A DNA stretch of 64,000 nucleotides. It comes from Vulcanisaeta sp. JCM 16159. Its GTDB lineage: Archaea; Thermoproteota; Thermoprotei; Thermoproteales; Thermocladiaceae. Below, in pieces: positions 1 to 64,000 of the stretch; positions within the stretch are counted from its first letter, which is position 1, and each line of letters begins with the position of its first letter. Made by a program: the position numbers and the translations under genes. The notes under the pieces were generated by a model. The model made no database searches. It was not told the origin of the DNA and saw nothing but the letters and a program-made list of their open reading frames with translations. The stretch is from positions 62,001-126,000 of the forward strand of contig NZ_BBDN01000007.1 of assembly GCF_001316265.1 (NCBI RefSeq), in the 5' to 3' direction.

Positions 1-666
1 CTCGGCATCCACGTCCTCGATAACGTCCACCGTGTATCTGGTGTCCACGATCAACCTAATCAGTGAGTTTAGCATTGAGATTAACCTTAGCCTGTATGGG
101 TCAATGTCCGTGCTTAGTAATATATCCGCTATTTCATGGCCCACGGAATCCCCAAAGAGCATCTTAACCTTGTTAACCGTCTCGCTCACCTTCTTCATAC
201 TGCCAACGTAGAAGTTTATTAATGACCTAACCTCCCGCTCTAGGTTCATCCTACTCTCCCTGGATGATGCGTTCTTCTGGTCCATGGCGGACTCAACCAT
301 CTGCCTAAAGGAGTCATTCCTATCCATCTTGCTCAGTATACTATTATACACCTTGAGCAGTTTAATCGCCATTACCCTGGACAACCTACCGTTCAACCTG
401 GTTATCCTGGATACGTCACCGTAGGCCTCGCTCCTGATGTACGTGAATACCACGAATCTCCATAACGACGTCTCCAAATCCTCATTGCCAGTGGGTATTC
501 TGAGTATTGGTTGTCTATAGTGTACGTAGAATGAGTCAGCCAATACTTCGTGTTTCATCTTATCTACATAACTTATTGACCGCTTACGTGCCTCAATGAG
601 AACCTCCCTTATCCTGTACCTGGTGAGCGGCTCCTCATAATCAACGTTAGCTAAGATGCCAGGCAC
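1..666 (-). CDS. Partial unknown protein, N-terminal 222 residues
   Basis: An uninterrupted reading frame runs from a GTG at 666 to the left edge in the correct phase, so the gene continues outside the window. The product is soluble, highly charged and mostly helical (rich in Arg, Glu, Lys, Met) with no signal peptide or membrane segment. A TATA-like A/T stretch at about 691-704 lies about 29 bases before the GTG, which fits a leaderless start. I do not recognise the family. The opening resembles the N-terminal part of archaeal VWA-containing proteins found beside MoxR ATPases, but no VWA metal-site motif is visible in this portion, so that is only a guess. Confidence 0.6.
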   Translation of the reverse strand, partial: MPGILANVDYEEPLTRYRIREVLIEARKRSISYVDKMKHEVLADSFYVHYRQPILRIPTGNEDLETSLWRFVVFTYIRSEAYGDVSRITRLNGRLSRVMAIKLLKVYNSILSKMDRNDSFRQMVESAMDQKNASSRESRMNLEREVRSLINFYVGSMKKVSETVNKVKMLFGDSVGHEIADILLSTDIDPYRLRLISMLNSLIRLIVDTRYTVDVIEDVDAE

Positions 667-727
667 TATTTATTATGTGGCTGGGTCATTAATAAAGCTT
701 ATTAATTAACTTATTAATTGTGATCAC

Positions 728-1813
728 CTATATATTGTATAAATTCAACACTAACTGCTCAAGTAATCCGCGTAATGCATTGAAAACCATCTCATAACCC
801 GCATCAAGCAGTAGATAAGCCGTATTATTAAGCATTATTAATGAGTAAATGTAGGAAACCCAATTGAGCAGCTTAATACCTCTGGTCAACACCTGAAGAC
901 TTAATAATCTATTTCTTCTGTAAATAATCTTAGCAGTCATATCGGCATCGCTCGAGTGATAGGCCACCTTAGATGATGATAAGTCCCTAAATATCGCCTT
1001 TAATTCATTCCGTGTAAGCCCTATTGATAGGAATGCCCAGTTACGGGAGAAGCCTACCTCAAGACGCGGCATTAATGGCAGCGAATCAATAATGCCCAAG
1101 TCCCTTAGCGCCAGTAACTTTCCCATCATTATTAATTGATAGTCCCTATTAACCACATATTCAATGCCACTTAACGAATCCCTTAATTTGAAACCCCTAC
1201 CGATGGTTAAATTGCCTTCACCGAGAGTACCCACCATTGGCTTAATCACCTCATAGTCAGTGGATAGGCACCCTCCAGTCTCCGCACTACCATTTATTGG
1301 TAGGGATTTGAGGACGTCATCGTCGATTGCCATTGACGAACCCGTAATAGCGGACCCACCAAGATCTGTTATAAGCAGTAGCGACTCGGTATTCTTACCT
1401 GCATCATTCCCATTAATCACATAATGACCCGGGAATAGGGTGGCCCTATAAATACTTATGCAATCACCTGAGTCTCTTGGTAACATCTCGGAGCCCACCA
1501 CGATCCTATCATACCTACCCATAATGCCATGTTCATTCACTGAATCCACCACTAATACCTTGCCTTCATTAATCATTACCGAGCTCAACCTCACACCCAA
1601 TATACTAATCCCAAGTATGTCCTCGAGGTACTCCCTAGTGAATAACTTAATGGACTCCCTGTTTATGATATTAAGCGATGCATGCGGTATTAGGTCCGTC
1701 ACTATTACATCACTCTGGCTCTCCGTGAGTACTGTAACCTCGTGACCATCCTTAGCCAGGTACTGTGCGTAAATGGCCGTCCCCGGGTTTAATCCTATAA
1801 TCGCTATTCTCAT
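728..1813 (-). CDS. Rossmann-fold (FAD/NAD-binding-like) protein
   Basis: The product (361 aa) opens with MRIAIIG, then GLNPGTA and HEVTVL, a strand-turn-helix-strand typical of a dinucleotide-binding Rossmann fold, although the glycine pattern is degenerate. A second strand (YDRIVVGSEML, about residues 100-110) resembles the second dinucleotide segment of flavoprotein disulfide reductase-like proteins. The catalytic half is not recognisable and no CxxC is seen. I chose the ATG at 1813, four codons inside the longest frame, because an A/T-rich box sits 25 bases upstream and the Rossmann strand begins directly there. It is divergent from the amidohydrolase and shares its promoter region. The substrate is unknown. 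Confidence 0.6.
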   Translation of the reverse strand: MRIAIIGLNPGTAIYAQYLAKDGHEVTVLTESQSDVIVTDLIPHASLNIINRESIKLFTREYLEDILGISILGVRLSSVMINEGKVLVVDSVNEHGIMGRYDRIVVGSEMLPRDSGDCISIYRATLFPGHYVINGNDAGKNTESLLLITDLGGSAITGSSMAIDDDVLKSLPINGSAETGGCLSTDYEVIKPMVGTLGEGNLTIGRGFKLRDSLSGIEYVVNRDYQLIMMGKLLALRDLGIIDSLPLMPRLEVGFSRNWAFLSIGLTRNELKAIFRDLSSSKVAYHSSDADMTAKIIYRRNRLLSLQVLTRGIKLLNWVSYIYSLIMLNNTAYLLLDAGYEMVFNALRGLLEQLVLNLYNI

Positions 1814-1833
1814 CAAATAAAGCATTAATTTAA

Positions 1834-1843
1834 TTACTTAAAC
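1834..1843. promoter_or_regulatory. Shared TATA-like element between divergent genes
   Basis: This A/T-rich box lies about 25 bases before the ATG at 1813 on the minus strand and about 20 bases before the ATG at 1858 on the plus strand. In a leaderless archaeal context it could serve as one bidirectional promoter. Placement is by eye. Confidence 0.4.
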
Positions 1844-1857
1844 TTCATTTTCCTCGA

Positions 1858-3017
1858 ATGCGTAGGTTAAGTATTAAGTCAGCAATCGCGTTAGTTGATC
1901 AGGAGTTGCGGCCCATTAGGGATACCGTTATTGATATCTCCGATGATGAGATAACCGGTATTGGGAGGATCCCAGGCAGTAATAACGTAGTGACTTGGGA
2001 AATACATTACTAATACCGCAGTTAACCAATGCGCACGTACATGTACTTGATTACTTCCTAATGGACATATTCAATAAGTACTACATTGATGATGTGGTTG
2101 GTGCACCGTACGGCCTAAAGTACTATTACCTACGTAGAGTTAACCCTGAATCGTTAAGAAATGGATTGGCCATGGTTTTCCGTAGAATTAGAAATTACGG
2201 CATTGGTTGTTTATTGGCCATCATTGAGTATGGCAGGTTATTTACGGACGTAGTAATTAACGAAGCTAGAAGGGTAGGTTTATGCATAATACCGCTGGCT
2301 GAACCTAGTGCATTTAGAGTTTATGTTAAACCTGGCGAGGAGGAGGATGTGGATGAGGGATTTGAGGATGATGTTAGGTACTTCGTTGATAATGGGCTTG
2401 GTGTATCACTTATATCGCCACTTAACTACACAATGGCTGAGTTAAGGCTTGTCTCTAGGTTGAGTGGTTCACGTGGACTACCAATTAGTACGCATGTGTC
2501 TGAGACCGAGGATACGTACCTTGATAACGACCTAGGTAGGGCATTAACCACCCTAGTGACTGGTAACACCGTATTCGTACATTTAACGCAGTTAAGTGAG
2601 GAGGACTTGGCAAAAATACCCACACTACCCGTGGTCACGTGCCCAAGGTCTAATATTGAGTTTGTTGGTAGGTTGGCGAGGGTAGGTGCAATGTTGAGGA
2701 GGGGGTTGAAACCATTAATTGGCACTGATAATGTCGCGTTAATAGAACCCGATCTTTGGGATGAAATGAAGGTAATGAGACTTCTAATGAATGGTGAATT
2801 GAATTCACACACAATACTTAACATGGCCACCTCCTGGGCTTGGTCTTGGGGCTTCGGCTACATCATAAGGGAGGGAGAAACCATGAGGGGTGTAGCTCTA
2901 CGCATTGGGTATGAGAACATGAGCCTGGACTATGTGTATGAATACCTAACGACCCGCATATCCAGCGGGGATATTGTGTACTTAATCGATGGCTCAAGCA
3001 TTACCAGGATCACGTAG
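1858..3017 (+). CDS. Amidohydrolase-superfamily deaminase/hydrolase, one frameshift
   Basis: This is a metal-dependent amidohydrolase. The rebuilt protein has an N-terminal beta segment (MRRLSIKSAIALVDQELRP), then the first metal motif NAHVH, a second histidine in PISTHVSE, a third in VFVHLTQL, and the final metal aspartate in LIGTDN. This is the pattern of the cytosine deaminase / chlorohydrolase branch. The frame changes at about 1990-1995: the first 45 codons read from the ATG at 1858 and the rest continues one frame over, with one base apparently missing so that VVDLGNT is split. The 3' end overlaps the convergent GH57 gene by 8 bases. The substrate cannot be told from sequence. Confidence 0.75.
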
Positions 3018-4767
3018 CCCCACGCACTATCTTAATGGCCTTCCTAATCCGATACCTTGTTTTTGGCGTCAGTAATGATATGACCATGTTGTTGAAACCA
3101 TTAATCCTAATGTACTCGGAGGAACCCGCCTGGACCTTAATGCCGTATTCCATGTATGTTTCAGGTGTCTCAACGCCTAGTATTAGGCTTGCGTCTTTAA
3201 TCCAGTTATTACTTATGATGACCTCCATTTGACCATCCCTTAAACCAAATCCCATCCTCAATGAATTAAGCGCATTCTCAACCCTACTTACCACGTGGTA
3301 TGTCCACTCACCAACGTGATTGACGTTTACGAACTCTGCCCAATAATAATCACTATCAAGCACCATCGCCAGGGACATCCTCAACTCCTCATCTTCGCCG
3401 AAGACTTCCTCGTAGATTCTCCACCTGTCTATCGCCACCTGAGCCATAGACCAAAGCCTTGACTGAACATCAGCCCTCTCGCTAACCCACTTGGCCGGTG
3501 AGCCTAGCCATGATGTTGTTGGTATTTCTTTGATCTCATCATGAAACTCCTTAATGGTTGATGGCCTAATGGGTGTTATGTAACCATCAGACCTAGCCTG
3601 TGATAAATACATCATTATTTTCTCAAGCAGAAGTGCAGCGTATGGATTTGGTGTTGGTAATATCATCCAGTTCTCACCATCTAATGCTACCGTCACCACC
3701 CCATCCCCAACATAGTTAGATCTCATCATTAGTTCAATGATTAGTCTCCTTGCATTGACATCGGCTTCCTGGGCATTACTGGCCTTGTTCAGTTGAAAAC
3801 TCAGTAAGTCACTGAGTGCTGTATCCCTGAACAGTATTATTAGGCAGTCGTGCCTATAAACCTTGTATATGGAACTCCTGTCCTTAATGACCTCACTCAT
3901 GTGATACACACTATCGAGTACTGTAAACCTAATACCCTCATCACATAGTATGCCCTTTAACTTCTCAGAGAAGTAGAGCTCCGGCAGCCACATACCCACC
4001 GCATCCACGCCCAGCACCTTCTTAGTGACCTCCTTACCCCTGCTTAACTCCCACCGTAGTAAGTCGTCAATACCAAACCGCTCAACCAGGTAACCAGCTA
4101 TGGGGTGCGCTATGAAGCTCGTTAGTACCTCTATGACACCATCACTTGCTAATTTCGAATACGTGCCAATCGCCTCCCTAATTAGGGCTGTCCGTGGGTC
4201 CCAAGGACCGATATACTCGGCTAAGTCATTATCCTCAATAAACGCACCATTACTTAGTAAGTCATTCCATTGCCACAGCAGGCTTGGGCTTAGGTTATAA
4301 GTTATAGAGACCCTGTACTTATTCACTAACCTGGCATGCAGTAGGTAGGGACCCACATCATAAATTGGGTAGAACTCTGGGGACCAGGTGTGTTGGAACG
4401 CCCAGGGTCCGTGATAAATGCCGCTTGGGTATTTATGGATTGGTTGATGATTGTGGAATACCATGATAAATCTTAATGGAGCCTCCGGTTTATTAATGAC
4501 CATTAGCGGTACCCTGGCCTCCGACCCGCAGCACTTGGCGTTAATTTCGTAAATACCAACATTGGTTATCCTTATGTAATCCACAACCTCTGACTCGGGA
4601 GGTATTACATGCAATACCCGCTTAGTTATTTCCTGGGAATCCTTAATCACCGTTAGTTCAACATCCTCCCCACTGGTTAATCCCTTCACCACTACATTGA
4701 TTGCTATGTCCTCACCTGGTTCGTATAGCGCCTTATTCGTTATTAATTCTATGGACACCATCTTCAC
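3010..4767 (-). CDS. Glycoside hydrolase family 57 alpha-glucan enzyme
   Basis: This 585-residue protein has an N-terminal beta-rich domain of about 95 residues (strand-dense, Ig-like by composition), then a GH57 barrel. Motif 1 is HNHQP at about 105-109. The likely catalytic nucleophile is Glu263 in GMWLPELYF. RDTALSD follows at about 314-320 and GENW at about 364-367, matching the later GH57 motifs. Members act on starch, glycogen or maltodextrin as amylases or glucanotransferases, and which activity applies here is not decidable. No signal peptide is seen, so a cytoplasmic role in glycogen turnover is likely. An alternative start Met lies two codons in. The downstream divergent operon carries a glycosyltransferase half, consistent with glycogen metabolism. 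Confidence 0.88.
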   Translation of the reverse strand: MKMVSIELITNKALYEPGEDIAINVVVKGLTSGEDVELTVIKDSQEITKRVLHVIPPESEVVDYIRITNVGIYEINAKCCGSEARVPLMVINKPEAPLRFIMVFHNHQPIHKYPSGIYHGPWAFQHTWSPEFYPIYDVGPYLLHARLVNKYRVSITYNLSPSLLWQWNDLLSNGAFIEDNDLAEYIGPWDPRTALIREAIGTYSKLASDGVIEVLTSFIAHPIAGYLVERFGIDDLLRWELSRGKEVTKKVLGVDAVGMWLPELYFSEKLKGILCDEGIRFTVLDSVYHMSEVIKDRSSIYKVYRHDCLIILFRDTALSDLLSFQLNKASNAQEADVNARRLIIELMMRSNYVGDGVVTVALDGENWMILPTPNPYAALLLEKIMMYLSQARSDGYITPIRPSTIKEFHDEIKEIPTTSWLGSPAKWVSERADVQSRLWSMAQVAIDRWRIYEEVFGEDEELRMSLAMVLDSDYYWAEFVNVNHVGEWTYHVVSRVENALNSLRMGFGLRDGQMEVIISNNWIKDASLILGVETPETYMEYGIKVQAGSSEYIRINGFNNMVISLLTPKTRYRIRKAIKIVRGAT

Positions 4768-4835
4768 TACGGATTAGGTAATTATATAAGTGCTTCTTGT
4801 TGTTTCAGTTCCTAATCCACGGACCAAGAATAGAG

Positions 4836-4845
4836 AAATTTATTA
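4836..4845 (+). promoter_or_regulatory. TATA box for the wHTH-GT operon
   Basis: AAATTTATTA preceded by a purine-rich BRE-like stretch (AGAG), centred about 30 bases before the GTG at 4871. The spacing fits a leaderless or nearly leaderless transcript. Confidence 0.55.
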
Positions 4846-4870
4846 ATATGGAAATTGATCAATAACTTTT

Positions 4871-5110
4871 GTGGAGGTTGGTTATGAGTCGAAGATAAGG
4901 ACGATAATGCAGACATTACATTCATTGGCCGCCATTGATAAGGAGAGGGCAATAAGACTTGAGGATTTGGCCAGGATTGTTGGACTAAGGGTTGATGAGG
5001 TTCGGAGCATTGTCGACAGGCTTAAGGTGCTTGGTTACGTTAATACAATTAATGATTCCGTACACCTAACATCAACTGCAATAATTAAATTAAGCAGCAT
5101 TTACTGTTGA
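4871..5110 (+). CDS. Small winged-helix DNA-binding protein
   Basis: This 79-residue protein has a helix-turn-helix core (RLEDLARIVGLRVDEVRSIVDRL) followed by a wing-like strand pair (LGYVNTINDSVHLT), as in archaeal transcription regulators and the DprA-type wHTH. It starts at a GTG with a TATA box 26-35 bases upstream. Only four bases separate its stop from the glycosyltransferase start, so the two are almost certainly co-transcribed and it may regulate the glucan genes. It is short and has no ligand domain. Confidence 0.65.
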   Translation: MEVGYESKIRTIMQTLHSLAAIDKERAIRLEDLARIVGLRVDEVRSIVDRLKVLGYVNTINDSVHLTSTAIIKLSSIYC

Positions 5111-5114
5111 GCCT

Positions 5115-5698
5115 GTGGTTAAGGTTTTACATATATCGACCGAGTACCCACCGCACAGGGTCATTGGTTCACTGGCCTTCCAAGTCAGGGACCTAATTAT
5201 GAGCCTATCCAGTAAATACGATATATACCTAATACACCCAGCTAATTTTGATGGTAATTACATGGATGGCAATGCGCATGTATACGCAGTGAGCGATAGG
5301 TGGTTTAGTGACGTGGTTACGTACATGCACTACCTACTGGTTGAGATACTGTCTAGGTCACCCTACGTAATACCCAGGGATGCGGATTTCGTGCATGCCC
5401 ATGACTGGATCGCGGCGGTTATTGCCAAGGTTATTTCGCAAAGGCTTAAGATACCATACATAGTCAGTGTGTACTCCACGGAACCCCTCAGATCTGGCGA
5501 CGACATAAGCCTATTAAGCCTAGCAATAAGGGATTGGGAAAAGTACACCTTCTCCTCGGCGTTCCGTGTAATTGCCCATAATAAGTCAGCGTATGAATCC
5601 CTCAGGTTCATTACGGAATAAACGCGGTTGAAATCAGGTCTATTAATGACGTTAGGGCTATTTACGAAGAGATCAGTCACCAACGCGCTCATCAGTGA
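5115..5698 (+). CDS. Glycosyltransferase N-terminal (GT-B first domain) protein, frameshifted near its end
   Basis: The protein opens with VLHISTEYPPHRVIGSLAF and contains VHAHDW and IVSVYSTEP, the signature of the first Rossmann domain of GT4/GT5 glycosyltransferases and glycogen synthases. After FITE the frame stops at 5619-5621, but another frame reads YGINAVEIRS and on to a TGA at 5696-5698, a sensible continuation. The local sequence (TACGGAA followed by TAAACG) suggests loss of one copy of a short direct repeat or a base error. Even rebuilt, the protein is only about 195 aa: the second, nucleotide-sugar-binding domain found in full enzymes (about 350-500 aa) is absent, and only 120 bases remain before the next gene. 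It sits two genes from GH57. Confidence 0.7.
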
Positions 5699-5780
5699 CT
5701 TCAGTCCGTCGTCAGTTCATCACAACCTAAGTAATTTTGTCACACCCTTAATAAATCCCATTGCTTCGCTAGGATTAATA

Positions 5781-5797
5781 CTTAATAACTTATTAAG
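5781..5797. promoter_or_regulatory. 17-base A/T palindrome upstream of Sir2
   Basis: The arms CTTAATAA and TTATTAAG flank a single C. The palindrome is centred about 30 bases before the Sir2 ATG at 5819, so it overlaps the expected TATA position and may be promoter and operator at once. Confidence 0.4.
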
Positions 5798-5818
5798 TAG
5801 TTATGTCCACTGTTTATT

Positions 5819-6592
5819 ATGAGCGAAAAACAATGCAATACTGAGGATATTAAGAAGGCCGCCGATATCTTGATCAATGCACACCACGCAATAGCCTTCA
5901 CGGGCGCCGGCATATCCACAGAATCAGGTATACCTGACTTCAGGGGTCCACAGGGGTTATGGAAACAATATAGCCCTGAACTGGCAAGCATTGATTACTT
6001 CCTACAGCATCCAAAGGAATTCTGGTTATTTTATAGGATGAGGATGAGTACGTTATTCGCGGCTAAGCCGAACAGGGCACACTATGCCGTGGCCGAGCTC
6101 GAGAAGATGGGTATTATCAAGGCGGTCATTACGCAGAATGTTGATGGATTGCACCAGGCAGCTGGGTCCAGTAACGTGATTGAACTCCATGGCACAATGA
6201 GGAGGGCGGTGTGCCTTGCCTGTGGCCGTACGTACCCGATGGATGTCGTTATCAAGAAGATAGATAGTGGGCAAATACCGCCACTCTGCGATGAGTGCGG
6301 CGGTATTCTCAAGCCAGACACGGTGTTATTTGGCGAACCTGTTAAGGATTTTGACAGGGCCAGAGAACTAGCCTTAATGAGTGATGCAGTCCTAGTCATT
6401 GGTTCCTCACTATCTGTTTATCCCGCTGCCTACGTACCAATATTTGTTAAGGAGATGGGTGGTAAAGTAATTATCATTAATATGGAACCCACGGAGCTTG
6501 ATTACATCGCCGATGTTATCATACAATGCAAAGCCGGCGACGCAATGACCCTGCTACTTAAGGAGATTAAGGATAGATTGGGGATACAGTAA
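5819..6592 (+). CDS. cobB: Sir2-family NAD-dependent protein deacetylase
   Basis: This 257-aa protein removes acetyl or other acyl groups from lysine using NAD; in crenarchaea the family acts on the chromatin protein Alba. NAD-binding motif GAGIS and GIPDFRG are at about 28-42, TQNVDGLHQ at about 103-111, the catalytic His in ELHGT at about 121, a zinc ribbon CLAC...CDEC at about 129-157, VLFGEPV after it, and GSSLSVYPAA near 194. All key residues are present. The length is typical. It is preceded by an A/T palindrome that may act in regulation and followed by a hairpin before the convergent peptidase. Confidence 0.93.
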   Translation: MSEKQCNTEDIKKAADILINAHHAIAFTGAGISTESGIPDFRGPQGLWKQYSPELASIDYFLQHPKEFWLFYRMRMSTLFAAKPNRAHYAVAELEKMGIIKAVITQNVDGLHQAAGSSNVIELHGTMRRAVCLACGRTYPMDVVIKKIDSGQIPPLCDECGGILKPDTVLFGEPVKDFDRARELALMSDAVLVIGSSLSVYPAAYVPIFVKEMGGKVIIINMEPTELDYIADVIIQCKAGDAMTLLLKEIKDRLGIQ

Positions 6593-6621
6593 TACTCTAA
6601 TAATATGATTATCTGTAATGC

Positions 6622-6644
6622 GTATACGTAATGTTTACGTATAC
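6622..6644. terminator. 10-bp perfect inverted repeat between convergent genes
   Basis: GTATACGTAA and its exact complement TTACGTATAC are separated by TGT, midway between the ends of the Sir2 gene (6592) and the M16 peptidase gene (6660). A third half copy (TACGTAA) follows at about 6650. It could be a bidirectional termination hairpin, although archaeal termination mostly uses T tracts, or a protein-binding dyad. Confidence 0.4.
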
Positions 6645-6659
6645 TGAAATACGTAAATA

Positions 6660-7849
6660 TTATGAGGGTATTATTTCAGACCATACGCCAGTAGTTATTA
6701 GATTCTTCGGGGAATCTCTAAAATGCTCTTTAAGTCCCTCATTGAATTTAGTAACATCGTGATTTCCAAGTTTCAACTCCATATAGCTCATGGACTCGGC
6801 AATCTGAACAGGCCTACGCAAATAATCACTTAATAAGTATTTAAGATAATTCATTCGCTTACTTAAATAGTACTCATCTCTGAATAAATTATCAATACTT
6901 AATAATGCATTAATCAACTCTTCCTTTACAGGTTCAATTCCCCCCTCATCAACTGCCGATATGACTAACTGGTAGTAATAAGTACCTGGTAGGTAATCTC
7001 TATCCATATCTATTGTATATGTTAGCCCCTTATTCCTGAACCTCGACATTAGGTATGAACTAAGCCCGCTCACCAGGTGGAATTCCAGAAGTGATGACTT
7101 TATCGAGAGTAGGAATGGGTCCTCATTGTTTACGTTGTACTGCCAGGAATACGATAAATAAGCAGACTCAACGGGCTTCTTAATGATTATGGGCCTCCCT
7201 CACCAATTGTTGGTTCCTTTTTGCGGTTTGCCTTACCATCCCACTTATTGAAAATTTCCATTATTTCATTAATCGCCATGTTTATAGGACCCACCATGCT
7301 TATCACGATGTTATCCGGCGTATAGTACGACTCAAGGAAATCCACAATATCCCTTACAGTCATTGATGAAATACTTTCCTCAGTACCAATAATCGGGGCT
7401 CCATAATCACTATCTCCAAACAATGCCCTGGGCCCTAGGTCGTAAATCAGCGTACCTGGGTCATCATTCCTCATCTTTATCTCTGAAAGTATGACCTTCC
7501 TCTCCCTCTCAAAATCCTCCTCGCTCACTCTCCTGTTACTGAGCATCTTATGAATAAGTCTCAGTAAATTCCTCAATTCACTTGGTATTACCTCGAATAG
7601 GTACATGGTGAGTGTTCGCTCTGTATACGCATCAGACACACCTCCAAGGCCCTCTATCTCCAGGTCAATGTTTGGGTACGCCCTATAAACAATATGCTCA
7701 GCGAAGTGGCTTATACCCCTCATATCTTTATCTTCGTAAATTGATCCTATGCCCACCCCAATGGCTATTCCCACAGTTGGAGCCTCAATCCTACTCAGTA
7801 ATAGTCTGAGTCCATTATTTAGAACGTATTGTTCTATTTCCACCGTCAT
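6660..7849 (-). CDS. M16-family zinc metalloprotease, one frameshift
   Basis: The rebuilt protein is about 396 aa. The inverted zinc motif HFAEH of pitrilysin/mitochondrial-processing-type peptidases lies at about residues 47-51, with the downstream acidic cluster EDFERERKVILSEI that supplies the third ligand. The C-terminal half is the usual non-catalytic M16 repeat (SSYLMSRFRNKGLTYTID). The frame changes at about 7190: reading GAG GGA GGC CCA TAA becomes open through the next 37 codons if the C run is one base longer. Family members degrade peptides; a single-repeat protein like this probably works as a dimer. No signal peptide is seen. Confidence 0.8.
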
Positions 7850-7884
7850 CGATTTTAAAAGGGGAATTTAAAGCAATACACCTT

Positions 7885-8223
7885 TCAACAAACCCTCTTG
7901 CCCACTTGTTCATCCTGTGGCTTATCAATCGTTATTATCGTAGGGTTTTTCTCATCGCATGAAGCCAGTATCATTCCCTGACTCTCATAGCCAAAGATCT
8001 TCCTACTCTCCAAATTCGTGACCACGACCACGTACTTATTAATTAGATCCTCAGGTCTGTAAAACTCTGCAAGTCCTGTAATTATTTGTCTCCTCTCGTC
8101 ACCAACATCGACAATAAGTCTCAATAATTTCTTTGAACCCTGAACCCTCTCCGCATGTATTACCTTACCAACCTTAAGCACTACCTTTTCAAATTCAGCC
8201 CTTGTTATAGTTTCCGTCGACAC
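7885..8223 (-). CDS. MetRS-beta-like tRNA-binding OB-fold protein
   Basis: This 112-aa stand-alone tRNA-binding domain has the pattern VLKVGKVIHAERV, LLRLIVDVGDERRQIITGL and NLESRKIFGYESQGMILA. It matches the C-terminal domain of methionyl-tRNA synthetase and the Arc1p/EMAP-II/Trbp111 family. In many archaea this domain is a separate gene (MetRS beta subunit) that binds the outside corner of tRNA and helps MetRS. No synthetase is adjacent here. Confidence 0.85.
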   Translation of the reverse strand: MSTETITRAEFEKVVLKVGKVIHAERVQGSKKLLRLIVDVGDERRQIITGLAEFYRPEDLINKYVVVVTNLESRKIFGYESQGMILASCDEKNPTIITIDKPQDEQVGKRVC

Positions 8224-8272
8224 AATAACAAAGGCTAAATACCCACTATTAAATATTGAGTTACGTACTAAA

Positions 8273-8282
8273 TACTTATTAA
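8273..8282 (+). promoter_or_regulatory. TATA box of the PUA-domain gene
   Basis: TACTTATTAA, centred 26 bases before the GTG at 8304, indicates a leaderless transcript and supports that start. Confidence 0.5.
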
Positions 8283-8303
8283 TGAGCCCTGTAGATACTA
8301 CCT

Positions 8304-8827
8304 GTGGTTAAGAGATACTTCCTTAGCAATAAGGACATTAAGGAATTAAGCAACGCAGTTGGTGAACTAGGCCCAATATTCAGGAACGCCAAGAAGGTTG
8401 AGGTTTATGAACTCAACGAAGCAACAACTGTATACGTAATTGATGATAAACCACTGGTGGCGAAATTAACCGTAAAAGTTGACTCAAACCAGAGGGAATA
8501 CGTAATACCACTACTAATGTACTTCTACCTAAACCCAACGTACATGCCCAACTATCCAATGATTACCGTCGACGACGGCGCAGTGCCGCACATAGTCAAT
8601 GGAGCAGACGTAATGAGACCAGGCATTAAGGACATAAGCGGCAACTTTGGTGCCGGTGATGTATTACTAATTAGGGATCTTAAGGCAGGTACATAGCCAT
8701 TGGGATATCGCTCATGACAGCCGACGAAATAAGAAACGCAAGCAAAGGCAAAGTCATTAAGGTAATACATCACCTAAATGATAAATTATGGAACCTCGCA
8801 AAGGAATTGCTCAAGACACAAAGCTGA
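8304..8827 (+). CDS. PUA-domain RNA-binding protein, frameshifted
   Basis: The first 130 codons give an N-terminal domain followed by the start of a PUA domain (PHIVNGADVMRPGIKDIS, then FGAGDVLLIRDL). A stop interrupts at about 8694, but the next frame continues with AIGISLMTADEIRNASKGK and a C-terminal tail to the TGA at 8825-8827; this is exactly the remaining PUA strand plus an extension. One base is missing near 8690. The architecture resembles archaeal MCT-1/eIF2D-like or Tma20-like PUA proteins that bind ribosomal or transfer RNA. It precedes the CRISPR array. Confidence 0.75.
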
Positions 8828-8894
8828 CACATCACTAAGTGCTCTTATCCTTACCTACTCTTATCCTATCAATCAGAGAACTTTATATCGCATA

Positions 8895-9988
8895 CCTTCT
8901 ATTCTCTTTAGAGAATATCCGAGGTCGTTGATGAAGGCATTAAGTGGGTTGACACGGTGAAAAAAAACTCCTTCTATTCTCTTTAGAGAATATCTGGAAC
9001 GCCTTCCCAGCGTTCACGGCACCAACCGAGACAAACCTATACCTTCTATTCTCTTTAGAGAATATCACGCAACACTACAGGTGTTCTATGTCCTAATCGC
9101 CACAGCAACCTTCTATTCTCTTTAGAGAATATCCTGAATTAAGCCGAAGCTGAATTGTACGTAGCCGTCCACAGCAGGCGCCTTCTATTCTCTTTAGAGA
9201 ATATCTTCTCCCTCCTTGATGTCACCAACAAATGCGAAGCTACTGCCGTCCTTCTATTCTCTTTAGAGAATATCTTGGTGAATTCGGGAAGTTACTAAGG
9301 GAGCAGGTGCTGGGCTTCATTAGGCCTTCTATTCTCTTTAGAGAATATCGTATTGACCCAGGGCAGAGGTGGTAATGACTATGGGATTCCGCCCTTCTAT
9401 TCTCTTTAGAGAATATCGGGCCGAAAACGCATATGCCAATAGCCTAGAGCTAATGAACATGATACCCTTCTATTCTCTTTAGAGAATATCTCACGTTGTT
9501 GTTTGGCGCCATGACAACACTCGACATATTAATCATCCTTCTATTCTCTTTAGAGAATATCGGGCAACGATACTACCCATTGCCGAGGGGTTTGGCTACG
9601 CAATTATTGCCTTCTATTCTCTTTAGAGAATATCGGAGACTCAATCGTGTATGCAATTGACGCGAATGTGAACACGTCATCCTTCTATTCTCTTTAGAGA
9701 ATATCACATAGACTTAATGCTTATCGTGAAGAAACCACTCATTATGTTCATCACCCTTCTATTCTCTTTAGAGAATATCGTTCTGCCAATTACTGATATT
9801 GAGCCAGACCTCATACTGTTTAAGCCTTCTATTCTCTTTAGAGAATATCTGGTGTGTACGTTAGGGTTGTGGCCGTAGTTGTGTTGTTACTGCTTCCTTC
9901 TATTCTCTTTAGAGAATATCCATGATGTGAGGGTCTACCATGACTATGTCCACCAGGAGTTCCCCTTCTATTCTCTTTAGAGAATATC
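8895..9988. CRISPR. CRISPR array, 16 identical 25-nt repeats and 15 spacers
   Basis: The repeats begin at 8895, 8970, 9042, 9109, 9181, 9250, 9325, 9393, 9466, 9537, 9610, 9681, 9755, 9825, 9896 and 9964. Each is 25 nt and all sixteen read identically; spacers are 42-50 nt. The repeat contains a dyad TATTCTC-TTTA-GAGAATA that can fold into a 7-bp hairpin. Read on the minus strand it begins GATATTCTC and ends GAATAGAAGG, so an 8-nt handle ATAGAAGG would resemble the AUUGAAA(G/C) handles of crenarchaeal type I-A and III crRNAs. I therefore infer minus-strand transcription with the leader at the high-coordinate end. No degenerate terminal repeat is present to confirm this. No cas genes lie in the window except a distant Cas4-like protein. 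Confidence 0.97.
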
Positions 9989-10200
9989 TGAGACGTTACT
10001 ATTTAAGCTTACTTATAAGTCTTTCTTCGCATAACGCTTATGACTATCGGAACAGGTATGCCCACGAACATGCATGGTGCATGCTTGTTCTCACGGTGTG
10101 CCTTATAAGCTCGTCAATGTTCTGTTGTTTGCGTTCTATTTCACATGAACATGCCTGTTCCCACGACCCTACCACACCACCAACCACTTCCTCCATCACA
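9989..10200 (-). promoter_or_regulatory. Probable CRISPR leader with TATA box and repeated GAACA...TGTTC dyads
   Basis: A TATA-like box (ACTTATAAGT, 10011-10020) lies 23-32 bases before the repeat ending at 9988, so minus-strand transcription would begin almost at the first repeat. Further out are dyads built from GAACA and TGTTC: one imperfect 25-base dyad at 10066-10090, a second at 10147-10160, and an inverted half (GAACAGG) at about 10050. The segment around 10079-10096 is repeated with changes at about 10149-10166. These could be binding sites for a CRISPR-associated regulator or for integration. There is also a TATA-like box (CTTTATATCG, 8881-8890) at the other end, so bidirectional transcription is not excluded. 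Confidence 0.5.
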
Positions 10201-10285
10201 ATCAATTCCGCATAAACGCGGGTGTTCCTACGTTTATGTAGATTTTTCGTAGTCTGGTTCCTGGGTTTATTTGTTGGGCTGTGAA

Positions 10286-11029
10286 TTACCTGTGATTGTT
10301 TAGGAGGTTTAGTATCTTGAGTATCTGCATGAAGTCTGTATCGTTTCTCGTGGATTTGTATCTCTTGATTGTATTTCGTAGTTCTTCGAGGTTTATGCTT
10401 GTTCCTATGGCTAATTTAACGCGGTGTTGGATGAATCCCCTGCCCATTATTAGGGCGTTTAGTAATTGGGCTACATTACTAACCCTACTGTTTAGGCTGG
10501 CGCTTTCGAAATCGATTATAAAAGCCTTATTGCTGCTAATGATTATGTGGTCCTGCGGCTTACTTAATTCATTATGCGCCAGGCCTATGGAATCTAACCT
10601 ACGGCATTGCCAAAGGAGGTCTGTGAGGATGGCCCTTATTTCCGCCGGGCTCGCAGTGGTTATGTACTTCTGTATGGGTATGCCATTTATCAACTCTATA
10701 ACTAGTACGTTGTCTGTGTACTCGAATAGCCTTGGCCCAACACCTACGGAATTCGCAAGCCTTAGGTAATAGCCCTCATTTAGCAGGTTTGGCCTGGGTG
10801 AATCAAAGCGCCTAACCTTGCAGGCATAATAATTATTGCTAATTCGGCATTTAAATACAAGACTATTCTGGCCCTTACCCAGTAGCCTAAAGCCCATGAA
10901 CTCGACAGCTCCGTCATTAAGGACTTCAGTCACGCCTAGTCTCGATAGTTCCCCGAGTACGAGATCTACGTAGCCCCTCGGGCAGTTAATGCGTTCACAT
11001 ATCCCAGTGAATACCTCGTAATTAGCCAT
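10286..11029 (-). CDS. Archaeal serine/threonine protein kinase-like protein
   Basis: This 247-aa protein is a compact kinase of the archaeal COG2112 type. After an N-terminal helical domain (about 45 aa) comes the glycine loop GKGQNSLVFKC at about 51-61, the ATP-binding Lys in YACKVRR at about 68-74, a hinge-like VIELINGIP, a catalytic loop GLAHNELSKPQDHI at about 153-166, and metal motif IDFESA at about 173-178. The usual HxD of the catalytic loop is HNE here, and DFG is DFE, both seen in RIO/Bud32-like atypical kinases. The activation segment is short. It lies between the CRISPR leader and a C/D sRNA on the opposite strand. The target is unknown. Confidence 0.78.
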   Translation of the reverse strand: MANYEVFTGICERINCPRGYVDLVLGELSRLGVTEVLNDGAVEFMGFRLLGKGQNSLVFKCRISNNYYACKVRRFDSPRPNLLNEGYYLRLANSVGVGPRLFEYTDNVLVIELINGIPIQKYITTASPAEIRAILTDLLWQCRRLDSIGLAHNELSKPQDHIIISSNKAFIIDFESASLNSRVSNVAQLLNALIMGRGFIQHRVKLAIGTSINLEELRNTIKRYKSTRNDTDFMQILKILNLLNNHR

Positions 11030-11067
11030 TGAAGTAACTTAATTAATGGCATTAATATTAAGTAAAC

Positions 11068-11132
11068 TAATTGATGAGGAAGACAGGCCTCTGAGGTTTA
11101 ATGGTGATGAGGAACTCGGGTTTTACTGATGA
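11068..11132 (+). ncRNA. Candidate archaeal C/D-box sRNA
   Basis: Box order and spacing fit a 2'-O-methylation guide: C-like TTGATGA at 11071-11077, 13-nt guide, D' CTGA at 11091-11094, 9-nt spacer, C' GTGATGA at 11104-11110, 15-nt guide, D CTGA at 11126-11129. Only the first base of box C departs from RTGATGA. It lies in a 130-base gap between divergent genes, with an A/T-rich TATA-like stretch at about 11051-11062. Targets were not identified. Confidence 0.6.
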
Positions 11133-11160
11133 AGCCCATCTTTAATATGGGCATCATTAT

Positions 11161-11868
11161 ATGGTCATTGTGGACTTGGTGCTTTACGTACCGAGGATTG
11201 AAGCATCAATGCCCATACTAAGGAATATACTATTGATGACTGCTAAGCGATATAAGGCATTGGCACTACCATTGCCTAAGGAATTCTGCAGATTGGCTAT
11301 TATGAATCCAGGCGAGTCCTTTAGGCTCCTTACGGGACTTGGAAGTTCATTCGCTAGGCTTTGGGGTTGGGTGCCGGCATTCCTTAGGGATATCATGGTT
11401 ATCGAGCCTTTAACTACCCTTGATTGCTATGATAGTATTGATAGGCTTAGGAGATCTGTGGAATTAGGCGTTGAGATTGCTAGGTTAGTAATTAGGTTTA
11501 GGCTTAGTGGTAGGGTTGATTATGACGAGTGGTTAAGGCTTTTTAGAAGGAATACGATTTCCTTGGTACCGCCGGATCGACCTGTTGTTGTGATCGATGA
11601 TTATGCGTATTTCATAGAGAATTATACCAGGGTTAGTAATGTTATTTTGCTAGGGCCGTTGATACCGACGCTCATTGATCTGGTGGCGCTTATATCAAGT
11701 GGTAAATTAAGCATTGATTACCTGGCTGAGGCCGTTAATTATGCCATTGGTTACATAGGGGATTACGTGGTTGTGAGTAGGGATTTAACGGAGGCGTTTT
11801 TACGGTTGATCAATAACCGTGAATACATGAGCTTCGTTAGGTCGGCAGGATTACCAATAATTACTTAG
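11161..11868 (+). CDS. Conserved-looking unknown protein (235 aa)
   Basis: A clean 235-codon reading frame from an ATG at 11161 with a TATA-like TTTAATAT about 25 bases upstream. The protein alternates hydrophobic strands and helices: MVIVDLVLYVP, a VVVIDDYAYF strand, NVILLGPLIP and DYVVVSRDLTEAF, suggesting a Rossmann-like alpha/beta fold with a possible acidic site (DD at about 142). No membrane segment or signal is apparent. I do not recognise the family. The last four bases overlap the convergent ferredoxin gene. Confidence 0.6.
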   Translation: MVIVDLVLYVPRIEASMPILRNILLMTAKRYKALALPLPKEFCRLAIMNPGESFRLLTGLGSSFARLWGWVPAFLRDIMVIEPLTTLDCYDSIDRLRRSVELGVEIARLVIRFRLSGRVDYDEWLRLFRRNTISLVPPDRPVVVIDDYAYFIENYTRVSNVILLGPLIPTLIDLVALISSGKLSIDYLAEAVNYAIGYIGDYVVVSRDLTEAFLRLINNREYMSFVRSAGLPIIT

Positions 11869-12077
11869 TACTGCGTGGGTATAACCCTGATTGCCGAGTA
11901 TGGGCAGTTACTTTGGCAGGAGAAACACCCTGAGCATAATGAATCATTCAGTACCCGTGCCTTATCCCTTAACCTGCCTGTTAATACACCCTTTGGGCAC
12001 ACGGTCCAGCATATCCCACATCCAATGCAATTACTCAGTACTTCAATCCTTAGTCTAAAATTCATTAGTGAGGACAA
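11865..12077 (-). CDS. 2x[4Fe-4S] ferredoxin-type protein
   Basis: This 70-residue protein carries two complete cluster motifs, CIGCGICWTVCP and CSGCFSCQSNCP, each CxxCxxCxxxCP, in the ferredoxin arrangement. It would be a soluble one-electron carrier for oxidoreductases of the cell. A short N-terminal extension (about 10 residues) precedes the first strand. It converges on the gene at 11161-11868 with a 4-base overlap and is divergent from proS. The partner enzyme is not evident locally. Confidence 0.88.
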   Translation of the reverse strand: MSSLMNFRLRIEVLSNCIGCGICWTVCPKGVLTGRLRDKARVLNDSLCSGCFSCQSNCPYSAIRVIPTQY

Positions 12078-12119
12078 TTACGCTTGCTTAAATAGTTACT
12101 GCCTAGTTTCAGGGGCACA

Positions 12120-13629
12120 ATGCTTTTAAGACCTCACTTACTCAATCGTCGAGGTGATCTTTATTGCCAAGCTACAACTCATCAAGTCTGGGAGAAGAGA
12201 CCTAGGGAGAAGTGGAGGAACTTCACTGACTGGTTTAACTGGGTTATAATGGAGACGGAGGTTTATGACTATAGATACCCAGTGAAGGGCGCGTATGTCT
12301 GGAGACCGTATGGTGTGAAGATTAGGAGGCTCGTTGAGTCATACGTCAGATTTGTCCATGATGAGACGGGGCATCAGGAGGTGCTGTTCCCCGTTTTCAT
12401 ACCCTACGAATTCTTCTCAAAGGAGAGCGAGCACATTAGGGGGTTTGAGAACGAGGTCTTCTGGGTAAGTAAGGGTGGTACTGGTGAGGAGAGGCTTGTG
12501 CTAAGGCCTACCAGTGAAACGGCAATGATGCCCATGTTCAAATTATGGATTAAGGACCACACAGACCTGCCATTCAGGGTTTACCAAATAGTTAGTGTGT
12601 TTAGGGCTGAGACTAAGGCCACTAGCCCATGATTAGGCTTAGGGAGATATCAATGTTTAAGGAGGCCCATACGGCACATGCAAATAGGAGGATGCGGAGA
12701 GGCAGGTTAGGGAGGCTGTGGAAATTTACAAGAAGATATTTGATTACTTGGGAGTACCCTACCTAATCAGTCAAAGGCCCGAGTGGGATAAGTTCGCGGG
12801 TGCCGTGTACACGATAGCCTTTGACACGGTAATGCCCGATGGAAAAACAATGCAGATTGGTACCGTTCATTACCTGGGCACTAACTTCTCGAGGGTCTTC
12901 GATGTTAAGTACTTAACGCCAAACGGTGATTGGGAGTACGTGCATACCACGAGCTATGGAATCTCAGAAAGGGTTATTGCGGCGATGATTGCAGTGCACG
13001 GTGATGATAAGGGCCTGGCATTACCGCCCAACGTGGCGCCGATACAAGTCGTGATAGTCCCAATAATGTATAAGGGCACGGAGGAGGCTATAATGAGGGA
13101 GGTTAGGTCAATAACGGAGGAGTTAACAAACGCTGGTGTTAGGGTTAGGGTTGATGATAGGACCGATAGGACGCCTGGTTGGAAGTATAATTATTGGGAG
13201 ATGATGGGTGCACCGCTCAGGATAGAGGTTGGCCCTAAGGACGTTGAGAATAGGCAGGTTGTCCTGGCCAGGAGGGATACTATGGAGAAGTACGTTGCGC
13301 CGCGTGAGGGAATTGCCGATACAGTTAGGGAATTGCTTAATGCAATAAATGATAACATGAGGAGTATGGCATGGGAGTTCCTGAGGTCCATGACGGCTAA
13401 GGTAACTACAGTGGACGAGGCCAGGAAGCATCTTGACAGTGGCGGTGTCGTTGAGGTTCCCTGGAGTGGCGATAATGATTGCGGAATGAGGATACAGCAA
13501 TTGCTCGATGCTGATGCATTGGGCGTGCCTATGGATGAGGATGCGAGTAAGGACATTGGCGGCTTAAAAGACCTGGCATGCGGTGATAAGCAGGCGAGTT
13601 ACTGGTTAAGAGTTGCGAGGAGGTATTGA
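12120..13629 (+). CDS. proS: Prolyl-tRNA synthetase, two frameshifts
   Basis: This enzyme charges tRNA-Pro. The rebuilt protein (about 500 aa) shows the archaeal/eukaryotic-type ProRS features: [16 protein letters not shown], class II motif 2 region [21 protein letters not shown], the anticodon-binding domain ([26 protein letters not shown]) and the C-terminal zinc-type domain ending in [14 protein letters not shown]. The frame changes at about 12612 and about 12692; both are repaired by adding one base to a run (CCC to CCCC, then GG to GGG), restoring [23 protein letters not shown] in two steps. As an essential single gene this strongly suggests sequence error. The first 20-30 codons are uncertain: a TATA-like CTTTTAAG at 12122-12129 argues that the true start lies near 12150-12170. 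Confidence 0.9.
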
Positions 13630-13670
13630 GTCAAAAACCTTATAATAACTTGACATGCTTGGTTGTTTTG

Positions 13671-14422
13671 ATGAAGACCTCATTACTAATTGCGGTAATA
13701 CTAGTGGTAGTGGTGGTTGCCGGTGCCGTCGCGTACCTTGCCATATCAATGAACGAGGCCCCAATCAGCTCTCCTAAATGCTAAGAGGTTGTTTTCGAGG
13801 AATGTCACGGTGACTTACGACTTCGTGATTGGTTCAACATTTATGATAAATAATATAGTTCAGGGTGTACCTAATGTTCCATTTCCGTCAGGACCGTTGA
13901 TGGGCATTATTACGATTTCTAGAACACCGGTAGATGATGCAATGGTGATAAACGGCACATTAGCAATTAGGCACTATATAGGGTCGGTATTAACTTTGGC
14001 CTGGCGCTTTGGAGGTATGGCAATGAGTATTGCTACGCAATAGCATTTAATTTCATGGGTCAACAAACAGAGGCTCATTGTGTACCTTACATAAATCTCA
14101 CTAAGTACGTAGTACTCACCCTAAATGAAAGCAAGTACATAGGGAGGGTAGCTGGAATGGTAAGACCACGTACTGTTTCACGGCGTCAATGTCATTAAAG
14201 CCAAACCAGGGTGAGCTACAGGGAGTGCCTATGGTGATTAATGTGACGGAGATATGCCTATTAAGTAATGGCGTGCCGACGAACATAACGATGTACATAT
14301 ACCCAGCGCGCCAGGGTATGGTTGGTAATGTACTCATGAACATAAATATGACACTAATTAACTACTCATTCACGTTTAATCAGAACGAGTTCTCACAAAT
14401 AACGAGGGGGCTTGTTCCATGA
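13671..14422 (+). CDS. Secreted or membrane-anchored unknown protein, three frameshifts
   Basis: The gene opens with a signal-peptide-like segment MKTSLLIAVILVVVVVAGAV. Three consecutive open segments in different frames follow: to about 13770, 13771-14015 (KRLFSRNVTVTYDFVIGS), about 14012-14155 (YCYAIAFNFMGQQTEAHCV, LTKYVVLTLNESKY) and from about 14155 to the TGA at 14420-14422 (GKTTYCFTASMSLK, VINVTEICLLSNG). Sequence style is continuous across the joints: beta-rich, many Asn-x-Ser/Thr sites and paired cysteines, typical of crenarchaeal surface proteins. The frame breaks at about 13770, 14012 and 14155 look like single or double base losses. The function is unknown. Confidence 0.6.
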
Positions 14423-14426
14423 TCCG

Positions 14427-15074
14427 CTATGCCCTGTGACGGGACCTTAGGGAATCACTGCACCAATCTAGTGGCTTTTTAATCCTCCTTAAAGCGTCAC
14501 TTATTTCGGGGTATTGGTACGTCATTATGAATAAGAAGTATTCCTTAACGCCATAGTTAATCCTAATCACAAATCCGCCGGGGCCGTAGATGGGTGGCAT
14601 GAAGGTTAGGGGTGGAGGTGGTATTGGCGGTGGTGGAGAAGGTGATGATTGCGTAGGTGGTATATACTCAATAATGCACGGATTAAAGTCCTCAATACTC
14701 ATTTTATACTCGTCACCATCATATGTGAGGAATGATACGTAATCATCATATATCGTGAGTTCTGTAATTAGGGATTTACGCCATTTAATTAACTTCATTG
14801 TTCTACGTAGATTACCCACGAATATTATTAGGAAGAATAATTGAAGTATGAAAATAATTATTAGCCAAGTAATCTGGCTCAGCATCATGCTTAATAGGGT
14901 TCTTGGTATTAACATAAAGGTCATAACATCAAATAAAACCCAAAATAGGACTATGATGAATAGGACCGCCATGAAGCCGGTAAGGCTAAGGGGTGCGGAT
15001 TTAATCCTAAGTATTGGCTCACCCATGTGGGGATCCTTAAATAAATCCTTAAATAAATAATTTGCATTGGGCAA
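14427..15074 (-). CDS. Membrane protein with two central helices and a proline-rich loop
   Basis: This 215-aa protein has two predicted membrane helices (about residues 30-56, GFMAVLFIIVLFWVLF; and about 66-88, ITWLIIIFILQLFFLIIFVG), then a cytoplasmic beta-rich PH-like or YcxB-like domain (TELTIYDDYVSFLTYDGDEYKMS) interrupted by a run of prolines (SPPPPIPPPP, about 145-157). The layout, two helices followed by a small beta domain, is common to bPH2/YcxB-type membrane proteins, but I cannot assign it. It converges on the secreted-protein gene with a 4-base gap. Confidence 0.6.
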   Translation of the reverse strand: MPNANYLFKDLFKDPHMGEPILRIKSAPLSLTGFMAVLFIIVLFWVLFDVMTFMLIPRTLLSMMLSQITWLIIIFILQLFFLIIFVGNLRRTMKLIKWRKSLITELTIYDDYVSFLTYDGDEYKMSIEDFNPCIIEYIPPTQSSPSPPPPIPPPPLTFMPPIYGPGGFVIRINYGVKEYFLFIMTYQYPEISDALRRIKKPLDWCSDSLRSRHRA

Positions 15075-15080
15075 TAGTGA

Positions 15081-15795
15081 TTAGGGTAATGAACTGCCTT
15101 GACCGAACTTATTACTTACGGCCTTGAGTATCTTTGTCGTGCTGCATAGCGGGCAGTCTACATAGTCATTGAACCTAATGACCTCGATATTACCCAAATC
15201 CCTCTTTTTTTAATTCCTCCCTTAATGAATTCTCATTAAACGGCTGATTGGGCCCGAGCAGTATTATATTTGGTCTCTCCTCCTCAACAACCCTAAACAT
15301 GTCACCTTCATAGCCAAGCCTAGCCTTATGAACATAGACAATATTACTAATAACCTCCAACCTCTGGTTTTCGGGTATTACCACGTCCCTACCCTTGATC
15401 TTCTTAACCGTTGAGTCACGGGCAATAACCGCGACGACACGGCCGAGGGTCCAGGCACGTCTCAGGTAGGCTATGTGACCTGGGTGTATTATCTCAAACG
15501 TGCCTGCCACGAACACCTTATTCTGAGCCCTCTTGATCAAGTCATCAGTCCTACTCCAATTAAAATGGGCCATTCCAAGGAGCCTCAACGCATCGAGTAA
15601 GCCCTCGGCGTAGGCTATTGTCGCCAGTGCGGTAAATTGGTCACCCCTTGATAGGTAGTAGATCGAGTCCTTTAGGTATGCCCTGGCTATCTCGATTACT
15701 TCATTCTTAATGCCCTCCTTCTCTATTTGATCAAGTGCGTTGGCCACATTCCTTATGTATGCATCAATCCTTATTTCAGGATTGACGGCCTCCAT
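15081..15795 (-). CDS. DUF357-like plus cytidylyltransferase protein (FAD synthetase-like), one frameshift
   Basis: The N-terminal 75 residues form a helical domain like archaeal DUF357. Then comes a nucleotidyltransferase domain with VFVAGTFEIIHPGHIAYLR (the HxGH catalytic motif), VVAVIARDSTVKKIKGRDV and PNIILLGPNQP. This arrangement is seen in archaeal FAD synthetase/RibL-type proteins, which transfer AMP or CMP to a phosphorylated substrate. The frame breaks at a run of seven A residues at about 15207-15213; with six, the protein continues LGNIEVIRFNDYVDCPLCST to a stop at 15081. The C-terminal CPLC pair may bind metal, as in RibL-type enzymes where cysteines matter. Confidence 0.72.
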
Positions 15796-15900
15796 GGTAT
15801 TACGTAATGCCTAATCCCTATATGGTTAATAAACCTTCCAGCGTAATAATAAGGAGATTACCGCCGTAATGTTTAATCAGTATGTGATCAAGTGATGCTA

Positions 15901-16410
15901 TCATTCTCTGAGTGTTTCCAGGGATATGAAGGTTTTTGTATCCTCAATACCTTCCATCATACTGAGTACACGTAGTATATCGTTAACGTTGACCTCCCTG
16001 GTTATTAGTATTAAGTCATAATCGCCTGAAACCCTGTAGGCCTTCTCGATGGGTAACTCCTTAATCTTTTCGTAAATTATTGTCCTATATCGAGGCTGGA
16101 CCTTAACGAGTATTATCGCTTCATTGGAGCTCATCCTCAATACCCTAAGTGCCTTGTCAGTGACGTCAACGAATTCACGGCCAGTCCTTATCAACCCAAA
16201 GTCCTTAAGTTTCTTAAGGTGAACACTGAGTGCTTGCCTAGTCATCCCCAGCTCTCTGGCTAGTTCATCCTGGTCGGCATATACTGTGTATACCTTAAGT
16301 GGGACAGCCTTTTTAAGCAGGTATTGAAGTACTTGCAGCTGTCTCTCTGTTAGTTGTCTCTCAATCTCGGCCGGTGTTGTCTCTCCACTTGATGTGGTTA
16401 TGGAAGCCAT
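15901..16410 (-). CDS. Lrp/AsnC-type transcription regulator
   Basis: This 169-aa protein has an N-terminal helix-turn-helix (DQDELARELGMTRQALSVHLKKL, about 46-70) and wing, and a C-terminal RAM-type effector domain (AIILVKVQPRYRTIIYEKI...GDYDLILITREVNVNDILRVL). Crenarchaeal members act as octamers or dimers that respond to amino acids. It stands alone, transcribed from a strong TATA-like site (GTATAAAAAG on the plus strand at 16441-16450), and could be autoregulated. Confidence 0.82.
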   Translation of the reverse strand: MASITTSSGETTPAEIERQLTERQLQVLQYLLKKAVPLKVYTVYADQDELARELGMTRQALSVHLKKLKDFGLIRTGREFVDVTDKALRVLRMSSNEAIILVKVQPRYRTIIYEKIKELPIEKAYRVSGDYDLILITREVNVNDILRVLSMMEGIEDTKTFISLETLRE

Positions 16411-16440
16411 AGTAATCTACCAAATGGGTATGTAGCTCTA

Positions 16441-16450
16441 GTATAAAAAG
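16441..16450 (-). promoter_or_regulatory. TATA box of the Lrp-type regulator
   Basis: CTTTTTATAC on the minus strand, centred about 35 bases before the ATG at 16410, predicting a leader of roughly ten bases. Confidence 0.5.
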
Positions 16451-16561
16451 GTTATTCCTAAATATTATATGTGACCTATCACACACTCCGCCGTAAAAAA
16501 ATAAAGGCTATTAATTACATACTGGTAATAATTTAATTATCCATTATGTTGAAATTTTTCA

Positions 16562-17511
16562 CTAAATAAATAATGGTATAAAGAACACTCTAAGGATTAA
16601 AGACGCTGAAATAATTATTAACGTGATAATAACTGCGAAGTCGAATAATTTAATTGCTAATCTTAACTTAGCTGCGTCAGGCACCATTATGCCTCCATTA
16701 ATTCTATACACGCCAACCTTCTCTAGCATGATCTCCAGGCACCAGCAAAGGATGCCATGGGCCAACCCGAATTAATACTTTTCACGTTATCGTGTTCGTG
16801 AATAGCCACTTTGATACTATTCCTCCAGTTCAACCCCATTAATGCGGATGCCACCGCGATTATTACTGAGGACAGCCTTGCGGGTATATAGTTCAGCACG
16901 GTATCAACCCTGGCGGAAAACCAACCAACATCCTCATACGGCCACCCCTTATAACCAACTACCGAATCCATGGTATTGGAAAGCCTCTGTAGCAAGGCTC
17001 CTGGTAAACCAAGCAATGCGAAGTAAAATAGTGGTGAGAGGATACCATCGACGAAGGACTCAGCGAGACTTTCAATAACGGCAGATATTAGGTGGGGAGT
17101 ATCCAAATCCCATACGTTCCTCCTGACTATTTCCTGGGTCAGCATGCGGGCCTTGTCTAGATTTCCTGACTCAATATTCCTTAATATTCTCTTGGCATAA
17201 TTTCTCATTAATTTTATGGAAAATGTCAATTTCAGGATATAGGCATAAACTATGATCCCCACCACGACATTAACCATTATTAAGATGCGCGGTATTAAGT
17301 AGTAAATGATCATTATTGGGATAACGGAAATAAACCATAATAATATTCCAAAGAGCTTATTACCTGGCTTAAATAGTTTGAATGCAATATTGCCACTAAT
17401 AACCACGGGATGTGTTTTTATGAATATGCCCCTGGGCTCGCCAAGCACGGTATCAAGTATTACCGAGGCCATTAGTATCACAACGTAGTATAGCATTAAT
17501 ACCTCGAGCAT
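16562..17511 (-). CDS. cbiB: Adenosylcobinamide-phosphate synthase CbiB/CobD, one frameshift
   Basis: This membrane enzyme attaches the aminopropanol arm to cobyric acid in cobalamin synthesis. The rebuilt 316-aa protein shows LDTVLGEP near the start, TPHLISAVIESLAESFVDGI, SNTMDSVVGYKG, ARLSSVIIAVASAL and SGWPMASFAGAL, all CbiB/CobD hallmarks, with about five hydrophobic segments. The frame breaks at about 16737: one more C restores GALEIMLEKVGVYRINGG and the C-terminal helix. A CbiX-like gene lies immediately upstream on the same strand (16-base gap), so the two probably form a cobalamin operon. The C-terminal membrane helix ends at 16562. Confidence 0.88.
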
Positions 17512-17526
17512 GGTTGTCTCACAAAG

Positions 17527-18117
17527 TTACCCTATTGGCCTTGTGTTTTGTACGAGCCATGGTAATAAATCTCTGAAATACGTTATAAATGTCTCGAGTT
17601 CAAACAAAGGTCTCAACACCTCAGTTTTTCGACAAGTCTCACTTACTGTAGTTAAAATTTCCCTATAAATCACGCCCTTCGTAAAAACCACAGGCACTAC
17701 CTTACCTGGGCAATGATGCATCAAGTAATTCCTGATTGTAGGCTCAATCTTGAGGAAGGCAATATCACGGATATTTAGCCTACTTACGTCATTGAGGAAC
17801 CTTGGGTCATTATCACCGTGAAGCACATATAAGCCAGGTCCAAGGCTCAGTAGGAAATCCCTCACACGTGGCCACCTAAGTAATGGTGGTGCCTCGAAAC
17901 CTGTCATTGTAACTGCCTGGTCATAATCCTTACCATAACCGATGAACAATGGTATATATACATCACCGCTCACCTCATTTATTAAGGGTTTAGAAAATGA
18001 GGTAAATGCATAGTCAATGCCAACTCTATCCGCGAAATGCTTTACGCTATTTATGTAACCGGGGTCCCGCGATCCATGAAGCACAATAACAATCCTCACA
18101 TGGTGTCGATAACCCAC
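17527..18117 (-). CDS. CbiX-like sirohydrochlorin cobaltochelatase-family protein
   Basis: This 196-aa protein starts with a strand and the motif IVLHGSRDPGY, the metal-binding His signature of the CbiX/SirB chelatase family (HGSRDP). A second family region is VYIPLFIGYGKDYDQAV. Short archaeal CbiX (CbiXS) is about 120-140 aa and inserts cobalt into sirohydrochlorin; this one is longer, and the second conserved histidine is not obvious. It lies directly upstream of cbiB. It could be a chelatase or a diverged relative with another role in the cobalamin pathway. Confidence 0.6.
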   Translation of the reverse strand: MGYRHHVRIVIVLHGSRDPGYINSVKHFADRVGIDYAFTSFSKPLINEVSGDVYIPLFIGYGKDYDQAVTMTGFEAPPLLRWPRVRDFLLSLGPGLYVLHGDNDPRFLNDVSRLNIRDIAFLKIEPTIRNYLMHHCPGKVVPVVFTKGVIYREILTTVSETCRKTEVLRPLFELETFITYFRDLLPWLVQNTRPIG

Positions 18118-18161
18118 TTAATGAAATGCATATTAAAAACTTAATACCCCATGAACCAGGA

Positions 18162-18941
18162 ATGAGCATGAGAATTAAGGTCTCGACACTTGTACTCTAT
18201 TATCCGGCCGTACTAATGATCGCGGCATTAAGCACGTTAATCGCAGTGCTAGTGCCAAGTTACTACGCCCTACTCCCAGAGTTTATATTATCCATGTTGT
18301 TTATTTACGTGTTGGCCAGGTTACGTAGAGGACTAGGCATTAACTACGCCTATGTGGTAGTTGTAGCAATAATAGTACTGATTAGCTACGCGTCAGTTTT
18401 CCTGATAAGGCCTGGTCTTATTTTGAATAAGGCATTTATGGAAATGAGGCAGAGTATGGTTAAGGGCTTTCTCTACGTTATTATTTACTTACTCGTATCA
18501 TTACTGCCCGATAGTGTTGCAGATCTAGTCGGTACATTGCCCATTTTTATTTTTATAACCGCCATTGCCGTGCTAGAGCTCAGATTGAAGTATTACCTAC
18601 TGACCAGTGTTCTAACTGGTATGGTTGGTATTGGTTTTTCTACGGTAATTCTAACCCTAATATACAACAGGGTTATTGTGACTTATGGATTATCAGCAAT
18701 GACCATGGGGTTGCTGGGTGCTGTTTTAATGGCGTCATTAATAAACATTGTAAGGGGACCAATTAGGCTTATGCATGCCTTCAATTTTCTAATAATGCTA
18801 TACATGGCGTATGAATCACTGTGGTTATTAATACCAATACCGCCCGTGCTTGTGATAGGTAATATTGGTATTAATAGGCTTGGTCACTTTATAAGTTTTC
18901 TCGCTGGGGTTATTATTGCAATATTTATAACCCAAGGGTAG
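18162..18941 (+). CDS. Rhomboid-like integral membrane protein
   Basis: This is a 259-aa protein with about seven hydrophobic segments. Two segments carry a rhomboid-like dyad: VTYGLSAMTMGLLGAVL (GLSA, candidate serine in a helix) and NRLGHFISFLAGVIIAIF (candidate histidine with GxxxA/G spacing). The usual GxSG is GLSA here, so activity as an intramembrane serine protease is plausible but not assured. I chose the ATG at 18162 over the one at 18126 because a TATA-like CATATTAAAAAC (18129-18140) lies about 26 bases before it. It is divergent from cbiX-like, and a second small membrane protein follows 12 bases later. Confidence 0.55.
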   Translation: MSMRIKVSTLVLYYPAVLMIAALSTLIAVLVPSYYALLPEFILSMLFIYVLARLRRGLGINYAYVVVVAIIVLISYASVFLIRPGLILNKAFMEMRQSMVKGFLYVIIYLLVSLLPDSVADLVGTLPIFIFITAIAVLELRLKYYLLTSVLTGMVGIGFSTVILTLIYNRVIVTYGLSAMTMGLLGAVLMASLINIVRGPIRLMHAFNFLIMLYMAYESLWLLIPIPPVLVIGNIGINRLGHFISFLAGVIIAIFITQG

Positions 18942-18953
18942 GGATACCACTTA

Positions 18954-19355
18954 ATGAGTAGGGTGCAGGGAGTTAAGGCATGGCACATTTTATATGGGAT
19001 AAGCCTACTACTGTACCTAATCAATGCGAGCCTAACTATTTACATTCAATTTGAGTATTACGTAAACCCGAGCTTCATAGAACCCGTGATGGCTCTTTTA
19101 CCTCCAACATACGTATCCCAGTTAAATGGTGATTTCCAACTTGGCCTTTTTGGGATAGTGGGTACCGTATCGATAATTCTAGTGCTAATAATGATGTACA
19201 TAGTAGTTAATGCATTGCAAGGTAAAGCTCATGAGGTAGGTAAATCCATAAAGGTGACTTTACTGGTCTTATTCATAATACAGATTTTCCTAGGTAATGT
19301 TGGGCTTATACTTGGGTTAATAATTGGCCTTATTAGTCTCGCGTTAATGAGGTGA
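18954..19355 (+). CDS. Small membrane protein with three to four helices
   Basis: This 133-aa protein has hydrophobic segments at about 9-30, 60-85 and 98-130, and an extracellular loop with aromatic residues between the first two. I do not recognise the family. It sits 12 bases after the rhomboid-like gene and overlaps the epimerase start by four bases (GTGA), so it is co-transcribed with both. Confidence 0.6.
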   Translation: MSRVQGVKAWHILYGISLLLYLINASLTIYIQFEYYVNPSFIEPVMALLPPTYVSQLNGDFQLGLFGIVGTVSIILVLIMMYIVVNALQGKAHEVGKSIKVTLLVLFIIQIFLGNVGLILGLIIGLISLALMR

Positions 19356-20332
19356 TCAACATAACGAAGTTACTTGTGACGGGTGGTGCCGGTTTCATAG
19401 GCTCTTTCTTAGTGGAGAGACTTGTGGAGGAGGGTTTCGATGTGCTTATTATTGATAACCTAAGTTCAGGTGAGTTGAATAGGCTTAGGAATGTTATTGA
19501 TAGGGTTAAGTTCATTAAGGATGACCTAAAGAACTTAAGCGACCCCGGGGCATTTAGGGGCGTTGACACGGTGTTTCACCTAGCGGCTAACCCAGAGGTT
19601 AGGATATCAGTAACCGAACCCAGGATACACTTTGACGAGAATGTTGTGACTACGTTTAACGTGCTTGAGTTATCCCGTAAGTACGGGGTTAAGAATATCG
19701 TGTACGCATCATCAAGTACTGTATATGGCGATGCCAAGATCATACCAACACCTGAAGATCATCCAATACAGCCAATAAGTGTCTACGGTGCTGCCAAGGC
19801 GGCTAGCGAAATTATGTGCGGAACCTACGCAAGGCTCTATGGAATTAACTGTGTGGTCCTCAGATATGCGAACATCGTTGGGCCTAGGCTTAGGCATGGT
19901 GTAATCTACGACCTACTAATGAAGTTGAAGAAAAATCCAGGTGAGCTTGAGGTCCTTGGTGATGGCACGCAGGAAAAATCATACCTATACATAACCGATA
20001 CTATAGACGCCACATTAAAGGCTTGGGAATATGCCGTGAAGAACGGCGGTGCTTACACGTACAATGTTGGGAATCGGGACTCAATAAGTGTTAGGGATAT
20101 AGTGAGCATAGTCATCAAGGCATCCGGCTTCAACCCAAGAATCAAGTATAAACCAGCAACACCAGATGGGAGGGGCTGGCCTGGCGATGTTAAGCGAATG
20201 TTATTATCAATCGATAAAATAATCAGGGAGGTCGGCTGGAGACCAAGCATGAGCAGTAGGGAGGCTATCGAACTCACCGCCAAGTCACTGGCTGAGGAGC
20301 TTGGTGTTGGTAATGAAGGTGCTCATTCTTAG
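19352..20332 (+). CDS. NAD-dependent sugar-nucleotide epimerase/dehydratase
   Basis: This is a 326-aa extended short-chain dehydrogenase. TGGAGFIGSFLVERL (about 9-23) binds NAD, DNLSSG follows, the catalytic region is YASSSTVYG and SVYGAAKAASE (YxxxK, about 140-150), and VRDIV and SIDKI regions close the substrate domain. It most resembles GalE-type UDP-glucose 4-epimerases and related archaeal enzymes that supply sugars for protein glycosylation or polysaccharide. The start is GTG overlapping the previous stop; its end overlaps hemD by 20 bases. Confidence 0.88.
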   Translation: MINITKLLVTGGAGFIGSFLVERLVEEGFDVLIIDNLSSGELNRLRNVIDRVKFIKDDLKNLSDPGAFRGVDTVFHLAANPEVRISVTEPRIHFDENVVTTFNVLELSRKYGVKNIVYASSSTVYGDAKIIPTPEDHPIQPISVYGAAKAASEIMCGTYARLYGINCVVLRYANIVGPRLRHGVIYDLLMKLKKNPGELEVLGDGTQEKSYLYITDTIDATLKAWEYAVKNGGAYTYNVGNRDSISVRDIVSIVIKASGFNPRIKYKPATPDGRGWPGDVKRMLLSIDKIIREVGWRPSMSSREAIELTAKSLAEELGVGNEGAHS

Positions 20333-21014
20333 GGCCTCGGGAAAGATCAGGCCAATTCACGTTAATGGCGTTGACGTAATTCAAGTACCAGTCATTGATA
20401 TCGTACCCAATGAGGACGTGATTAGTAAGGTCTCACTTAACGGTGTTAATTACGTGATCATAATGAGCACTACCGTGGTGAGGTACGTTAGCGAAAAGCT
20501 ACGGCAGTTAAATAATGACGTGAAGATAATCGGTGTTGGCCCACAAACATGTAACGAGGTGGAAAAACTGGGTGTTGCATGCATAGTGCCTAGGGAGTTC
20601 TCGAGCTATGGTATAATAAATATGATGCGTGATTTACCGCGTGGTAAGGTCGTGGTGTTAAGGTCACTGAGGGGTAATAATTATATCATTAACGAACTTA
20701 GGAAACTCAATTACGATGTAATTGAGTATGGACTCTACGATGTGAGGCCAAACCCCGTGGGTGTTGAAATTACGTGCAAGCTCATTAATTACGTTGACTA
20801 TGTCATCTTCATGAGCCCCATGACCTATGAGGCAGTGAGAAACTGCGTCAGGGATAAGCTTAGGGGTAAGTCCGTTATAGCCATTGGTAGGGTTACGGAA
20901 AGCTACATGAGGAGTGATGGCATAAATCCCCTAACTCCAAGTGAGTACACGCTAAATGGTGTTTTAAGGCTATTGGTGGGTCACTTAATGATGAGTAATG
21001 AATCGCCTGGCTGA
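20313..21014 (+). CDS. hemD: Uroporphyrinogen-III synthase
   Basis: This 233-aa protein from the ATG at 20313 has the two-domain HemD pattern: KVLILRASG at the start, VIIMSTTVVRYV (first TS-type motif), IIGVGPQTCNEVEKLGV, VVVLRSLRGNNYIINELRKL, VIFMSPMTYEAV and SVIAIGRVTESYM. It closes hydroxymethylbilane to uroporphyrinogen III, the branch point for siroheme, heme d1 and cobalamin, which fits the cobalamin genes elsewhere in the window. The gene start lies inside the epimerase end. Its 3' end overlaps the convergent potassium channel gene by 34 bases. Confidence 0.85.
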   Translation: MKVLILRASGKIRPIHVNGVDVIQVPVIDIVPNEDVISKVSLNGVNYVIIMSTTVVRYVSEKLRQLNNDVKIIGVGPQTCNEVEKLGVACIVPREFSSYGIINMMRDLPRGKVVVLRSLRGNNYIINELRKLNYDVIEYGLYDVRPNPVGVEITCKLINYVDYVIFMSPMTYEAVRNCVRDKLRGKSVIAIGRVTESYMRSDGINPLTPSEYTLNGVLRLLVGHLMMSNESPG

Positions 21015-22040
21015 ATCACAAAATCATTACCTGGGTTAAGAATGACCTCACCATTCCTGATCACACCAATGACTAAGTAATTCAACCTAGACTTAACCAA
21101 TTGCATGACCTCCATGAACAGCCTCCCAACATACTCGCTGGCCTCCATTAAGCCAGGTTACCCCTGTTAATTATGTTCATTAATACTGAGGATAACCCAC
21201 GATCAAAGACCTCATTGGCTATCATAACAGTCGTGAAGGAGCCCAGGGATATCACGGAATTAGCACCGGCACTCAGGCATAGTCCCTATCAGCCTCATTA
21301 AGAACCTCAGCAATTATGTAAGCGTTGGGGTTCAACTTCCTGACACTCATGGTTAACAATATAACCTTCGCATCCGCGGCCTTGACATCAACATCATTAA
21401 ATGGGAGTATAACGACGGTGGAAGCCCTATCTACGCCAGCCCTCAATAAGTCATTGGCATTAAATGGATCGCCATGAACAAACTCAACATCACTAGGTAA
21501 TGACGGCGGCCTATCGCCATTACTTATATATAGAATATCAACGACCTCACTCCTCCTACTCATTAATTCCTCAATAACATTAATAACCCTCAACGACCTA
21601 TCAGCATCACCAATAATAATGACATGCCTACCCTTTGAGGTTGCGTGATGACCCATACTCCTCGTTATCGCCATGTTCGTTAGTTCCGTGGCTATTGATG
21701 CAGTTAATAGACTTATCGTAGCAATACCCACAGGCATAATAACCATATCCACCAACTTTCCAAGGTATGTATTAGGGACGACATCGCCATAACCAACGGT
21801 CGTTATGGTCTCCATAACAAACCAAACAGCATTAAAGTAATTATTAAACCCAGGGTTCTTGCCGTGCTCGATTAGATACATTACGAGAGCACCAACAAAT
21901 AAAATAACCAGGAATAGAATTAACGAATAAAACACAACGCTTCGAGTAACCCTACGAAGCTTCTTCAAAATCCTTAGAACAGTGATGGGTATTACCATAG
22001 CTAAAAAGATCGGACCAATTACTTTAATAAACCTAATCAA
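20981..22040 (-). CDS. Potassium channel with RCK (TrkA-N and TrkA-C) domains, two frameshifts
   Basis: The rebuilt protein is about 350 aa. Two membrane helices flank the pore with selectivity filter TVGYGD (ETITTVGYGDVVPNTYLG). A cytoplasmic RCK domain follows (HVIIIGDADRSLRVI, DVEFVHGDPFNANDLLRAGV, AYIIAEVLN). The frame changes at about 21279 and about 21158; downstream frames give LSAGANSVISLGSFTTVMI and then a TrkA-C domain (YLVIGVIRNGEVILNP, ending in LLIIK) to the stop at 20981. The architecture is that of MthK-like ligand-gated potassium channels. The start is uncertain: TTG at 22040 is the first possibility downstream of the tRNA. The frame remains open through the tRNA but that part is not protein. 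Confidence 0.85.
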
Positions 22041-22057
22041 ATGATCACATAATACCG

Positions 22058-22154
22058 TGGTGGGCCCGCCGGGACTTGAACCCGGGATCTCCCGCGCGTC
22101 AGGCTTGTACGGGGCATCAGCCCTGGGCATCCTACCAGGCTAGACTACGGGCCC
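22058..22154 (-). tRNA. tRNA-Val(GAC) with a 20-nt intron at position 29/30
   Basis: The acceptor stem GGGCCCG/CGGGCCC, D arm GTCT/GGAT, and T arm CCGGG-TTCAAGT-CCCGG are clear, with discriminator A at 22061 and CCA encoded at 22058-22060. The anticodon arm only closes if 20 bases (AGGGCTGATGCCCCGTACAA) are removed: then stem CCCGC/GCGGG encloses loop CTGACGC with anticodon GAC. This places the intron after nucleotide 29, a noncanonical position known in Thermoproteales. The intron itself can form a GGGC-TGAT-GCCC hairpin, as expected around a bulge-helix-bulge splice site. Confidence 0.85.
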
Positions 22155-22172
22155 CGTTGATTCCTTAACTGT

Positions 22173-22184
22173 GTTGTTTTTAAG
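22173..22184 (-). promoter_or_regulatory. TATA box of tRNA-Val
   Basis: CTTAAAAACAAC on the minus strand, about 25 bases before the first base of the tRNA at 22154. Confidence 0.5.
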
Positions 22185-22217
22185 GTTTTAGCTTCCTTGA
22201 ATTTGTTAGAGTAATTC

Positions 22218-22227
22218 CTTAATAAAT
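22218..22227 (+). promoter_or_regulatory. TATA box of the KDG kinase gene
   Basis: CTTAATAAAT centred about 26 bases before the ATG at 22248, consistent with a leaderless transcript. Confidence 0.5.
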
Positions 22228-22247
22228 GCCGTGATTACCTCACTTTA

Positions 22248-23212
22248 ATGCCCGAGGTTGTGGCTTTGGGCGAGCCCTTGGTTCAGTTTAATGCCGTTAC
22301 CGATGGACCGCTTAGGCACGTTACTTACTTCGAGAAGCACGCAACGGGTACTGAGGCCAACGTGTGCGTTGCCTTGGTTAGGCTTGGTGTTAGTTGTGGG
22401 TTGATAACTAGGCTTGGTGCTGATGAGTTCGGCCTATTTATCTATAATTGGCTTAGGGGTGAGGGTGTTGATGTTAGTCATATTAGGTTCGACTCTGAGA
22501 GGCCCACGGGCATATACTTCGTCCAGAGGAATTATCCGATACCTGGCGTCAGCGATGTGCTTTATTACAGGAGGGGTTCCGCAGCCTCGGTCCTAAGCCC
22601 TGATGATGTGGACCCGGACTACGTTGGTAGCGCCAGGGTTTTTCACACGACAGGCATAACCATGGCTATTAGCGACACCGCCAGGTCAGCGGCATTTAGG
22701 GGTTTGGAGATTGCCCGTGGTAAGGGTGTCACCACGTCATTTGATGTTAATTATAGGAGGAAGCTGTGGGTGCGGGTGGAGGACGCGATTAACGTGCTCT
22801 CAAAGGCGCTTAATTTCGTGGATATTGTGTTCCTTGACGAGGATGAGGCCAACCTATCACTTGGTGTGTCTGTGGTTGACGATGTGTTTAGGGAGTTACG
22901 TTCGAGGTTTGGCATTGATAGGATTGTGCTTAAGCTTGGCGTTAAGGGCTCGGTGGCGTATTGGGAGGGTAAGATCGTTAAGGTCGATGCCTTTAGGGTC
23001 CCTGTGAGGGACCGATTGGCGCTGGCGACGCCTACGCCGGGGTTTTCCTTGCATCAATACTTAGGGGTCACAATGTGGAGAACGCCATGAGGAGGGCTTC
23101 GGCAGCGGCTGCGATGGTGGTGATGGTTAGGGGTGATGAGGAGAACCTGCCTAGGGAGGATGACCTGAGGAGGTTTCTTGAGGGCTATGGTAGGCAGGTT
23201 GACCTTAGGTAA
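22248..23212 (+). CDS. kdgK: PfkB-family sugar kinase, probably 2-keto-3-deoxygluconate kinase, one frameshift
   Basis: This carbohydrate kinase opens with VVALGEPLVQFNA, contains GTEANVCVALVRLG (substrate-side glycines), GADEFGLF, DVNYRRKLW and the C-terminal signature. The frame breaks at about 23012; with one more C in the ACC run it reads RDPIGAGDAYAGVFLASILRG, the PfkB anion-hole and catalytic Asp motif, and continues to 23212 (VRGDEENLPREDDL). The rebuilt length of about 321 aa is typical. Sequence style (GEPLVQ, DVNYR) matches crenarchaeal KDG kinases of the semi-phosphorylative Entner-Doudoroff pathway. Fructokinase or ribokinase are alternatives. Confidence 0.8.
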
Positions 23213-23245
23213 ATCGGTTTTTAAATACAGCCTTGCTTAAGGCTT

Positions 23246-23887
23246 GTGCGTAAGGCGTTAATTATAGGGATAAATGAGATAAGTGTCGTAGTTGCTAGGC
23301 TATTGGTCGGTAATGGCTATGATGTGGGTATGATAGCGGGTAATGAAAATGAGGCGAAATTGGGTAGGGGCGTCCCTGCCTATGTCTATGTTGGTGATCC
23401 AAGGGATGAATCAATACTCAGGAATGCCGGGATTGATGAGAGCGAGGTTGTGGTTCTATCAATGGATGATGAGTCCAACCTGGAGGTTGCTAGGATTGCG
23501 AAGTCGAGGGGTGTACCAACAATAATAGCATTGGTTAGTAATAAGGAGAAGTATCTCGATTCATTCATTGAGTTAGGCGTCTACGCAATACCTATTGTGG
23601 ACGCCATCCTATCGAAGATTGCTCATTATTTAAGGTTGCCATTTAAGCAATTGCTTTATTCCGATGATAAGGTGCAGGCATACTATGTCGTGATTAGTTC
23701 TGAGTCACCATACATAAACCAGGAGGTCAGGGGTATTGCTAGGAAGTGTGGTGTAGCGATACCATTGATCATAAGGGGTGAGGATGTGATAGTTAGTGAT
23801 GAGGAGGTTAGGATTGAGGCAGGTGATAAATTACTTATTGTTGGTGCGTCGGACTCCGTGGTTAAGTGCATCGAGAAGATCTATTAA
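23246..23887 (+). CDS. trkA: TrkA-type potassium regulatory protein
   Basis: This 213-aa protein starts at a GTG. The N-terminal RCK domain has ALIIGINEISVVVARLL, VYVGDPRDESILRNAGI and VVVLSMDDESNLEVARIAK; the C-terminal TrkA-C domain ends in GDKLLIVGASDSVV. It would bind NAD(H) or nucleotide on the cytoplasmic face of a Trk/Ktr-type or APC-type transporter and gate transport. The gene for an APC-family transporter converges on it and overlaps its 3' end by 26 bases; the pair may work together, as some archaeal APC transporters are paired with TrkA-like domains. Confidence 0.85.
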   Translation: MRKALIIGINEISVVVARLLVGNGYDVGMIAGNENEAKLGRGVPAYVYVGDPRDESILRNAGIDESEVVVLSMDDESNLEVARIAKSRGVPTIIALVSNKEKYLDSFIELGVYAIPIVDAILSKIAHYLRLPFKQLLYSDDKVQAYYVVISSESPYINQEVRGIARKCGVAIPLIIRGEDVIVSDEEVRIEAGDKLLIVGASDSVVKCIEKIY

Positions 23888-25189
23888 GCATGTACAGTAA
23901 CATGCCTATGGATAACCATGACAGCACTACTAACACATATATCGACTTAATTATAATTATGAGAATTATCGAGAATGTGTATATGGCGATACCGATAATT
24001 GACACAATAGGTATTTCCAACCGTCTTATGACTATGCCAGGTATCCTGAAGTAGCGCATTAAGTGAGGTTCCTTATTTCTGAATATTATTAGTGCGATCA
24101 TAGTCATTAAGTACACCATGGTCGAGGCTATTGCGTAGGAGTCCGCGATAAGCTCAACACTGCCTGGCATCACGAATAACATTGCTATTAATGATGAGAT
24201 TATTATTGCTAAATGGGGTGTTCTATACCTACCATGAACACTACTTAACCTGCCCGGTAACAAGCCGTCTTCACTCATTACGTAGATGCTCCTTGAGAAG
24301 TCCACAATGCCGGCATTGACGGATATGAGGAGCACTATTGCTATTGATATTGAGATATAGGCGGATAAATACGTATTATTGAGTAAGTACCTGGCCAGGG
24401 CACCTATGGGATCACCAGTATTGCTGGAGACAGCCGTTAATGCGCCTGATAGTATTGTTAATAGTGATATTAGTAATGCCACGGCGGTTGATAACGCGGA
24501 GACACTAATTATCGCCCTTGGCACTGATATGTAGGGAGTCATGGCCTCCCCCGTCGATTGTGCAATCACGTCGATGCCCGTGTAACCCCTAAATGAGTAT
24601 GTCAATCCATGAATTAAATAAGCATAATTGAATGACAACCTGGGCATAGTAATCCCACGACTAATTACCAGGTAGTAACCGAGCACTAATAATGTCATTA
24701 TTCCAAGCAAATCAATTGTTAGTAGGGTTAGGTTAAAGCGTGCAGAGGCCTTTATCCCAAGTATATTTATCACCATGATCATTACTATGACTAGTATTGA
24801 CAATACAGAATTAATAGGCCATCGCGAGACAAGGGGGATCATTGCACTGAGGTAATTAATTGTACCTAAGGCGCCATAAGCAATCATTAGTATTTGGTCG
24901 AAGCTCAGTAACCAACCTGCAATAAAGCCCCAGGTATCGCCCAGTTCACGATGGACGTAGTAATAGGCGCCGCCGGTCCTTGGTATTGCACTACCAAATT
25001 CGGCATAAGCAACCCAACGAGCCATAGGGATAGGGACCCCAGGAACATAGTTACTGGCAGTAATGGACCTGAGTTCAGCGCCACTATGCCGAGTGTGAAG
25101 TAGTATGTTGATGACACATCTGAGTAGCCGAGAGCCAGCAACTCCAAGGTGCTTAGGTCCCTCTTTAGCCACGCAATTCTCTCCCTCAT
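23862..25189 (-). CDS. APC-family amino acid/cation permease, one frameshift
   Basis: The rebuilt protein is about 442 aa with about 11-12 membrane helices. The N-terminus MRERIAWLKRDLSTLELLALG with GYSDVSSTYYFTLG is the first APC helix with its unwound glycine region. The frame changes at about 25015, after SLWLVGL, and continues AYAEFGSAIPRTGGAYYYVHRELG, a hallmark of helix 3 and its loop in amino acid permeases. GYTGIDVIAQSTGEAM marks helix 6. The substrate is not identifiable; amino acid or polyamine uptake is likely, potassium uptake possible given the TrkA neighbour. Confidence 0.85.
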
Positions 25190-25312
25190 GACGGTGGCTC
25201 CGCCGGTTTCAACAATTTAAAAATAGTAGTGGTACTTTCCACGGATTTTCCACGATTTTTCCCGGCGTATTTTTTTTAAGTAATAAAAACAAAGCAACCT
25301 ATTGGTGATTTC

Positions 25313-25857
25313 ATGAAGGGTTGGGTCATAGGGGCAATAATAGTTATAGTAGTGATAGGGGTTATTGCTACCTAGTACTTAGTGGCCATGGGATTAGTAT
25401 AACGAGTGGCCTAACAAGCCAGGTATATGTCTACTTATCCGACAAGCCTGTTAAGGTTGACCACTTGTACGTAACGATAAGCGAAATCGCTTTTCATAAG
25501 GAGGGTGGTGGCAATAATACCTGGGTAACCTGTAGCCTAACGCAAACGACCTTTGACCTGGCACAGTTAGTTAATACTAGCCAACTCGCTGCCCAGTGCT
25601 CGTTAACCAATGGTACATACGATATAATACGACTATACGTTACTGGTGCTCAGGCCGTAGCCAATGGGCAAACATATAATTGCACATTACCGAGCGGTAA
25701 ATTTGAAATACCCCTTGGACCAAGCCCCATTATTGTTAATGGCACTGGTTACGACGTTAATGTGGACTTTGGTGCTGTGAATAACGTTGTCATTACGGGC
25801 AATGATAAGTGCGTGGTGATCCCAGTAATTCATGTATCGATTAAGAAGCACTCATAA
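25313..25857 (+). CDS. Secreted DUF4382-like protein, frameshift after the signal peptide
   Basis: The ATG at 25313 starts MKGWVIGAIIVIVVIGVIA, a signal or anchor helix. A stop follows at about 25375, but the next frame continues directly with LSGHGISITSG, then VYVYLSDKPVKVDHLYVTISEIAFHK, the pattern of DUF4382 proteins (a secreted beta-sandwich). Three Asn-x-Thr sites and paired cysteines (CSLT...CSLT; CTLP...KCVV) follow. Only one or two bases need changing near 25370. It probably sits at the outer membrane face; the role is unknown. Confidence 0.65.
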
Positions 25858-25900
25858 AGTCCCTATTAATATCAAAATCATTTAAAACAATTGCCATGTT

Positions 25901-25925
25901 TTGCAACCTTCTTTAAAGGTTGCAA
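25901..25925. promoter_or_regulatory. Inverted repeat, probable operator
   Basis: TTGCAACCTT and its complement AAGGTTGCAA flank CTTTA, giving a 10-bp dyad. A further half site AAGGTTGC follows at 25928-25935. It lies about 75-95 bases before a wHTH gene and just after the DUF4382 gene. Regulation by the neighbouring wHTH protein is possible; a terminator hairpin is the alternative. Confidence 0.4.
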
Positions 25926-25997
25926 TAAGGTTGCCGTTTAGTTGCCTGTGCGCCTTTACGATATGGTTAAAGACTGTTGCAGAGACTATGTCTCTTG

Positions 25998-26297
25998 ATG
26001 TACAGGAAGAAACCAAGGACTAGGATTGAGATATACGCGGACATACTTCTCGCTCTGGATAAAAATGGTAGCTGTAACAGGTTGAGTAGGCTTGCGATGA
26101 TGGTTGGTGTGCCCTATGACAGACTAATACGCTACTTAAATGAAATGAAGAAACTAGGGCTAATTAGGTGGGAACCGTACTCAGGGGTTTACCTTACTAA
26201 TAAGGGTTCAGAAACCCTGGTTAATTCTCAGGGCAATAGGGATAACCTAGTCCTTATTCTTACTGAACTTGTTCAGGGCGTTAAAACCATTATGTAA
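25998..26297 (+). CDS. Winged-helix transcription regulator (ArnR1/wHTH_45-like)
   Basis: About 99 aa from the ATG at 25998. The pattern RTRIEIYADILLALDKNG (helix 1), NRLSRLAMMVGVPYDRLIRYLNEMKKLGLI (helix-turn-helix) and a wing (RWEPYSGVYLTNKG), then a C-terminal helix, is the archaeal wHTH_45 form. TTG and other codons upstream could extend it by seven residues. Its 3' end overlaps the convergent TM-wHTH gene by 51 bases, so the two transcripts are antisense over that stretch. Confidence 0.75.
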   Translation: MYRKKPRTRIEIYADILLALDKNGSCNRLSRLAMMVGVPYDRLIRYLNEMKKLGLIRWEPYSGVYLTNKGSETLVNSQGNRDNLVLILTELVQGVKTIM

Positions 26298-26837
26298 AAT
26301 TAAAACATTAGTAACGCCAGCCCTCCTCCTCTCAATAACCCCCTTAGCCTCAAGCTTCTTCACAAGCCTGGATACTTGATACTTACTAAGCCCTAATTCA
26401 CGCCCTAACTCCGCCTGTGTCATCATACCGCCCCTCCTACGTATTATTTGCAGGGCTCTCTTTTCTAGGGTTGATAGAGCAATACTACTTACTGCATTAA
26501 CGCCATCTCCGCGGCCATCACTACCCATTACCAAATTGTCTTGGCATTCACCAGCACTCCTATACTTATTGCCCATTAATGAGGAGTAAATAAGTACTGA
26601 GGCTAGTGATGATAGTATGGCTGTTAGGACCATGCTTAATACTATATCATACGCCAGGACGGGGGTTGCAAAGGGGTGTATTGACCCGATAAACCTCATA
26701 GAGCCATCAACTTCAACAGCCATTATAGGCACCCTAAGACTTAGGAAGAGGGTGTCGTATAACTTAACGATTAGGTATATGGATAATGCCATGAGGCAAT
26801 ACCAGTCCATAATTTGTAATTTCTCACGGTGGTCCAC
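26247..26837 (-). CDS. Membrane-anchored winged-helix regulator
   Basis: This 196-aa protein has two hydrophobic segments (about 10-32 and 58-85) with an extracellular loop, then a low-complexity linker, and a C-terminal wHTH (LSTLEKRALQIIRRRGGMMTQAELGRELGLSKYQVSRLVKKLEAKGVIERRR, given here as description of helices at about 118-168). This layout, two helices plus a MarR-like wHTH, is characteristic of archaeal membrane-bound one-component regulators. It could sense an envelope or external signal. Confidence 0.78.
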   Translation of the reverse strand: MDHREKLQIMDWYCLMALSIYLIVKLYDTLFLSLRVPIMAVEVDGSMRFIGSIHPFATPVLAYDIVLSMVLTAILSSLASVLIYSSLMGNKYRSAGECQDNLVMGSDGRGDGVNAVSSIALSTLEKRALQIIRRRGGMMTQAELGRELGLSKYQVSRLVKKLEAKGVIERRRAGVTNVLILHNGFNALNKFSKNKD

Positions 26838-26940
26838 TCAGTCATACGCATCACTTAGTGTATTTCCCTATAGAAACTACTTAAATTTTCTTCCTTAATG
26901 CAGGGTAAGATTTATTGGCTCAACACCATTCCACACTTTA

Positions 26941-28428
26941 GTGAACGTTTTCATAACATCAACAATGAGTGATTCGGGAAAAACAGTGATCGTAGGTGCA
27001 CTATTAAGGATCCTTAGTACCAAGGGCTTCCATGCATCGCCGTTTAAGGCGCAGAACATGTCACTCAATAGCTACCCGTCCATTGAGGGTGGCGAGATAG
27101 CGCTGGCCCAGGCCATGCAGGCCTACGTGGCCGGCCTAATGCCCAGCATCTATCATAACCCAGTCCTAATAAAACCCATGTTAAACGACAAGGCTGAGTA
27201 TATAATTCTCGGTAAGCCAAGGGCCCAATTATCCTTCAATGAGTACCTTAGTGATAATAATGCTATCCGAAGACTTGCAATAAATGCCATTAAGACCAGT
27301 ATACATAAGTTAACCGAGGAGTATGACGTAATAATTGGCGAGGGTGCCGGGTCGGCCTATGAACCTAACTTAGCTAGTAAGGACTTGGCTAATTTCAGAC
27401 CTGCCGAGTGGCTTGGGGCCAATGTATTCGTGGTCCTCGATATCGACAGGGGCGGTTCATTCATTCAAGACTTGGATTAATGAAAGCATTACCGCCGAGA
27501 TGGAGGAGGTTAGTTAAGGGTTTCATCATCAATAAGTTTAGAGGTAATGAGAAATTACTGAGCACAGCCATAAAGTGGCTTGAGAGAAAGACGGGAAAAC
27601 CTGTTCTTGGTGTTATACCTATGTTGATGATTTGTGGCTATGGCCTGAGGACTCTATGGATCTGAGACCAATTGGTAATGGGCCTCTAGACATTGCATTA
27701 ATAGCCTATCCATACGTCTCGAACTTTAACGACATCTATCCGTTAATTCTCGAGGATGACATCACCGTTAGGATAGTTAGAAGCCCTAGGGAATTAGGTG
27801 AACCTCACCTAGTCATATTGCCCGGCTCTAAGAACGTGGTCGCTAGCTTGAGTGGATGAGGAGGGTTGGGCTGGATAGGGCATTAATGAGGATTAAGGGT
27901 TCAAGTGTTATATTGGGCATATGCGGCGGCTTTCAGGCAATGGGTAGGGTATTAAGTGACCCGTATGGCCTTGAGGCAGGTGTTCCAGGTAATTATGATG
28001 GGCTTGGTCTTATTAATGTCAATACTGTCTATGGTGTTGATAAGGTCGTATCATTATCAAGGGCTATTGGATTGAGGGATGGAATAGAGGGCGTTGAGAT
28101 TAGGGGTTACGAAATACATAGAGGTGTTCCTCAGTACGTTGATGAGAAACCACTAATAATGATCAAGGAAAGGAATGGAAAACCCACGGAGCAAGCAGAT
28201 GGGGTGTTTAGAGAGAGGGATTTAGTAATTGGGATAACACTGCATGATTCATTGGGTGACCCTAACTTTAGGAATTTTGTACTTAACATGGCTAGGGAGG
28301 TCGCTGGTTTACCTAGGCGTGATTTACGTGGATTATCAAGCATTGAATTATTGTTGAGGCAAATTGATAATTTTTCTTCGATAATAAAGAACGTATTGGA
28401 TATTGACTTCATGATCAGTAATGGATAA
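26941..28428 (+). CDS. cbiP: Cobyric acid synthase CbiP, three frameshifts
   Basis: This enzyme amidates adenosylcobyrinic a,c-diamide using glutamine and ATP. The N-terminal P-loop-like domain reads FITSTMSDSGKTVIVGALLRIL, FKAQNMSLNSY, EGAGSAYEPNL and VVLDIDRGGSFIQ. The frame changes at about 27470, 27622 and 27853. The C-terminal class I amidotransferase domain has VILPGSKN, then GICGGFQAMGR with the catalytic Cys, and GYEIHRG and GITLHDSLGDP with the catalytic His. Rebuilt length of about 496 aa is normal. Each joint is repaired by a single base; the third restores a W before MRRVGLDRAL, as in family members. Confidence 0.9.
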
Positions 28429-28505
28429 TATGATAATATATTTTCGTTAATTATTGTTATTTTTTTGGGGTATGTTTAAAAGCTACCTAAGCCTTGAATC
28501 AGCAT

Positions 28506-29576
28506 ATGAATAAGTGGCCCGAGAGGAAAGAACCGTACTTTCACCCTGCAGTACTAGAATTCGAGAAGATGGCTTCCGACCAGAGTAAGTACCTGGAGTT
28601 CCTTAAGGAATGGCTTGCTCACTCATGGAGGTGGGCTAGGGAGGATAGGTATAAACTCGTCTTTAAGGTTCAGGCCGAAATAATAGACGCGTTAAGGGAC
28701 TTCCTCAACTCAAGGGGCTTTACCGAGGTCCTGGCACCAATAATAGGCCCAGTGACTGACCCAGGGATTAGGGGTGCGAAGCAAGCCACCGTGGATTTCT
28801 ATGGTATGGAGTATAAGGTTATGTCGAGTGCCATACTCTATAAGCAGTACATGGCCGCGTCACTAGGCAAGATCTACTTCCTAAGCCCAAACATTAGGTT
28901 TGAACCGAATGATAGCGTCTTCACCGGTAGCACCTTGTTGAGTTTTACCAACTTGACCTTGAGGTTTACGGCGCCACCTACGACCAGGTAATCGACCTTG
29001 CCGAGGACATGATAATATACGTGATTAGGAGGGTTAAGGATAACTACGGTAAGGAGCTTGAGATAAAGCTCAATAGGCAGCTCCCAGACTTCAATAAGCC
29101 GTTTAAGAGGTATACACATAGGGAGGCTGTGGAGCTCGTTAATGAACTTGGATGTAAGAACCCGCAAAACACCGAGATTAGATGGGAATGCGAGAAGCTC
29201 CTGTCCGCCTATCACGAGAACCCGCTTTTCATAATTGATTATCCAAAGGGTGCTAGGGGATTCTACGACAGGGAGGACCACAGAGGCCTGGCATACTCAG
29301 GGACTTCGACATGCTATACCCGGAGGCTTTGGTGAGGCCATTAGCGGTGCTGAGCGTGAGTACGAACCAGTGAGAATAATAGCCAGGATGAGGGAGGGTG
29401 GTGAGGACCCAAATAAGTATAGGTGGTACCTGGAGATGCTTAGGGAGTTATACCCACTGAAGACCGCGGGCTTCGGTATTGGCGTGGAGAGACTGACAAG
29501 GTATGTGTGTGGTTTGAGGGCTGTTTGGGAGGCTAGACCTTACCCAAAGGTTGCTGGTATTGGACCGGCGCCGTGA
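28506..29576 (+). CDS. Asparagine synthetase related to AsnRS (no anticodon domain), three frameshifts
   Basis: The rebuilt protein of about 357 aa is the class II catalytic core of asparaginyl-tRNA synthetase without the N-terminal anticodon-binding OB fold. It shows FTEVLAPIIGPVTDPG, KVMSSAILYKQYMAASLGKIYFLSPNIRFEPND (motif 2 region), HLVEFYQLDLEVYGA, DYPKGARGFYDRED and the motif 3 segment GFGIGVERLTRYVCGL. Archaeal proteins of this form make asparagine from aspartate rather than charging tRNA. Frames change at about 28925, 29287 and 29327; the last two are repaired by adding C and G to short runs. ATG at 28506 fits a TATA-like GTTTAAAAGC about 26-30 bases upstream. Confidence 0.8.
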
Positions 29577-29640
29577 ACTTCACACCCTATAAATTCTAAA
29601 TAATTAGTTGTTACTTCCGTGTTGGGCTTTGGCGTAATAC

Positions 29641-29648
29641 TTTATAAA
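29641..29648 (+). promoter_or_regulatory. TATA box of the methionine synthase gene
   Basis: TTTATAAA centred 26 bases before the ATG at 29670, a textbook leaderless promoter. Confidence 0.6.
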
Positions 29649-29669
29649 CTAAGTAATTCGTACTAAGTA

Positions 29670-30820
29670 ATGCAGGAGCTAACCTTCACAACGTCGGTGG
29701 TCGGTAGCTTCCCAAGGCCCAGGTGGTTGATAGAGGCCTTTGATAGGTATAATAAGGGTGAGATTAGTAAGGAGGAGCTTGATGAGTACTTGGATGATGC
29801 GGTTAAGTTGACGGTTAAGGAGGAGGAGCTCGCCGGCTTAGACGTCATAACCGATGGGGAGCAGAGGAGGACTAGCTTCGTGGCGTTCGTCGGCCAGAAA
29901 ATACCTGGGTTTAAGTTGATTTACGTGACGGACATCAATCCAAAGGCGATAGATATAATGAAGCAGTACAAGGCTCAGTTGACCTACTGGAGGGCTGTGG
30001 CTGTTGAGCAGATTAGGGATGCCGTGATAGCCCTTGACGAGTTCAGGTTCACGAGGTCAGTCACAGAGAGGAGAATTAAGGTCACATTGCCAAGCCCGTA
30101 CTTGATCATGTGGGAGACCTGGGACGCGAAGTACTCAAGGCAGGTATACCCGCAGCCTGAGGATCTTGCCAAGGACTACAGTAAGGTGCTTAGGCAGGAG
30201 ATAATTAGGCTCAGGGACGCCGGTGTAGATTTCATACAACTTGACGAACCAATGCTCGGTGACTTAATAGAGGCCAGGGAGAACGAGCCGGACAGGTATA
30301 GGAAGGTCATTGAGGCGATACATGGGCAGAAGTACAGGGGGTTTAAGAACGAGATTTACCTGGCCAGGGACCTAATAAATGAGACGGTAAAGGGGATTGA
30401 CGGTGTTAGGATCGGCATGCACATGGATAGGTGGCCAAACCCAGACTCACCATTCTACGGCATAGGCTTCGAGAGACTTGCGCCCGAGGTCTATGATATA
30501 AAGGTTAGGCAGTACGTACTTGAGTACGCAAGCCCAGGTAGTGGTGACCCGGCAGTCTTTGCTAAGGATCTGCCCAGCGATAAGGAGCTTGGGCTCGGTG
30601 TCATTGACGTTAGGAACCCGCAGGTTGAGGATCCGCAAACCGTGGTGCAGAGGGTTGAGAGGGTTGTGAAGGTTCTTGACCCAAGGAGGATTTGCTGAAC
30701 CCAGATTGTGGGTTTGCGCCTGGTATGTATAGGAAGTTTGAGAGGAGGATAGCCTTCTCCAAGATACGCTCAATGACTGAGGCGGCAAAGATTTTAAGGA
30801 GGAAGTACGGCGAGAAGTGA
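29670..30820 (+). CDS. metE: Cobalamin-independent methionine synthase C-terminal-type (archaeal MetE), one frameshift
   Basis: This protein of about 383 aa matches the catalytic half of MetE, the usual archaeal form without the N-terminal substrate domain. It opens TTSVVGSFPRPRWL, contains DVITDGEQRR, FIQLDEPML (about 180-190), a zinc His in RIGMHMDRW and a glutamate-rich FERLAPEVYD. The frame breaks at about 30693; with one more G it reads RIWLNPDCGFAPG, placing the zinc-binding Cys in its conserved PDCG motif and continuing to the TGA at 30818-30820. Archaeal members take the methyl group from a corrinoid protein rather than methyltetrahydrofolate, consistent with the cobalamin genes here. 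Confidence 0.88.
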
Positions 30821-30882
30821 GATAGTTCCTTTAAGTGATGAGTACGGACCGGCTCGATAAAAATGAAGAGTGCTATCCTTGC

Positions 30883-30937
30883 TGATCAGTTAGGATACCC
30901 ATCGTCACCCATCAGCTCCCAATTCATCATCACTAAT
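30883..30937 (-). ncRNA. C/D-box sRNA
   Basis: Read on the minus strand: C box GTGATGA (30927-30933), 11-nt guide TGAATTGGGAG, D' CTGA, 4-nt spacer, C' GTGACGA (one mismatch), 12-nt guide TGGGTATCCTAA, D CTGA (30886-30889). Guide lengths and the short D'-C' spacer are those of archaeal 2'-O-methylation guides. It occupies the gap between metE and marC. The matching target segments would be CTCCCAATTCA and TTAGGATACCCA; I did not find a certain rRNA or tRNA match from memory. Confidence 0.75.
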
Positions 30938-30993
30938 TGCCCAACACCGTAAGGGCTATAAGTAGTTTTTACGCATCATTAATTACTACACTG

Positions 30994-31047
30994 GTGATCA
31001 GTGAGCCGCTTGCCCCCCACTGAGCGCGTGATGATAGAGATGATTGA
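30994..31047 (+). ncRNA. Weak second C/D-like sRNA candidate
   Basis: C-like GTGATCA (30994-31000), D' CTGA (31020-31023), C' GTGATGA (31028-31034) and D-like TTGA (31044-31047). Two boxes are exact, two have one mismatch, and the first guide is long (19 nt). It may be coincidence. Confidence 0.25.
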
Positions 31048-31074
31048 GTGAAAGGTTATTATAGTGATTAGGCG

Positions 31075-31693
31075 TTGATTATCCGTGCCTGGAGCCTAAT
31101 AGACATTCTAAACATGACTGGGCAATTAATAGCGATACTTAACCCAATAGGTGCGATACCGACGCTTTCCATATACATAATAAACATGGAACCAGAACAA
31201 CTAAGGAGGGTCTACCAATTAGTTGGCATTAGCGTACCCCTACTAATGGTGATATTCGCAGTCGGCGGCAGGTACATACTACAGGCCTTCGGCGTAAACC
31301 TAGACGCCTTCAGGATAGCAGGCGGCGTGTTACTCATGGGCATAGCCATGGAGACGCTAATGGCCGGTGGACCCAGGGCAGTCAGCACTGTTAAGGAGCC
31401 TGAGGAGTTCGTGCTCGTGCCAATAGTTACACCGCTTCTCGTTGGTCCGGGCACGATAACAGAGCTAATACTCTTCTCAGCACTATATCCCATTTATGAG
31501 GTCATAATAGCGTCACTACTAAGCTCGGCATTCACGTACGCCATAATTAGGTTCTCACAACCACTACTGAAGAGGTTAGGCAGTAATACGCTTAAGGTTC
31601 TGGCAGGTTCATGAGCCTAATAATAGCCGCACTAGCCATAGGATGATACTAACGGGAATAACGAACTACGTAGAATCACTGCATATTGTGTGA
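31075..31693 (+). CDS. MarC-family membrane protein, two frameshifts
   Basis: This is an integral membrane protein of about 206 aa with six helices. ILNPIGAIPTLSIYIINM is the conserved MarC loop near the start (NPIGxxP), and VTPLLVGPGTITELILFS is the mirrored second-half motif (P-x-GPGxI), so both halves of the inverted repeat are present. The frames change at about 31606 and 31643; the rebuilt tail FMSLIIAALAIG and ILTGITNYVESL supplies the last helix. MarC function remains undefined (neutral amino acid or alkane-related transport has been suggested). The start is TTG at 31075; an alternative is not obvious. Confidence 0.78.
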
Positions 31694-31700
31694 TTTGGCC

Positions 31701-33089
31701 TCAGGCAACGATGTTGGTCGATGCGGAGTAACTACCCGGCGGCTCGACATAGAAGCCACTCAGTACTGGGTAGAAGGTTTGACCATTATATTGATACTGG
31801 ACATTAGCGCCAATTCCTAATAAATCGCCATAATCAAACATATTTTGATTATTGATAATCGCAATAAGGCTATATGTAACACTCGTTGACTGCGTCTGCA
31901 CCTCAGCAAACAACGAGGTCTCTATGCCTAGACTAAATGGTATAAGCTGAGGCTCTAGTAGGTCAATTATGGCACCGACAGGTATTGCGTAGAGGAATGG
32001 ATAGTCTTGTAAGTATTCTTGCATGTAGAGATAACTATACTCATACGCTTGCCCTGCGGATGATAGATCAAACTCGTCGAAGGGTACCGTAACTATACCT
32101 ACGTATTGGTTCAGAGTGTTCAATGCATTACTCACGTATTGCGTACCGACCTTATGCGTCGTATAGAGCGCGTTTAAATTCGCGCTTTGTACGTAGGTCT
32201 CATAAGCATGATAATTAGAGTTACATGAATTCACAAACTCCGCCATGCCCAGTGTACCCTGTACATAAACAGCGGCTATAGACCACTCATAACCAAATCC
32301 ATCACCGGTGTAATTATAACTATAACTGAAGGATTGATAGAATGATTGACCACTAATTTCATATATGAGTTCTGTGGTTTCTGTGGCAACTGATGCGTAG
32401 AAGTATAGCGTTGTTGATTGCGTAACACCAGCACCAACATTGCCTACAAAGTTTGTGTTGCTGGTGTATTGGTCCACGGCAAATATGAGCGGTATATACG
32501 TTGTGTTCGTCTGCATACTCCAAACGAGATTCCACTGGCAGAATGGGCAGCCTAGCGGTCCTGGTGATGTTGGTATGTTTAAGGTTATCCCGTTGTTTAT
32601 ATTGATGGTTCCTAGCCTTTCAAGCCTTATACTTATGGTCCTATAGTTTAGGAATGGCATTGCCAATGATGCCGTGTTGAGTAGGTCCTTGGGGTTATAC
32701 GTTATGAAGTAGAATCTCGAGTATAGCGTCGTCCCATTAACGTAGGTTACTACCACCTCCAGACCAACACCAGCATTACCGAAGCCCTCCTCAACCCACT
32801 CCCTGGCTATTGGGGCTATATTGCTTAACGGCACGTAGGCCTGCCCAAGCCAATTGGTCGTGCCATTCCATACCTCCACCAATGACCTCTTATGACCAGG
32901 TGGTAGTAACGCGAAGACCTGAACGTACGCGTTTACCACGGTCCTGTTTTGCGGGGTTAGGACCGTTATTGTCATGTACGGTGTAGTGGGTACACCCGTA
33001 CTAAGTAACGTACCCATTAGGGATATTACGGAGATCATGACGAGGATGGGTACTAAGTACATTATTTCTCTTTTCATTATCTTTGGCAT
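31701..33089 (-). CDS. Large secreted/surface protein of unknown function
   Basis: This 462-aa protein has a charged N-terminus, a single signal/anchor helix (about 10-30), then an Ig-like beta domain (YMTITVLTPQNRTVVNAYVQVF), a CPFC pair at about 179-182, and a long Tyr/Asn/Ser/Thr/Gln-rich region with many Asn-x-Ser/Thr sites. It looks like an extracellular, glycosylated crenarchaeal protein. The start is supported by a strong TATA box 25 bases upstream. It converges on marC with a 7-base gap. Confidence 0.65.
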   Translation of the reverse strand: MPKIMKREIMYLVPILVMISVISLMGTLLSTGVPTTPYMTITVLTPQNRTVVNAYVQVFALLPPGHKRSLVEVWNGTTNWLGQAYVPLSNIAPIAREWVEEGFGNAGVGLEVVVTYVNGTTLYSRFYFITYNPKDLLNTASLAMPFLNYRTISIRLERLGTININNGITLNIPTSPGPLGCPFCQWNLVWSMQTNTTYIPLIFAVDQYTSNTNFVGNVGAGVTQSTTLYFYASVATETTELIYEISGQSFYQSFSYSYNYTGDGFGYEWSIAAVYVQGTLGMAEFVNSCNSNYHAYETYVQSANLNALYTTHKVGTQYVSNALNTLNQYVGIVTVPFDEFDLSSAGQAYEYSYLYMQEYLQDYPFLYAIPVGAIIDLLEPQLIPFSLGIETSLFAEVQTQSTSVTYSLIAIINNQNMFDYGDLLGIGANVQYQYNGQTFYPVLSGFYVEPPGSYSASTNIVA

Positions 33090-33106
33090 AGGTAACTCAA
33101 ATTTAA

Positions 33107-33118
33107 CTAATATATATC
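33107..33118 (-). promoter_or_regulatory. TATA box of the secreted-protein gene
   Basis: GATATATATTAG on the minus strand, centred about 24 bases before the ATG at 33089. Confidence 0.55.
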
Positions 33119-33292
33119 GGCTCGATCTATTGTAAGATTTATGACACGTAATACATTGATAAACTAAATAATATAGCGTAGGATTCTACGAGCCTACCAT
33201 ATAAAATTTATATTTAATCCATATTTGTAAACGAAATAAACTCAATTTAATATAAAACCTAGGTGTTCGCCTGAAGGACTACTACGTTTGTA

Positions 33293-33536
33293 GTGTATAC
33301 ATTAATCGTGACGCTGATCGGAGGCGTATTAATTGCCTATGTAATTGCCAAGCGAGGGATCACCAATATTTGCGACGCTTGCCGTGGCAGTAATAATCTC
33401 GTATAGGGACGGTCATCCACTGGGTTTCGAGGGATCCAGTTGCCAAATGTCCGAGGGTACTAATACGTACGTAGTTTCAGTACTTAAATTTATGAAACTC
33501 CACTTCCACGTATCCGGTCCTCTTTTGATAAGCTAA
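33293..33536 (+). CDS. Possible small two-helix membrane protein, one frameshift
   Basis: From a GTG at 33293 the frame reads VYTLIVTLIGGVLIAYVIA, a membrane helix; near 33350 the neighbouring frame takes over with SPIFATLAVAVIISYRDGHP, a second helix, and a polar tail to the TAA at 33534-33536. Together they give about 80 aa. An A/T-rich TATA-like stretch (TTTAATATAAAA) lies at 33246-33257. Nothing else in the 490-base gap 33090-33576 is recognisable. This is a tentative gene. Confidence 0.35.
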
Positions 33537-33576
33537 GGTGGTTCTAACCAACCAATTAAGTAAATATGTGTTCCCA

Positions 33577-34145
33577 TCATTGTTGCTTCTTCCTTCCGTA
33601 TAGTTTGTATGCCCTCACTATGCTGGCCACTTGAAATACCTTGAAGGCTATTTCGGAGTTGTCCTCCCACCACCAACGCTTTGCAATCTCGATAACCCTC
33701 TCAAGCTCCTCAATGCTCATCTGTTCAGGGTCCTTGGAGAACACGGACTTGATGAACTCGAGCTCCTCCTTATTAATTGGGTTAGCCCTAACCATACCAA
33801 TAACCCTACTAACCTCGTTAGTCAATACCCTAACCTCATCCTGCGAGAACAAGCCCTTAAGCCCCATGTACTCAATAAGGAGTGAATTAACATTAACAAC
33901 CGCTGACTTAAGCCCACTTTCTAAATTACTCATTCTACTTTCCAAATTATTCATTCTATTCTCTAAGTTCGCTACCCTATTTTCCAACCTAGTCTCTACT
34001 TCCTTAATCCTATTGCTCAATTTCTCCTCCAAATCCCTAAACCTCCAATCAATGCCCTCAAACTTCCTACCCAGCCAGTACGTGAATGAGCCAGGTAGGC
34101 TATTATCGTAACCAACAGACCAATTACATAAATAAGTTCATCCAC
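33577..34145 (-). CDS. Membrane-anchored coiled-coil protein, one frameshift
   Basis: Beginning at a GTG at 34145, the protein has a membrane helix (ELIYVIGLLVTIIAYLA); the frame then shifts near 34101 and continues YWLGRKFEGIDWRFRDLEEKL into a long heptad region with repeats of the form L-E-N/S-R-M-x-N-L-E-S-R (about residues 45-85), and finally a helical C-terminal domain. About 189 aa. Heptad repeats predict a parallel coiled coil projecting into the cytoplasm. Similar short-anchor coiled-coil proteins are common in Thermoproteales; no function is known to me. Confidence 0.65.
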
Positions 34146-34227
34146 AATAACCATTACTAACAAATCCTTAATAAACCTATCATGCCCTCAAGCAACACTT
34201 TTGAATCTAAACGCATCTTAACCCTTA

Positions 34228-34752
34228 ATGAGTGAGCCGGTGCCAATACATGCCGAGGGCATATTCACAATGGGGGTTGATGGCGGTGTATGGGAGAACC
34301 TTATTTTTGAGTACCTGGATAAAGATCATTACTACAGGGACCTATTGAGGAATAGGGAGGGGTCGCTTAATGAGTTGAGGACTGTCATGAGGAATATGCA
34401 GGGCTTCCTGGATGAGGAGACCATTAAGATTAATGACGAGATCGTTAGGGCCAGGGTTATTGACGTTAGTCTCGGCTTTAGGGGCTCCTTTGATAGGCCC
34501 TACCTAGAGTTTTACATATACTTCAAGGGCAATTTAAGGAAAGGTATTAACAAGTATGAGGATTATTATGAGGAGGAGATTACCGAGTATGATTATGAGA
34601 TTGTCTGGCTCTTCCCGCCGGGTTTCAGGATTATTGAGTATGAATTCGCTGGGGAGGGCTCGGTAATGGGTGGTGGGAACATCCTGAGACTAATCGTGAG
34701 GAAGGGCCTTAAGGTTGGTAATTATGAAAGCATTACGTTTGAAGTACCTTAA
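34228..34752 (+). CDS. Conserved-looking unknown acidic protein (174 aa)
   Basis: A clean 174-codon gene from an ATG. The protein is acidic, rich in aromatic residues and strands, with Glu/Asp/Tyr clusters (EDYYEEEITEYDYEIVW) and a C-terminal beta sheet (FRIIEYEFAGEGSVMGGG). It has no signal peptide and no cysteine. I do not recognise the family. It stands alone between divergent and convergent neighbours. Confidence 0.6.
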   Translation: MSEPVPIHAEGIFTMGVDGGVWENLIFEYLDKDHYYRDLLRNREGSLNELRTVMRNMQGFLDEETIKINDEIVRARVIDVSLGFRGSFDRPYLEFYIYFKGNLRKGINKYEDYYEEEITEYDYEIVWLFPPGFRIIEYEFAGEGSVMGGGNILRLIVRKGLKVGNYESITFEVP

Positions 34753-34865
34753 AAGTTCATAACAACGTTTTAACAACAATGGTAAAGTGATGATGATCAC
34801 ACCCTCTCCAGGTAAAGGGCAGTGTTTTGCTTTGTCTGTTCACTTAAAATACCTGTTTCTTACCA

Positions 34866-35294
34866 TTACTCCATTAATGGTTTCTCAGGTATTGTCCACC
34901 AACCATTCACCCTCCTTATTATACCCTCGTTGATTGCCCTCTTGAATATTTCTCTCAATTTCTCAAAGGTTCCATCATCATGTATTACAATACCGTAGTC
35001 CAGGGCATCATACAGCGAGATCGAGCCTCTATTCATTAGTCTCTTAACCTCATCAAGCGTGTATGTAAATACCTCAAGGGCTAGCCCTAAGTCCCAACAG
35101 GCCATGAATTCACGTACCCTATCAAGGAAACTCTTCTCCGAACCTGGTATTATGATTAGTAAGTCAACATCACTATTAATCAGCCAGTCACCCCTCGCAC
35201 GTGACCCAAATAATACGGCTGAGTTTATCCTGTAACCATGCTCGACCAAGCATCTGACGTACTTCCTTAACCCATTAATGATCTCCTCACCCAT
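34866..35294 (-). CDS. MNT-type nucleotidyltransferase (HEPN/MNT pair)
   Basis: This 142-aa protein has the minimal nucleotidyltransferase signature GSRARGDWLINSDVDLL (GSxARG...SDxDL) at about 31-47, and an acidic third site near LALEVFTYT. In HEPN/MNT modules such proteins AMPylate or otherwise silence the HEPN ribonuclease partner. The start ATG at 35294 lies inside the upstream HEPN gene (28-base overlap), so the two are translationally coupled. A C-terminal helical extension of about 40 residues is present. Confidence 0.8.
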   Translation of the reverse strand: MGEEIINGLRKYVRCLVEHGYRINSAVLFGSRARGDWLINSDVDLLIIIPGSEKSFLDRVREFMACWDLGLALEVFTYTLDEVKRLMNRGSISLYDALDYGIVIHDDGTFEKLREIFKRAINEGIIRRVNGWWTIPEKPLME

Positions 35295-35639
35295 TCAACC
35301 ACCCGAGAGACAGCCTCAACACAATGCTCAGCCTCCCTCCTTGAGTAAACCTACTTGGCACTCCATTGGCAGTGTCAGGATAGCGAGAAACCAGGTAATG
35401 AGGATTTAATCCCTTAAATCATCAAACACCTCATCAATAATTACGCTGCTGTTTCTTAACCTATTGGCTAATTCCAATAAATTATGAGTCCTTGGCGGTA
35501 ATACCCTTAGCTTCTCGATTATTAATGCTTTCAAAGCCTTTTCCGCGGCCTGGTACGAGTGAAATACAGCATAATTAAGGTAACCCATTTCAAGAAGGTG
35601 TCGTGCTAATTCAAGCTCCTTAATTGCCTCCTCACGCAT
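35267..35639 (-). CDS. HEPN-domain protein (HEPN/MNT pair), two frameshifts
   Basis: The rebuilt protein is about 124 aa: helices 1-2 (KELELARHLLEMGYLNYAVFHSYQAAEKALKALI, a HEPN hallmark region described at about 5-40), PPRTHNLLELANRL, then after frame changes at about 35408 and 35342, PHYLVSRYPDTANGVPS and YSRREAEHCVEAVSRVVEWV. This is the COG2250 form. Both frame changes are repaired by one extra T in short T runs. The stop at 35267-35269 lies within the MNT start. It may be an RNase toxin held by the MNT partner; the classic RNase Rx4-6H motif is not clearly seen, so the activity is uncertain. Confidence 0.75.
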
Positions 35640-35650
35640 TTCCTATTTCA

Positions 35651-35665
35651 CCTTAAAATTTAAGG
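35651..35665. promoter_or_regulatory. 15-base palindrome before the HEPN start
   Basis: CCTTAAA-A-TTTAAGG sits 12-26 bases before the HEPN ATG at 35639, between a TATA-like CGTTTATACTT (plus strand 35666-35676) and the start. It is a likely operator for autoregulation of the HEPN/MNT pair. Confidence 0.45.
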
Positions 35666-35690
35666 CGTTTATACTTATTGATGGAAGTAC

Positions 35691-37402
35691 TCATAATGTT
35701 AAGTATTTACTTAATTCGTGATTATTATTAATTATGCTCCTTAACTGCTCGTAACTTCGTATCGGCCTTGAGGCAATTATCCTATTAAGTACGTCCCTGC
35801 TCATGTTGGGACATACTTAAGTAATCGTTTCGATGCCTCATTGACATTTACAGGATATGGCACACTAATCACGGACCTGAAGCCGTGCTCCGACACGACA
35901 ACGTCGATCCACCTCCCAAGCTCTACCCTTGCAGGTATGTAAATTAACAGTGGGTATGAACCGACTTGTCTCGCATATGTTCCATTTCCATAGTGAACCT
36001 CCGTGAATACCTCCTCAATACTGTACCCTTAGGCACGACTCTCTTGAGCATTTCATGGTCGAAGTACCTCCTGACCCAATATTTAAAGGCTAGAAAGTAC
36101 TTCCTATGCTCCTCAGTAATTGCCGGATGTCCTCTGCCTGGTTCCATAGTGGTGTTGGTGGTAGTACAAGGACCTGCCTAATGTTAACTCTCCTGACCCA
36201 AACATCATCATTCAATAACCTCCTAAGAAATTCAATATTCAATTTAAAGGTCTCTCTTGTCTCGCCAGGCAGACCAATGACGAAGTTAATGCCGGGCAGT
36301 AGCTCAGGCATTCCATTCCAACCCCTAGCCCTACCCAACTCGCTGATTGTCTTGACCGCGAAGTAAGCCTCGTCAGGCATCACCTTAAGGTTATTCAACC
36401 TGATAACCCTTGGATCCGCGGTCTCGATACCCATCGCAGCCACGTCACCGGGCGTGTGATACTTCATTAATATCTTCGTAACTTCAATACTCTCCTTAGG
36501 CCAATGATAAATAGTGCCTGGATTAACATTGTCGATGTGCAGGGTCTCCAATTCGGGCGCCACGTTCCTAATACCAACGAGTAACTTCTCAATAGCCTCT
36601 GGATTAGGCCTTGGGAATTCCAGCTTACCCGTGTCATGGGCCATGTAAGTGTAGAAGTCGGCCTGCCTACCAAGCCTGAAGTGCCTAACCCCAAGCTGTA
36701 TAACGCCTCAACCTCCTCAACAATCGCCTCAGCCTCCCTATACTTAACTGGGCCATACCTAACAGTGGCGCAGAAGGAACAGCCGCCAGTGATGTACCTT
36801 GGGCAGGACTTATACGTCTCAAGCTCAATGATCAGGTTCTTGCCGTAGTTAGGGTGTTGGGTGACTACTCGAGCACCAAGCACGGCGAATTTATTAATTA
36901 GCCCGTAGTCAACGTGCGTCAATGCGGGTGAGACCTTCGATGATTGGTAGCTATTCCTCAGTAATTCATAAACGACCAGGTCCGCATCGCCCGTGACCAC
37001 CAGGTCATAATACCTCTGAAACCTACTCCTAGGAATAGCTATTGCACTACCTGCTGAACCATAACCAAACCTGGCCACTGGGCCTCCGAGGATCTTTATG
37101 GGCTTAGTAATCATGTTGGCAATCCTTTCAATCTCCTCAAGCCTTATGGGCTCGCCCCCAAGGTACTTACCAGGCGTTACAATGCCGGCTATTACAATGA
37201 GTACCCTGGTCTCATTGGCAATCTTAACAAAGCCTGCCCAATCGCCTCTGACCTGGTCTATCGTGAAGTACCTAACATCGATGGACTTATCCACGCTCCA
37301 CGCGGCACCAGCGACATAACGCGGATAAACATCTAAGTAGGGCGGTACACCAAGCCCTGCCGGCTCATCCGTATACCCATCAAGTATTACTACCCTATCC
37401 AT
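35691..37402 (-). CDS. COG1031-type radical SAM protein with C-terminal helix-hairpin-helix, four frameshifts
   Basis: The rebuilt protein is about 570 aa. An N-terminal Rossmann-like domain (VLIVIAGIVTPGKYLGG, IKILGGPVARFG) is followed by the radical SAM site in SCPRYITGGCSFCATVRYG (cysteines spaced as Cx7CxxC rather than Cx3CxxC). Then come VAAMGIETADPRVI and PGINFVIGLPGETRETF. Frames change at about 36690, 36140, 36025 and 35803. The tail has GTYARQVGSYPLLIYIP and a helix-hairpin-helix (LNRIIASRPIRSYEQLRSII), as in archaeal COG1031 proteins. The HhH suggests nucleic acid contact. It begins 18 bases after a thioredoxin-fold gene. The reaction is unknown. Confidence 0.8.
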
Positions 37403-37420
37403 GCCTCACCAAATCATGGC

Positions 37421-38248
37421 TTAAGACCCCTTTATACTTTTCATGAAGCCTTCAATGACCTCGACATACTCCGAATCACTGAATATGCTTGTCTGCTCAT
37501 CAATGACTTGCCTCATGTACTCATCAAACGTTCTACTCATGTAATCATAAACCCTCTCAACCTTCTCCCTAAACTTCTCATTACTGATTGGGTACGCCCT
37601 AAGGCCAACCCTGCCAAGGGCGCTTCGTATAATCATCCAGTGGGCAATGACCTCCTTACTATATAATTTCGACACCTCACCCCAACCCAGTAACTTGTTA
37701 TGGAGCCAATAAATCTCCCTGGCGAAGTTCTTAGTTATCACAGCTAGGAACCTATCCTCCCTACTCCTTATGGCCTCCCTGCACGCATTAACATTGCCTA
37801 GGTACTTGCGTAGTTCATCGTATAGCTCCTCACGATCACTATACACCGATAGGTTCGTTATTGCCATTACGAATTCCTTATCCCTGAGAAAGGCATCGCA
37901 GTCCTCATTAACGTATAGCCATAATGCCGTTGCCACACTATCGAGAACGCCCCTGAAGAACCTCTCCTCAAGCTCCCTTAAGTCACCCTCGAACTTATTA
38001 CCTAAATACTCACCGTCCAGTAACGCCTTGAGTCTCTTGAAATCAACTATCCCAGCGAACACTAACTCGCCATTAATGAAGATGCTTGGCACGGACCTGA
38101 CGCCCCTTTCCATGGCTGTGTATGGATCCCTGGACGTATCTATCACCCTAACCCTATCCAGGTAACCCCACTGCTTCAATAACCTGATTAACGTGTGGCA
38201 GGTACTGCATGTCGGGTGTATGAATACCTCAATGTTTTGGGTGTTCAC
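37421..38248 (-). CDS. Thioredoxin/glutaredoxin-fold protein with helical C-terminal domain
   Basis: The first 80 residues are a glutaredoxin-like domain: VFIHPTCSTCHTLIRLL with redox site CSTC and the cis-proline loop RSVPSIFINGELVFAG. Residues about 90-275 form a helical domain with many aromatic and charged residues (FLRDKEFVMAITNL, REIYWLHNKLLGWG) that I do not recognise. The gene lies immediately upstream of the radical SAM gene on the same strand, so it may deliver electrons or reduce a disulfide for that enzyme. Confidence 0.72.
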   Translation of the reverse strand: MNTQNIEVFIHPTCSTCHTLIRLLKQWGYLDRVRVIDTSRDPYTAMERGVRSVPSIFINGELVFAGIVDFKRLKALLDGEYLGNKFEGDLRELEERFFRGVLDSVATALWLYVNEDCDAFLRDKEFVMAITNLSVYSDREELYDELRKYLGNVNACREAIRSREDRFLAVITKNFAREIYWLHNKLLGWGEVSKLYSKEVIAHWMIIRSALGRVGLRAYPISNEKFREKVERVYDYMSRTFDEYMRQVIDEQTSIFSDSEYVEVIEGFMKSIKGS

Positions 38249-38305
38249 AGTTCCGTGGTCAATTAAGCCTTGTTTTTAAGGTAATTGCGGTTTTTACTGA
38301 ATTTT

Positions 38306-39066
38306 TCAGCCTGTCGCATTTATGCCGAGCTTATTGAGCAATGATGTTGCATTACTGACTAGGTAGGTTCCATCTTGGACGCTGGTTGCCTGTAATACCT
38401 GTGTCATGTTTATAGTTATCTGTTGTCCATTAACGTTAGATGAACCATACATACTTAATTCTATTAGGAGTGGTATCCCATCCTGTGTCATGCATACTTC
38501 GCCCATTATATTTATTGGTAATGAACCAAGGCCGGCTTCTATCGCAATGGGCATTATGGAACCTAGTGTTGTTGAGTTTCTTGATATGTAGCAGTAGCAT
38601 TATAGCCAAGTAATTTTTGCGTGCCTGCGTATGTGAATTTTGAGTAATTGATAATGGGTAACATAAGACTTATCAGGTTAAAGGTTTGATTAATTGGGGA
38701 ACAACCGGCGCTAGTGGGTCCAGCCGTGCAAAATATTGTTGTTCCATTACTTAATTTCGCGGTTACCATGTAAGCGCCCATTTGCGGATAGCTTGACGAA
38801 ATGACAAAGATGTATCTGTCAGTGATTCCTTTTTGACTATATGTAAGGATGCCACTTTCCTTACTATTTTGATTTAATATGTTATAGTAAATGTAATAAC
38901 TATAACTAGCTGTATAGGTGTTGTTACTTGTTCGTGCAAGCAATTCATTTAGGCTTGGATGTGTTTGAGGTACTACGACGATACCTATTACCACTATGGC
39001 CACCGCTATCACGGCTATTATTACGTATTTCATATTCATAACTAATGACCATAACTTTCCACACAT
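38306..39066 (-). CDS. Secreted unknown protein, one frameshift
   Basis: An N-terminal signal/anchor (MKYVIIAVIAVAIVVIGIVVV, from about residue 12) is followed by a mature region rich in Ser, Thr, Tyr and Asn-x-Ser/Thr sites with a cysteine pair (IFCTAGPTSAGCSP). The frame changes at about 38575, and the second segment (LGSIMPIAIEAGLGSLPI, QDGIPLLIELSMYGSS) completes a beta-rich fold reminiscent of lipoprotein carrier-like half-barrels. The likely start is the Met at 39039, giving a 14-base leader from the TATA-like AAATATTTATTAATAG at 39071-39086. The function is unknown. Confidence 0.6.
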
Positions 39067-39196
39067 GCCTATTAATAAATATTTACTATAATGTAATGCC
39101 GCCTTATGGCGCTCAGGTATTGCATTAAAACTTACACTGTACTCAGTGGTATATTAATAAGCAAAAACTATTATAACATTGAACCATTAATGCTTA

Positions 39197-40612
39197 GTGG
39201 CCGACATATTCTACGATATTTACTATAAACGATTAATCGAACTTAACGGAGCTCACGGTATGAGGAGGATTAATGCAACACATGATATGTTGAGTAGGAT
39301 AATCAATGCCAGTGATATTAAGGATCTCTGGAAACCCCTCCCAGTACTTAATAGGACCAGTGATGCTAAGGCTGTCGCTGTTGATGGTGGTGTTAGGGAG
39401 CTTGAGCTTAGGGATGGGAGCGCCATAGTAATTGCGAGGGCTATTGCGGTTAATAATGCCGGTGAACAACCGACCAGAGACGTCATTGTGAATTGGGTAC
39501 CAGTATTCACGCCATCTATTAAGTGGGTATTATTGTCATACATAGAGAGCGAGGTTGCATTAAGGGCAATAACTGGCGGTAGGTACAACTTTCTATTGCT
39601 GGATGGTAGTTTATACGCTAAGATTACGGCATTGATTCACGAACTCATCTTAACCAAGGGATTCCTGGATCTCTATTACATACCTGAGGTAATAAGGGCC
39701 TTAGAAAGTCTGTATAATTTGCTTGACAGGGCTAGGGAACTAGGTGTTAATATTATTTTTGTAGCCAAGGACTCCAAGTTGAAGATCTTTAAGGACTACA
39801 TATTGTTTAAGGCCCTTAAGGAGATCATACTTAGTGATGCGCCTTTTATCAATGTTAGTAAGGAGTTACTTGATGTACTTAATAGGGGTATTGATTGGTA
39901 TAGCATTGTCTGGATCAGGAATTATAGGAATAAGTTATTGTCATTGGCCAAGAACTATAATGGCGTTCATAAGGACTTGATTAGGATTGGCATTAGGATG
40001 GTGCTTAGTCAGTCGATATCCGATGTGATACTTCTGGAGGAATTGGCTAGGGGGCAGGGTATCAGGATTGGAACGACTAGAAGACTGTTGATTGGTGCCA
40101 TGGATGCGTACCTAAACCATAAATCATTAACTCAGGTGGATAATCTCCTTAAGTTCATTAAAGATAGGATTGAGGATAGTGAGGGGTTAAGGACTGTTGA
40201 TGATTACGGTAACCTAGACATCGCCGATGAACTGAACAGGGTTAGGAGGGTATTGGTGAATTTTCCGAGGATAGTGATGACGTATGTTAAGTTCCATGAA
40301 AGCGATAGCCCAATTACGGTCGAGATACCGTATTATGATTGGCCAATGTTTAATCAGGGAGTTCCCTGGAAATTATTTTATGATAAAATAGACATTAATG
40401 ATCACTTAAACTTATTAATGAGTATGTATAGAGATCCAATACATTATAATAAATTGCTTTGGCTTGCCCATGAGTATGCCAACTTCGGTGAGGATCAATT
40501 CCTTGAGTATGTAATGGCAGCTGTAAATAAGTTAAAGATACAAACAAAGAGGAGGTTTGGTATGGCATTTAATATTGATTTAAATCCTCAGCCCGAGGAA
40601 GCCCAGGATTAA
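39197..40612 (+). CDS. NurA-domain nuclease-like protein
   Basis: This 471-aa protein has the NurA pattern: first acidic motif AVAVDGGVRELEL (Asp at about 62), then FLLLDGSLYAKI (second Asp, about 136), VAKDSKLKIF, and a C-terminal domain ending in EYANFGEDQFLEYVMAAVNKLK. NurA is a 5'-3' nuclease that works with HerA helicase and Mre11-Rad50 in end resection. No herA or rad50 is nearby. It starts at a GTG and ends 13 bases before a convergent gene. Confidence 0.7.
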   Translation: MADIFYDIYYKRLIELNGAHGMRRINATHDMLSRIINASDIKDLWKPLPVLNRTSDAKAVAVDGGVRELELRDGSAIVIARAIAVNNAGEQPTRDVIVNWVPVFTPSIKWVLLSYIESEVALRAITGGRYNFLLLDGSLYAKITALIHELILTKGFLDLYYIPEVIRALESLYNLLDRARELGVNIIFVAKDSKLKIFKDYILFKALKEIILSDAPFINVSKELLDVLNRGIDWYSIVWIRNYRNKLLSLAKNYNGVHKDLIRIGIRMVLSQSISDVILLEELARGQGIRIGTTRRLLIGAMDAYLNHKSLTQVDNLLKFIKDRIEDSEGLRTVDDYGNLDIADELNRVRRVLVNFPRIVMTYVKFHESDSPITVEIPYYDWPMFNQGVPWKLFYDKIDINDHLNLLMSMYRDPIHYNKLLWLAHEYANFGEDQFLEYVMAAVNKLKIQTKRRFGMAFNIDLNPQPEEAQD

Positions 40613-40624
40613 TTGTCAATTGCC

Positions 40625-41095
40625 TTAGAAATGAATAAGGTATCTGATTACTCCTCTATAGCCCGCAAGTCTTATGATGTCTATCTCAACATAGCTTACG
40701 TACTTAAATGCTATAATTTTAAGGAAGTTCTTAATACCATTCACATGGATATAGACTGAGTATATCACGTTGCCTTTATTCTCCATGGCCGTGCCGTCAA
40801 TCTCATTACTGAGTAGGTCTGGTAATTCAAGTTCGTTGTATTGCCATGGATCAGCATCAAGCCTTATTGCATATAATTTCTCAATTGTTTTTCTACCAAG
40901 CTTTAACTCATTTATCTTATTCATTATGACCTTCTCATCAACATTGAGCGGCAAGGTTAGGTACGTTATTTCCTCATTAACAAAGAACTTGTGCGGAGGC
41001 ACCCTAAATGAATTAACCTCCACACCATCTATGGTTTCTTTAACCTTCACTGATTGTCTTAAGTATTCAGGAATTGAAGATGACATTGCCTTCAA
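40625..41095 (-). CDS. Unknown protein (156 aa)
   Basis: A clean gene. The product has strands near residues 40-55 (EEITYLTLPLNV), a DPWQYNELELPDLL segment, and a C-terminal VYIHVNGIKNFLKIIAFKYVSYVEI, suggesting an alpha/beta domain. No metal motif, membrane helix or signal is seen. I do not recognise it. It converges on the NurA-like gene with a 12-base gap. Confidence 0.5.
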   Translation of the reverse strand: MKAMSSSIPEYLRQSVKVKETIDGVEVNSFRVPPHKFFVNEEITYLTLPLNVDEKVIMNKINELKLGRKTIEKLYAIRLDADPWQYNELELPDLLSNEIDGTAMENKGNVIYSVYIHVNGIKNFLKIIAFKYVSYVEIDIIRLAGYRGVIRYLIHF

Positions 41096-41131
41096 AGGGA
41101 GGACTAAGTAGGCTAGATTAAAAAGCTATCT

Positions 41132-42395
41132 TTATCGTGTCTCATCTACGAATAATGGCCTAATTAATGCGATCTCAACCTCATCACCCTCATCAAAACC
41201 CTCCCTATTCTCAGGAACAACTAGGATCCCATTACCCCTAACCAAAGTACTAAGTATGCCACTACCCGTCAATGCCAATGGCTCAACATAGACCCTACCA
41301 TCCCTACCCAGGTAGGCCCTAACCCTAACGAAAGACCTAGTATTAACAGGAGTTGAAACCCTCCTAGTTAAGACCCCCTTAATGACTGGTTTGGGATCAT
41401 CAATGGCACCCATCATGTGCAGCAAAATAGGTCTTACCAATACATCAAAACCAGTCGCCGCAGCCACGGGAAAACCACTAAGCATGAAGACGGGCTTACC
41501 ATTAACCACCGCTATACTATTTGGTCTTCCAGGCCTGATTGAAAGTCCATGGTTTAAATACTCAGGGTTTAACCTTGACACGGCCCTTATGGTATAATCG
41601 ACCTTACCCACGGATACTCCGCCCGTCGTAATTACGGCATCGTAATCCTTAAGGGCATTACCCACAGTCCTCGCAATCTCATCCTCATTATCACCAACAA
41701 TGCCCAAGTAATTCGGTTCACAACCAAGGGATTTAAGTAATCCCTCAATCACGAACCTCGAACTATTAATCACCCTGCCAGGCGGTGGCCCATTAACTGG
41801 TACATCCGTTACCTCCACGAGTTCATTACCGGTGCTTATTATTGCAATCCTCGGTGAGAACACTTTAACTCTGTAAACACCCATCGATGCCAGAACCCCT
41901 AAATCCCAGAAGAATCTTCATCCCCCTCCTATACATCACCTCATTTGCCCTAACATCCTCCCCCCTCCTTGATATGTTGCCCATGGGTGGTACGGGTCTC
42001 AGCACCTCAACGTAATCGCCAGACCTACGTGTATCTTCGTACATGACCACGGCATCCGCGTTGACGGGCAATGGAGCGCCTGTACTTATCTCAACTGCCT
42101 CACCTGGATTTAATGAGTACTTACCTGGGTCATCACTGACAGCCATGAATCCCACGACCCTAAGCGTTATTGGGTTTGTTGGCGAGGCACCAAACGTGTC
42201 CGCACTCCTCACGGCGTATCCATCAACTGCAGACCTGTTGAATCCAGGTACGTCAAACCTAGCCGTTATATCCTCGGCAATGTACTTATTCAGCGCCTCG
42301 CTTAGGGTTACCTCGATTATCCTGGGTACATGCCTAATGTGCTTAATGACCTCATTAAGTACCTGGTCTATGGTCTTCGTAGCCTTGAATCCCAT
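41132..42395 (-). CDS. moeA: Molybdopterin molybdenumtransferase MoeA, one frameshift
   Basis: MoeA inserts molybdate or tungstate into adenylylated molybdopterin. The first segment has IAEDITARFDVPGFNRSAVDGYAVRSADTFGA, GEAVEISTGAPLP and NADAVVMYEDT. The frame changes near 41895 and the second segment restores LGVLASMG, then RIAIISTGNELVE, ITTGGVSVGKVDYT and LSGFPVAA and a domain IV beta barrel. Rebuilt length is about 421 aa, normal. In Thermoproteales the cofactor usually carries tungsten. The neighbours are unrelated. Confidence 0.92.
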
Positions 42396-42477
42396 GCTAA
42401 AGCCTAGTGTTTATATGGCATTTAACTTTAATCAGGTTATTAAAATGGCTTAAAAATGAGGGTTATGCAATAATTAC

Positions 42478-42941
42478 GTGAGTTCCACCTACCTAAGGAT
42501 GCCGCCTAGGATTAAGGTTCTCGAGGCTCTTGGGGCCCTTGCCGATGGTAGGGTTGAGGTGATTAATGATAAGGAGGCGGTGGTTAAGTCCTCTGATGGT
42601 ACGAGGTGTATAAGGTCTATGTGGATGTTTCCAGGAGGGAGGTTGATAGTACAGATAATGGAACAGTACATAGGGGCTACATTGGTTACCCAATAATCTC
42701 GTTCCTAATGCTTAAGAAGTTATTGCCGATTAATGAAGGATTAATGCAGTCATTGAAGGGCATACCCTGGAGGAGGTTAAATGAGGAGTATAGAAGCTAC
42801 GCCAGGGTTATGGAAGTGATAATTAAGGATAAAGGGCTGAGTGAAAGTGAGGTGAATAAGTACATTGACCAGGTATTATCAGTGCTGAGGCGCATGAACC
42901 TAAAGCGGGTTCAAAAGTACAACGAGGTTATTGAGGAGTAA
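42478..42941 (+). CDS. Unknown Thermoproteales-type protein, one frameshift
   Basis: From a GTG at 42478, with a TATA-like GGCTTAAAAATG 26 bases upstream, the first frame gives PPRIKVLEALGALADGRVEV and a KEAVVKSSDGTR hairpin. Near 42605 the next frame continues YKVYVDVSRREVDSTDNG, a membrane-free alpha region and a C-terminal helix with QVLSVLRRMNLKRVQKYNEV. About 154 aa in total. The N-terminal part could bind nucleic acid (basic, short strand pairs), but I do not recognise the family. Confidence 0.5.
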
Positions 42942-42965
42942 GAAGGGGATGATGGACTTAGGCTT

Positions 42966-43691
42966 TCACTGCATTGGGCCGTAGATCCTGAATGGGCACT
43001 TACCGTTAAACTCACATACAGCGCATTTACCAATTGATGGCGCAGCCCTAGGTTCCCTACGCATTAGCCAATAATCAAGGGCCCACCTAAGGTGTGCCTC
43101 TATTGACCTGTCGAATTCATTAATGTACATAGTGTAGTCCCTAAACCTGACCTTGGCCGGCAACTCTACGGCACTCATTAGGTACTTAATTGCGTTGGAG
43201 AATATATCCCTACGTAGTTTCTCCGTAATACTCACATCACGCTTCATCTTCACCACCATAACGAGGGGATCAACGCCTAAGCCCAGCTTGTTAATTAGGT
43301 ATGCATACAACTGTGCCTGTACATACTCACTATCAAATAACCTATCCAACCACTTATTGCTCGTCTTTAACTCAATGACCGCCTTGGCGATACCCCTCCT
43401 AAACACTACGGCATCTGGTATGCCAATTATGTTAATTCCGCCTATATTAATCATTAATGGTAACGTCGCAACTACAAACTCATTACTCTTGACTTCATTA
43501 ATGAACTCCTCCTCATTAACTCTCCTACCCCTGAATACCTCGTCATGAATTATTATACCTGTTTCCATGGCTGGAGTTTGAACTTTGCCTTCAATTATTG
43601 ACAAATGTAACTTATATTCACAATAAAGTTGTTGGGCTATTTCAGAGACGGTTACGTGATCCCGACTAAACCTAATAACCGAGTTGTTCAC
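42966..43691 (-). CDS. Cas4/Dna2-like RecB-family nuclease
   Basis: This 241-aa protein has the PD-(D/E)xK core of Cas4-like exonucleases: IIGIPDAVVFR (Asp), AVIELKTSNKW (E-x-K), YVQAQLYAYLINKLG (QxxxY helix). Cysteines for a [4Fe-4S] cluster are an N-terminal YCEYK and the C-terminal CAVCEFNGKCP. Cas4 trims prespacers during CRISPR adaptation, but solo members occur in archaea. It stands 33 kb from the CRISPR array with no cas1 or cas2 nearby, so a repair role or a solo-Cas4 role is possible. Confidence 0.8.
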   Translation of the reverse strand: MNNSVIRFSRDHVTVSEIAQQLYCEYKLHLSIIEGKVQTPAMETGIIIHDEVFRGRRVNEEEFINEVKSNEFVVATLPLMINIGGINIIGIPDAVVFRRGIAKAVIELKTSNKWLDRLFDSEYVQAQLYAYLINKLGLGVDPLVMVVKMKRDVSITEKLRRDIFSNAIKYLMSAVELPAKVRFRDYTMYINEFDRSIEAHLRWALDYWLMRREPRAAPSIGKCAVCEFNGKCPFRIYGPMQ

Positions 43692-43757
43692 AAAGATACA
43701 CTGGTTAATTCTCTAATCATTAATAAGAATAATGTATAATTAAATTGATTTAATTGC

Positions 43758-44141
43758 CTAATCCTTAACGGCTATAACGGATATCTCCACCAAAGCACCG
43801 CTGGGTAAATTACTCACCTCAACAGTAATACGTGCTGGCGGGCTTTCCCTGAAGTACCTTGAATAAACCTCATTAAACTCTGAGAACTTGCTCAAGTCCT
43901 TGAGTGCTACAAAGACCCAAGTAACATTGTTTAGTGAGTAACCGGCGGCCTCGAGTATGGCCTTAATATTCTCGAGAACCCTCTCAGTCTGTTCCTTAAT
44001 GCCGCCCTTGACTAACTGTCCCGTGGATGGATCAATGGGTATCTGCCCACTGACGAATAGGAAGTTGCCAACCTGCACGGCCTGTGAGTAAGGACCTATT
44101 GGTTTTGGCGCCTTCTCCGTAAATACCGTTGCCCTGGGCAT
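43758..44141 (-). CDS. ridA: RidA-family imine deaminase
   Basis: This 127-aa protein matches RidA/Yjg[43 protein letters not shown], and the active-site Arg in [21 protein letters not shown]. It hydrolyses reactive enamines/imines (such as 2-aminocrotonate from threonine dehydratase) to the keto acid and ammonia. It lies 34 bases after the threonine dehydratase gene on the same strand, so product and detoxifier are made together. Confidence 0.93.
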
Positions 44142-44174
44142 TACTAGGGGAATAATGCCATGTACTTTAAAGCA

Positions 44175-45412
44175 TTATGGTTTCTCAATATTAAAGTTAA
44201 AGCCGAGCTCCCTAAGCCTATTGATGACCTTACCTGCGGCATCCTCCTCAGGCGGTAGTTCCACGATGAATGAGACCTCCGCGTAGCCTGGCGTTATTGT
44301 TGGGTCGAACCTCTCATGGAAAACATCAAGCACGTTAACCCCTAATTCGCCTAGGGTTGTCGTGACCTTACCAAGCATGCCCGGCCTATCCGGCAATAAA
44401 CCACTTATCTTCACAATCCTGCCCTCGAGGGCCAACGCCTTACTAATTACCCTGAACAGCATACTCATGTCAATATTGCCACCACTTACAACAGCAACCA
44501 CATTACCACTAACCTTAACCTTATTACTTATCAGGGCAGCCACACTGGCGGCGCCGGCGCCTCCGCTATGACCTTCACGCTCTCGGCTATAGTGAGTATT
44601 GCCTTAGCAATTTCTAGGTCATTTACCAGGACTATATCATCGAGCAATTCACTCATTAATTTGAAGGTTAGGTCACCAATCCTCTTAACGGCTATGCCAT
44701 CAGCTATTGTATCGACTCTCTCCACGGTAACTATCTTACCACTTTTAAGGCTTAGGTAGGCCCCTGGCGCACCCTCGCTCTGTACTCCGATCACCCTAAC
44801 CTTAGAATTAACGGTCTTAATCACGGATGCAATACCTGAAATTAAGCCTCCACCGCCAATCGGTACAATTACGTAGTCGATATTATTAAGGTCCTCAAGT
44901 ATTTCAAAGCCTATAGTTCCTTGACCAGCTATTACATCAGGGTCGTTATAGGCATGTACGTAGTAAGCCCCTAATTCTTTCGCCAACTTTGTGGCGTAAT
45001 CCTCAGCCTCGCTATATGACTCTCCATGAAGTATCACGTCAGCTCCATACTTCCTGGTCCTCGCTATCTTAATCCAGGGGGTGTACTGTGGCATGACCAC
45101 CGTTGCCTTAATACCAACCAAACTTGCTGAGTATGCCACGCCCTGTGCATGGTTACCCGCTGATGCTGTGACAACATGCCCAGCACCAAGTCTATTAGCA
45201 ATATTATTAATTGCGAAATAGGCGCCCCTAACCTTAAATGACCCAGTCTTCTGAAGAGCCTCGAGTTTTAACCAAACATTTGCACCAGCTATACCGCTTA
45301 ATGTCTCAGATCTTATCAACGGCGTTCTATGTATAAGGCCCCTTGCCTGTGCGTCCTTAATTACCTTCAGCGCCTCGAGAGATCTCTCGTATATTTCACG
45401 TGGTGTTGTCAT
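44175..45412 (-). CDS. ilvA: Threonine dehydratase with ACT domain, one frameshift
   Basis: This PLP enzyme deaminates threonine to 2-oxobutanoate. LIHRTPLIRSETLS, the PLP lysine in KTGSFKVRGAYFA (about 60-64), ASAGNHAQGVAYSA and the glycine loop VIVPIGGGGLISGIA are all present. The frame changes near 44560 in a GC-rich run; one more G restores AEGAGAASVAALI and the C-terminal ACT domain (IVKISGLLPDRPGMLGKVTTTLGEL), which would give allosteric control. Rebuilt length is about 412 aa. It is followed by ridA. Confidence 0.92.
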
Positions 45413-45497
45413 CTCTGGTCAATACGTTAATCATCTATATTAACCTTACTTACCTTAACCTGAACCCTTAAATGACCCCTGAACAAAAACCCCAGTA

Positions 45498-46496
45498 ATG
45501 GTTAAGTTAAGTAATGATGCTCTAAGGAGGATTATTTTTACGAACCTAGGTATTGATGATGGAGACGTCATAATTGGTCCTAGGGTTGGCGAGGACGCAG
45601 CAATAGTGAAGGTTGGCAATAAGTACATGGCCGTACACACTGACCCAATAACGGGCGCTGTTGAGGGCATTGGCTGGTTTGCGATAAATATCGTGGCAAA
45701 CGACATAGCGGTTAGGGGTATTAAGCCAAGGTGGTTTCTCCTGACCTTGTTATTACCGCGTGATGTTGATGAGGATGGTATTAAGGCAATAATGTCTGAT
45801 GTTAATAAGGCACTCAGTGAACTGGATGGTTCATTAATTGGAGGTCACACTGAGTATACACCGGGTATTGATAGGGTTATTGTATCAACCACGGCCATAG
45901 GCATTGGCGATCGCTATGTAACAACCTCAGGGGCTAAACCAGGTGATTTGGTCCTTGTTACTAAGTACGTGGCTTTAGAGGGAACGGCCGTGCTGGCCAG
46001 CGATTTTACGGATGAATTATTAAGTAGGGGTGTTCCCAAGGAGGTTATTTATAGAGCAAGGAATTTACTTAGGGAGATAAGTATTGTTAAGGAGGCCCTT
46101 GAGCTAGCCGATATTGCGAATTCAATGCATGACCCAACCGAGGGCGGTTTACTTCAGGGGTTACTTGAGGTTGCCGAGGCCAGTAATGTGCGGTTAAAGA
46201 TTGATGTGGATAAAATACCCATATTACCGGAGACAAAACAAATATTTAACGCATTGGGTATTGATCCCCTTAAATCCCTAAGTTCCGGAATGCTTATAGC
46301 CACTATACCGAGAGAGCGAATGCAAGATGCAATTAGTAGGCTAGGTAGATTAGGTGTTAATTATTCGGTAATTGGTGAGGTTACGAATGGAGAACCTGGT
46401 GTTGAATTGATTAGTGGTGGTGAGGTAGTGGGGAAAGTTCGTGGATTCATTACTGATGAGGTTATGAAATTATGGCATGGGAGGTACGGCAAGTAA
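45498..46496 (+). CDS. AIR synthase-related / HypE-like protein
   Basis: This 332-aa protein has the PurM/HypE fold: GPRVGEDAAIVKVG, HTDPITGAVEGIGWFAINIVANDIAVRGIKP (N-terminal ATP-binding strands), SLIGGHTEYTPG and SMHDPTEGGLLQGLLEVAEAS. HypE makes the cyanide ligand of NiFe hydrogenase, but true HypE ends in PRIC; this protein ends in HGRYGK, so cyanide delivery through a C-terminal Cys is not possible. It belongs to the archaeal AIRS-related group of unknown substrate, probably an ATP-dependent activation of an amide or aldehyde. Confidence 0.82.
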   Translation: MVKLSNDALRRIIFTNLGIDDGDVIIGPRVGEDAAIVKVGNKYMAVHTDPITGAVEGIGWFAINIVANDIAVRGIKPRWFLLTLLLPRDVDEDGIKAIMSDVNKALSELDGSLIGGHTEYTPGIDRVIVSTTAIGIGDRYVTTSGAKPGDLVLVTKYVALEGTAVLASDFTDELLSRGVPKEVIYRARNLLREISIVKEALELADIANSMHDPTEGGLLQGLLEVAEASNVRLKIDVDKIPILPETKQIFNALGIDPLKSLSSGMLIATIPRERMQDAISRLGRLGVNYSVIGEVTNGEPGVELISGGEVVGKVRGFITDEVMKLWHGRYGK

Positions 46497-46551
46497 ATAC
46501 ACCACTGTTGAGTTTCATATTTAAATATATGAATATAATGTACATACCAAT

Positions 46552-47714
46552 ATGGAGATCTCCACACCACCCAATTGGGACGTGGCAATAAATAGGGCGA
46601 AGGCTGCTAATGTAATAGTCTTTGAAATACTAAGGAAGTACCCATACCTAATGGATCTGGCAAAGGAACTTAGGAAGGCAAAGGAGGAAGTTATTAGAAA
46701 CTTTGATTATTACATAGAACTGACCAAGAAATCCGTGGAGGGATTAGGCGGTAGGTTCTACCTCGCTGAGACGCCTGAGGAGGCTAGGGAGATCGTGGGT
46801 AAGATAGTGGGTAATGGCAAGGTTATTGTCATGAGTAAGAATAACGTGGCCACGGAGACGGAGCTTAGGCCATACCTTGAGAAGTTGGGTAATGAGGTTT
46901 GGGAGACCGACCTTGGGGAGTTCCTGGTACAAATAGCCAATGAGGAACCAAGCCACATACTGGCGCCTGCCCTTCACATGACCAAGGAAAGAATTGCCCA
47001 AATAATAAAGGAGAAGCTCGGAATCGACGTACAGCCAGACCCAGTCGCCATTGCCCAGAAGGCCAGGGAATTCCTTAGAGACAAGTTCTTCAGGCTAATG
47101 TGGGCATTACTGGGGCCAATGCCATAGCGGCCGACACGGGCGCGGTATTACTTGTTGAGAATGAGGGTAACATAAGAATGACCAGTGTACTTCCTCCGGT
47201 ACATATTGTGTATGACGGTATTGAGAAAATCGTGCCCACACTATACCATGCAATGACCGAGACCCTCGTGCAGGCGGCGTATGCGGGGCTTTACCCACCA
47301 ACATACGTGAACCTAACTGCTGGGCCTAGCAGTACTGCCGATGTTGAGTTGTACAGGGTATCACCTGCCCAGGGACCTAAGGAGTTCCACATGGTACTTG
47401 TGGACAATGGGAGGAGAAGAGCCGCAAAGGATCCAGTGCTTTGGGAAATACTGCTCTGCATAAGGTGTGGCAGGTGCAGCATGCACTGCCCAACCTACTG
47501 GGCAATAGGGCCGAGGTTCGGCAAGCCGCCGTACACGGGGCCTATGGGTATTCCATGGACAGCCGTGACTAGGGGCATAATGGAGGCAGGACCGGCCGCG
47601 ATGCTCTGCACCCACTCTGGTAATTGTAAGGAGGTATGCCCAATGGGCATTGACCTACCTAAGTTAATATTGTATGTTAAGAATGAATATCTAAAACAAA
47701 TAATGAGGAAATAA
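46552..47714 (+). CDS. LutB-like LUD-domain iron-sulfur protein, one frameshift
   Basis: The N-terminal LUD domain shows [58 protein letters not shown]. The frame changes near 47092; one more G gives [30 protein letters not shown], then [17 protein letters not shown]. The C-terminus binds two [4Fe-4S] clusters: [15 protein letters not shown] and [16 protein letters not shown]. This is the LutB/LldF form, about 388 aa, used with LutA and LutC for lactate oxidation; no lutA or lutC is adjacent. A palindromic TATA region (ATATTTAAATAT) lies upstream at about 46519-46530. Confidence 0.88.
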
Positions 47715-47734
47715 TCATTTGAGATCTTTCAACT

Positions 47735-49754
47735 TTAAAGTAACGCAATTATTATTAATAATATTATCAGTATCGCCACGGCCAGCGTAACCAGAATCAT
47801 CTCAAGGTAAGTCCTTAAGTAGCCTCTCTGTATCGTCCTTATGTACCTCGACAATGCGGTTGTTGCGTCTGGTATAATGAAGTTGAAGAATATATCAATG
47901 CCCCTGTAAATGTAGAATGCAGCAAGCGTTAGTATAGAGCCAAAGCCCGCTAAAACCACATCCATAAAGGCTTGTATATAATACCTCCTCTCGAAGATCT
48001 TCGTTATTAATCCTAAATTACCAACCCTAGGCCTTATCAGCGCGACTACGAATATTACCCATAAAACAATACCTATGGCAATAACCACAGGATCTATACC
48101 TGCTTCAATAAATATTTGGGGCTTTAATACAAAGGGTATTGCCAGGGCCGCCAGTGCCGCAGTACCTGTTATTACGTAGGCAGCAACCATCAATGGGTAC
48201 TTCCCATGCTCCTCATGAACATGCGGCGCCTCACCCTTAATAAAGTTTAGAGATGCGAACCTCGCCAGGAAAGCCACGTAGGCCAGGCTAGCCAGTAGCA
48301 TTAGTATGTACGCGCCGTAGCCAACCACGGATATAGTCTCCGTAGTCACTTCATCCATAGCTGCGTGTATCCAATAACCAGCTAGTGGTGGCACACCGCC
48401 AAGGGATATGGCTGCGGCTAACGTGGCGTAGAACGCAAGCTTCATCTTCTTACCAAGTTCTAGGTTACCCATGTTAAACCTGGTATGAGTTACGTGGATC
48501 AAATGCCCACTCACTAGGAATAACGTCGCCTTTGATAACGCATGGACTATTAAGTATGAGAATGCTACTAGAACCGCTAAAGGCACTACGTATTGACCAA
48601 TGTTTATTGTTGCAAATGGTGATTGAGGTATAAACGGCGTTAATGCGGTCACGCCCATCATGAAGCCTAGTGAGGACATTGTGGATCCCGCCAGGATAAC
48701 CTTCCTCTCATCAATCATCATCGCAAACAATGCGCCAAGTAAGGCCGTTAGGAGTCCTACGTAGACCGTCACTAGGTACATGATCTCAACGCCTGGGTAG
48801 GTGATAACGCCAGCTGCGTAGAGGGACTCGGTTAATCTCATGAATATGTAAACGCCTGCTGCGACCATCGTTGCCGAGTGAAGTAATGCTGAGACTGATG
48901 TTGGGCCTGTCATTGCTGTGAGCAACCAATCATTGAATGGAACTTGAGCGCTCTTGGTGTACGGACCAAACATAAAAGCTAATAGTAGGGCTACGGTACC
49001 ACCAATACCGAGTGTTGATACTACATGTGACCAGTTTATGGCTGAGACACCACTTACCGGCGTTAGTATTAGGGAACCACCCAGTATACCTATTGCGGCT
49101 ATTGCGCCGAGCATCGGCATGTCGCCGAACCTTATTGTGGCTATTGCCTATAGGCTGCATATGACGGTGTTGTCCAGGCCGGCTTATCGAGAATTAATTT
49201 CTCACCAAATCTACCAACGTAGGATAACTCATCATCATCCTTATACCAATGCCCTATCAATGCCCATGAACTAAAGCCAAGTCCTTCCCATCCAATAAAC
49301 ATGAATAATAAGTCATTAGCATACACAGTAAGTAACATGGATGCAGCAAAGAGATTATAGAAGAACCAGAACCAACCAAGTCTGTAATCATTGGCTAGGT
49401 AATCAAGACTGTAAATGCCGATTATGAAGCCAACCAGGCCGTTAGTAGGCCCATGTTTCGACTGAGGAAATTAACTACGAATGATACATATATGGTAATA
49501 CTACCACCTGAGGTTGGTAGGATCATCCATGGCATATTATAGGCTACAATTTTCCACGGGAATGCAACCTCTATGTACGTAGCTATTATTGCAGAGATCC
49601 CAAGACCAATAACTGCTAAGTAGGCCAGTGGCCTAGCCTTCCTTGGGTCTTGGTTAAATAACCAGTAAATAGCTATTGGTGCTGCAAGTATTATAGGTGA
49701 TAATAGCATTAATCCCATTAATTCACCAAGTAAACTTGAGAACATTACCATCAC
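47735..49754 (-). CDS. nuoL: NADH-quinone oxidoreductase subunit L (proton-pumping), two frameshifts
   Basis: This antiporter-like membrane subunit of complex I, about 673 aa, has about 15 helices. Hallmarks: FMFIGWEGLGFSSWALIGHWY (helix 5 Glu), YTKSAQVPFNDWLLTAMTGPTSVSALLHSATMVAAGVYI (helix 7-8 Lys region), and a long C-terminal amphipathic/transmembrane tail. Frames change near 49425 and 49150; both are repaired by one more G in GG runs, giving LLTGLVGFIIGIYSLDYL and YRAIATIRFGDMPML. The start overlaps the nuoM stop (ATGA, 49751-49754). Confidence 0.92.
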
Positions 49755-51236
49755 CTCATTATCATGCCAATACTCATTAATATTGAATGCACGATATATG
49801 TTGACGCTGGTGGGAATAAAAGTATTATCGCAGCTAGACCAAGCACGTATAATGGTATTACGAGCTTAGGATCAACATTAACCTTATGATAATTACCCCT
49901 AGGTTGTCCATAAAATACCTGCTTTAGGGCCCAAAAGCCGTAGTATCCCGTTAATACAAATATTGCGGCTAAACCAACGGCTAAACCAATAAATACCCAT
50001 AGTGGGTATGATGGTAGTATGACATTCACTAAGCCGAGAAATAGGTAGAATTCAGCGAGCATTGATAGAGTTAATACTCCAGAAAGAGCCATCCAGCCAA
50101 GCACCGCGGCTGCACCAACTGATGGTATATATGTTTGTAACCCGCCCATCTTCCTTATATCAAACTCCTCATAGTAAACAATTATTGAGGCCGCGGTCAT
50201 GAAGAGGACTGTTTTGCCGAACAAATGCGATATATAATGCATTGTTAACCCAAGTATTCCGTAAGAACCTAATGCCAGCCCTATTAGTAGGTACGTGGAG
50301 TTTGCCGCTGTTGAGTACGCCAGCAACCACTTATAATGATATTGATGCCTAATTACGCCAAGGCTTATTATGATGCCGCCAACTATGGCATAAATAAGTA
50401 TTGGTAATCTAAACTCATCGATGAAGTATGGGGAAATGATGTATATCCTTGCTAATACGTAAGCCATTAAACCAACGAGACCCGATATCAGAGCTGCGAC
50501 TGGTGTTGGGTGAGAACCGTGGACCCAGGGTATCCACACATGCGGACCAAAGCTTGGTAACTTAATTAGTAATCCAATGAACATCAGTGCCCATGCTATG
50601 AGCGATATGTTCTTTATCGCGGCGAGGTCCATGGTATTATTCTCTAGGGCAACCAGGACTGCGCCTATTAAGAATAATGTGCTCGCTAGCATTCCATATA
50701 CGAAGTACAGAAGCGCTATCCAGCGCCTTGATCTGCCCTGGGTATCATAGCCATAGTAATAAATTAGTATGACCGGTGTTATTAGTGATACTTCAAGGGC
50801 TATATACATTAATAGTAGGTTGTATGAGTATATTAGTAATTCCATGCTTGCAGCACATAATGTGAAGAGTAGGTAGTATACGTCGAATTGCTCAGGTAGT
50901 TCCAGGACATGGAATCTATGCTTCATGTATGGATAAGAGGCAATCTCTAGCGCAACCCCCACAAGTGCTATTGCTAGGCCAAAGGCGTTGCTGAGACCAT
51001 CACTTATTAAATACATCATGCCTATTGGTTTCGGTAAGTAACCAAGGGGTATTAAGTAAGTTTTACTGAGCGCTAGTAGGTATGAGGCATATACGAAAAG
51101 TGGTGCAAAAGAGGCCGAGGTAATTATCATGGCCGCCCTACTAAATTTTTTTTACCTATCACCCGGCTATTACTGAGGCTATGAAGGGTAAGGCTAATGA
51201 CGCTATTAGTATGGGGTCGCTGTGTATTGGTATCAT
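49751..51236 (-). CDS. nuoM: NADH-quinone oxidoreductase subunit M (proton-pumping), N-terminal frameshifts
   Basis: About 495 aa, 14 helices. YNLLLMYIALEVSLITPVILIYYYG carries the helix 5 Glu, and GLLIKLPSFGPHVWIPWVHGSHPTPVAALISGLVGL is the family signature. The main frame begins at 51130, but upstream segments in other frames (MIPIHSDPILIASLALPFIASVIAG at 51236 and VIGKKNLVGRP) supply the missing first helix, with breaks near 51160 and 51133. An SD-like GGTGAT precedes the ATG at 51236. Only nuoM and nuoL are here; other complex I genes must be elsewhere. Donor may be reduced ferredoxin or quinone-linked rather than NADH. Confidence 0.9.
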
Positions 51237-51429
51237 GCGATATCACCCTGGTTCAACGCCTCATTATTTGATGGGTCCTTTAACGTATTTTTTTACGTAA
51301 TACCTATGTAATTGGATGCTATTCATAAGCATACGTGCCTTAAGGAGAGACCGTATTTTTAAGTACTACCTTCATTAACTATTACCTTAAGGACTAAAAA
51401 TAAAGGCCTTCATAATTTACGTTCCATTA

Positions 51430-51987
51430 ATGCAGGTGTTTAGGCCGTACATTGACCATGGGAAGTCGGCAGGTTTCCTGGATGATTTAAGGCTTGGTAA
51501 GCAGAGGGTTGAGGCTAAGCAGGTAATACTTGCAATACTTAGGAAGCTCGGCATTCTCAGGGATGGCAGGACTGGCTGGCTTAATCACCCAATAGTCCTC
51601 ATGTACTTTAATAATGGGCACCCATACCTAGATGATTTAATCAAGTACTTCTACTCCGTTATTGATGAGTGGGAGCGCAGGGGCTTTGTGAATAATATTT
51701 CGTTAAGTGATGTTGAGCCGTTAATCAACCATATTAGTTATGAGTTGGGGACGCCGGTGACCGAGGTTATGGCTCGGGAATACCGTAGGGTATTACTACT
51801 TAAGGACCCTTGTTATTACGTAAATAAATTAAGTACTGATGAGCTGCTTGAGTTACTGAATACGGAGCCTGTGTACTTTAAGGGTGTTAATACGTGGATT
51901 AGGGATGTCTATGACTCATACATTGAGTTCATGAGCATGCTCAGGAGAGGCCAGGTATCCTGCAGGTCAATATTCCCGAGGAGGTGA
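51430..51987 (+). CDS. Pyrimidine-dimer DNA glycosylase-like (Pyr_excise family) protein
   Basis: This 185-aa protein begins MQVFRPYIDHGKSAGFLDD then LRLGKQRVEAKQVILAIL and TGWLNHPIVLMYF, a pattern I recognise from the Pyr_excise/T4 endonuclease V-like family and its prokaryotic relatives (start Met-x-x-F-x-P, LDxxRLGKQRVE, NHP). A role in DNA repair is plausible; relatives are uncharacterised, and the T4 active-site Thr-Arg-x-Asn is not obvious. The protein is basic at the ends and has no membrane segment. Confidence 0.6.
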   Translation: MQVFRPYIDHGKSAGFLDDLRLGKQRVEAKQVILAILRKLGILRDGRTGWLNHPIVLMYFNNGHPYLDDLIKYFYSVIDEWERRGFVNNISLSDVEPLINHISYELGTPVTEVMAREYRRVLLLKDPCYYVNKLSTDELLELLNTEPVYFKGVNTWIRDVYDSYIEFMSMLRRGQVSCRSIFPRR

Positions 51988-51988
51988 G

Positions 51989-52041
51989 TCATCCTTCTCG
52001 CCCGTCACTCATCACTTCTCAGAACCAACGCGCCTAATCAC
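51989..52041 (-). ncRNA. Candidate C/D-box sRNA after the Pyr_excise gene
   Basis: On the minus strand: C-like GTGATTA (52035-52041), 12-nt guide GGCGCGTTGGTT, D' CTGA (52019-52022), 3-nt spacer, C' GTGATGA (52009-52015), guide GTGACGGGCGAGAAGG, D-like ATGA (51989-51992). D' and C' are exact, C and D each have one mismatch. GTGACGGGCG is complementary to the conserved 16S rRNA segment CGCCCGTCAC near the decoding site, though not placed directly next to the D box. Confidence 0.4.
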
Positions 52042-52103
52042 CAATGATTACTACCTGCATATGTTTATAAGCCTAATTCGCATTGTAAGGCTGTACAGAG
52101 GAT

Positions 52104-54498
52104 ATGGGCTGGGCAGAGCTGTTGCAGGACTTGGTTAAGGAGGGGTTATCCTCAAACCATAGGAGGCTCGTGGTCCTTGTAGGTACTGATGAGGAAAAAC
52201 TCGCCAAGTATGCCGCTGAGGTCCTCAGGGTATTTTCATCAATTGTTAAGGAGCCGCATGGACTGTACATGTATCAACCCGAGTATCCCGATGCGCAGAG
52301 AAGGATGGGTAAATTTAAGGAGCTTGTTAAGGGGGTTTCCGCAAGTATTGATTATAAGCCGTACAAGGATACGGATAAGCTCCTCGGTACTACTGTCGAC
52401 TTCGCAATACTGGACTTAATGAATGACCTAAAGCCAAATGATGTTGGTAGGCTGGGGGGTATTGTTAGGGGTGGCGGTATTTACATATTCATGGTACCAC
52501 CGTTGGATGAGTGGGTTAAGCAATTAACGAAGTTTCAGCAAAGCCTATTGGTTCCCCAGTACAGGCCTGAGGATGTTAGGCATTTCCTGAAGGTTAGGTT
52601 TTGGAATAAGTTAATGGGTATGGGTAAGGCGTTAATAATCAATGTTAATAATGATGAGGTAATCAAGGAACCTGTCATTGGTGATTCACAGCCCTGGAAG
52701 CCAAGGGAGGTAGTAATGCCAGAGAGGATTAGGTTTTCGAAGGCCATTTACGAATTGGCTAAGACCCAGGACCAGGTCGAGGCCCTTAAAGCAATGGAGG
52801 TACTGCTGGAGAGGCCTCCGAGGGGTAAGAAGGTGGATGTTGTGTTGATAGCGGATAGGGGTAGGGGTAAGTCGGCAATCATTGGCTTGGCGCTGGCGGC
52901 CCTTGCTCATAGGCTTAGGAAGGTTAAGGGTAGGGCCAGGTTCGCAGTCACGGCAATGAACCCGAGCAATGTATCAACACTGATGGAGTTCGTGATAAAG
53001 GGCCTTAAGGCGTTGAATTACGATGTAGACGTGAGTTACTGGGGTGGTGATGTTGTTTCGGTTAAGGTTGGCATCTCCATCTTCATAGATTATGTGAAGC
53101 CGTACGACATGCTTAGTGAGGAGGGTAGGGATATCGTCGTAGTTGATGAGGCTGCGATGATACCGCTCCCAGTGCTTTATGGAATACATGAGAGATTTGG
53201 CAGGGTTATATATGCATCCACAATACATGGTTATGAAGGTGCCGGTAGAGGCTTCAGCCTTAGGTTTCTTAAGTACTTGCATGAGGATAAGAACACAAGG
53301 GTCATTGAGTATGAGCTTAAGGAGCCAATTAGGTATGCACCCAATGACCCAGTGGAGCAGTGGCTGTTTGATACTTTATTGCTTGATGCTGAACCTGCGA
53401 AGATAACCGAGGAGGATTATGAATTAATAAATAGACACGAGTTTAATTACTTGATTCCAGATCTTAAGGAGTTCTTTCTATTAAGTGAGGATAGGTTAAG
53501 GCAATTCTTTGGTATTTATGTTCAGGCCCACTATAGGAATGAACCGATGACTTGGGAATGATGATGGACGCGCCCCATCACTTCATAAGGGCCTTAACAC
53601 TTGGTAATGGTAAGATCGTGGTATCCGTGGAGTTGGCCGAGGAGGGTGGTATAAGCGATGAGTTAATTGACATGGTTGTGAGGGGGCTAAAATTGCCTGG
53701 AAATATAATACCGGACAGACTAATTAAGTATTGGGGGCTCACGGACTTTGCTAAGTTAAGGGGTTGGAGAATTATTAGGATTGCGACGCACCCTGAGCTT
53801 CAGGACAGGGGCCTTGGTACTGAGATGCTTAGGAGGATTGAGGAGGAGGCCAGGGAAAAGGGCATTGATTGGGTTGGTGTTGGTTTTGGCGTCAACGCTA
53901 AGCTACTGAATTTCTGGATTAGGAATGGTTACATGCCAGTACACATAAGTCCCGAGAGGAATCCAATAAGCGGTGAGTATAGTGTATTGCTTGTTAAGCC
54001 AATAAGTGAGAAGCCAGAGACGCGGCCATCTATGCAAACAAGGAGTTTAGGCTAAGACTACTTAATTCATTGCAGGGTCCGTTCCATGACATGGAACCTG
54101 ACGTTGTTAGAATGCTATTGACCGATTGGGGCCAAGCCCTGGACCCCAATTATAGTCCTAGACTCACTGAGGCTCAGGCAAGGCGCTTAATCGCGTACTC
54201 ATGGGGTCCAATGACCTATGAGAATACGGCAGATGCAATAACAGAGCTTGTTAAGACGTACTACCTTAGGAAGGGCATTGATAATATCGCATTGCCGCAA
54301 TACTATGAGGAGACCTTGATTTGTAAGGTGTTACAGGCAAGACCTTGGAGGGAATCAGCTAAGGTTCTTGGTATCAGGAAGTCAACGCTTATGCTCATGC
54401 TCAGAGAGGTAGTTAAAGTTCTCATCCAATACTATGTAAAGTATATCGAAATACCAGAATATATGATAAGTGTTACTAAATCGCAAAAAAAGAGGTAA
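52104..54498 (+). CDS. tmcA: tRNA(Met) cytidine acetyltransferase TmcA, two frameshifts
   Basis: TmcA makes N4-acetylcytidine in tRNA and rRNA, which stabilises RNA in hyperthermophiles. The first segment has an N-terminal domain, a helicase-like ATPase with Walker A DRGRGKSAIIGLALAAL, DEAAMIPLPVL (Walker B) and RGFSLRFLKYL. The frame changes near 53555, then a GNAT domain follows (IIRIATHPELQDRGLGTEMLRRIEEEA, acetyl-CoA loop RxxGxG as QDRGLG; WVGVGFGVNAKLLNFWIRNGYMPVHISP). After a second change near 54040 the C-terminal tRNA-binding tail continues KEFRLRLLNSLQGPFHDMEP. Rebuilt length of about 798 aa matches the family. Confidence 0.93.
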
Positions 54499-54547
54499 GT
54501 AGTTTTAGAGTGTTAGCTTTAAAATTAGTTGCTAATTCATTGAATGC

Positions 54548-54774
54548 ATGGCTAAAAATGGTAAGAGAAGAATCGTGATCGAGGTGGATGAGCATCAATA
54601 CGAAGAGTTAAAAAGGCTCAAGCAAGCATCTCATTCAAAGAATTGGGCTGATCTGCTCATTAAGTGCTTGATAATTCATTAATTATAGCTGAGATAATGG
54701 CTATTCATAATGATATTAAGGATATAAATAGGGCCATAAATGAAATCTCTAGATTAATTAGGGAAGAGACGTAA
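54548..54774 (+). CDS. Small ribbon-helix-helix-like protein with helical tail, one frameshift
   Basis: From an ATG at 54548, with a TATA-like GCTTTAAAATTA 26 bases upstream, the frame gives MAKNGKRRIVIEVDEHQYEE and SKNWADLLIKCL, a basic strand followed by two helices as in CopG/RHH DNA-binding proteins. It stops at about 54680, but the next frame continues LIIAEIMAIHNDIKDINRAI and SRLIREET to the TAA at 54772-54774. About 75 aa rebuilt. It directly precedes the small-protein operon and may regulate it. Confidence 0.55.
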
Positions 54775-54848
54775 CAGCGCGTCTCATGTATACCCAATGT
54801 TATTCGCACAAGTAAAGAATAAATATAGCTTAATTAATGAGAATCTGA

Positions 54849-55244
54849 ATGTTAGTGCTATTATTTAATACGATTGAGGATGCCATAAACAAATTGAGCA
54901 TCATTAAAGACCAATTATTAAACCTGAGGGAACACTATGGATTAATTAAGGAGAGAATGAAGGAAAACGCCGAAACTGAGGAGAGACTTGTAAGGCTTGG
55001 TTTTCAGCCATCCCACCGTGTAATAACGGTCCAGGCCATACCCCAGATTATAAATATACACATAATGCCTCACTCAGCATGGCTATTAAATAAGTTAGGT
55101 GCAATAGAGAATAATATTAATTACGTTATAAATGAAATTGAAAAGATAAGCAATTATTTAAATAGAATTAAAGATAGAAATGCATCTATTATGATAATAA
55201 TAGATTATACAAATAAGAAGACGAGGTTGGTGATAATGCCATGA
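54849..55244 (+). CDS. Small alpha/beta protein P1 of the secretion-ATPase locus
   Basis: 131 aa from an ATG with a TATA-like AGAATAAATATAGC 26 bases upstream, the first gene of a four-gene operon. Layout: strand MLVLLF, long helix (about 8-42), a strand pair around an IP turn (VITVQAIPQIINIHIMPHS, about 56-75), a second long helix (about 76-108) and a terminal strand pair NASIMIIIDYTNKKTRLVIM. The same layout recurs in the next genes and in the C-terminal domain of the convergent membrane protein. No known family is recognised. Its stop overlaps the next start (ATGA). Confidence 0.65.
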   Translation: MLVLLFNTIEDAINKLSIIKDQLLNLREHYGLIKERMKENAETEERLVRLGFQPSHRVITVQAIPQIINIHIMPHSAWLLNKLGAIENNINYVINEIEKISNYLNRIKDRNASIMIIIDYTNKKTRLVIMP

Positions 55245-55631
55245 GCACCAACGTAGACATAAGCATAGAAATCGATGAACTATACAAGAGAGTACTGGAG
55301 AATAAGAAGAGAGTTACGGAATACGTTAAGGGCCTCTATGAAGTATATAGCAAGATCACCGGCATTGTAGACCTACCGGTGAAAAGCGAAAAAAATACTT
55401 ATCGACATACCTAACTCAATTCCAATAATAATATATAAGAGACCATCGAGGGAGGCCTATAGGGAATTGTTCTCGAGAGCTATACAACTCCTTAAGCTGG
55501 AATATGCAGTTTACGAGATCCTTGAGGGTAGGCTAAGCAAGCTTAAGGATCACGGTCTTAAAGCCATGGTTAGGTACTTCGCTGATGTACCATCTCTGGT
55601 GGTGATCGACCTTGATAGTGCTAAGAAGTGA
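55241..55631 (+). CDS. Small alpha/beta protein P2 of the secretion-ATPase locus, one frameshift
   Basis: About 130 aa rebuilt. Helix 1 (IDELYKRVLENKKRVTEYVKGL), strand pair KKILIDIPNSIPIIIYKRP with a YKRP turn, helix 2 (REAYRELFSRAIQLLKLEYAV onward) and terminal strand VPSLVVIDLDSAKK. The frame breaks at a run of seven A residues near 55395; six A residues restore the reading. Its IIIYKRP-x-REAYRELF segment resembles LVVYVRPEEIANELM in the membrane protein at 56663 and IEVIYV...GYKDIIRDAI in the next gene. The stop lies inside the next gene. Confidence 0.6.
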
Positions 55632-56277
55632 TAAACTAAAGAACACGATCCTAGATCTTGGTAGTAGGCTTAATGAAATACTGCAAGTTCTCAATGAGAT
55701 GTATGCAATCAATCTTGATAACGAGACTGTGAGCAAATTAATAAGGGAATTAAGGAGTAAGTCATCTTCGGCCAGGTATACTAAGGGTGGCACGAATGTA
55801 ACATCTAAGGTGGGTGATATTGAGGTTATTTACGTGTTAACGGCCAGTGGTTATAAGGATATAATTAGGGACGCTATTAATTATTACACAAACGTACTCA
55901 TGGCTATTAAGCAGATTACGGAATTTAGCGAAAAACTCGGTATAGGCGATAATTATACGGTTATTATTGATGGTTCATCGATAGACGTAATCATAGGTTA
56001 CTCATTACCTGATGTGTCAGATTTACCATTATTAACTCTATCGAGCATTAAGGAGATGGCGGAAATACCCAGCGTTTTGGTTGGCATTACTGGCTTGACT
56101 GCCGATGAGTTGGCTAAGGTAATGGTGACTATTGATAACTTGATCTCCTCAATGAGCACTGGCTCAAATAGCTTTGAAACAGTTGTGAAAATAAGTGATA
56201 TAAATTACCCAGAACCCTTTAAGAAAATTGAGGAATTGATTGGTGGTGCGCATGATCATCGAGATCAAGAGATATAA
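55618..56277 (+). CDS. Alpha/beta protein P3 of the secretion-ATPase locus
   Basis: About 219 aa from GTG at 55618 (a TTG two codons earlier is possible), overlapping P2 by 14 bases. Helix 1 (LKNTILDLGSRLNEILQVLNEM and on), strand GDIEVIYVLTA, helix 2 (GYKDIIRDAINYYTNVLMAI), then the strand pair NYTVIIDGSSIDVIIGY, that is the same pattern as its neighbours. A C-terminal extension of about 75 residues (SSIKEMAEIPSVLVGITGL to the end) is unique. The 3' end overlaps P4 by 26 bases. No known family is recognised. Confidence 0.6.
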   Translation: MLRSDKLKNTILDLGSRLNEILQVLNEMYAINLDNETVSKLIRELRSKSSSARYTKGGTNVTSKVGDIEVIYVLTASGYKDIIRDAINYYTNVLMAIKQITEFSEKLGIGDNYTVIIDGSSIDVIIGYSLPDVSDLPLLTLSSIKEMAEIPSVLVGITGLTADELAKVMVTIDNLISSMSTGSNSFETVVKISDINYPEPFKKIEELIGGAHDHRDQEI

Positions 56278-56660
56278 CTCGTTAAATGAGATGATTCAAT
56301 CCCTAAAGAACGAACTAAGTAATTCATATAGGTTCATGTACATGCTTAAGCAGAATTGGAACGAGATACTAGGTACTGAAAGTAGCACTACATTGGCAAG
56401 CGAAATATCAGAAAATATTAGATTTATTGATGGTTCCTCAGAGGTGTTTTCCGTGAGAATTGTCTATAAGCCGGGCACCAATACGAGAAATAATGTGATT
56501 AATGATGTTGCCGGATATATGCAGAAAAAAATCAGCAATTATAAAGTCGGTAATCGATAGACTCGAGTCACTCTACATTGATAAGGATCGCCCAATAATT
56601 GCATTACTTGTTGATTCAATACCAATAATGATAATTATGCAGGGTGAGGAGGGTGCCTAA
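56252..56660 (+). CDS. Small alpha/beta protein P4 of the secretion-ATPase locus, one frameshift
   Basis: About 136 aa rebuilt. Strand MIIEIKRY, helix 1 (SLNEMIQSLKNELSNSYRF onward), strand pair FIDGSSEVFSVRIVYKPGT, helix 2 and a terminal strand pair RPIIALLVDSIPIMIIMQG. The frame breaks at a run of seven A residues near 56530; the rebuilt reading continues SAIIKSVIDRLESLYIDKD. The N-terminal 35 residues closely parallel those of P5 on the other strand. Its stop at 56660 is two bases from the convergent membrane protein stop. Confidence 0.6.
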
Positions 56661-56662
56661 TT

Positions 56663-57510
56663 TTACCTATTGATCATTATAAGCTTCCTTGGTACTCCAT
56701 CAACGTATATAACCAATACCTGCGAATTACCCATGTATTGAGAAATATCATTATCATGCACTAACCTCTCAACTATATTGTTAAACTCATTAACATAGTT
56801 ACTTATTAATTGGGTATCGTTCATTAACTCATTGGCTATCTCCTCCGGCCTTACATAAACTACTAATCCCTCTTCGACAACCTTTGTCTTCTTCTGTTTC
56901 TTAAAGACTGACTCCTCCTTAAGGTTAAACCAAGCATTGCGGCTTTACTCTCATATTGCCTAGCCCTTAATAGGAATGGGACCTCCTTATTCATGCTCTC
57001 TGCAATTCCTTTAATGTCCATGAACCTTCTTGAGATACTTATTATAGCGTCTGTCCAACCATCATAGTACTCAATCCAGCTACCCAATGTCTCATTAGTT
57101 GATGCACCGGATTTTAGCTCATTAATTGTTTCATTAATAAGCCTATCCAAATCCTCGGGTTTAATTTCAGTCCTCTTCTCAACCTTCGGCTTACTAATGA
57201 CGTTACTCGGCCTTTTAATTCCTCTTTGATCCTGCTTTAATCCAAGGAGTGATCGTATATCCACATTCATGTACTTACTTGCTAATATGGATATTCCATA
57301 GCCTATGGCTAAGCCAATTACCGGAAGTAATATGTATTTAATACTAAGGTATTGGTTAATTGAGAAATTAGGTAGTATGTAGGGTATTAGCATCAATATT
57401 GCGTAGATACCAAGGAGCGGTATTATAACCGTTAATGGCGGCCTAATCAAGCCTAGTACAATCATGCCAATCATTATTGCGATTATTAATATGGGTATTG
57501 GTATTATCAT
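56663..57510 (-). CDS. Multi-spanning membrane protein P6 with cytoplasmic domain shared with P1-P5, one frameshift
   Basis: About 282 aa rebuilt. Three to four N-terminal membrane helices (IPIPILIIAIMIGMIVLGLI; LTVIIPLLGIYAILMLIPYI; YILLPVIGLAIGYGISILAS) are followed by a charged linker, a helical bundle (about 115-190), and after a frame change near 56932 a C-terminal unit GLVVYVRPEEIANELM, a helix, then SQVLVIYVDGVPRKLIMIN. That unit matches the second half of the small proteins nearby. It is not a recognisable TadC/GspF protein. Its start overlaps the P5 stop (ATGA), and P5 overlaps the ATPase, so it belongs to the ATPase operon. Confidence 0.65.
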
Positions 57511-57870
57511 GAGCCTTCACCTAAGGTCAATGGTTGCGATAATAAAACCCTGCTTGGTATTCCATTCTCTAATTCGAGTAGTACGATACCCGTATAATTA
57601 CTGTCGTTGAATATGTTCTTTATTTCCTCAAGTAGCGTGTTTATGGCTTTGATTCTTATATCGATTTTTTTCGGCTAATCCCCTGATCTCCGTTATTCTT
57701 TCTCTCTTTATTGTGAGACTACCATCCTTATCTATCTCAATTATATCCACAAGTGAATCCTTGCTTAATTCCTCCTCTATTACTTTCTTGGCTATTAATA
57801 ACTTATTCAATTCCTCACTTAAATACTTAACCAGGGAATTAATATCCTTAAACCTGAGCAACGCTCTCAA
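57507..57870 (-). CDS. Small alpha/beta protein P5 in the ATPase operon, one frameshift
   Basis: About 121 aa rebuilt. Strand MRALLRFKD, helix 1 (INSLVKYLSEELNKLLIAKK onward), strand pair LVDIIEIDKDGSLTIKRE, helix 2 (AINTLLEEIKNIFND) and terminal strand pair YTGIVLLELENGIPSRVLLSQ. The frame breaks at seven A residues near 57662; with six it reads AEKIDIRIKAINTL. The start overlaps the ATPase end by 23 bases and the stop overlaps P6 by four. It is the minus-strand counterpart of P1-P4. Confidence 0.62.
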
Positions 57871-59380
57871 CCTCGCTCACCTTGCCGAAGACATGGTTAA
57901 GTACTAAGTCTGGATTCGTATAGTATGCCTGCACGTACATTGAAACATCCTCGAAGTTATACACCTCGTTCTTCACCATCCAATTAACAATCTTAGCTCT
58001 AGTCTCTATCTCCCTGAGTAGTTCGTCGACGTCCTTACCAGTCATGTCACTTATCTGCCTAATTAAGACGCTCTTGTCCACGTATGACTCGTGAGTATCA
58101 GTTCTCGGGTTCCATCTGAACACTGTGTTAAACCTAATCTTGTCACCATCCATGTAAACCTCACCAACCTCAGTAACCCTCCTCGTTAACCTACCACCGA
58201 TCTTAACCCTCTTAATCATGACGAATATGTTCATGGCGGGTATGTAGGCCGGTGGTATGTTCATTGGTGGCTCATGAGCTATTAACGGCAGCCTCAAAGG
58301 ACTCCGCGTGCATTGTCGATATGCCACTGTGGCCTGTGTTCACGGCTTGGAACAATACGTAGGCCTCCTCACCCCTGATCTCACCAACGATTAGGTAATC
58401 AGGCCTCATTCTAAGTGTTGCCTTAACCAAGTCAAATAGCGTGATCTCATTTATCTTCTCAGCGCCGTAACTCTGCCTGGTGACGAGTCTGACCCAATTC
58501 TTATGAGGCAGGTTTATCTCTGGGACCTCCTCAACGGTTATTATCTTCATGTGGGGCTTAATGAATGTTGCCATGGCATTGAGGAAACTCGTCTTGCCGG
58601 CGCCCGTGACGCCAAGCACCAGGAATGACCTACCATTATCAAGCATTACCCAGAAGTAACCAGCAATCTCGGCACTAATGTTACCGTACCTAACCAGCTC
58701 CGTGAACGTTAGCGGATTCTTCCTAAACTTCCTTATCGTGAATGTTGAACCACCTGGCGAGACCTCCCTCCTATATGTGACGGCTATTCTAGAACCATCA
58801 GGCAGCTGGGCATCAACTATTGGCGTCGCTACTGAAACGTGCCTACCGGACATGTGTATTAATTTAACGACTAAGTCATCAAGGCTTGGTCGGTCATTGG
58901 CACAATGTTTGTTGGTATGGACTCATACTTCCTATGAAATACATAGACTGGCCTGCCGACGCCGTCGCATGATATATCCTCAATATTCTCATCCCTCATT
59001 AAGGCATCTATTGGTCCATAACCGAGCAAGTCCCTCTCCATGTAGTATAGAAACTTGGCAAAGGATGATGACTGTACATTCCTGAAGAGTCTCCTATACC
59101 TACCAACAATCTTCTTCAGTTCATTGAGAAGGTAATTCTTAACATCGCCCATCTTCATTAAATCCTCAGGCGGTGGTAATTCGAGCATGACGATCCTCAC
59201 CAACTCCTTGTATACCTGCTGTTCAATTGAATCAAGTGTTATCTCCTCTAGGTAGTACATAATGTCTCCGGTCCTTTCGTCTTGAATTATTGTGGCATAT
59301 GCGAACGGTTCGTATAATGAGTACCTCTCCAGTTCCTTGAATTGTCCTACTGGCTTTATTAACTGAAAGTCTAAACTCAT
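57848..59380 (-). CDS. Type II/IV secretion-system ATPase (GspE/TadA/ArlI-like), two frameshifts
   Basis: About 511 aa rebuilt, the length of archaeal pilus and archaellum ATPases. The N-terminal domain ends with RDLLGYGPIDALMRDENIEDISC. The frame changes near 58890, then RRVVSPGGSTFTIRKF-like strands lead to Walker A GVTGAGKTSFLNA, Asp box ITVEEVPEINLPH, Walker B LIVGEIRGEEAYVLFQA and His box GHSGISTMHAES. The frame changes again near 58300 and the C-terminal domain continues RLPLIAHEPPMNIPPAYI. It powers assembly or export across the membrane. The operon lacks an obvious TadC; P5 and P6 follow with overlapping ends. Confidence 0.9.
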
Positions 59381-59453
59381 TCAGTTTTATTAAAGAACAG
59401 ACCTCTAAAAATACTTTCTGTTTCATAACTTCTTTATCTTCAACGATGAGAAA

Positions 59454-59464
59454 CTTATATATAA
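59454..59464 (+). promoter_or_regulatory. TATA box of the divergent surface-protein gene
   Basis: CTTATATATAA centred 22 bases before the ATG at 59481. A separate TATA-like box for the ATPase operon (AAGTATTTTTAGAGG on the minus strand) lies at about 59404-59418, 24-38 bases before 59380. Confidence 0.55.
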
Positions 59465-59480
59465 CCGTAGGTAGTATTAA

Positions 59481-60848
59481 ATGGTGATGGTAATTAATAA
59501 ATGGGTAATATTTGCTATATCTCTAATGATGATATTAATATTAGTCGCATTTATTTCCTACGCAAACACTATTTATGGGCCAGCACCAACACCCATGGTT
59601 TATACAACGTACGTAATAACCATGAACCTAACAGACTCAAGACCATCGATACAGTTTCTCAATGCAATCCTAAATAATTACCCACTAACCTACCGTGAGG
59701 ACTCATTAATAACTAATACAACACCTGTTTGGAAGGTCACAGCAAATAGGGAGTTCACGCTATACATAATTAATGCCTCAGTGACCACTAACCAACAGGC
59801 AATTTTACTCAATACAACGGCAATAACCAATAACACCGGTGGTATCTCATGGACGCTGAAAATTCCCTCATACCTAGTATATCCACAATCCGTATACGCC
59901 AACTGGGATGTATTAATAACTGAGGACTTAAACGGGGTGAAATACGTAGTCTTCGCCTTCGAGACAGGTAATGAGAGTCTTGCGCAGGTATTAAGTGGGT
60001 TAAGTACGGTTGGTGGTTACCTAGTTGCCCTCAATGGTGAGCCGTATTACCTATGGAATTACTACTATGGATATAACCCAGCCACGGACAGCGTCGGTAA
60101 GTACTATGAAGTTAGCTTGCCTGGATTAAGTATATTCATGATGTGGGTTGGCCAGGGAGAGAATGCGAGTTCATGGCCAAGTGCAGGATTTCAGGAGGTT
60201 CTCCAGATCCTTAGTTATTCATTTAGTGAGTATGTAAATTCATCATTGATTATATACTCGACCCTCAGCCCTAACATAACCATTGGTGAAATCACCAATT
60301 ATGGATATACCGTATATCAAAGGCCAAGGCTTGTGCCATTTGGACCCATTATTTACGTATCGCCAATAGTATTACTACCAAATGGCACATTAATAAATCC
60401 AACCTGCATACCAAATACCTATTACCTATTGCAGGTTAATTACGTTACACAAGGTGGTTATTCAATCCCTATCTATGAAACAAAGAACTACCCAATGGGA
60501 CTATACCTACTCAACGAATCGCTACTCTTCGGAGGTTACTTACAGGCGTATGACTTTTTCAACAGGTCAGTGATACCAGTGACCCCAGTACAGTATTTAT
60601 CACCCATTTATCAACCACGGATGAGCACAGTTTCATGGTGTAAATTACAGGTATTTCAAGTGCCTGGTAATGGCGATATACTAAGTAATCAGACAATTAA
60701 TGGCGTCATTAATGGTAATGATACAATAACCGTAAATAATAACATAGATATTAATAAAGTGAATGCTCAAAACACGATCTACATACTTAATGTACTTTCG
60801 CATGTCATGAATGGCTTCCTCAAGCTACTAAGATTAATTGTGAGATAA
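59481..60848 (+). CDS. Predicted surface glycoprotein next to the secretion ATPase
   Basis: This 455-aa protein starts with a signal or membrane anchor (INKWVIFAISLMMILILVAFISYA), then a long beta-rich region dominated by Tyr, Asn, Thr, Ser, Pro and Val, with more than ten Asn-x-Ser/Thr sites, and a C-terminal helical stretch (NAQNTIYILNVLSHVMNGFLKLLRLI) after an Asn/Asp-rich repeat-like segment (NGVINGNDTITVNNNID). No enzyme motif is seen. It diverges from the ATPase with 100 bases between, so the two may be co-regulated and this could be the exported or assembled component. Confidence 0.65.
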   Translation: MVMVINKWVIFAISLMMILILVAFISYANTIYGPAPTPMVYTTYVITMNLTDSRPSIQFLNAILNNYPLTYREDSLITNTTPVWKVTANREFTLYIINASVTTNQQAILLNTTAITNNTGGISWTLKIPSYLVYPQSVYANWDVLITEDLNGVKYVVFAFETGNESLAQVLSGLSTVGGYLVALNGEPYYLWNYYYGYNPATDSVGKYYEVSLPGLSIFMMWVGQGENASSWPSAGFQEVLQILSYSFSEYVNSSLIIYSTLSPNITIGEITNYGYTVYQRPRLVPFGPIIYVSPIVLLPNGTLINPTCIPNTYYLLQVNYVTQGGYSIPIYETKNYPMGLYLLNESLLFGGYLQAYDFFNRSVIPVTPVQYLSPIYQPRMSTVSWCKLQVFQVPGNGDILSNQTINGVINGNDTITVNNNIDINKVNAQNTIYILNVLSHVMNGFLKLLRLIVR

Positions 60849-60879
60849 AATTATTTTCCCTGCGATGTATTCACATAGA

Positions 60880-61877
60880 TTAATCATTTATTCTTATGGT
60901 TTTCACATGAAGTTTCTGTTCGATACTATTCAATGCCTTAAACAATAATGTGGTTATGTCAATCCTCTCCTTAACACTTAAGGCAGCAGCCGTTGCGTGA
61001 CCACCGCCCTCGCCATTAAAGTACCGTGCCAGTTCATTGAAGATCTCTGCAAGCGATACCCTCTCCGCAATCCTCTTGTTACACCTACCAAATAGCCTTA
61101 CTTCATTATCGTGTTCTGAGGCTACTAATGCCACATCACAACCAGCCCTAATCAGAACATCTGCCAATGATGATTCATAAGCATTCACATTACTTAAACA
61201 CACAATATAGTCGCTAAACCTATAGGCCCTCATTCTCAATAAACCCTTAATACGAGCCATCTTCTCCGAAAAAGTCATCTCCTCAACCATTGCATTAACT
61301 ATGTCCCTGTAATCCCTACCAGCCAACCTGAGTAACCAGGCCAATACCTCAAAGGTCTCAGGCCTAGCCCTACTCAACCTGCCACTATCGCTGAGAATGC
61401 GCCAATGAGCAGGGTGGCAACCTCGCTACTTGGCTCGATACCTAGCTCCCTAAATATTTGAGCAATAATCTCTGAGCAACTTGTGGCATCTGGATCAATA
61501 AAGGCAACTGTTGGTGCTATATTACGCACCTCATGGTGATCAATAACCACCACAGGCCTATTGCCTATGATGTTTCTGAACTCATTCAATTGCGCATATG
61601 TACTAACATCAACTAGAAATACCAAACTTAATTCACCACAACTATCTAATCCTTGATAGTTAATGCCAAGTTTGCTGATGAATGACTTAACCGAGTAGGA
61701 CGGCCCCTCAGGAACCACAAGGAACGCCTCATGACCAAGCCTATTAATTAACTCCCTGGTGGCCACTCCACATGCATACGCATCTAAGTCAGCATGCCTA
61801 TGTGTTATTACGCAGGCTCTTTGCGTATTCCTCAGCAATTCTCTCAATTTCTCCAGCTGGTAAACCAACCAATTCAC
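60880..61877 (-). CDS. DHH/DHHA1 phosphoesterase (RecJ/NrnA-like), one frameshift
   Basis: About 332 aa rebuilt. Motif I ITHRHADLDAYACG (about 24-37), motif II FLVDVSTY, motif III VVVIDHHEV (DHH) and PDATSCSEI are in the first segment; after a frame change near 61385 the second segment reads FSDSGRLSRARPETFEVLAWLL and ends with the DHHA1 motif GEGGGHATAAAL. Members cleave short oligonucleotides or cyclic dinucleotides, or act with GINS in archaeal replication. Its start overlaps the DUF3194-like gene by 80 bases in another frame, so translational coupling or a later start is possible. Confidence 0.85.
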
Positions 61878-62139
61878 CCCTCCTAAACTTACCTATTAGG
61901 TAATCCGCTATTTTAAATCCAAACTCAACAGCACTATTAATAATACCATCAAGATTCTCCATCAGCGGATTAGTCATCACATCAATACTTATCTCGAGTG
62001 TATAACTATTAGTATCAAATCCGACATCAATTACAACATCCTCAAGAAGTCTCTCAGGGAGTCTACGCATTAAGTACTTGTAAATCTCATCAGCGATAAT
62101 ATTAACGATTTCACCAAGAACCTCATTATCAATGCTCAT
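61798..62139 (-). CDS. DUF3194-like small archaeal protein
   Basis: A 113-aa acidic protein: helix (IDNEVLGEIVNIIADEIYKYLMRR), strands VVIDVGFDTNSYTLEISIDV, helices (GIINSAVEFGFKIADYLI) and a tail. In other archaea a DUF3194 gene sits between prefoldin beta and a DHH gene, and this gene has that position, which is my main reason for the name. The last 80 bases are also read in another frame as the start of the DHH gene. Confidence 0.6.
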   Translation of the reverse strand: MSIDNEVLGEIVNIIADEIYKYLMRRLPERLLEDVVIDVGFDTNSYTLEISIDVMTNPLMENLDGIINSAVEFGFKIADYLIGKFRRGELVGLPAGEIERIAEEYAKSLRNNT

Positions 62140-62257
62140 TACACCTAACCACCATACTCTGTAACTTTACCCAAATAAATATAACTCCACATCCAGGGAC
62201 GCTCACAGAGTTACTTACTCATTTACTCATAATTCACTAATAAACGAATAAGCCTTA

Positions 62258-62392
62258 ATGGGCAATCAACGGCTAAAGACTTATAACTACGGCAATCAAG
62301 CGCAAGCCAGCGCCGTTGGGTATAAACCACGTCAACAATACGAACATTCACAGTACAAAGCGCAACAAAGCACTCAAAATCATGACCAATGA
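62258..62392 (+). CDS. Possible Gln/Asn/Tyr-rich microprotein (44 aa)
   Basis: Within the 340-base gap between the DUF3194-like and prefoldin genes, an ATG at 62258 opens a 44-codon frame rich in Gln, Asn, Tyr and Ser (KTYNYGNQAQASAVGYK, QQYEHSQYKAQQSTQNHDQ). A TATA-like CACTAATAAACG is about 26 bases upstream. After the TGA at 62390-62392 the same frame stays open for 29 more codons (HNELIQTQLQKNKVKETMNN and on) to a TAA at 62480-62482. The rest of the gap shows nothing recognisable. It could be a real prion-like small protein or chance. Confidence 0.35.
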   Translation: MGNQRLKTYNYGNQAQASAVGYKPRQQYEHSQYKAQQSTQNHDQ

Positions 62393-62482
62393 CATAACGA
62401 ACTCATCCAAACCCAGCTACAGAAGAACAAAGTTAAGGAGACAATGAATAACTTAAGGGGGATTAAGCACCCGTGTGTTTAA

Positions 62483-62839
62483 TCATTTCGTTGCCTGGAG
62501 CTTAGACAATGCCTCGTTTATCTGGGTTCTTAAGTCCTCGATCTGCTTCATAAGCATGCTCTCCTGCTTTGATAGAGTCTTTATGTGAAGCTCGAGAAGT
62601 TCCTTCCTATCCTTAAGCTCCTGGAGTGCTTGATCCTTGGTCACCAAGACTAGGAAGGAACCAACGATCTTGTAAACCTTGCTCTCGGCAGGTATTTTCT
62701 CAATCTCTGAAATAGCCCTCTCAACTTCCTTAAGCTCACTCTCGAATTGTTGCTTCCTAACCCTGACACTATTTAACTGATCCTGTAGCGCCTGAAGTTT
62801 CTCCAGGTCTGACTGTAACGATGGTGGTAATGAACTCAT
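62483..62839 (-). CDS. pfdB: Prefoldin subunit beta
   Basis: This 118-aa protein is the beta subunit of the archaeal prefoldin hexamer, which hands unfolded proteins to the thermosome. Two coiled-coil helices (LQSDLEKLQALQDQLNSVRVRKQ onward, and IKTLSKQESMLMKQIEDLRTQI) flank a beta hairpin with KVYKIVGSFLVLVTKDQALQEL, the family signature. Length and position in the Pcc1-Brix-eL43 cluster are typical. Confidence 0.93.
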   Translation of the reverse strand: MSSLPPSLQSDLEKLQALQDQLNSVRVRKQQFESELKEVERAISEIEKIPAESKVYKIVGSFLVLVTKDQALQELKDRKELLELHIKTLSKQESMLMKQIEDLRTQINEALSKLQATK

Positions 62840-62916
62840 TAAGGCTCCATTGATATAAGCCTTAATAAATATTAATCCGCATGCTGGCTATAGGTGGCTC
62901 TATCCTATACAGGGCA

Positions 62917-63159
62917 TTAACTAAGTTCCTCAACCCTGAATATTAAGTATAGAGACTTCATAACTCCATTAACTAGGCTTCTTAAGCTTGTTAAGTCCCT
63001 GGCACATGCAATTATAACCACATCATCATTAACCACGTTAACGCTTACGTACCCCCTTCCAAACCTCATCTCCTTCTCGAGTGTTCTGAATGATTTAATT
63101 AGTAATTCCTTATCAACACCCTCTAACGTAAACACCGCCTTAAATTCGCACTCACTCAA
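62917..63159 (-). CDS. pcc1: KEOPS complex subunit Pcc1
   Basis: An 80-aa protein with the Pcc1 fold pattern: FKAVFTLEGVDKELLIKSFRTLEKE, GYVSVNVVNDDVVIIACARDLTSLRSLVNGVMKSLYLI (strand, strand, helix). Pcc1 dimerises the KEOPS complex that makes N6-threonylcarbamoyladenosine in tRNA. The short length is normal for archaea. It lies between prefoldin beta and the Brix gene, as in many archaeal genomes. Confidence 0.88.
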   Translation of the reverse strand: MSECEFKAVFTLEGVDKELLIKSFRTLEKEMRFGRGYVSVNVVNDDVVIIACARDLTSLRSLVNGVMKSLYLIFRVEELS

Positions 63160-63195
63160 TCCTAATCACCTTAGGTCTTGTGTAAATAACGTCAC

Positions 63196-63725
63196 TTATC
63201 CTAATGAAGGGACCGTAAGGGCTAGATCCCTACCATTTAGTATCTGTAGCTCATAATAATTATTGATCCTATGAATTAGGAAAATCGAGTCATACATACC
63301 CCTAACACTTTCGAAATCATAAGCCCTTATACTTGGTAACCCAATGTACTCACTTAGCACATCCATAACCTCGGTATACTCTCTCAGAGATATTACAATT
63401 CCACTACTTGCCCTCAACCTACGAGTAACATTGACAGGCATGTCCATCAATAACTTAACACCGAGTATCCTTATCAAATATGGCATTACCTCAATTACCC
63501 CTTCCCTGACCCTTAGAAAACGCATGAAACCTGGGTTACCGCCCCTGGAACCAATGTAAATTATCCTATCGGCTCCCAAGCAAGAGCCTTACTTGCAACC
63601 TCAATAATTGATAACTTACCCCTATTAACCTTAACCGCATTTGGGATAACCAACTCCAACTCATTGAGGAATTGCCTCATTCTAATGCCGGCGTCTCTTG
63701 ATGATGTTAATGCTATAAGACCCAT
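63196..63725 (-). CDS. Brix-domain ribosome biogenesis protein (IMP4-like), one frameshift
   Basis: About 176 aa rebuilt. From the ATG at 63725: MGLIALTSSRDAGIRMRQFL and IPNAVKVNRGKLSIIEV, then a frame change near 63583 and GADRIIYIGSRGGNPGFMRFLR, followed by VREGVIEVMPYLIRILGVKLLMD. This is the archaeal Brix fold that binds rRNA during ribosome assembly, related to eukaryotic Imp4/Rpf1. It sits between eL43 and Pcc1 as in other archaea. Confidence 0.85.
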
Positions 63726-63736
63726 TATGGTACTGC

Positions 63737-64000
63737 TCACTTGGTGCCTTGCTTAGCCGCGGCCTCCGTTGCCAGTGTTTTACCCATTATCGTCTGCGGA
63801 ATCCAGGCACCACCGGCGAAAGTATAACCACACTTGGGGCACCTCCAGATTCCGAAGGCTATCCGCTCCATCCTAACCAGAGACCTACACCTTGGGCACC
63901 TGTGCTTACCTCTTTGTTTAACCTCTATTTGCAGAACCTTTCTTCTAACGCCCATGCCGTACCTAGCGCCGTACCTCCCTGTGGGCCCTACAATCTTTGT
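63737..64000 (-). CDS. rpl37ae: Ribosomal protein eL43 (L37Ae), 5' end outside the window
   Basis: The zinc ribbon CPRCRSLVRMERIAFGIWRCPKCGYTFAGGAWIP (cysteines at the two CxxC pairs) and the preceding GPTGRYGARYG segment identify eL43. The frame continues to the right edge, so the first few residues are missing. The C-terminal tail TEAAAKQGTK is normal. In many archaea rpoP (RNA polymerase subunit P) follows this gene, but here the Brix gene follows directly after 11 bases. Confidence 0.95.
   Translation of the reverse strand, partial: TKIVGPTGRYGARYGMGVRRKVLQIEVKQRGKHRCPRCRSLVRMERIAFGIWRCPKCGYTFAGGAWIPQTIMGKTLATEAAAKQGTK

Follow-up and report, generated by a model that had tools for sequence, protein, structure and literature searches.

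The window analyzed is a 64,000-nucleotide stretch of DNA from Vulcanisaeta sp. JCM 16159. The locus described here is bordered on the left by the gene for TmcA (tRNA-Met cytidine acetyltransferase; 52104..54498, plus strand), a conserved neighbor outside the system. TmcA is broken into three frames in the window and is a single ORF of 799–803 residues in relatives within the genus, where the L019 copy matches Pfam TmcA_N at 1.4e-44. Next on the plus strand is a frame-broken gene (54548..54774) for a small protein of ≈75 residues, labeled RHH/CopG-like by eye, which had no match in a Pfam scan at 0.01 and is likely to be a regulator. It is followed on the same strand by four members of the family that is the subject of this work: P1 (54849..55244; ATG start, 131 residues), P2 (55241..55631; ATG start, frame break near 55390, 129 residues in relatives), P3 (55618..56277; GTG start, or TTG at 55612, 219 residues here, with a C-terminal extension) and P4 (56252..56660; ATG start, frame break near 56530, 135 residues in relatives). 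The minus strand carries P6 (56663..57510; ATG start at 57510, frame-broken here), a membrane protein with a C-terminal family domain; P5 (57507..57870; TTG start at 57870, frame-broken here, ≈120 residues in most relatives), another family member; and a type II/IV secretion ATPase of the type IV pilus (T4P) type (57848..59380; ATG start at 59380, in three pieces here, 511 residues in L018). A divergent neighbor, referred to in the following as SUB (59481..60848, plus strand), encodes ≈450 residues with an N-terminus that is hydrophobic by hydropathy. SUB had no Pfam match at 0.01, and is possibly a surface protein.

The starts of P1–P4 and the tight overlaps between them that had been read in a first-pass annotation of this DNA were reproduced, at 4 (P1/P2), 14 (P2/P3) and 26 (P3/P4) bases. 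Two further overlaps were found, of 4 bases between P5 and P6 and 23 bases between the ATPase and P5. The order RHH, P1, P2, P3, P4, P6, P5, ATPase, SUB was kept in all ten loci of the genus that were fetched, some of them in pieces. Among the rows kept, full-length ORFs in the relatives have 131 (P1), 129–132 (P2), 212–221 (P3), 133–141 (P4), 117–122 (P5) and 281–290 (P6) residues. In the window, the RHH, P2, P4, P5, P6 and ATPase genes are all frame-broken, as are the L026 rows of P2 and P6. Because the breaks hit different genes in different drafts, they point to sequence error; a contrary case is L019, a one-contig genome, in which P5 has only 102 residues and an end unlike the others.

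The intact ATPase ortholog from L018 matched Pfam T2SSE (PF00437) at 1.5e-34, showing that a T2SSE/PilB-type secretion ATPase is present. Hydropathy analysis of P6 from the same genome predicted three membrane segments, followed by a linker and the family domain within the last 95 residues. No membrane segment was predicted in L018 P1–P5 at the threshold used, and these proteins are presumably cytoplasmic.

The first-pass annotation had proposed that the small proteins beside the ATPase are paralogs with a common alpha/beta layout. When profiles of P1–P5 and the P6 C-terminal domain (P6C) were compared in all 15 pairs, five reached P ≤ 0.001, including P1–P5 (8.8e-5), P4–P6C (1.4e-4) and P2–P4 (1e-3 over 112 columns). 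Of 144 control comparisons, the best among 108 with control proteins was 0.0093 and the best among 36 with reversed profiles was 0.002. Orthologs shorter than 85% of the query were left out of the profiles (among others L026 P1, L019 P5, and L026 and L027 P3), while the frame-broken L026 P2 and P6 were kept in their alignments, L026 P6 being absent from the C-terminal profile. The register of the C-terminal hairpin was kept in 11 of the 15 pair alignments, against about two expected, a count for which the hairpin ends were set after the alignments had been seen and in which the pairs are not independent. The profile–profile check that had been suggested thus links P1, P2, P4, P5 and P6C directly, beyond all 144 controls, and supports shared ancestry of these five. 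P3 compared directly with the other five was not significant (best 0.0066). In a family tree, which did not include P3, the deep forks were not settled and the g4 P6 domain was misplaced on a long branch.

A bridging family, PC, brought in P3 as well. PC is an unnamed protein of ≈145 residues that was matched in 154 of 398 Thermoproteota genomes, in a search that scored at most 10 candidates per genome and in which some matches were weak (E 1e-5 to 1e-3). A PC profile of 15 sequences matched P1 at P = 4e-5 (119 columns), P2 at 3e-5, P3 at 6e-4 (66 columns, in register), P4 at 6.6e-10 (125 columns), P5 at 2.4e-7 and P6C at 1.7e-5; all six beat every one of 24 controls (best 0.026). With the profile of PC from within the class, for which proteins longer than 160 residues were trimmed to the last 150, the match to P1 was weak (0.0077; best control 0.014). 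These profiles support common ancestry of all six through PC, with P3 as the weakest member, accepted only via PC (0.0023 and 6e-4). The proposed paralogy is thereby supported, and the paralogs do lie together at this locus; the family is not confined to it, PC occurring across the phylum. A P5-like protein that adjoins TmcA in g2 (L264) matched P5 across 103 columns at 0.0015, against 0.008 for the best among 24 controls, and PC across 26 columns at 2.8e-5. In the tree it is a long branch that groups with PC, and all of this is only suggestive of membership.

No named family accounts for these proteins. Pfam scans of the window pieces, of six family proteins and a 70-residue protein (T5, below), and of intact L018 P1–P5 gave only sub-threshold matches, P6 had no match at 0.01, and no NCBIfam model exceeded its cut-off for any member; as the first-pass annotation had supposed, there was no named family for the set, and the members did not fall into different known ones. 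P1–P6 had no match in PHROGs, where one PC protein matched weakly (0.0092). The best Pfam match among L018 P1–P5, DUF7198 on P2, was rejected at E 0.0044 (16.9 bits, where 27 are required), and the best hit among PDB sequences, an ice-binding protein (E 0.02 over 37 positions), was not taken as family.

AlphaFold2 models covered P3 and P4. The L031 copy of P4 was predicted as strand–helix–hairpin–helix–hairpin (E-H-EE-H-EE) with a pLDDT of 72, falling below 50 in the middle hairpin (residues 45–71). The layout proposed from the letters was thus recovered for P4; the P3 model had the same order of elements, but at a pLDDT of 42 it is unreliable. Foldseek found no significant PDB match for the P4 model, and its top hit, at E 0.39 and probability 0.69, was a subunit of prefoldin. 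Prefoldin likewise has two long helices joined by hairpins, which raises the alternative of a general scaffold in the cytoplasm, or a chaperone-like protein of the prefoldin kind, with a housekeeping job; pilus loci would have borrowed it, and the P set would act as a holdase whose clients are pilins or surface proteins. Sub-threshold matches to Pfam Prefoldin in four of seven family proteins scanned (E 0.002–0.025) agree with this, as does the genuine prefoldin encoded by these genomes (4e-23 to its Pfam model), which was often the top-scoring control: 0.0093 with P1, 0.0025 with the Caldivirga P1-like pair and 0.026 with PC. However, almost all scores within the family are stronger than these, and no family member reached the cut-off of a curated prefoldin model (best 18.4 bits against 23.2; TIGR00293, 15.8 against 53.9). 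The predicted topology also includes terminal strands that prefoldin lacks, and the gene setting differs. In favor of this reading, too, PC inside the class sits among housekeeping genes, adjoining UppS, the CCA-adding enzyme or other genes; we consider it rather unlikely.

The gene neighborhoods were then considered. No match to a T2SSF/TadC platform gene and no recognized pilin (by Pfam, SUB included) were found at the P locus, which counts against a pilus role. In relatives, a T2SSF of 620 residues is encoded elsewhere, and no ATPase was seen to adjoin it. G026, which belongs to a third family within the order, has a type IV pilus operon in which a pilin-like gene, a T2SSF, a P1/P5-like gene (G138), a membrane protein, an ATPase that is orthologous to that of the P locus by its tree, the gene G251 and more pilin-like genes lie in a single run. 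The first pilin-like gene had no match to a Pfam pilin model, and one of the later ones passes the Pfam class III signal cut-off. The G026 T2SSF matched the 620-residue Vulcanisaeta protein at 1e-42 along most of its length, and the 514-residue one at 5e-5, making the 620-residue protein the most likely platform partner of the P-locus ATPase. G138 matched P1 at 4.7e-6 and P5 at 1.9e-5 (best of 18 controls 0.018); it was pooled with P1, P5 or PC in some profiles, so that searches made with those already presuppose the link that they carry further. Two other G026 proteins were rejected: G251, alike by eye, scored 0.29 to P3 and 0.02 to PC, and the membrane protein G338 matched P6 at 0.021 in the linker, its C-terminal piece matching P6C at 0.09.

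In f2, which is probably Pyrobaculum/Thermoproteus, as g2 is probably Caldivirga (judging from gene content and tree position), a T2SSF-like gene, the ATPase, T5 and a membrane protein stood side by side in all five loci looked at. T5 follows the ATPase directly, as P5 does, and is presumably the arCOG08085 small alpha+beta protein; its matches are weak (0.013 to P5; 4e-4 to PC over 24 columns), which also counts against a common pilus role. T6 was not supported as a P6 homolog (0.074). Among 40 PC loci covered, in raw counts, an ATPase or T2SSF lay within ≈5 kb at 6 of 17 outside the class and at none of 23 inside it (three of which ended at contig ends); the latter is a further point against. 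At L300, a T2SSF, an ATPase and a PC-like gene stand in a row. Pilins were read by eye from the N-terminus at L293, L294, L298 and L299; only L297 reached the Pfam Pilin_N cut-off, L302 fell below it, and a pilin-like gene at L303 was without any match in Pfam.

The ATPase–P5–P6 run was found in two genera, its order being kept in all three g4 genomes. There, P1–P3 form a run of their own that is not on the ATPase contig, and P4, found in two of the three, is likewise on a different contig. The P1-like gene stands alone in two g2 loci looked at, and no P-like gene was seen beside the ATPase in three Caldivirga loci. The split g4 loci and the Caldivirga ATPases count against a pilus role for the set. 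The g4 arrangement and the lone P1-like genes of g2 might mean that P1–P4 are a separate system, a regulator and four subunits that face the ATPase operon by chance. Against this, P1–P4 have paralogs in P5 and the domain of P6, both of which are tied to the ATPase, and strong P2 and P4 matches among 45 genomes of the order were limited to the two genera with an ATPase–P5–P6 run; we give this alternative a low probability. That the likeness is convergence of helix-plus-hairpin proteins is very improbable: long helices do inflate scores, with reversed profiles reaching 0.002, but the alignments run end to end down to P = 6.6e-10 where controls were no better than 0.026, and the members share a VDGIP/NNGIP/VNGIP turn that stands in register.

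Homology by profile, kept gene order and recurrence in pilus loci suggest that P1–P6 are distant copies of one unnamed, phylum-wide protein, and probably unrecognized parts or regulators of a pilus machine. We favor, by a modest measure, a model in which P1–P5 and the P6 domain are PC paralogs turned into a cytoplasmic accessory set of a T4P-type machine, which would surround or support the motor as a hetero-oligomeric collar or scaffold. PC, taken to have the layout strand, long helix, hairpin, long helix, hairpin, would have expanded in Thermoproteales into paralogs that became cytoplasmic subunits of a motor consisting of the adjacent ATPase, with the 620-residue T2SSF/TadC protein from elsewhere in the genome as platform. 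P6 would tether one family domain to the membrane through its three segments, and P5, whose gene overlaps that of the ATPase, may contact the motor. The six domains could join through their helices and edge hairpins, and the resulting collar would tune or position the motor. A bolder extension, which we hold only tentatively, is that the widespread family supplies archaeal pilus motors with a structural component that has been overlooked, its Thermoproteales radiation being a six-member hetero-oligomeric cytoplasmic assembly, partly anchored by P6, with no bacterial counterpart.

Of ≈5000 archaeal T4P gene products, 56% were annotated as hypothetical, and the T4P diversity of hyperthermophiles was called a major enigma (Makarova et al. 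2016, PMC4858521). One family now covers several unnamed T4P-neighbor proteins, PC gains a first functional lead, and concrete genes are named for testing in culturable Thermoproteota. The ATPase with cytoplasmic and membrane neighbors is already in print: in the account of Thermoproteales subclades 4A and 4E, the 4A ATPase of Vulcanisaeta/Caldivirga adjoins a cytoplasmic and a membrane protein, which fit P5 and P6 in Vulcanisaeta, and the passages concerned do not mention P1–P4, the mutual homology, the P6 domain or PC (Makarova, Koonin and Albers 2016, PMC4858521).

The collar would work like, without being homologous to, two better-known sets of proteins. One is the PilM/N/O alignment complex of bacteria, and the likeness, for which no homology is claimed, is a proposed scaffold role near the motor. 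The other is found in the archaellum, where FlaC/D/E and FlaH accompany a T4P-type ATPase as accessory proteins in the cytoplasm. No sequence relation was found: FlaC_arch matched P1 only at E 0.2, with 12.5 bits where 27.8 are required; what the P set shares with the archaellum is the presence of several cytoplasmic accessory proteins next to an ATPase of this type.

In the window, part of a Vulcanisaeta draft genome, the P locus (about 54548–60848) lies to the right of TmcA, a plus-strand gene, and has, on the plus strand from left to right, a small gene that looks RHH/CopG-like by eye, P1, P2, P3 and P4, followed on the minus strand by P6, P5 and a secretion ATPase (PF00437), and then by SUB. 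This run of nine genes, from the RHH-like gene to SUB, was recovered in unchanged order in all ten genus loci fetched, some of them in pieces, with gene overlaps conserved as well. P1 of V. distributa JCM 11216, the nearest named record found, is identical to P1 of the window, and P3 is 97% identical. Several P-locus genes of this draft contain frame breaks, while relatives have full-length copies. The affected genes vary from draft to draft, so the breaks probably stem from errors in the sequence, which do not explain with certainty the 102-residue P5 of a one-contig genome (L019:6683–6991), which has a C-terminus unlike those of other genus members. SUB (window 59481–60848) is conserved, and oriented divergently from the ATPase gene, in all ten genus loci. 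Its N-terminus is hydrophobic and Pfam gives no match for it; it is possibly a partner that is secreted or sits at the cell surface.

Common ancestry of the P proteins, inferred by eye in the first-pass annotation, was supported by profile comparison, directly for some pairs and for all six proteins through PC, a family of ≈145-residue Thermoproteota proteins. Profiles were made from aligned orthologs of each P protein and of P6C, the C-terminal domain of P6, with copies from genus g4 added. When all 15 pairs were compared, five reached P ≤ 0.001: P1–P5 (8.8e-5), P4–P5 (1.1e-4), P4–P6C (1.4e-4), P5–P6C (5.5e-4) and P2–P4 (1e-3, over 112 columns). Against 18 control profiles drawn from the loci of the orthologs (108 comparisons) the best value was 0.0093, and in 36 comparisons with reversed profiles it was 0.002. 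P3 had no significant partner among the P profiles in direct comparison, and P1–P4 gave 0.32. The C-terminal hairpin was in register in 11 of the 15 alignments, where about two are expected; the pairs are not independent, and the hairpin ends were chosen after the alignments had been seen.

A bridge was provided by G138, a protein from a pilus operon of G026, a genome from a third family of the order, which matched P1 (4.7e-6, 117 columns) and P5 (1.9e-5), while none of 18 controls scored better than 0.018. When 81 genomes of the class were searched with profiles of P1 or P5 combined with G138, P1 homologs were found in three genomes of genus g2, presumably Caldivirga (E 1e-9 to 1e-11), and P5 in all three g4 genomes. 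Weak matches led to proteins adjoining UppS in two further families (G053 in f7, G078 in f14), the UppS identity coming from a Pfam Prenyltransf match on the neighbour in L252. Aligned with each other, these proteins gave end-to-end matches to P5 (4.1e-8) and P4 (7.7e-6), and none of 24 controls did better than 0.0056. When pooled with G138 and P5 (profile A15), they matched 52 of the 81 genomes at 0.01, including the P4 and P1 genes themselves (E 1e-4 to 0.0024). Many of the matches were PC, a separate gene that Vulcanisaeta also has, away from the P locus.

A 19-sequence PC profile matched 154 of 398 genomes of the phylum at 0.001, mostly once per genome. With 27 PC sequences, P4 matched at 2.3e-8, P5 at 1.9e-7, P2 at 1.6e-4, P6C at 2.2e-4, P3 at 0.0023 and P1 at 0.0077 (best of 24 controls, 0.014). 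With 15, of which 13 came from outside the class, the values were 4e-5, 3e-5, 6.1e-4, 6.6e-10, 2.4e-7 and 1.7e-5 for P1 to P5 and P6C, respectively (best of 24 controls, 0.026). On these profile matches, P1–P5 and P6C are all taken as family members, P3 being the least certain. A P5-like protein of 110–123 residues also lies directly beside TmcA, itself a neighbour of the window locus, in three g2 genomes (L264:4562–4894, minus strand; L262:4983–5354; L263:4321–4692, minus strand).

The first-pass annotation had also described a shared strand and helix layout. P4, predicted from the JCM 11216 copy with six sequences, followed it: strand 3–8, helix 11–40, strands 49–57 and 63–71, helix 79–105, and strands 115–120 and 123–129, at a mean pLDDT of 72, with residues 45–71 under 50. 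The P3 model had the same order of elements at a pLDDT of 42, which by itself is no evidence. Foldseek of the P4 model against the PDB gave nothing at E 0.001; ranks 1 to 3 were prefoldin subunits (E 0.39 to 0.51).

In a tree of 62 sequences, with P3 left out and the deep forks without resolution, Vulcanisaeta and g4 sequences grouped within P1 (99/95), P2 (97/77), P4 (99/95) and P5 (95/91). The duplications that gave rise to these four copies therefore seem to predate the divergence of the two genera.

The P-locus ATPase grouped, in a tree of 45 ATPases, with the lone ATPases of three Caldivirga records, and also with the ATPase of G014 (a g4 genome) and one of G026 (100/100). ATPase, P5 and P6 form one run in all three g4 genomes; at two g4 loci (L123:1657–3938, L210:8262–10552) this operon adjoins another secretion ATPase, a diverged one, and a membrane protein that looks TadC-like by eye. 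G026 has a contiguous series of a pilin-like gene with no pilin match in Pfam, the platform gene T2SSF, G138, a membrane protein, the ATPase ortholog, G251 and further pilin-like genes, one with a class III signal. G251 (L165:13621–14376) is alike in strand and helix layout by eye, with no profile support. In family f2, presumably Pyrobaculum/Thermoproteus, a T2SSF-like gene, an ATPase, the 70-residue protein T5 and a membrane protein occur together in all five loci looked at, and T5 is present in 18 of 19 genomes. Profile comparison did not establish homology of T5 to P5. The f2 platform gene was labelled from blastp similarity to others, its L134 copy having no Pfam match at 0.01.

No platform gene was found near the Vulcanisaeta P-locus ATPase. 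In genome G003, an ATPase lies within ≈5 kb of each of the T2SSF genes at 1.73 and 1.92 Mb, and no ATPase adjoining the 620-residue T2SSF at 2.29 Mb was seen or was among the matches listed. Because the G026 platform, beside the ATPase ortholog, resembles this 620-residue protein (1e-42, versus 5e-5 for a 514-residue T2SSF), the 620-residue protein is the likely platform partner of the P-locus ATPase. The 610–620-residue double-T2SSF gene adjoins an ATPase gene labelled MinD/ParA-like by eye (L129:7282–9950, L130:7410–10422, L131:6773–9813); in L130 and L131 a small gene for a predicted membrane protein separates the two.

Members of the P/PC family were repeatedly found in the company of pilus genes. 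An ATPase or T2SSF lies within ≈5 kb of PC in 6 of 40 loci, a raw count with no matched background; all six (L292, L294, L295, L300, L301, L303) are among the 17 out-of-class loci, and L300 has T2SSF, ATPase and a second PC-like gene consecutively. In five further out-of-class loci, PC directly follows a gene that is pilin-like by eye, which Pfam confirmed in L297 and matched below cut-off in L302, with no pilin match in L293, L298 and L299. Several out-of-class loci have PC followed by two small proteins (L294:5091–6202, L298:5290–6522, L299:5503–6794), in a run that also holds a pilin-like and, by eye, a winged-helix-like gene; one of the two small proteins in L299 has a sub-threshold Roadblock/LC7 match. 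Other PC loci adjoin housekeeping genes, namely UppS and the CCA-adding enzyme (by Pfam) and, in some, what we take to be succinyl-CoA synthetase with pyrophosphatase.

Membrane segments were predicted by hydropathy in P6 and in none of P1–P5. On the proposed reading, the P proteins would be cytoplasmic subunits, pairing through their helices and edge hairpins, that P6 might hold at the membrane and that could act on the ATPase as a scaffold or regulator. The main doubt comes from the in-class PC loci, none of which (0 of 23, three shortened by contig ends) has an ATPase or T2SSF nearby, so that the family may serve a wider task that pili recruited. A literature search by title found no paper on P1–P4 or the P/PC family, although one may still exist, and among the papers searched the term 'arCOG08085' was found in none other than Makarova et al. 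2016 (PMC4858521). According to that paper, a subclade 4A ATPase of Vulcanisaeta and Caldivirga adjoins a cytoplasmic and a membrane protein, and P5 and P6 are very likely this pair.
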